Below, in pieces: positions 1-22,599 of a stretch of 22,599 bases of DNA. How positions within the stretch are numbered: the first letter of the stretch is position 1; every line of letters begins with the position of its first letter. A program made the position numbers and the translations under genes. The stretch spans positions 1 through 22,599 of the IMG/VR virus record IMGVR_UViG_3300015603_000070. One strand, written 5' to 3'. The notes under the pieces were generated by a model. It was not told where the DNA came from. It made no database searches and was given only the letters and a program-made list of their open reading frames with translations. This DNA comes from a virus.

Positions 1-25
1 CCCGATTAATCGGGTGTCTTTTTTA
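1..25 (+). terminator. Intrinsic terminator hairpin, rightward-facing, probably bidirectional
   Basis: CCCGATTAATCGGG at 1-14 is a perfect palindrome, followed by TGTCTTTTTTATT on the plus strand. Hairpin plus T-tract is the form of a rho-independent terminator for rightward transcription. The right arm continues GGGTGTC, so the stem probably extends left beyond the window (expected GACACCC). Whether an A-tract lies to the left, which would make it act on the leftward operon ending at 33, cannot be seen. Its place right after the last leftward gene suggests a shared terminator between convergent units. Confidence 0.6.
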
Positions 26-32
26 TTATGTG

Positions 33-266
33 TTAGGCAGCTTCGAAGTGCTGAACTATGAACGCGTAGATTGCGCTCGCGCTCGCGACGATAGTGAGAA
101 ACTGTGACCATAGATTATGTTGCTGAAGATACCAACCACCAAACGCCAGGACGAATGAGAAAACAGCTACGAAAGCGAGAGTTCCCGTTTTCGTTGTATT
201 CGTCAGATTCTTTATAAACTGCACGAGCCCCACCACGATAGCCCCGAGAAGTGCTGATTCAACCAT
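33..266 (-). CDS. Small membrane protein, holin-like
   Basis: This 77-residue protein is dominated by hydrophobic segments at about residues 4-18, 28-47 and 52-70, separated by a short polar stretch (NLTNTTKTG) and a QQHN turn, with a short polar C-terminus. It is the last gene of the operon and starts 2 bp after the stop of the peptidase/peptidoglycan-binding protein. Size, topology and position next to a wall-degrading protein match a holin, which would form membrane lesions that trigger lysis. No holin family signature is recognised, so this is inferred from topology and context. It has no Shine-Dalgarno; the start is preceded by AATTCTTAATC. An alternative is a small virion or superinfection membrane protein. 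Confidence 0.6.
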   Translation of the reverse strand: MVESALLGAIVVGLVQFIKNLTNTTKTGTLAFVAVFSFVLAFGGWYLQQHNLWSQFLTIVASASAIYAFIVQHFEAA

Positions 267-268
267 GA

Positions 269-1411
269 TTAAGAATTAAGTTTAGTAATTTCGGCATTCA
301 TTACATCCCGTGTCTTCGGGCCGAAGTTCGTGCCTTGACCATCCGGATCCGGTATACCGTGATCCGTCTGGAAAAGACCGAGCGCGACTCGAGTAACCGG
401 ACCGAATGCACCGAAGGTTCCGGGTTTCATATACGGTTTCCCGGAGACTGGAGAGATGAGCATCTGAAGTGCTGTTTGCATGAGCTTTACTTCAGGACCG
501 ATCGGCATACCGAATCTAAGTTGTTTCGAGAATACGTGATTCAATCGAACAGGAGTGTTTATTGGCATAATCAAAGACCGTATCACTCCGCGCATAGCCC
601 AGGTAAGGTGATAATCACCACTAAGATGCTTTCCGAACGGATCATACGTGTCGAAAATGTCTCTCTGACCTGATTCCTCGATGAACGAAAGCTGAGTTGC
701 ATGATTTGCGCCGTCTCCGCATCCAAGAATCACCTTATCTGTATTCCACGGCCAGCAAACTGCGGTCGCTATTTGGATTGGAGCTATTTTAAGTGCCTCC
801 CGGAACTGATCATCGGTAAGAGGACGTGCCTGGAACGCGAGCCATTCATAATCAACGGGAAAAAGTGTCGCGAAGAGTTTACCTTTTGCAATTACATTTG
901 CTGGGATCTCGGACATATACGTCTCCCAATAATTTGCCGGATCTGCTTTCATCGCATCGATTGGCATCGACCAATCTTTCTCCGAAACGAGCCCGTTATT
1001 ATGAATCGATTGCCATATAGATTCAAGGGAGTTACCTTGCTTCGAAGTATTCGACATCTTCGCCGTGAACCGATCAGAGAAGTTTACATTTCCATTTTCA
1101 TCGAAGTATCCATTTGACCTGAGCCACTGAATAGCATCGTTCGGAAACTTCTCATTCTTAATCATAAAGTTTAAGAATGTCTCGAGGTTATTGTTCGCGC
1201 TGAACGAGACGCAGGAAACAGTATCCTTGTAATACGAGACTCCATTTTTGTCGGTCCAAATGAGTGCTTGCCACTCACCTCTTGGTTCGTATGCGCGCCA
1301 GTCGGCTGAAGGATTCACTACTACCGCCTGAGCCCCTGTCTCAACTCCCACGACCCACGCTATCGGCGTAGGATCTTTAACGATGAGCCCTGAGTTTTGA
1401 TTCTGATCCAT
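269..1411 (-). CDS. Papain-like cysteine peptidase fused to a peptidoglycan-binding domain (endolysin-like)
   Basis: 380 residues in two parts. Residues about 15-290 resemble a papain-fold peptidase: Cys67 lies in DTVSCVSFS, where papain enzymes have GxCWAFS; His237 lies in GANHATQLSF; and an Asp in DTYDPFG (254-260) sits where the Asn/Asp of the triad is expected. Residues about 300-375 look like a PG_binding_1 domain (EVKLMQTALQ, FGPVTRVALGLFQ, FGPKTRDVMN), a known peptidoglycan-anchoring fold. The inferred role is cleavage of peptide cross-links in the cell wall, at lysis or entry. It lies directly upstream of the holin-like gene. No signal peptide is visible. The catalytic assignment is from motif similarity only; no classic lysozyme or amidase motif is present. 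The start is preceded by A-rich AAATAAATAAAAACAT with no Shine-Dalgarno. Confidence 0.7.
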   Translation of the reverse strand: MDQNQNSGLIVKDPTPIAWVVGVETGAQAVVVNPSADWRAYEPRGEWQALIWTDKNGVSYYKDTVSCVSFSANNNLETFLNFMIKNEKFPNDAIQWLRSNGYFDENGNVNFSDRFTAKMSNTSKQGNSLESIWQSIHNNGLVSEKDWSMPIDAMKADPANYWETYMSEIPANVIAKGKLFATLFPVDYEWLAFQARPLTDDQFREALKIAPIQIATAVCWPWNTDKVILGCGDGANHATQLSFIEESGQRDIFDTYDPFGKHLSGDYHLTWAMRGVIRSLIMPINTPVRLNHVFSKQLRFGMPIGPEVKLMQTALQMLISPVSGKPYMKPGTFGAFGPVTRVALGLFQTDHGIPDPDGQGTNFGPKTRDVMNAEITKLNS

Positions 1412-1421
1412 ATGTTTTTAT

Positions 1422-4400
1422 TTATTTAGTAAGGCTATCTCTAATAGGCTTTGTAATAATACCTGTTGGTACACCACCAAGTTTACCAGCAGCATCTATG
1501 AATCTGGTAAGCCCTGCACCAACATCTTCTGGCGCGACGTGTTTCTTCTGAAACTTTCCTATTCCTGCCAGCACATCATTCATAAATGCCTCAACAGGAG
1601 ATGCTTGGTAAGAGAATTTATTTCCACTTACCCATCCAAATATCTGTTGAACAATACCGCCAACGATAAGTGGTGTCGTGAATGGGCCGGTAAGAAGCTG
1701 TCCAGCAAGAGAGGGTCTATATTTAGGATCTATGAACATATCTGCTACAAGATTATAAATCATTGGAACCACAATAAGAACCCAAAACAACATCTTTGAT
1801 GCCTCTGTCGCCGACATCCTACCAGAGCGATAGTTACGGATGACGCTAGTTATTATTCGTAAATATTTTGATGGTTGATTAGCGAACATGGTAAATAATT
1901 TCATGAGTGATCCTCCACGCTGCAACGGTGACAGCGTGTGCAGTTGTGAGGATTCCTGCACTCTATTGGTGAGTTCTTCTGCATACTGAATAGCATCATG
2001 AACAGCTCTTTCATCCATCGGTTTATCGAACTCAAATGTATGCCCAGTGATTCTACGATACTCAGACAAGAAAGCTGCTGTTGATCCGGTCATTACGGTT
2101 ATTGCATCAGAGGCACGGATTCCCAAGAACATAAGGTCATCTACCTTCGAACTCTTAAGAATGTTTTTTGTCTTTGATTGCTGTAACTCAAATTTCATAT
2201 CACGTTCGAATCCTTGAGCAAATCGCTCTTTTAGTGAAGGAGAATGTTCGAATATAAAGTTACCCCATTTCATAGGATTCGAACCGAAAGTAGCGATCCC
2301 TACAAAGAAATCCTTAACAGGCAATTCTATCCCGTAGTTCGTTATGCCAGTCAACTGTTTTATCGCGACAGTAGGGTTTATGCCAAGCATTGCTTTGGTG
2401 GTATTCGCACGAAGAATATCAACACCATTCACAATCTTCTCGCGTGCAACCCCAGCACGCGCAATATCGTTTATTGCCGAATCGACAGCATCGAGAAAAT
2501 GCTGTCCATAAAGTCCTCGAATTGTCTTTCGAATTTTCTTATCACTAAAGATACTTCGTATCTCATATATTGATTTGTGGAACGCTTTGTAGTGCTCCAT
2601 TTTTGCGATATGTCGGTTCATGGCAAGGAAGAAATCTGTCGGTTTAAGTTCGAGTTTGCTATTTACTCGTTGCTTAAGAGAGCCATTTTTAACGGAAGCA
2701 TATTTTGCTCCCTCTTGAGCAAGAAGCACGTTTTCAGGAATAGTTAGTTGAACATCACGCACAATCGGCGTGTAGTTTGCGTCGAACGGCATATCATATC
2801 CAAAGTCAAAGACAAAAGCCTCATTTACTCCTGGATAATAATCGCGATAGAGTTGCAAACCATTGTCTGTAGCAACCTGTTTATCTTCTGCCGTTAATAG
2901 ATTTTCAACAGCTTTCATTATTTCAGGAGTCCATGCCATTCCGCCAGGATTAGTGAATGTCTCCATTAACTCTGGTACCTGTATTTTTGCATAGTAGTCG
3001 ATGGCTTCACTACGAGTGAATTCAATTCTTACTGTATCTCCATTAGCATTTTTGAACTCCCCAAGATCATGTACCTTCTTAAGTTCAGCAATCAATTTAA
3101 GTTGGTCTTTCTCTTTTGTAATCCCATAAACATCTTCAATTATTTTAGGTATACGTTTTGCCCACTCCATTGTGCCGGTGAATTCCGCCCCTACTCCATC
3201 TGATATTCGTTTCATAACATACTGATACAAGAAACTTCGATGGTGTTTTGTCGATAAATCCTTTGATGACATCACGTCAAGAAGTTCCCCAAGGTCACTG
3301 TTGTCAGTAGTCAAGAAATCTTGGGCGATCTTTAATGATGAGCGTATTTTTTCACGACGATAAGTCTCATTACCTTTGACGAAATCTTGCCCAATCATAT
3401 CAGCGTGTATTTTCTCTTTGGCGCGATCGATTTCAGTATTGAGATTGAACCGCTGTAATTCCTTAAGCATTTTCCCATTTTCCTTAAGACTTTGAATATC
3501 AGATAAAACTGAAGCAAGCTCCTCTACGGATTGCTCCTTCAGTCCAGCTGATTTTAGAACTCCAATTTCATGTAGCATTTCTATTGATAAAGTAGGATCA
3601 TCCGGATGAGCCGTTACCCAATCTGAAACCTTATTCGAGATCTGCATCTGAGCCTCAGCATAACTCATCTTTTGAACAGCTCGCATCTCGTTCAGAGTCT
3701 TCTGTTGCTCATACGCAAATTTTACATTTGGCAGTCCATCACGTTTACCGATTATAGTTCCCTTCAATTCTTCAGTAATTTTTTGTACTAGCACTTGTCT
3801 TTCAACTGCCTTCGAAGCTACACGCATTTGATCTACAATATCGAGAAAATTCTTCATTGTAGAAAGTTTATTTATTCGTCTCAGGAAATCTGCACGGTTC
3901 TTTTTCGGAAGGAGTTGCGCGTAATCGATTGCAGCTGATTTCATTTCAGCTATGGTTGCTTCTCGAGCACGTATTTTCTCAATGGTAGTCTGGAAACGAC
4001 CGGTGAGTTCAGTCTTCGTTTGTTCGACCCCGACTTTCTTCCCTTCAGTAAATCCGATACGAGATCCTTTCGACAGCGCTTTCGCTTTTTCTCGGACCAG
4101 AGCTCTCTCGGTTGTAGTGATCTTCTTCTGTTCAGGAATACCCATCGCGCGACGCTCAAACTGGTTTGGGTTTTTTACTGAAGGCTTATTCCCAAGCATT
4201 TGTTTCTCAAGTTCAGCACGATGATCTTTCACATACTGGTTCGCTGTGTCCTCTATTTTCTGAATCATCACCTCTTTCTTTTGTAATGCCTTAATCAATT
4301 CTCCATCGTTGCCATCGCGTTTTGCCTGATTAATTTCTCTTGTTATAAGAGTAACCTGTTCAGCATCAGCAGGGCTGAGCGGAGTATTCTCATGTCCCAT

Positions 4401-6011
4401 TTCATGCAGAACAACATCATGTGCGTACCTTGCTCCAAGTTGTGGAAATGTCTCTCCGCCTTTCATTTTGTATACCGTGGTATGCACACTATTTAGACTA
4501 TTTGGATGTGCTGTAATTGTCTCACCACTTGCGAGCATCTGGAGATCTTCTTTAAGGGTAGGCAAGAATATCTCTATCTTTCCAGTTTGAGGATTGAACT
4601 GAGCCGGTCGTCCATCTGAATGCTTGAACTCGTTGACCTGAATATTCTCAGGAAGACCGAAGTTATCAATCGTTCCGTTTCCGAGTTCCTTATTAATACT
4701 CTGTATCAGGTTACGTCCAAAAGCATTTGCCTCAAACGGTGTAAAATTTTGAACACGATCAAGAAGGCTCGGTGTGATCGGAGACGATAGCACCTCTTTT
4801 ACTACTGGAGGTGTCACAACTTGTGATTCAGATACCGTTTGAACCGGTTTATTTGCCTCCGTGGGTAGAGTTGTCGGGGAAATAGGTGCAGTAGTCGTGT
4901 CTCCTGAAAGGAGTCTCGAAGCGCGCCCTTCAGCTCCTATTCCCGGTTTCGATGGAGCAGAGAATGTCTCACTCATCGGTTTCAAACCGATTGCCGTTTT
5001 TAATTTCGCAAACCACGGTTTATCCGCGATCGTTGTATACACGGTAGACGGAATATCAATTGTGATTCCATTGCGAACAGCGTCACCGTATTGTTTTGTT
5101 GTGAGTCCTAGTTGCTTTATAAGATCTAGCTCTTCAGCAGAAATCTTATCTCCAGTTTGGAAAATAGATTTCACTTTTGTTGGATCAATAAACATACTTT
5201 GACCCGGACCCTCAGTAACTGTCTTATTTGTGACGAGTCTTTCCGCGATTGCTTTTGACTGCTCCGCAATCCGTACCGGGTCTATTTTCCCTTTTTCTCC
5301 ACCTGCCATAAATAGAGTCGCTAATCGATTGAAATCTTCACCTGCGTTCGGGTGCTCCATCGCAAATTTCTGAAAGGCTTTTATATCGGTGATTCCACTC
5401 TTGTCAGCAATCACTTGCCCTGCGTTATCCATAAGTGGCTGACCACCAGTAGCTTCGATTGCGGCTCCGATAGCAGAAGATACTGGTGCAAAAATTGCGA
5501 TCGCGGCATCACCCGCAACACGTCCACCCGTTTTTATTGCTCCCTTGAAGAATGCTTGCGCCTGTTCATCGATAGTACCTCCTGATTGCATATCCTTCGC
5601 TCCAGCCGCAACATCTTCCATGATCTTGTTCGGAGTACCTTTATACGTCTCCCACATTCCTTTCAATGTGTTCACTGGAATATCAATAATACGACGACCG
5701 ATTTCTGAAAAAGTATTCTTTAAGAGATCTTTGTTCGGATCTGCCGGAACAAAAGTTGCGGGAGCAACAGCAACCGGTGGAACGACCTGACCCGCAGGAG
5801 TTCCGTACTTCGCAAGAGCAGCACTTCTCGGGTCCGTCGCCGGAGTTGTAGTGGGAGAAGGAGCAACCGGTACCGTGGTCGAATACTTTGCAACTGCGGC
5901 CGCGCGTACCGAATTAAGTCCTCCAGAAGCATCAGGAGTACTTTGAGAAGGAAGAGTTGTCACTCCACCGTATTTTGCTGTTGCCGCATCTCGGAGAGGG
6001 TTCGTGCTCAT
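1422..6011 (-). CDS. Giant internal virion/ejection-type protein with HEMGH zinc-peptidase motif
   Basis: At 1529 residues this is the largest gene in the window. The N-terminus is low-complexity and Pro/Thr/Ala-rich, with three copies of RxAAxAKY(G/S) at residues 7-15, 36-44 and 62-70. Hydrophobic/helical stretches follow around 90-240. At residues 536-540 lies HEMGH in VVLHEMGHEN, the HExxH zinc-binding motif of metallopeptidases. Residues about 560-950 are highly charged, helical and probably coiled-coil. Near the C-terminus are hydrophobic segments at about 1408-1426 and 1438-1458. The overall form (multidomain, disordered N-terminus, peptidase-like centre, amphipathic/membrane C-terminus) matches the large polyvalent or internal virion proteins of podoviruses, which are ejected with the DNA. 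That role is inferred. No transglycosylase or RNA polymerase motif is recognised. It starts 4 bp after the stop of the upstream gene. Confidence 0.6.
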   Translation of the reverse strand: MSTNPLRDAATAKYGGVTTLPSQSTPDASGGLNSVRAAAVAKYSTTVPVAPSPTTTPATDPRSAALAKYGTPAGQVVPPVAVAPATFVPADPNKDLLKNTFSEIGRRIIDIPVNTLKGMWETYKGTPNKIMEDVAAGAKDMQSGGTIDEQAQAFFKGAIKTGGRVAGDAAIAIFAPVSSAIGAAIEATGGQPLMDNAGQVIADKSGITDIKAFQKFAMEHPNAGEDFNRLATLFMAGGEKGKIDPVRIAEQSKAIAERLVTNKTVTEGPGQSMFIDPTKVKSIFQTGDKISAEELDLIKQLGLTTKQYGDAVRNGITIDIPSTVYTTIADKPWFAKLKTAIGLKPMSETFSAPSKPGIGAEGRASRLLSGDTTTAPISPTTLPTEANKPVQTVSESQVVTPPVVKEVLSSPITPSLLDRVQNFTPFEANAFGRNLIQSINKELGNGTIDNFGLPENIQVNEFKHSDGRPAQFNPQTGKIEIFLPTLKEDLQMLASGETITAHPNSLNSVHTTVYKMKGGETFPQLGARYAHDVVLHEMGHENTPLSPADAEQVTLITREINQAKRDGNDGELIKALQKKEVMIQKIEDTANQYVKDHRAELEKQMLGNKPSVKNPNQFERRAMGIPEQKKITTTERALVREKAKALSKGSRIGFTEGKKVGVEQTKTELTGRFQTTIEKIRAREATIAEMKSAAIDYAQLLPKKNRADFLRRINKLSTMKNFLDIVDQMRVASKAVERQVLVQKITEELKGTIIGKRDGLPNVKFAYEQQKTLNEMRAVQKMSYAEAQMQISNKVSDWVTAHPDDPTLSIEMLHEIGVLKSAGLKEQSVEELASVLSDIQSLKENGKMLKELQRFNLNTEIDRAKEKIHADMIGQDFVKGNETYRREKIRSSLKIAQDFLTTDNSDLGELLDVMSSKDLSTKHHRSFLYQYVMKRISDGVGAEFTGTMEWAKRIPKIIEDVYGITKEKDQLKLIAELKKVHDLGEFKNANGDTVRIEFTRSEAIDYYAKIQVPELMETFTNPGGMAWTPEIMKAVENLLTAEDKQVATDNGLQLYRDYYPGVNEAFVFDFGYDMPFDANYTPIVRDVQLTIPENVLLAQEGAKYASVKNGSLKQRVNSKLELKPTDFFLAMNRHIAKMEHYKAFHKSIYEIRSIFSDKKIRKTIRGLYGQHFLDAVDSAINDIARAGVAREKIVNGVDILRANTTKAMLGINPTVAIKQLTGITNYGIELPVKDFFVGIATFGSNPMKWGNFIFEHSPSLKERFAQGFERDMKFELQQSKTKNILKSSKVDDLMFLGIRASDAITVMTGSTAAFLSEYRRITGHTFEFDKPMDERAVHDAIQYAEELTNRVQESSQLHTLSPLQRGGSLMKLFTMFANQPSKYLRIITSVIRNYRSGRMSATEASKMLFWVLIVVPMIYNLVADMFIDPKYRPSLAGQLLTGPFTTPLIVGGIVQQIFGWVSGNKFSYQASPVEAFMNDVLAGIGKFQKKHVAPEDVGAGLTRFIDAAGKLGGVPTGIITKPIRDSLTK

Positions 6012-6015
6012 AGTA

Positions 6016-7440
6016 TTATTTATAATTTCGAGCTGCCGGCCTATTATCCCACCAAGAATTTGCTTTATCCCACCAACTTGGACCTGCTACTGGAGCATCA
6101 GCTACGATCTGAGGGGCCGAAACACCAGTTGTATCGTTTTTCACCAACTCCGAATGGAATCCAGCTTTAATTGTCCCATCTGGATTAAAGTACTGCCCAT
6201 ACAGCATATCCTGTGGAGATGTCTGCCCCGCCGTTTGCTGACCGTATACTGACTGAATCCAACTCGTTGAAAGTGTATTTCCGAACGCATTTATTGCTTC
6301 AGCAAATGGCATTCCATTCGCCTTAAGAGTAAGGAGTTGAGATTTGTCAGCAGCAGGACCATCTTTATCGGTAGTCTGGTCAGTTTTTGCCTGAGCTTCT
6401 GACGCAAGGTACGGCAACATCTTCCTGAGAGCTGTCTCTTTCGTGTCGAGGAATGTGACTCCGGCCTTCTGGAACGCAACCGGATGCGTAGTCATGAGAT
6501 CAGTGACGGCAGTTTTGCTATCCTCAATTGTCTTCGCCTGATCAGTGAGAGCTTTTATACGATCATCAACGAGACTCTTCTCATCGGCAGTCAAGGTGAC
6601 AAGGTTTTTAGTATGAAGGTCGAGAAGAGTAGTGAGTGCGTCGTTTTGAGTTTTGTTATCTGTATTGATTGCTGAAATCGTTGCATCAGCATACGTCTTC
6701 GCAAGATCGATGTTGCCCTGAAGAACCTGTGCGGTTGCCTGAAGAGCACCGATAGTCGCGAGTCCTTGCTTCTGAAGTGAAGCCGATCGCCCAAGAATAA
6801 GTTGCTCGCGAATCGGTCGATCCTGTTCATAGATAAGACCCATGTTCAATGCTTCTTGAGCACTTACAATCTGAGTCTTAATTGCGGTGAGAGAAGCAAT
6901 AGTCTCATCAACTCCAAACTTTGTATTAACCGCCTTGAGTGCATCTTGAGCTGCAGTAGATCCAAGATTCGCTGAAATACCTTTCGCTGCGGCATCGGAA
7001 GCAGCTTGTTCATTCTTAATCTTCTCATCAATCGCGGCCTGGCGAGTCGCTTGAAGAGTATCGATTGCCTTTCCTGTTGCATCAAGAGTAGTACCCGCAA
7101 CCTTCGTAGTCATATCAGAAAGCGATGGAGCGAGCGTCGTCTTCGATTCGGCAAGAGTTGCAGCATCCGGAAGATTCCCGGCTCGAGTGAGATCCGAGGT
7201 AGAGATAGGACCTGAGCTTATTGAAGGAGGAATCGGAGAAGAGTAATTGGCAGGATTCGTCTGTTGTCCCGGTAGAGGATTTGCCCCCGGTGCAGCGACA
7301 GTTACTGGAACAGGAGGTGTAACAGCGGTATCAAGAATACCTCCAAGACTTTTTGCTGTAGCTGCAAATGTTGAAGGATCTCCATATACAGTCTGGATTG
7401 ATCCATCGGGCATTTTTATCTTTGCGTTTTGTGTTGCCAT
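6016..7440 (-). CDS. Ala/Thr-rich helical protein, probable internal virion protein
   Basis: 474 residues, not recognised by family. Residues about 1-110 are Pro/Thr/Ser-rich and probably disordered. Residues about 110-350 are rich in Ala, Lys, Asp and Gln and look almost wholly alpha-helical, consistent with coiled-coil (for example the stretch from DATGKAIDTLQATRQAAIDEK through the Asp/Lys-rich helices near 270-310). The C-terminus contains a Trp-rich stretch (GPSWWDKANSWWDNRPAAR) that could insert in membranes. It lies between a tail-type protein and the giant HEMGH protein, the usual place of podovirus internal/ejection proteins, and is probably a partner of the giant protein. That role is inferred from position and composition. 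It has no Shine-Dalgarno; TATATATAAACACAT precedes the start. Confidence 0.5.
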   Translation of the reverse strand: MATQNAKIKMPDGSIQTVYGDPSTFAATAKSLGGILDTAVTPPVPVTVAAPGANPLPGQQTNPANYSSPIPPSISSGPISTSDLTRAGNLPDAATLAESKTTLAPSLSDMTTKVAGTTLDATGKAIDTLQATRQAAIDEKIKNEQAASDAAAKGISANLGSTAAQDALKAVNTKFGVDETIASLTAIKTQIVSAQEALNMGLIYEQDRPIREQLILGRSASLQKQGLATIGALQATAQVLQGNIDLAKTYADATISAINTDNKTQNDALTTLLDLHTKNLVTLTADEKSLVDDRIKALTDQAKTIEDSKTAVTDLMTTHPVAFQKAGVTFLDTKETALRKMLPYLASEAQAKTDQTTDKDGPAADKSQLLTLKANGMPFAEAINAFGNTLSTSWIQSVYGQQTAGQTSPQDMLYGQYFNPDGTIKAGFHSELVKNDTTGVSAPQIVADAPVAGPSWWDKANSWWDNRPAARNYK

Positions 7441-7446
7441 ATGTGT

Positions 7447-8046
7447 TTATATATACTCTACCTCAACTTCTAGTAATAATCCGGCGACTGCCGTCGGAGT
7501 TCCGGATAACTTTAATCCGAGACGATCTCCTACTCCGAGCGATCGCTTGGTACGATCAGCCAGGAGAGTTCCTTTTTGAACAGTATTTATCGTTGCTTTC
7601 AGGCTAAAATCTGCTGAAAGCATAACTACCCCCGACCCTGGTGCTGTGGTCCCAGTCAACTTTTCAAGATTCAATCCAACTGCTGCGCCATCGGAACCAA
7701 TAGTCGAATGCACTTCCCATACACGTCTCACAAAACATGGTTCCATTGCGATGAATACAGCACCGTAATTTCCTGCTGTCGCAGGAGACGTGCCCGGCAG
7801 TTTAAAACAAAATACTTCACGACGCTCAAGAAGATTCCATGCTCGGAATTTATTCGAATCAGTATCATCATGATTATGCGGAGGGACCAAGAATATATCT
7901 TGTTTCAAACCTGATGGTGTGTCAGTCGCAGGAGCAGAATCTGTAGTCACTTCAACCTTCTTAGATGCTTTGAAATTTTTATCAACGGCAATCACAACAC
8001 CACCTGCGAGTGTTTCTTCTGTTGATGGAGGAATAGGACTATTCAT
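7447..8046 (-). CDS. Beta-rich phage structural protein, function unknown
   Basis: 199 residues. The N-terminus (1-60) is polar and likely flexible. The C-terminal half, from NYGAVFIAMEPC to the end, alternates short hydrophobic strands with Gly/Thr turns (LNLEKLTGTTAPGSG, RSLGVGDRLGLKLSGTPTAV, LLLEVEVEY). This pattern is common in beta-sandwich decoration, fibre-tip or neck proteins of phages. It starts 2 bp upstream of the stop context of the tail-type gene 8049-9491 and ends 6 bp before the next gene, so it belongs to the virion operon. I infer a structural role without naming a partner. Confidence 0.45.
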   Translation of the reverse strand: MNSPIPPSTEETLAGGVVIAVDKNFKASKKVEVTTDSAPATDTPSGLKQDIFLVPPHNHDDTDSNKFRAWNLLERREVFCFKLPGTSPATAGNYGAVFIAMEPCFVRRVWEVHSTIGSDGAAVGLNLEKLTGTTAPGSGVVMLSADFSLKATINTVQKGTLLADRTKRSLGVGDRLGLKLSGTPTAVAGLLLEVEVEYI

Positions 8047-8048
8047 AC

Positions 8049-9491
8049 TTATTTGTTGAGCATATCCTCAGATGGTTCATACAAGAAATCGATCCACTCG
8101 ATATATGGATTCGATTGAATTTGCACATGAGGCAGAACTCTTCGTGTTGCTTGCTGACTGAAGAAATCAAAACGCCAACGCATTTCCTGAAGCATCGAAG
8201 CAGTTGATCCGGCAAGAAACTGGTTGTTCACATTGCCTTGATCATCTGTGTATCCAATTTCAATTGTTTGAGAAGAAGTTAACTGATTTTTCAACTGAAT
8301 TACTGCGCCACGTATTTTTACTGGAGTCGTAAAGATCCTTGGATTAAAAATAATTATATTATTAGTAGAACCACTTGACTGTATCGTGTTTACATCTGAA
8401 ACATAATAATTTGAACCATTTGTTGCTCCGGTTGTCATGATCGAGAGCGCTTCAAAATAGGGTGATACAATTCCGACAATATCGGAGGACACTGTACTGA
8501 AGTATCGATGAAATGAGTAGCGACCCGTAAGATACGGAGATCCGTATCGAATGATAGTAGTCCCATCAGCAAACCACATCGAATCTGAGGTTGTGGCAAT
8601 CTCACATTTGTAAATCTGGCCAGATACGGGATAGAGGTTTTTAACAATCGTACCGGTGAAATATCCCATATAGTTTCGAGTGAACACATATAGGATATTC
8701 TTAAATACCTTCATCGCACTAATACGAGAATCAACCAAATATTCATCAAGGAACGAATCACTATATCCATTCCAAGTAAATATTTTCGCAAAACCATGAG
8801 CAGTTGAAGAAAAATTATAGTACGGTTCAGCTGCGATATAGATGAGATTATTATATACCTCCATCTCGGTGATCACCCAATCGACACCAAGATCCAGCAC
8901 ATTGCGCTGAATCGTTCCGTTATCATTTTGATGAAGATATTGGCCATCTGCAATGTAGTGAATATCACCGAAAACAACCTGCGGATGCGGGGAAGACGAA
9001 TCAAGAGGTGCTTGTAAATTTGTTGTCTGCCACCACGATACGTACCGGCTTGCGGCGGTTAATGCCACGACGTTCTCAGTAATGTCCTGCTCTGTTGTTG
9101 TGTAGAATTTCCCATGATAGAAAACTGTCGATGTTTTTCCCTTTACATAATTGTTCGCAGTATCATCACCACCTTCTTTTGTAAGGGCACCAGTAGCCTC
9201 ATTCATTGTATAGAATGAACCGTCATCACCATTCGCCCCTACGACTATAACTTCTTGACTTAATGCACCTTTCCCAAATCCAAATGAAATTCCAATACGA
9301 GTTGGAAGTCCTGAATCAATAGACGTTCCAAGTCCAAACGAAGGTACCTGAGTAAGATACCCAGGTGCTTTAAAAGCGTTGTATCCATACGAAGAAAACA
9401 GCATTCCTCCGTCCGGGTACCCGTCATAACTATCGCCTCCTTTTAGGAAGTCGCTTCGATCGATTCGGAAATGTGGAAAGTTGTATTGCAT
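8049..9491 (-). CDS. Propeller-like tail/stabilisation protein
   Basis: 480 residues, rich in aromatic residues and beta-strand. Similar short units recur, such as VVFGDIHYIADGQYLHQN, NLIYIAAEPYY and NILYVFTRNYMGYFTG, suggesting successive blades of a beta-propeller or similar strand-rich fold between about residues 130 and 300. The N-terminus (MQYNFPHFRIDRSDFLKGGD) is polar and aromatic, and the C-terminus (PYIEWIDFLYEP) would pack as strands. Podovirus short tails contain such proteins below the adaptor (the T7 gp12 or P22 gp10 type); I suggest a comparable nozzle or DNA-stabilising role, by analogy of size, fold pattern and neighbourhood only. It starts 1 bp after the stop of the coiled-coil gene upstream. 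Confidence 0.5.
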   Translation of the reverse strand: MQYNFPHFRIDRSDFLKGGDSYDGYPDGGMLFSSYGYNAFKAPGYLTQVPSFGLGTSIDSGLPTRIGISFGFGKGALSQEVIVVGANGDDGSFYTMNEATGALTKEGGDDTANNYVKGKTSTVFYHGKFYTTTEQDITENVVALTAASRYVSWWQTTNLQAPLDSSSPHPQVVFGDIHYIADGQYLHQNDNGTIQRNVLDLGVDWVITEMEVYNNLIYIAAEPYYNFSSTAHGFAKIFTWNGYSDSFLDEYLVDSRISAMKVFKNILYVFTRNYMGYFTGTIVKNLYPVSGQIYKCEIATTSDSMWFADGTTIIRYGSPYLTGRYSFHRYFSTVSSDIVGIVSPYFEALSIMTTGATNGSNYYVSDVNTIQSSGSTNNIIIFNPRIFTTPVKIRGAVIQLKNQLTSSQTIEIGYTDDQGNVNNQFLAGSTASMLQEMRWRFDFFSQQATRRVLPHVQIQSNPYIEWIDFLYEPSEDMLNK

Positions 9492-9492
9492 G

Positions 9493-9861
9493 TTATTGAG
9501 TTTTATTTAACCTTTCGTCCATCTTCGCTATACGAGCAAATGCAGCGAAACCTTCGCTCTGAAACTTAATAGCCATCTCATCACGACCTTGAAGAATCTT
9601 AAGGAGAGTTGCGTTCTCTCCACTAAGATGGGAGATCTCGCGCATATTCTCTATGTGACTTTTGCTCAATTCATCAACCTGCTTTTTTAGAGCATCAACA
9701 GTCGTTTGCAAGATCTTAACCAGATCCGTTGCAGCAGCATCTTTCTCAACCTCAAACTTGCTGAAACCTTTTTGATACGCAGTTACTATGCCCCAGCCTA
9801 TACCGACGACTCCGACCATTCCGCTCGCTATTGTTATTGACCAATCTGGTAGATTTTCCAT
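9493..9861 (-). CDS. Membrane-anchored coiled-coil protein
   Basis: 122 residues. Residues about 9-27 (ITIASGMVGVVGIGWGIVTAY) form one transmembrane segment. A long charged helix follows to about residue 115 with heptad-like hydrophobic spacing (LVKILQTTVDALKKQVDEL). The topology, a short N-terminus, one membrane span and a long coiled coil, resembles inner-membrane spanin-type or holin-accessory proteins. It sits among tail genes rather than beside the holin-like gene, so a virion-associated role is also possible. The function is not recognised. Confidence 0.5.
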   Translation of the reverse strand: MENLPDWSITIASGMVGVVGIGWGIVTAYQKGFSKFEVEKDAAATDLVKILQTTVDALKKQVDELSKSHIENMREISHLSGENATLLKILQGRDEMAIKFQSEGFAAFARIAKMDERLNKTQ

Positions 9862-9864
9862 ATT

Positions 9865-10809
9865 CTATACGTTAGTGTTCAGACTCTTCACATTCGCAAT
9901 CAGATTCGTGTTGATGCTCTTGATATTCGCCTTCAGGTTGGTGTTGTAAGATTTTAGGTTGGCAGGACCTGCTGCCGTTATCGTCGGTGTCCATGTTCCG
10001 CTAGCAGTAAACTTCCAGATGTCGTTTCCTCCTGATTGAGTGAATGAATTAGCCCCTGATGCTGATGCTACGAATACTCCTGTAGTTGCAGAGAAGATGA
10101 CAACACCTGAGCCGCCATTGCCGCCACCTCTGTTACATCCTGAGCCTCCTCCTCCTCCTCTATTAGCAGGTGCGGAACTACCAGCTGTTGAACTACCGCT
10201 ACCGCCTGCTCCACCACTTGTTCCACCAGCAGCACAACCACCATACTGACCAGCACCACCACCACCTGCAGCGTACGATTCTGAAGCTCCACTTATTGAG
10301 GAAGATAACCCTGCACCTCCATAACCTGTAGCCACATAATTTCCACCACTACTACCAGACGCACCAGCTCCACCCCCACCTCCACCTGTACCATAAGTGT
10401 TAGGAGGTCCACCCCCACCAATATTTCCTTGTCCTGAAGTACCGTATCCAGGGCCGCCATATCCAGGGCTACCGCCAGCTCTACCCCCACCTCCTGAGCC
10501 ACCATTTTGAGCATCTGCATTACCGCCACTCCACGAATTAGTGAACCCACCGCTGCCGCCGCCGATAGCAGTAAAACCTAAAGCTGATGAGTTTCCACCA
10601 TTCGTTCCTGCTGACCCCCAATGAGGTGGATTTTCTGCCCCTGAACCGCCCCCAGTACCTCCGTTTCCAACTGTTATTGTGTTTGAAGAAGTACCTACAA
10701 CAGTACTTCCTGTCAAATATCCACCTGCCCCGCCTCCTCCACCGTTACCATCAGCACCTCCTGGTCCACCTCCTCCTCCTGCTAATATAAGATAAGATAC
10801 TGTTGCCAT
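9865..10809 (-). CDS. Glycine-rich fibre/adhesin-like protein
   Basis: 314 residues. After a short strand (MATVSYLILA), residues about 11-235 are extremely Gly-rich, with blocks of 3-6 glycines mixed with Ser, Ala, Asn, Tyr and Pro, as in phage tail-tip adhesins that form polyglycine-II helix bundles. A strand-like cap (SGVVIFSATTGVFV, IWKFTASGTWTPTI) closes this part. The last ~30 residues are three 11-residue repeats of the form ANxKSxNTNxx (ANLKSYNTNLK, ANIKSINTNLI, ANVKSLNTNV). A receptor-binding fibre is the likely role, inferred from composition and from the collagen-like fibre just upstream. It is the only gene with a purine-rich stretch upstream (GGAGATAGAGAAATAGGT), but the GGAG lies too far from the ATG to be a normal Shine-Dalgarno. 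Confidence 0.6.
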   Translation of the reverse strand: MATVSYLILAGGGGGPGGADGNGGGGGAGGYLTGSTVVGTSSNTITVGNGGTGGGSGAENPPHWGSAGTNGGNSSALGFTAIGGGSGGFTNSWSGGNADAQNGGSGGGGRAGGSPGYGGPGYGTSGQGNIGGGGPPNTYGTGGGGGGAGASGSSGGNYVATGYGGAGLSSSISGASESYAAGGGGAGQYGGCAAGGTSGGAGGSGSSTAGSSAPANRGGGGGSGCNRGGGNGGSGVVIFSATTGVFVASASGANSFTQSGGNDIWKFTASGTWTPTITAAGPANLKSYNTNLKANIKSINTNLIANVKSLNTNV

Positions 10810-10811
10810 AC

Positions 10812-10994
10812 CTATTTCTCTATCTCCTCCCTGACCTCCGCAATCGCTTCGACCAGTAGCTCTTCAAATGCTTTCAGTCCTTTCTTCTCGTCAATACGAA
10901 GAGAGAAGGAAAGTGTTATTCCGTCTTTTTCGTAGTTGAATGCTTTGGTGACCTTGTGGTCGTGAGTTACTTTCTTTGAGAAGGGATTTTTCAT
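10812..10994 (-). CDS. Small hypothetical protein (60 aa)
   Basis: A short, charged protein (MKNPFSKKVTHDHKVTKAFNYEKDGITLSFSLRIDEKKG...) with a beta-type first half and an amphipathic acidic helix at the C-terminus (LKAFEELLVEAIAEVREEIEK region). I chose the ATG at 10992-10994, which forms TAAtATG with the upstream stop. A longer reading from a TTG at 11001-11003 would overlap the collagen-like gene by 8 bp and is not needed. It lies between two fibre genes, so a chaperone or small structural role is possible, but nothing identifies its function. Confidence 0.55.
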   Translation of the reverse strand: MKNPFSKKVTHDHKVTKAFNYEKDGITLSFSLRIDEKKGLKAFEELLVEAIAEVREEIEK

Positions 10995-10995
10995 A

Positions 10996-13155
10996 TTAAG
11001 CAACGATAGTACTATTATCAGACGAAGGATTGAAGAATATCACTGTCGCTGAGACAGCAAAACCAATCACTCGTATCACCCCATCTGCTCCAGTTGGAAT
11101 TGTTGCTTGAATAGCACCTGCTGTTTCTCCAACATAGAGCGTTGCACCTATTGTCCACGTCCAAGAGTCATCTCGGACGAATGAGCCAGGAAGAGCTACC
11201 AACATCGCCTGTGTATCATTCTTTGCTTCAAGAGCGATACCAATTAAACCACCTGAGGTTGCGATTGCATCAGCGTCAGCAATCAACCACTTACTAGAAC
11301 TGCCCATATAGACGACATTCATCAGAGCGACTGTTGCACCTGACTGAAATGCGTTTGTAGCAAATCCTACTGCTGTATGGTCAGACGCTGGAGAATCTAG
11401 ATCGAAATAAGACGATATAACTACAGGACTGGAGATTGCTTGAGGACCCGTATATCCAGTAGCACCGATAGGTCCCGTATAGCCGGTAGCACCAATAGGA
11501 CCGGTAAAACCAGTTGCTCCAGTTGGTCCAATAGGTCCCGTGTATCCAGTGAAGTTCCCAGGACCGGTGTATCCGGTAGCTCCGGTTGCCCCAATAACAC
11601 CTTGAGGTCCCGTGTATCCGGTAGGTCCAGTTGCTCCAGTTGGTCCAATAGGTCCGGTATAGCCAGTGAAGTTTCCAGGACCAGTGTAGCCCGTCGGTCC
11701 AATAGGTCCCGTGTATCCGGTAAAGTTTCCAGGACCCGTGTAGCCCGTGTACCCAGTATAGCCAGTAGGACCAGTTGCACCATTAGCAGCAGCAGATCCT
11801 TGAGGTCCCGTGTAGCCAGTTGCTCCGGTCGGGCCAATAGGTCCTGTGTATCCAGTGAAGTTCCCAGGACCGGTGTAGCCGGTGTACCCAGTGAAGTTCC
11901 CAGGACCGGTATAACCAGTTGCTCCGGTCGGTCCAATAGGTCCCGTGTAGCCAGTAAAGTTTCCAGGTCCCGTGTATCCGGTTGCTCCGGTATAGCCAGT
12001 GTACCCAGTAAAGTTCCCAGGACCCGTATAGCCAGTTGCTCCGGTCGGGCCTATAGGTCCCGTGTAGCCAGTGAAGTTCCCAGGACCGGTGTATCCGGTT
12101 GCTCCAGTTGCTCCGATAACACCTTGGGGTCCTGTATAGCCGGTCGCCCCAATAACACCTTGAGGACCAGTATATCCGGTAGGGCCGATAGGTCCCGTGT
12201 ATCCAGTAAAGTTTCCAGGACCAGTGTAACCGGTAGGGCCAGTCGGGCCAGTATAGCCAGTGAAGTTCCCAGGTCCCGTGTAGCCGGTAGGACCGATAGG
12301 TCCCGTGTCTCCTGTTATGCCGATAGGACCGGTAAAACCAGTTGCTCCAGTAGGACCGATAGGTCCAGTGTATCCAGTAAAGTTACCAGGTCCTGTGTAG
12401 CCAGTTGCTCCAGTAGGACCTATTGGCCCTGTGTACCCAGTAAAGTTTCCAGGTCCGGTATATCCGGTTGCTCCAGTCGGTCCAATAGGTCCCGTGTAGC
12501 CAGTGAAGTTTCCAGGACCGGTATAACCAGTAGCTCCGGTCGGGCCGATAGGACCCGTATATCCGGTTGCACCAATAGGACCGGTAAAACCAGTTGCTCC
12601 AGTAGGACCGATAGGACCCGTGTAGCCAGTAAAGTTTCCAGGACCCGTGTAGCCGGTTGCTCCGGTTGGGCCTATAGGTCCCGTGTACCCGGTAGGACCA
12701 ATAGGTCCTGTATAACCAGTAGGGCCAATAGGACCTGTATATCCGGTTGTTCCGGTCGGTCCAATAGGACCTGTGTAACCAGTAAAGTTTCCAGGTCCTG
12801 TGTATCCAGTTGCTCCAGTAGGACCGGTGTAACCAGTAGGACCAAGAGGTCCTGTATAACCGGTTGCTCCAGTGGATCCGGTATAGCCGGTTGCTCCAGT
12901 AAAGCCGGTATAACCGGTAGGGCCAGCTGCTATGATATTCCAATACGTCGCCTGATTCGTCCCTGATCCCGGCTTATCATTTGCGGTTGCTGAAGTGTGC
13001 TCAAGTATACAAACGTACGATGATCCGGTTGCGGCATTATACACACCATCTCCAGGCACATAGAGTGTTGCGTTTGCCCAGTTACCTTGCCAATACTTTA
13101 TACCGGCGAGGGCAAGGGAACCGTCTGTTGCTGATGTCCAATTTGATCTTCCCAT
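10996..13155 (-). CDS. Collagen-like tail fibre with carbohydrate-binding-like N-domain
   Basis: 719 residues in three parts. Residues 1-77 contain a pattern of aromatic and Gly residues ([32 protein letters not shown]) like small carbohydrate-binding or fibre-attachment modules. Residues 78-572 are about 165 Gly-X-Y triplets dominated by GYT, GPT, GAT and GPI, a collagen-like triple helix. The regular pattern is broken 15 times by an NFT triplet (GPGNFTGYT) and once by GSAAANGAT. The last 147 residues form a strand-rich head ([49 protein letters not shown]) like C-terminal domains of other phage collagen-like fibres. A trimeric receptor-binding or side fibre is the probable role. It follows the head-tail adaptor gene by 11 bp. 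Confidence 0.75.
11440..12924. repeat. DNA repeat array coding Gly-X-Y triplets with NFT interruptions
   Basis: An array of degenerate 9-bp units (Gly-X-Tyr/Thr codons) in higher-order blocks, typically 54-63 bp, each ending in the GPGNFT module. The module is coded by AAGTT(T/C/A)CCAGG-type sequence (plus-strand reading) near 11541, 11669, 11723, 11856, 11894, 11958, 12012, 12075, 12212, 12263, 12383, 12443, 12507, 12632 and 12787. Synonymous differences between blocks show they are diverged, but the array remains a likely site of length variation by recombination or slippage, and an assembly-collapse risk. Confidence 0.8.
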
Positions 13156-13166
13156 AGTATAAGTGA

Positions 13167-13895
13167 TTAGCGATAACTCCGTCGGCGTGCCGCGATTTGG
13201 TCGCGATGAACGCCAGCCCGGACCGAATAAAGTTTTTCAACCAGACCTCTAATTCCCTTGTCAGGACTACCGTCTTCCGAAACAAGAGAGGGATCTCCAT
13301 ACAAACGCTTCTTCAATTCTCGATACTTCGTATACATCTCTTCAGCGAGGCAGAAGTCCATTGCCGCTCCAACTGAGATGCCACGCTGTACCGGTTCCAT
13401 AAGATCAGGAATATCATGAGCATTCACAAGATCCTGGAAATCTATTTGTGCCCACAACTTAATTCCATTCACTACATCTGGTTGCCCTACGGCAATCGAC
13501 GGGCGAATATCCACAATATCTCCAAAGAGTTCCGCAGTAGGACTGCTCACATCATCTCTCGATCGAGAAGCGTTCCCTTCAACAGAACCTTGGTTTGCTT
13601 GCACGTTGATGAAGTCAACCGGCACAAATGACCCTGCCGCTGTATACATCACCTCACACTTATAGATCCTGAAGAAGTTTCTCGGTACCTGGTACTGAGT
13701 CACTCCTGCCTGGAAATCTCGCGTGAGAATATCTCCACGAAGTTCCCACTCTCCTTCAGAACCAATTATCCACGCACCAATCTCTTTGTACCAATGGTTC
13801 AGATTCCGATCTACCTCGGCATCGGAATAGTCATTTATAGTGAGCTGTGGACTCACATGATACCGGGCATCTGTTCGAAGGTCTGAGAGATACAT
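13167..13895 (-). CDS. Head-tail adaptor/connector protein
   Basis: 242 residues. The N-terminal part ([37 protein letters not shown]) matches the helix-rich opening of podovirus adaptor proteins (P22 gp4/T7 gp11 type), where short helices line up as a dodecameric ring under the portal. A strand-containing centre follows ([17 protein letters not shown]), then a long C-terminal helical part ([26 protein letters not shown]) and a basic tail ([12 protein letters not shown]). The role, joining portal to tail, is inferred from this pattern, size and position after the capsid module. The start is preceded by TTATACACAACCT, with a 90-bp gap upstream containing a hairpin. Confidence 0.6.
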
Positions 13896-13899
13896 AGGT

Positions 13900-13917
13900 T
13901 GTGTATAAGGTGGATAA
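13900..13917 (-). promoter_or_regulatory. Two adjacent DnaA-box-like 9-mers
   Basis: On the minus strand the sequence reads TTATCCACC immediately followed by TTATACACA. Each differs by one base from the DnaA box TTATCCACA, and the second fits the relaxed form TTWTNCACA. They are in the same orientation, without spacer, next to a T-rich stretch (TAATTTTTTTC, plus strand) and a long hairpin. Chance similarity is possible because the match is short and there is no other origin evidence here. Confidence 0.3.
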
Positions 13918-13924
13918 TTTTTTT

Positions 13925-13981
13925 CTGAATCTCAGATCTCTCTCGACAAGTATGTTCTCATCGAGAGAGTCTGAGATCCAG
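13925..13981 (-). other. Long imperfect hairpin in the capsid-tail intergenic gap
   Basis: Arms at 13925-13946 and 13961-13981 pair over about 20 bp, with one mismatch (near 13928) and one bulged base (13937), around a 14-nt loop. In the leftward transcript the hairpin is followed by an A-run, not a U-run, so it does not read as an intrinsic terminator. In the rightward sense the T-run precedes the hairpin. A processing site (RNase III-like), an mRNA-stability element or an attenuator between capsid and tail genes is possible. Confidence 0.65.
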
Positions 13982-13985
13982 AACT

Positions 13986-14483
13986 TTAGATACCGAGCGC
14001 GCGACGCTTCTCTGCGTCAGCCGCCGCAAGATTGCGGGGGTTGCTGTCCAAGGTTTCGCTGGTGATGCGATATGCATCGGCGATGAGTTGGGCAACAGAC
14101 TGAGGAAGATCAATCATCGTATTCTTACGCACATCGAAACGGTAGCCATTGATGCTTACGGTTCGATATGCTCCGGCCTTTTCGCCCGGATCAAGAGGAA
14201 TCATCATCTTAACTTTCGGCTCTCTCGACAAAATCTCTTTTGTCTGGAGAGCTATCCCCGATACGGTGAGGAGATCTACGTCCTTAAGGCCTAGAATCTC
14301 TGTCTTCGGATCGAAGTTCGCAGTCGGTGCAACAGGAATTGTTGCGGTGAGAGCGGGAGCCTTAACTTCAGAAGCAGGTGCTTCGTGGTTAAGGTTCTCA
14401 GTTTCAGGTGATGCCATTTCTCTAGTAAGAGCTTCGCGCTGGTGCATTTCTGGTGAGTCAATTTCAAGATCGTCCATAGTCAT
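13986..14483 (-). CDS. Capsid-associated small protein, unknown function
   Basis: 165 residues. Residues 1-75 are acidic and Ala/Pro-rich and probably disordered (SPEMHQREALTREMASPET, APASEVKAPALTATIPVAP). Residues about 95-140 show a pattern seen in many small proteins encoded after phage capsid genes: short strands with an NG turn, then a basic residue, then a Pro-containing amphipathic helix (AYRTVSINGYRFDVRKNTM, then DLPQSVAQLIADAY). It may bind to the capsid or DNA, but no role is established. MTMDDLE offers two ATG starts two codons apart; neither has a Shine-Dalgarno, and AAATAAATGACT precedes the second. Confidence 0.5.
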   Translation of the reverse strand: MTMDDLEIDSPEMHQREALTREMASPETENLNHEAPASEVKAPALTATIPVAPTANFDPKTEILGLKDVDLLTVSGIALQTKEILSREPKVKMMIPLDPGEKAGAYRTVSINGYRFDVRKNTMIDLPQSVAQLIADAYRITSETLDSNPRNLAAADAEKRRALGI

Positions 14484-14558
14484 TTATTTAGTGATTAATT
14501 TTTCATCCGGTTGAAGTTTAGTCTCCGTCGGATTTCTTCAGTAGGAACCTATGCCGTA

Positions 14559-15041
14559 TTAACGGCCAGAGTAACCGAACGCGTCGTTGTACACGACCGC
14601 AGAGAGCGCAACATCGAGGGCAGTTGTGCCCGGGATGAATGCTGCGGCAGTACCGTTGATGATACAGACGTATCCAACGATAGCCTTCTTCTCATCACCC
14701 GCATTACCTGCGTTGATGTATTTCGTGCGGCCGATGTCCGTGATCTCGCTGAAGTCATCGCCGTGCACCCACGATAGGGTGACTGCGCTCGTGCTCGAAT
14801 CCACCGCTGCAAGCAGAGTGTAATAACGAGCCATAAGCGTCGCGATATTCGAGGTAGCAACACCGTTGCGACCCTTCGACAACGCGAGCGATGGGCAGTC
14901 TGCTGTCGCGGTTGGTACACCAACAATGCCATTGGCTTTCACCATGAGAGTGTTACCGTACTTCACGACAGCCGAGCCTCCAGCTTTGATCGCGAGTCCC
15001 GGAGCTGCGAGCGTACAATTCTTTATATAGAATTCATCCAT
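14559..15041 (-). CDS. Putative head decoration/capsid accessory protein
   Basis: 160 residues, with alternating hydrophobic strands and Gly/Thr-rich turns (GLAIKAGGSAVVKYGNTLMV, AIVGYVCIINGTAAAFIPGTTALDV). It lies directly after the major capsid gene (31-bp gap), the usual place for decoration or cement proteins that bind the capsid surface. No family signature is recognised, so the role rests on position, size and strand-rich pattern. It could equally be another minor head component. Confidence 0.45.
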   Translation of the reverse strand: MDEFYIKNCTLAAPGLAIKAGGSAVVKYGNTLMVKANGIVGVPTATADCPSLALSKGRNGVATSNIATLMARYYTLLAAVDSSTSAVTLSWVHGDDFSEITDIGRTKYINAGNAGDEKKAIVGYVCIINGTAAAFIPGTTALDVALSAVVYNDAFGYSGR

Positions 15042-15072
15042 ATGTATGTGAGTATATTAAGGAACTTAATAA

Positions 15073-16038
15073 TTACACGCGAGCGTGTTCGAGACGGGTC
15101 ATGAATGCGTCGTTCAGGATGAGCGCAGCAAACGTAGCCTTCCAGCCGGAAGTCTCACGCTGGTTGAGAGGGTCAGCAGTACCAGCAGAGCCAAGAGGCT
15201 TGACGATGTTCTCGAGAGCGTGACCAGCGATACGTGAAGTACCGTAAGCAAACTTTGCGAGAATAACCGTAGCGTAGACATCGATACCAGCAGCACCGGC
15301 ACCAGTGAACACCTTTGCATTCACTGTCTCAATGAAGCGAATAGAACCGTACTTGCCGATCTCACCATCCATACGTGAAGCAGGGTTGGCATAGAGTTCG
15401 ACCTTCGTAAAGCCACCACCATTAGTGATCGCGCGAAGTGTCTTCGACGTGTACACGTGGCAGATGCCGACGAAACACGGTGGAAGCGGAACGGTAGAGA
15501 TACCAGTCGTGGCATCAACGAACGATGTGATCGGACGTGCCTTGTTGACCTTGAGAGTCTCTTCGGCAGTATCGAGCATCGTGTAAGTGATCACTTCACC
15601 GGCTGCAACCTGACTCCGGAGAGTATGGCCAGAACCAGCATAGATGACCGACGTACCCGCCATGAGAACGTCACGAACGAGCTGGTCGAGAGTGTCGCCA
15701 GCCTGATCCGCGAGGATCTCGTTCGCTTCGAGACGCACTGGGTCCTCAGTTTCCATCGTGAGCTTGTCAGACAGCACAACGAAATCACCGTACTGCTGAA
15801 CAGTCGCGGAGATCGTCGTCTCAGAGAGTTGAGAACCCACCGGGGTCACGCCTTCCTGAAGCGGTGTCGTTGCAGCCGAAAGGTTTGCATAGCGACGGAA
15901 CTTGATAACGTCAGAATTCCCAACCGGAATATCCTTCACCATTCCGAACTTGTTGTACACGAGGTACGGCTGCGCGCGTAGGAGCAAATCCCTCGAGTAG
16001 AAGGAATTGACATTCGCGATCTGTGTCTTTGTAACCAT
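15073..16038 (-). CDS. Major capsid protein, N4-gp56 family
   Basis: 321 residues. The N-terminal part (FYSRDLLLRAQPYLVYNKFG, then DVIKFRRYANLSAATTPLQEGVTP and the strand pair ATVQQYGDFVVLSDKL) matches the pattern I know from the N4-gp56 family of HK97-fold capsid proteins: a K-F-R-R-Y strand followed by a Thr-Pro-Leu-x-E-G-x-x-P loop. The later ICHVYTSKTLRAI and KYGSIRFIET segments fit the A and P domains. The length is usual for this family. It assembles the icosahedral head. Upstream is the scaffold-like gene and downstream the putative decoration gene, the classic order. No N-terminal prodomain is apparent, consistent with a separate scaffold. Confidence 0.85.
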   Translation of the reverse strand: MVTKTQIANVNSFYSRDLLLRAQPYLVYNKFGMVKDIPVGNSDVIKFRRYANLSAATTPLQEGVTPVGSQLSETTISATVQQYGDFVVLSDKLTMETEDPVRLEANEILADQAGDTLDQLVRDVLMAGTSVIYAGSGHTLRSQVAAGEVITYTMLDTAEETLKVNKARPITSFVDATTGISTVPLPPCFVGICHVYTSKTLRAITNGGGFTKVELYANPASRMDGEIGKYGSIRFIETVNAKVFTGAGAAGIDVYATVILAKFAYGTSRIAGHALENIVKPLGSAGTADPLNQRETSGWKATFAALILNDAFMTRLEHARV

Positions 16039-16090
16039 AGTAAGTAAGATAGATTGCTAAAGTGCAGAATCGATCTTATTGCAAGCGTCT

Positions 16091-16678
16091 CTATCCGTTC
16101 GGGAAGAGCATTTTATTACGTGCTGCTTCCATCTCGGCAGGAGACGCGCTGCTCCAATCTCGATCTGCGGTGTTACCTCCCGGATGACGTGCCGGTGTCA
16201 CGGAAGCATCTTCGACATCCTCTGCTACAGCTACATCTTTGACGTACTTCTGTATAACAGGATTCTTCAATGCTTCGTCCAGAGTGACCCCATATGCGGT
16301 AGCATGGTCTGCGATCACTTTCACAACCTCTTTCGAAAATTCTGGATGATCCTGTCGAAATTCCACTCGATCGGCTGAAGGGATCTCCTTCTTCTCTGCC
16401 GTATCGGCTGGTTTTGGAGGAGTCACTACCGGTGGAACTACCTTCGTTGCCTCAGCAAGTTTGTCCCGATAATGTCTCTTTTGCGCGATGGTTGTCTTTG
16501 CGCTCTTCAATTTCTCCGCGAGTTCGGCCGACTTCACTGGGTCTACCAGGTCTTCGTCCTTGAAATTCGCGATGAAATCCTCCGCTTCCGTCAATGCTGT
16601 CAATTGTTCCGTAGTCATTTCGGCCTCGGTTTGTACTGTCACTTCGGCTGGGTTTTGTCCGTCTTCATTCATATGCAA
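16091..16678 (-). CDS. Scaffold-like capsid assembly protein
   Basis: 195 residues, acidic and mostly helical. Residues 1-90 are Glu/Thr/Ala-rich with heptad-like helices (TEQLTALTEAEDFIANFKDEDL, VKSAELAEKLKSAKTTIAQKR). The middle is a Pro/Val linker (VVPPVVTPPKPADTAEKKE). The C-terminal half has a helix pair (HPEFSKEVVKVIADHATAYG) and ends with a helix-turn (AEMEAARNKMLFPNG). Low complexity, acidity and position directly before the major capsid gene are typical of scaffolding proteins, which bind the capsid subunit through a C-terminal helix. No peptidase motif is seen. Two in-frame ATGs lie two codons apart (MHMNED). Confidence 0.65.
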   Translation of the reverse strand: MHMNEDGQNPAEVTVQTEAEMTTEQLTALTEAEDFIANFKDEDLVDPVKSAELAEKLKSAKTTIAQKRHYRDKLAEATKVVPPVVTPPKPADTAEKKEIPSADRVEFRQDHPEFSKEVVKVIADHATAYGVTLDEALKNPVIQKYVKDVAVAEDVEDASVTPARHPGGNTADRDWSSASPAEMEAARNKMLFPNG

Positions 16679-16729
16679 GTCATTGGCTTATTGGAGTTTA
16701 GTTCCAGGATAGATGATGATAATGTGCCC

Positions 16730-17005
16730 CTATCTCCACGGGCTGATCTTTGATCCTTCACCTTTTTCACGGTGTGTCTCACTGGGGAAAATGAGATCTT
16801 TTATCGCTAACAACATCTCAACGGCTTCCTGCCGTGCGAGCGATTGAAGCCCCATGTTACTTTTCTTATCGATAGAAAGTACATCACGAAGCTCAAGCTC
16901 TGCGGTCATGAAGAGTGCCGAAAGGGCCTCTACGCCCGTACCGCCCTGGCCGACGAGATTCTTCAAAGCATTTGTATGTTGTTCGCTCAGTTCTATTTTT
17001 TTCAT
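16730..17005 (-). CDS. Small helical protein between portal and scaffold
   Basis: 91 residues, mainly helical by pattern (HTNALKNLVGQGGTGVEALSALFMTAELELRDVL, ARQEAVEMLLAIKDLIF), with a charged, flexible C-terminus. It lies 19 bp after the portal gene and 51 bp before the scaffold-like gene. Small proteins here can be minor head or assembly factors. I do not recognise the family. Confidence 0.5.
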   Translation of the reverse strand: MKKIELSEQHTNALKNLVGQGGTGVEALSALFMTAELELRDVLSIDKKSNMGLQSLARQEAVEMLLAIKDLIFPSETHREKGEGSKISPWR

Positions 17006-17024
17006 GCTTGGCTGAGACTATCTA

Positions 17025-19052
17025 TTAAGCGCCCATCGCTGGGGCCGCCGCCACCGCTCCGACATTTGCTACTGGAGAAGGGACGGCGGTCCCTCCTCCT
17101 GCCGGAGCGGCTGTTCTTGTTGCACTCGCCCCTCCCTGGTTTGCCGGATTCAGAGAAAGATTCGGCTCGGTCTGCGCAATCGAATTGATTTGCAGAGGAG
17201 AGAATCCTGTCTCTTCAAGAATCAGGTTCAGGATCTTCATCAAACGTGCGTCCTGAAGTCCTGCCGGATTCGCAGCGAGGACCTGGAACACGTCTGACAA
17301 AGTGGTAAGGTTTTCCTTCTTCGTATCATTCTCACCCGTTATCACCATCTTGATTGAGTAGGTGAGATTCGCGTAATACTTCGATTCGACGAGGATCTGC
17401 TTAGGAGCCTTAGCGATTTGATCTTGCACGAGCGCACCGACTATTTTCAACTGTGCCGGGTCGGGCATACGGCCCTCAGACAACACAAAACGCTTCATCA
17501 CTTCGTACTGGTACAACTTTCTCTTTGCGTTGTAGTAGATCTCCATGTCATCGGTATCATCGAGAATATCGAGAACGTGCTCATCAGTGAGTCCTTTCGA
17601 GAAATCTACGAGGAGCCACTCGTTGAATACTTGCTCGAGGAAGAGTCCCATATTCTGTTGAACGAAACCAAAGAACTTTGTTGCGCTCGCGAGCTGTTGA
17701 GCTCCGAGTCTAAACGGAGTATTCGCCGGGAGATTTGCACCAGTGACAATCTCAAGAGATGAACACATACGATCTGCCTTCCCTTCAATTGCCATCATTT
17801 CCGATCGATATTCACCGGCACCACGAAATTCGGTAGGGATAGTTGTGATCTCAGATTTCGAAACCGTCATATCACCATCGAGAAGGTCGGTGAGAATATT
17901 CTTCACATGAAGTTTGTCTCGAGTCTGGAAGAGATGAAGAAGGGTGATACGCAACGAACTGAAGTATCGGTTCGTAATTTCATTCGCTTTCTCAGTGAGA
18001 GCGAAAAGCAACTCGACGTTCCCGACACCCATCCATCGTCCTTTGCGTCGGCGATAGTGAACTTCTTTGTATGGGAACAATCCCTTATCGACCTGCTTAC
18101 AGAAGAGAACGTGCTCTGTTTGGCCACTCTCGATACCCGCGACAACTGCCATGACGTACACAAAATCGTTTGCGGTATTCGAACCTGATGCCTCAGATGC
18201 GTTTCCTGTTTTACCTGCCGGAGACACATCAGGAAGACCTGATCCTCGTCGTTGTTTGCCGCCAATAGCATAATGTTCAGCTAACCAACGAGGTACCATT
18301 CCCCACATTTCATAGATCTCGAAATACGGAGTTGTATCATCAACAGTATTTACAGAAGACAAGCTCGCTTGCCCATTGGTTGACATGAAACCAATATTGT
18401 TCACTGGGCGCACCGTGCGAAGCATCGACTCAACTTGCGTTTTATCCCAAGATTTATATCCCTTCACATCTTCAGAGGTTAGAATGTGTCGTTCGATCAT
18501 GAGCCCATCCTTCAAATTCTTAACCGATGGATCATTGATGATATTTATAAGATCGACGTTCTCGGTTGTCGTCTTGCCATTCTCATCTTTACACTTCTTC
18601 CAAACCACCGTACCAAAGGTTGGAAGATCCTGCGCCATCTCATTCAACTTCATTCCAAAACCTGAAGTCTTCGCGTAGGCCATGAACTCACGACGGAGAA
18701 GCCAACTCTCGAGTTGCGCACCCGCGCCACCTTCAGATTTTATGTAACAATCCTTTGTATCGAGGTCGATATTTTTTGTCGCCTGATCATTGCGGTCAGT
18801 ATGCAGGTCATAGAAATATTTTGGATCGCCGTTCTCATCGGTCGGTCCAGATTCAAACTGGTTGTGAATATAGAAATACTCTCGCTTGATGATGTCGTAC
18901 TGGTTGTACGTGAGCCCGGGAACAACTTCAATTTGACGCGTGAGAAAATTGTATTTAAAATTACTGATGAGTCCTGAAAGGGTCGATGGTGCCGCTCCGT
19001 TTTTCGGATCGGCGGTCATCTCGTATTGGAAGGAATTATTTTTTGTTGCCAT
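17025..19052 (-). CDS. Portal protein (podovirus type)
   Basis: 675 residues, a usual length for podovirus portals. Placement directly after the terminase genes supports the call. Sequence features fit: an N-terminal helical region, a wing-type segment with FGTVVWKKCKDENG, a conserved-looking acidic stretch (NIINDPSVKNLKDG), and a central RYFSSLRITLLHLFQTRD / NILTDLLDGD region before a helical stem and crown part (LGAQQLASATKFFGFVQQNMGLFLEQVFNEWL). The last ~40 residues are Ala/Gly/Pro-rich and probably disordered. A dodecameric portal at one capsid vertex is the DNA channel and the docking site for terminase and adaptor. It starts 6 bp after the stop of the large terminase. Confidence 0.75.
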   Translation of the reverse strand: MATKNNSFQYEMTADPKNGAAPSTLSGLISNFKYNFLTRQIEVVPGLTYNQYDIIKREYFYIHNQFESGPTDENGDPKYFYDLHTDRNDQATKNIDLDTKDCYIKSEGGAGAQLESWLLRREFMAYAKTSGFGMKLNEMAQDLPTFGTVVWKKCKDENGKTTTENVDLINIINDPSVKNLKDGLMIERHILTSEDVKGYKSWDKTQVESMLRTVRPVNNIGFMSTNGQASLSSVNTVDDTTPYFEIYEMWGMVPRWLAEHYAIGGKQRRGSGLPDVSPAGKTGNASEASGSNTANDFVYVMAVVAGIESGQTEHVLFCKQVDKGLFPYKEVHYRRRKGRWMGVGNVELLFALTEKANEITNRYFSSLRITLLHLFQTRDKLHVKNILTDLLDGDMTVSKSEITTIPTEFRGAGEYRSEMMAIEGKADRMCSSLEIVTGANLPANTPFRLGAQQLASATKFFGFVQQNMGLFLEQVFNEWLLVDFSKGLTDEHVLDILDDTDDMEIYYNAKRKLYQYEVMKRFVLSEGRMPDPAQLKIVGALVQDQIAKAPKQILVESKYYANLTYSIKMVITGENDTKKENLTTLSDVFQVLAANPAGLQDARLMKILNLILEETGFSPLQINSIAQTEPNLSLNPANQGGASATRTAAPAGGGTAVPSPVANVGAVAAAPAMGA

Positions 19053-19058
19053 AGAAAT

Positions 19059-20912
19059 TTATCGGTAAGTTTTACGACCCTGGTTGATAATGCGATCCCG
19101 TCGTTCTTCCGTTTTGGCAACGTCGGCTGGATCTGCCTTCCCCCTACTCATTGATACACGCATCTGCCATGCAATGCCAGCGGCTATCAACAGGTCAAAG
19201 TGACGAGTTGTATTTTCCGATGGCATGATCGCGAGTGCATCGTCTTTGTTGAAGCGCTTTGCCTCAGACAAAATTCCTTTGTCGAGACACTTCAACTCAT
19301 CGTTCGCAAATGCCTCGGAAAGTTCGTACATATATTTCGGTTTCGTCGCTGTCGTCGTCAGATACCCGAGTTTACTCGTCGGAACACTCTCAAGAAGTCC
19401 CTCTCGGATCTGGGTATAGATGTTCGGATAGATGGCGTTAAGCGTCGCGCACGTAGTCATTCCCACGTTATTTGCCTCCGGAGCTGCAATACAGCCTCCG
19501 TACATCAGCGCCGCCTTCTTGATCTCATACGCAAAGAGAACTGGGTCGATAGTATTCGAACGATAGGTCAAAACCACCTCACCCCGAGTGAAGTCAATCA
19601 CCACAATGGTGCTCGAGTCCCGTTTCACTCCCTGAGAAACGTCGGCACCAAGGCCGTAGAGGTGAGCTGTATTAAACGTCTTATAGATCAGATAGTCTCC
19701 GTCGATCTCTACAGGTTCGACACTGTACTTCTCGATCTGCGCGTCGATGACCTCCGTCTTGAAGAGTTTGTTTCCGGATACCATGAACGATTCTTCAGGA
19801 GATGACGGGTGCTCACGCAACATATTGTCTTTCTGAGTCTTCAACTCAACGTGGTACCAAACTCTCTGCTCCTTAGAGAGAGTTATGCTTCTCATGCGTT
19901 CAATCTTATCTAGATACTCCGTTACTTTAAGTGGAATCTCGACATCTCCTTCAAGTACGTTACTCGGATTCTCATACCACGGGAAGAAGAAGAATTTATA
20001 GTCCTTCGATGTGAGAGCTCGCTTAAATCGCGCCATTTCCATCGCTTCCTGGGTCATATCGAAGAACGGTCCGTCTTCACCTTCAGCCGTAGACTCAATG
20101 AATACCAAACCTTTCGCCGGAACGGCCGGCAGGGTCCCGGTAACGATTTCATTCGCCTTCTCAGGGAAGTGCGCGCAGATTTTCCCGAACTCAGTAACCA
20201 GCACAGCTTGGTACGTACCGGAACGGAGAGAAGTTCCGACACGAAGACTCGACTTATTCGTAAACTCATACTCAACGCTCGAGTCTCCGACAGCATACAG
20301 CTTAAAATAGTCCTTGATCGCCTGAGGGAAGTTCTCCCACGCCACCTTAACCTTTCTAAAGATGACGGTTGCGTCATTCTGCGTATGAGCGACGATACCG
20401 ATCGACTTGTTTCGATTAAAGAGCGAGTAATCGAGCAAGAATATACAAATGAACGTAGTGAATCCAAGCTGACGCGCCTTCAAGATGATGTTTCGATAGT
20501 GCAGTCTTGACATTAACTGCATCTGAGCCACGCGCAATTTAAATTGCACCAACTCCCCGTCCTCATTCACCACCCAGTAGAGATTGTTCAACCTCCAAAT
20601 TCTATCCGCGAGACGCGGATCAAGAGATTCAATATTTTCATAGTCCGTTGAAGTTACGGGGCACACGTACGTGGTGAAATCATCGAACGATACCGTCTCC
20701 TTCGTCGCAGGGAAACTCGGAATCTGGCTCGCTTCGGTCAGTTTTTCGGCAAGGTTTGGTGTCGTTCCATCAATCCGGTCGTCGGCAACTCGGAGATAGT
20801 CTTCTGCTCCACTGGTCCCGTTATCGATTCTGATTCCTGCATTCTCAGGAAATGTTTTAATACCAATTTGATCTTGGAGAAAGTTTGCATGATTTGTGCG
20901 AATTAGATTCAT
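19059..20912 (-). CDS. terL: Terminase large subunit (packaging ATPase and nuclease)
   Basis: 617 residues with both expected domains. ATPase: a Walker A-type KARQLGFTT at residues 145-153, Walker B AVLVTEFGK at 236-244 with Glu241 as likely catalytic residue, and the coupling motif VFIESTAEG at 270-278. Nuclease (RNase H-like): Asp424 in LGADVSQG, Glu479 in APEANNVG and Asp573 in RHFDLLIAAGIAW supply the three acidic residues. The enzyme drives ATP-dependent DNA translocation into the prohead through the portal and cuts the concatemer. It starts 2 bp after the small-subunit stop. No intein or insertion is apparent. All key residues are present, so it should be active. Confidence 0.92.
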   Translation of the reverse strand: MNLIRTNHANFLQDQIGIKTFPENAGIRIDNGTSGAEDYLRVADDRIDGTTPNLAEKLTEASQIPSFPATKETVSFDDFTTYVCPVTSTDYENIESLDPRLADRIWRLNNLYWVVNEDGELVQFKLRVAQMQLMSRLHYRNIILKARQLGFTTFICIFLLDYSLFNRNKSIGIVAHTQNDATVIFRKVKVAWENFPQAIKDYFKLYAVGDSSVEYEFTNKSSLRVGTSLRSGTYQAVLVTEFGKICAHFPEKANEIVTGTLPAVPAKGLVFIESTAEGEDGPFFDMTQEAMEMARFKRALTSKDYKFFFFPWYENPSNVLEGDVEIPLKVTEYLDKIERMRSITLSKEQRVWYHVELKTQKDNMLREHPSSPEESFMVSGNKLFKTEVIDAQIEKYSVEPVEIDGDYLIYKTFNTAHLYGLGADVSQGVKRDSSTIVVIDFTRGEVVLTYRSNTIDPVLFAYEIKKAALMYGGCIAAPEANNVGMTTCATLNAIYPNIYTQIREGLLESVPTSKLGYLTTTATKPKYMYELSEAFANDELKCLDKGILSEAKRFNKDDALAIMPSENTTRHFDLLIAAGIAWQMRVSMSRGKADPADVAKTEERRDRIINQGRKTYR

Positions 20913-20914
20913 AA

Positions 20915-21751
20915 TTAATTTTCGAGTAGCTCCTGATTCTCAGGATCATCAAGAAGACCTCCTGGCCTCACCTTCCCGGCAGCGATCTGATTCAATACCT
21001 CATTCAAATCAATCGTACGAGTCGTCGTCTCCTGCTTATCCTTCATCTTCGTGCGGTTCACCGCGACGAACTTCATCGTAATCGCACCATAATTCCCGAG
21101 TAACCCATGATGCACGAGGAACTCTTCGTATATATCAGCACAGATCTCGTACGCCTCAGCGAACTCAGGGTGCTTTCGCCATGACATGAGTTTACTTTTG
21201 CTCACTCCGATGCGGCGCGCAAACTCCGAGAACTCCGGTGGAGCATTCGGTACACGCTTATTCTTCGTCTCGATGAATCCGCTCTTATACACATACTCCT
21301 CCGAGATCGTTCGATATTTTTCTCGGTCAAAAAACTGAAGCATCTCCTGGCAATAGCCCGGGTGATATTCTCCTTTCTTCACCACTTCAGGTACGAATGC
21401 TTTTTTGGGAATCGCCACCATATCAGGTTCTGGATGCAGTATGTCAAAGGTTCTAGTTGCAAGATTATCGATGGGGGGTGCTAGTGGGACTTCTGCTTGT
21501 TTTATTTGAACATGTTCCACAGTACTGTCAACTAGGTCAAATGGTATTGGAGTAACACGTTCCATAGGACTGTCAACTAGGTCAAATGGTATTTTGGTTA
21601 CAGATTCGGCTGGGGCCCCCGTATATATTGGCGCACGATCTTCCATTTGGGCCATGCCCCCGGGGTGTGGGGGGTTCGAGATTTGGTCTATGGCTTGACG
21701 TTCAGGCATACGCATAGCATAGCGCACAATGTGCATGCATAGCATGAGCAT
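20915..21751 (-). CDS. terS: Terminase small subunit (DNA-recognition), start uncertain
   Basis: Up to 278 residues. The C-terminal ~150 residues carry a helix-turn-helix-like region (PEFSEFARRIGVSKSKLMSWRKHPEFAEAYEICADIYEEFL) of the kind used by small terminases to recognise packaging sites, followed by a basic stretch and a flexible end. Position directly before the large terminase supports the call. The N-terminal ~100 residues are low-complexity and include a 15-residue tandem repeat (IPFDLVDS twice). The first ATG (21751) lies in a GCAT-rich repetitive stretch and gives an unlikely MLMLCMHIVRYAM start. The ATG at 21709 (MPERQ) or those at 21655 and 21646 (MAQMEDRAP) are alternatives. None has a Shine-Dalgarno. 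Confidence 0.72.
   Translation of the reverse strand: MLMLCMHIVRYAMRMPERQAIDQISNPPHPGGMAQMEDRAPIYTGAPAESVTKIPFDLVDSPMERVTPIPFDLVDSTVEHVQIKQAEVPLAPPIDNLATRTFDILHPEPDMVAIPKKAFVPEVVKKGEYHPGYCQEMLQFFDREKYRTISEEYVYKSGFIETKNKRVPNAPPEFSEFARRIGVSKSKLMSWRKHPEFAEAYEICADIYEEFLVHHGLLGNYGAITMKFVAVNRTKMKDKQETTTRTIDLNEVLNQIAAGKVRPGGLLDDPENQELLEN
21514..21593. repeat. 45-bp tandem repeat in the small terminase N-terminus
   Basis: Two copies begin at GTTCCA (21514 and 21559). An identical 25-bp core lies at 21524-21548 and 21569-21593, exactly 45 bp (15 codons) apart. On the protein it doubles the IPFDLVDS motif. Nucleotide identity without synonymous change points to a recent duplication. Confidence 0.8.
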
Positions 21752-21884
21752 GTATCTATATGCAAGGGCGAAAGGCCCCTATATGCCCCATTCATGGCGT
21801 CAAGCGCTCATTCATGGCCTCTATTTGCCCGTCTAAGGCCCCTCAAATTGCCGAGCTTTACGATGTATCATGTTGTATTTCATT

Positions 21885-21916
21885 CAAAGGTACTTAAAAC
21901 GATATAGCCGGAAAGG
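21885..21916 (-). promoter_or_regulatory. Possible leftward promoter with a Bacteroidota-type -7 element
   Basis: On the minus strand TACCTTTG (21885-21892) fits the Bacteroidota -7 consensus TAnnTTTG. A TTTC, one base from the -33 TTTG, lies 18 bp upstream (21911-21914). It could drive the packaging operon, whose first start lies about 130-180 bp further on. Short motif, weak upstream element; no sigma70-type promoter is better in this stretch. Confidence 0.25.
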
Positions 21917-21978
21917 GTATGTTGTATTCTATAGGGTGCCATTCCTTTATTTTGTTTCTATGTTGTAATACACTTTTT

Positions 21979-21996
21979 ATGTTTCACGTGCAACAT
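21979..21996. promoter_or_regulatory. parS-like ParB-binding palindrome
   Basis: TGTTTCACGTGCAACA at 21980-21995 matches the bacterial chromosomal parS consensus TGTTTCACGTGAAACA at 15 of 16 positions. With one base each side (ATGTT...AACAT) it is an 18-bp palindrome broken at a single base pair position, and the CACGTG core is intact. ParB family proteins bind parS and recruit segregation machinery. No parA or parB gene is seen in this window. Confidence 0.6.
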
Positions 21997-22076
21997 GGCC
22001 CACAATCGATCAAATACCGCCACGAATCAAAAACAACGGAAACGGCTAAATGGTCTAAAATGTTGTAATTCAAAGC

Positions 22077-22090
22077 GTTTGATATCAAAC
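22077..22090. promoter_or_regulatory. Perfect 14-bp palindrome, operator-like
   Basis: GTTTGATATCAAAC reads the same on both strands. It lies 3 bp upstream of the -35-like TTGAAA of the possible rightward promoter, the usual position of an operator for a dimeric regulator. It is not present in the second copy of the ~67-bp repeat. Confidence 0.45.
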
Positions 22091-22093
22091 CTA

Positions 22094-22123
22094 TTGAAAG
22101 ACAATGATATATAAAGATATTAT
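22094..22123 (+). promoter_or_regulatory. Possible rightward sigma70-type promoter
   Basis: TTGAAA (22094-22099), an 18-bp spacer, then TATTAT (22118-22123): each hexamer is one base from consensus. The region is AT-rich, so chance matches are likely. It would transcribe toward the small ORF at 22320/22353 and the rightward genes presumed beyond the window. The second repeat copy has a weaker counterpart (TTTCAA, 18 bp, TATAGG at 22185-22190). Confidence 0.35.
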
Positions 22124-22352
22124 AAGCATTTGTAATTCAATCCTTTTCACTCATAAAGGCTTTCAAAGACAATGATATATACGCTATAGGTACTAGGCCA
22201 CACAGAAGACATGAATTTTCTACTAACCTAAATCGTGAGAACAACAGACCTGTCATCATATTCGACTCCCCCTGGCATGGACCCATAATAGGAACACCCT
22301 CTTCTTTCGGAAATATTGTATGTTATTCTTAAATCCAAGATTTTATACGAGA

Positions 22353-22478
22353 ATGGAAGAATACAATTTGACATTTAGTTCATCCAAAAAGAAACTTCCA
22401 AAATGGTATATCAAAGACGATACAAATGAGGTCATATATGATTACGCTGACGAGATAAAACGAAAGCTACAGCTGTAG
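22353..22478 (+). CDS. Small rightward ORF (41 aa), hypothetical
   Basis: Reads MEEYNLTFSSSKKKLPKWY... ending DYADEIKRKLQL, stop TAG. The composition is protein-like: a basic middle, then an acidic-aromatic stretch and an amphipathic C-terminal helix. An in-frame ATG at 22320 would add 11 residues (MLFLNPRFYTR). Neither start has a clear Shine-Dalgarno, as elsewhere in the window. It is the only plausible gene on the plus strand and may be the first gene of a rightward, early-type unit. Function unknown. Confidence 0.4.
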   Translation: MEEYNLTFSSSKKKLPKWYIKDDTNEVIYDYADEIKRKLQL

Positions 22479-22599
22479 TCCAGTAGACAAATAATGATAT
22501 ATATTCATAGATGTATGGATATATGTGGGCCAAATCACTATACAGGATAGCCGGTCAAAACATCGTAAGCTAAGTTTGTTAGCAGAAGAGGGTAAGTAG
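22479..22599. other. Window end, no supported gene
   Basis: AT-rich sequence with a partial third repeat trace (AATGATATATA at 22493-22503). The only rightward ORF here is 20 codons (22511-22573) and is not convincing. A gene may begin beyond the window. Confidence 0.5.

Follow-up and report, generated by a model that had tools for sequence, protein, structure and literature searches.

A predicted zinc-peptidase domain in front of a shared chassis in a giant, putatively ejected phage protein

The giant protein encoded in the window, by which we mean the whole 22,599-base stretch analysed here (a linear virus record from IMG/VR that holds no further sequence), combines a predicted zinc-metallopeptidase domain with a C-terminal chassis that is shared with giant proteins of other phages, some of which carry different enzymes in front of it. 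Our reading, to which we assign a probability of roughly 0.55, is that the giant is a polyvalent-type ejection protein, whose zinc-peptidase cargo would refold after ejection and cut a host protein early in infection. In particular, the chassis (about residues 665-1510) would probably be the part that is stored in the phage head and enters the cell by way of the tail, while the cargo slot before it would hold a small zinc peptidase, with H536, H540 and E587 as putative ligands and E537 as the putative general base (Table 1). The preliminary description of this DNA had claimed a zinc-peptidase motif in a giant ejection-type protein, and had regarded a peptidase as unusual in proteins of this kind. 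The domain, as well as the size and position expected of an ejection protein, stood up in our analysis, and the claim of rarity did not. Namely, because the zincin-like peptidase is the commonest domain of polyvalent proteins, being present in approximately 36% of the data set of Iyer 2017 (PMC5512222), a peptidase in the giant of the window is not unusual, and the virion RNA polymerase (vRNAP) of phage N4 is itself described with an HExxH domain (PMC12633501).

Table 1. Coordinates of the giant protein, its parts and its upstream neighbour in the window
Feature	Position	Strand	Basis
Giant protein, 1529 aa, putative ejected internal virion (polyvalent-type) protein	1422..6011	minus	ORF, phrog_9880, late structural neighbourhood
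Residues 4-72, three copies of (L/V)RxAxxxKY-type motif in Pro/Ala/Thr-rich stretch	5796..6002	minus	read from translation
Module M, residues 255-360	4932..5249	minus	profile E 1.2e-38 to 1e-22 in L029-L034
Predicted zincin (mini-gluzincin-like) domain, residues 424-609	4185..4742	minus	alignments, model mean pLDDT 80.2 / pTM 0.76, structure ranks
HEMGH, residues 536-540; two His as putative zinc ligands, Glu as putative general base	4392..4406	minus	H-E-x-x-H unchanged in every aligned relative
E587, candidate third zinc ligand, in ExxAxxY, next-but-one helix, 47 residues past H540	4251..4253	minus	invariant with A590 and Y593; last long helix of model
C-terminal chassis, residues ~664-1529 (profile ~665-1510)	1425..4022	minus	profile matches in 44/51 giants
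Hydrophobic segment, residues 1409-1427, strongest in giant, mean Kyte-Doolittle 2.02, possible membrane helix	1731..1787	minus
474-aa protein directly upstream of giant, likely partner ejection or tail protein	6016..7440	minus	position

Conservation and predicted fold of the HExxH domain

The gene of the giant is a single open frame with an ATG start, and its translation confirms HEMGH at the residues originally given; the coding strand, on which the preliminary description was imprecise, is the minus strand, as for the window genes in general. HEMGH is the sole HExxH in the protein. Given 23 His and 97 Glu, the expected count of such motifs is 0.022. Of 20,000 shuffled versions of the giant, 406 contained any HExxH, which means that chance would put one in approximately 2% of such proteins. 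A chance origin of HEMGH is nevertheless unlikely, because the motif is conserved in the relatives. A search of viral_contigs with the single giant returned none of these. Related contigs were reached via the terminase, with a relative of the giant in two of 19, and alignment-based scans added one further lineage. The full or nearly full relatives come from 3300025018_000390 and 3300008255_001769, which encode nearly identical proteins with 40-42% identity to the window giant, and from 3300031697_000015, with 33%. Conservation is therefore read over three independent lineages only, namely the window and three other contigs, two of them of one lineage. Across this set the motif reads HEMGH, HEKSH or HEVSH, and the domain alignment is invariant at H536, E537, H540, D549, E587, A590, Y593 and E602. 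Judging from the alignment and the model, E587 is the natural candidate for the third zinc ligand.

The DNA pattern (R)YxxD(V/I)xxHExxH occurs in viral_contigs in just the three relative contigs, and a looser pattern added just L083, an unrelated small protein, as a fourth match. L083 was rejected as a relative of the giant, since it is a separate 126-aa HELFH protein with a domain E of 0.0088 over 22 positions at the motif. Scanning genome_contigs with the relatives' alignment gave 158 stretches and no giant relative, i.e. no provirus relative in that collection with those patterns. At the level of known families, no model of Pfam, NCBIfam or PADLOC matched the giant at E <= 1. PF18818 (MPTase-PolyVal) matched none of 12 records at E <= 1, and was found below cut-off in three of 14 control genomes. 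Sequence searches of the PDB, with the single domain and with the relatives' alignment, returned no peptidase, the best rows being apolipoprotein B and TRAP transporter proteins.

Structure prediction was performed for residues 414-651 from three sequences (mean pLDDT 70.5) and for residues 424-609 alone from four rows (Table 1), with confidence being low past residue 609. Both models run from strands to the HExxH helix, a further helix and a long helix with E587. In the numbering of the trimmed model, the strands are 34-37, 47-50 and 55-59, the HExxH helix is 99-119, with H113/E114/H117, and the long helix is 146-183, with E164 corresponding to E587. According to the preliminary description, the idea of a peptidase would fall if the motif lay in an ordinary coiled coil with no third ligand, or if its His and Glu were not conserved; neither result occurred. 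Indeed, because strands and a confident HExxH helix are predicted and the catalytic positions are invariant, we reject a coiled-coil artefact.

In a second-look structural alignment of the trimmed model, the five best rows were IrrE/PprI 3dti, 3dte and 8sln (Z 4.5, 4.5 and 4.4; rmsd 5.2-5.3 over 91-92 residues), selecase 4qhf (4.3) and 2ejq (4.3), followed by an AcMNPV chain (4.1) and abylysin 4jiu (4.0). Judged by title, 14 of the 50 listed rows were metallopeptidases or the plasmid antirestriction protein ArdC. It should be noted that all VIA Z values of the trimmed model are below 5, little above those of unrelated rows, and that the best of them, 4.5 for IrrE, is under the level at which a match stands out. 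Foldseek gave no match at E <= 0.001 for either model (E > 0.1). For the longer model, the top seven rows were all from AcMNPV (Z 5.6 to 4.4), ahead of selecase (4.0) and PprI/IrrE (3.8 and 3.7); with the trimmed one, the AcMNPV cap proteins were found among the rows of Z 3.0-4.1. We set this likeness aside as one of general arrangement, the terms zincin, metallo, peptidase and protease being absent from one baculovirus nucleocapsid paper.

In IrrE, H82, E83, H86 and E113 are described as required for metal binding and activity, with H82, H86 and E113 as ligands. The 3dti alignment ends 176 to 125, and, provided that its last stretch is gapless, E164 (E587) would fall on IrrE E113. For residues 424-609, the best reading of alignment and model is a predicted, mini-gluzincin-like zinc-peptidase domain, for which the structural ranking, with its modest Z values, is support and not proof.

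Gene neighbourhood and modular build

The giant lies on the same strand and in the same block as the capsid protein, the terminase and the portal-sized protein. The block, in which roles of genes with no family match are taken from position, comprises a putative small terminase, the large terminase (617 aa), a portal-sized protein (675 aa), a scaffold-like protein and the major capsid protein (PF25209; phrog_1357, E 1.6e-65). Beyond the capsid gene follow several proteins of the tail or fibres, one of them with collagen repeats, then proteins of 480, 199 and 474 aa, the giant itself, and finally a 380-aa protein that carries a peptidoglycan-binding domain and a hydrophobic protein of 77 aa. 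The 474-aa protein, which has no Pfam family above cut-off, has homologues that immediately precede the gene of the giant in L026 (41% identical) and L028 (44%), and homologues of the 480-aa protein lie further upstream in the same two (42% in both); the gene order around the giant is kept in L026 and L028. This position among head and tail genes, together with its size, fits a putative ejection-type protein.

Matches of the giant in PHROGs are all to families of function unknown and all in its C-terminal half, that to phrog_9880 having E 3.6e-22. Three profiles (M, Z and C) were built from the relatives and run on 51 giant proteins. The zincin profile Z matches solely the window giant and its three relatives. 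The chassis profile C, on the other hand, matches 44 of the 51 giants at domain E < 1e-5 (window giant and relatives counted), in each case in the C-terminal part and ending at most 191 residues from the end; the giants with no match are L024, L029, L030, L032, L033, L034 and L081. Neither module M nor the chassis of the window giant matched a Pfam family. Module M, of about 105 residues (KSIFxxG...IEVPA...DKPYWAK), is common to the giants L029-L034, whose C-termini are mostly different.

What stands before the chassis varies from phage to phage. In particular, L063 (1525 aa) has ART-PolyVal at 463-603 and its chassis from 632, i.e. the same slot as that of the zincin domain of the window giant, with its chassis from about 664. 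At other places in chassis proteins, ART-PolyVal in L045 and SNF2/helicase in L044 were found, like the ART-PolyVal of L063, above Pfam cut-offs, as were PBECR5 nuclease and LPD22 in the giant of Cobetia phage Carin1, while L046, L047, L061 and L071 have no Pfam family above cut-off. The giant of Vibrio phage 1.185.O has LPD22 above the cut-off and acetyltransferase matches below it. The window giant contains only one recognisable enzyme domain; ART, SNF2, PBECR5 and LPD22 are joined in its chassis relatives.

HExxH is present in 21 of the 44 chassis proteins, as compared with 1.14 expected from shuffles, where it should be kept in mind that these proteins are related and hence not 44 independent cases. 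Among the 25 that are not 5'-open on their contig, judged by a flag which also counts the short piece L043, 12 have the motif, with 0.58 expected. Sorted by eye, the 21 fall into the window type (4), (D)xSTxxHExxH (9), GHEL(V/I)HAQL (4) and singles (4). Profile-profile comparison drew no link from the window type to the others: in hhalign, it reached a best probability of 5.5 over 24 windows around HExxH in N4 and other giants, no better than the 4.6 of the best among 43 control windows. Since the other 23 of the 44, including 13 of the 25, have no HExxH, the chassis does not need the motif and works without it.

Known systems and the role of the peptidase

Among known systems, the closest parallel is that of the polyvalent proteins with an MPTase domain, which, as described in PMC5512222, are likewise giant multidomain products of phage late genes with the peptidase in mid-protein, the fold of which is, as predicted for the window domain, a small sheet, an HExxH helix and then a Glu helix. 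What is more, the polyvalent network of that paper carries ART-PolyVal, PBECR5, SNF2 and LPD, the same domains as found on this chassis. The window giant differs in that PF18818 does not match it and in that profile comparison did not connect it with the HExxH stretches of other phages. The kind of arrangement is thus already published, as the polyvalent-protein theme, while the zincin clade is new in terms of sequence, in that it is matched by no tested profile, though it may belong to one of the 12 published MPTase clades. Our literature search returned no paper on an internal virion protein metallopeptidase in ejection, on an ejected HEXXH virion peptidase of a phage, or on Cobetia phage Carin1.

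N4 vRNAP gp50 is an ejected giant in which a domain C1 with HExxH precedes a very large, mostly helical C2 (preprint, PMC12633501), and we confirmed HELVH at 2228 in the N4 record. The window giant resembles it in having an HExxH domain followed by a large C-terminal part, but contains no RNA polymerase family (Pfam, PHROGs and NCBIfam). Kinship was not supported: hhalign of the chassis with C2 gave a probability of 0.4, the chassis profile had its best domain E of 0.077 elsewhere than in C2, and the zincin profile found only residues 627-733, at domain E 0.21 and not at the HExxH of N4. T7 gp16 (whose role is described in PMC12633501) and the podovirus ejection proteins resemble the window giant in size and gene position and, probably, in being ejected along with the DNA; unlike them, the window giant has no muramidase or transglycosylase in Pfam, and no named ejection protein of the libraries searched proved related to it in sequence. 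Closer to hand, the giants of Carin1 (L025) and Vibrio phage 1.185.O (L024) match its C-terminal part in tblastn (E 1e-6 and 2e-10), occupy a similar gene position and both have HExxH, but of the type LSTFxHExxH. Of the two, the chassis profile matched that of Carin1 and not that of the Vibrio phage, for which kinship is indicated by tblastn alone.

How would such a peptidase be used? Iyer 2017 (PMC5512222) suggests three roles for zincins, i.e. processing before packaging, processing after injection, and attack on host proteins. We favour an effector that acts on a host protein after ejection, on the grounds that the chassis is combined with other enzymes as well and that more than half of its proteins have no HExxH at all. 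In other phages, this chassis is found with an ADP-ribosyltransferase, a helicase or a nuclease, and this suggests that the peptidase is an effector and not something that ejection requires. That said, the chassis proteins without HExxH fit an optional processing peptidase as well as they fit an effector. Self-processing, in which the peptidase would cleave the polypeptide it belongs to or other proteins of the virion, either inside the capsid or once ejected, and free the N-terminal part from the chassis, is the most serious competitor, if a tentative one: it has been proposed as a major role for P1 DdrB and other polyvalent proteins (Iyer 2017, PMC5512222), and the zincin domain of the window giant is flanked by a Pro/Ala/Thr-rich stretch (about residues 343-412) on one side and by the chassis on the other, which offers a plausible cut site. 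The same motif-less chassis proteins speak against self-processing, as does the report that N4 vRNAP is packaged uncleaved (PMC5512222).

It is, in our opinion, unlikely that the domain is a peptidoglycan endopeptidase that opens the cell wall for the tail or ejection tube, a task done by a muramidase in other podoviruses. Such a replacement would agree with the finding that none of the 18 window proteins scanned with Pfam has a muramidase or transglycosylase above the cut-off, only the 380-aa protein showing a peptidoglycan-binding domain (PF01471); however, with the window being a fragment, a muramidase may be encoded beyond it. Moreover, Carin1 has a putative lysozyme gene directly before its giant gene, and yet its giant has an HExxH stretch, and to our knowledge, IrrE and selecase, the nearest folds, are not wall enzymes. 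Improbable as well is an inactive, zincin-derived fold kept for structure or for other HExxH chemistry, despite the modest scores against solved zincins, the missing profile match and the occurrence of HExxH in radical-SAM-associated enzymes, mentioned in the N4 structure paper (PMC12633501). Namely, decay would not preserve four catalytic positions that are invariant over lineages 33-40% identical.

Returning to the host-protein effector, the solved folds that rank best, those of IrrE/PprI from Deinococcus and the mini-gluzincins selecase and abylysin, share with the predicted domain the His pair of HExxH and a Glu, in the window giant the candidate ligand E587, and invite speculation about its target. 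IrrE cuts the repressor DdrO. One might imagine an IrrE/ImmA-like regulator peptidase, mounted on an ejection chassis as independent cargo and unrelated to the published MPTase clades, that cuts a particular regulator of transcription or defence in the host within the first minutes of infection, but we consider anything as specific as this to be doubtful. Identity to these solved folds is approximately 11-12% at Z 4-4.5, the spacing from the second His to the Glu is 47 residues in the window giant as opposed to 27 in IrrE, and IrrE, selecase and abylysin are stand-alone or DNA-binding regulators and not virion proteins.

With the window giant, an unrecognised zincin clade would be added to the enzymes apparently delivered by phages together with their DNA. 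A single C-terminal chassis with different enzymes in front makes a clean comparison, and pairs of chassis proteins whose main difference is the cargo, for instance the window giant and L063 with their nearly equal lengths, would allow a direct test of effector versus part of the ejection machine, a question shared by N4 and P1.

Further observations

In many giants, a short motif that differs from phage to phage is repeated two or three times at the N-terminus, often from residue 3. Such repeats were seen in L029, L031, L033, L034, L040, L042, L047, L050, L069 and L070 besides the window giant, with IDFNKIRDNLN/IDFDKIRKNLN, two copies of LDLSMIPD, and IDLTAYNKKYQGG/LNLSAYWNKYEGG as examples; at least two copies of the (L/V)RxAxxxKY-type motif also occur in L040 and L042. 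In a test against shuffles, 12 of 29 N-termini reached p < 0.05, as compared with three of 29 mid-protein controls, while the repeat of the window giant itself is not significant in the pairwise shuffle test (p 0.136). Possibly, the repeated N-terminal motif is a docking or packaging signal. At the other end, most chassis proteins have hydrophobic segments approximately 110-280 residues before the C-terminal end, and that of the window giant would suit membrane anchoring.

L083 has its motif near 1603-1646 on the minus strand, in a stand-alone 126-aa phage HExxH protein with VLVHELFHAVTD, on an unrelated contig. In the 380-aa protein of the window (269-1411, minus), PG_binding_1 (PF01471) is C-terminal and barely above the Pfam cut-off (23.2 bits vs 23), and the spacing of Cys, His and Asp in the N-terminal part gives the impression of papain-like peptidases; the protein is a possible endolysin, adjoining the holin-like 77-aa hydrophobic protein. 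Beyond the terminase genes, 21750-22599 is A+T-rich (GC 0.34-0.38), with no listed ORF of at least 60 aa, and is possibly a regulatory or end region. Finally, the 719-aa protein (10996-13155, minus) consists of long collagen-like G-x-y repeats (Pfam Collagen, E 2.5e-46), visible as tandem repeats in the DNA, and then a C-terminal domain, and is probably a fibre; a related, shorter collagen-like array is carried by L004/L005.
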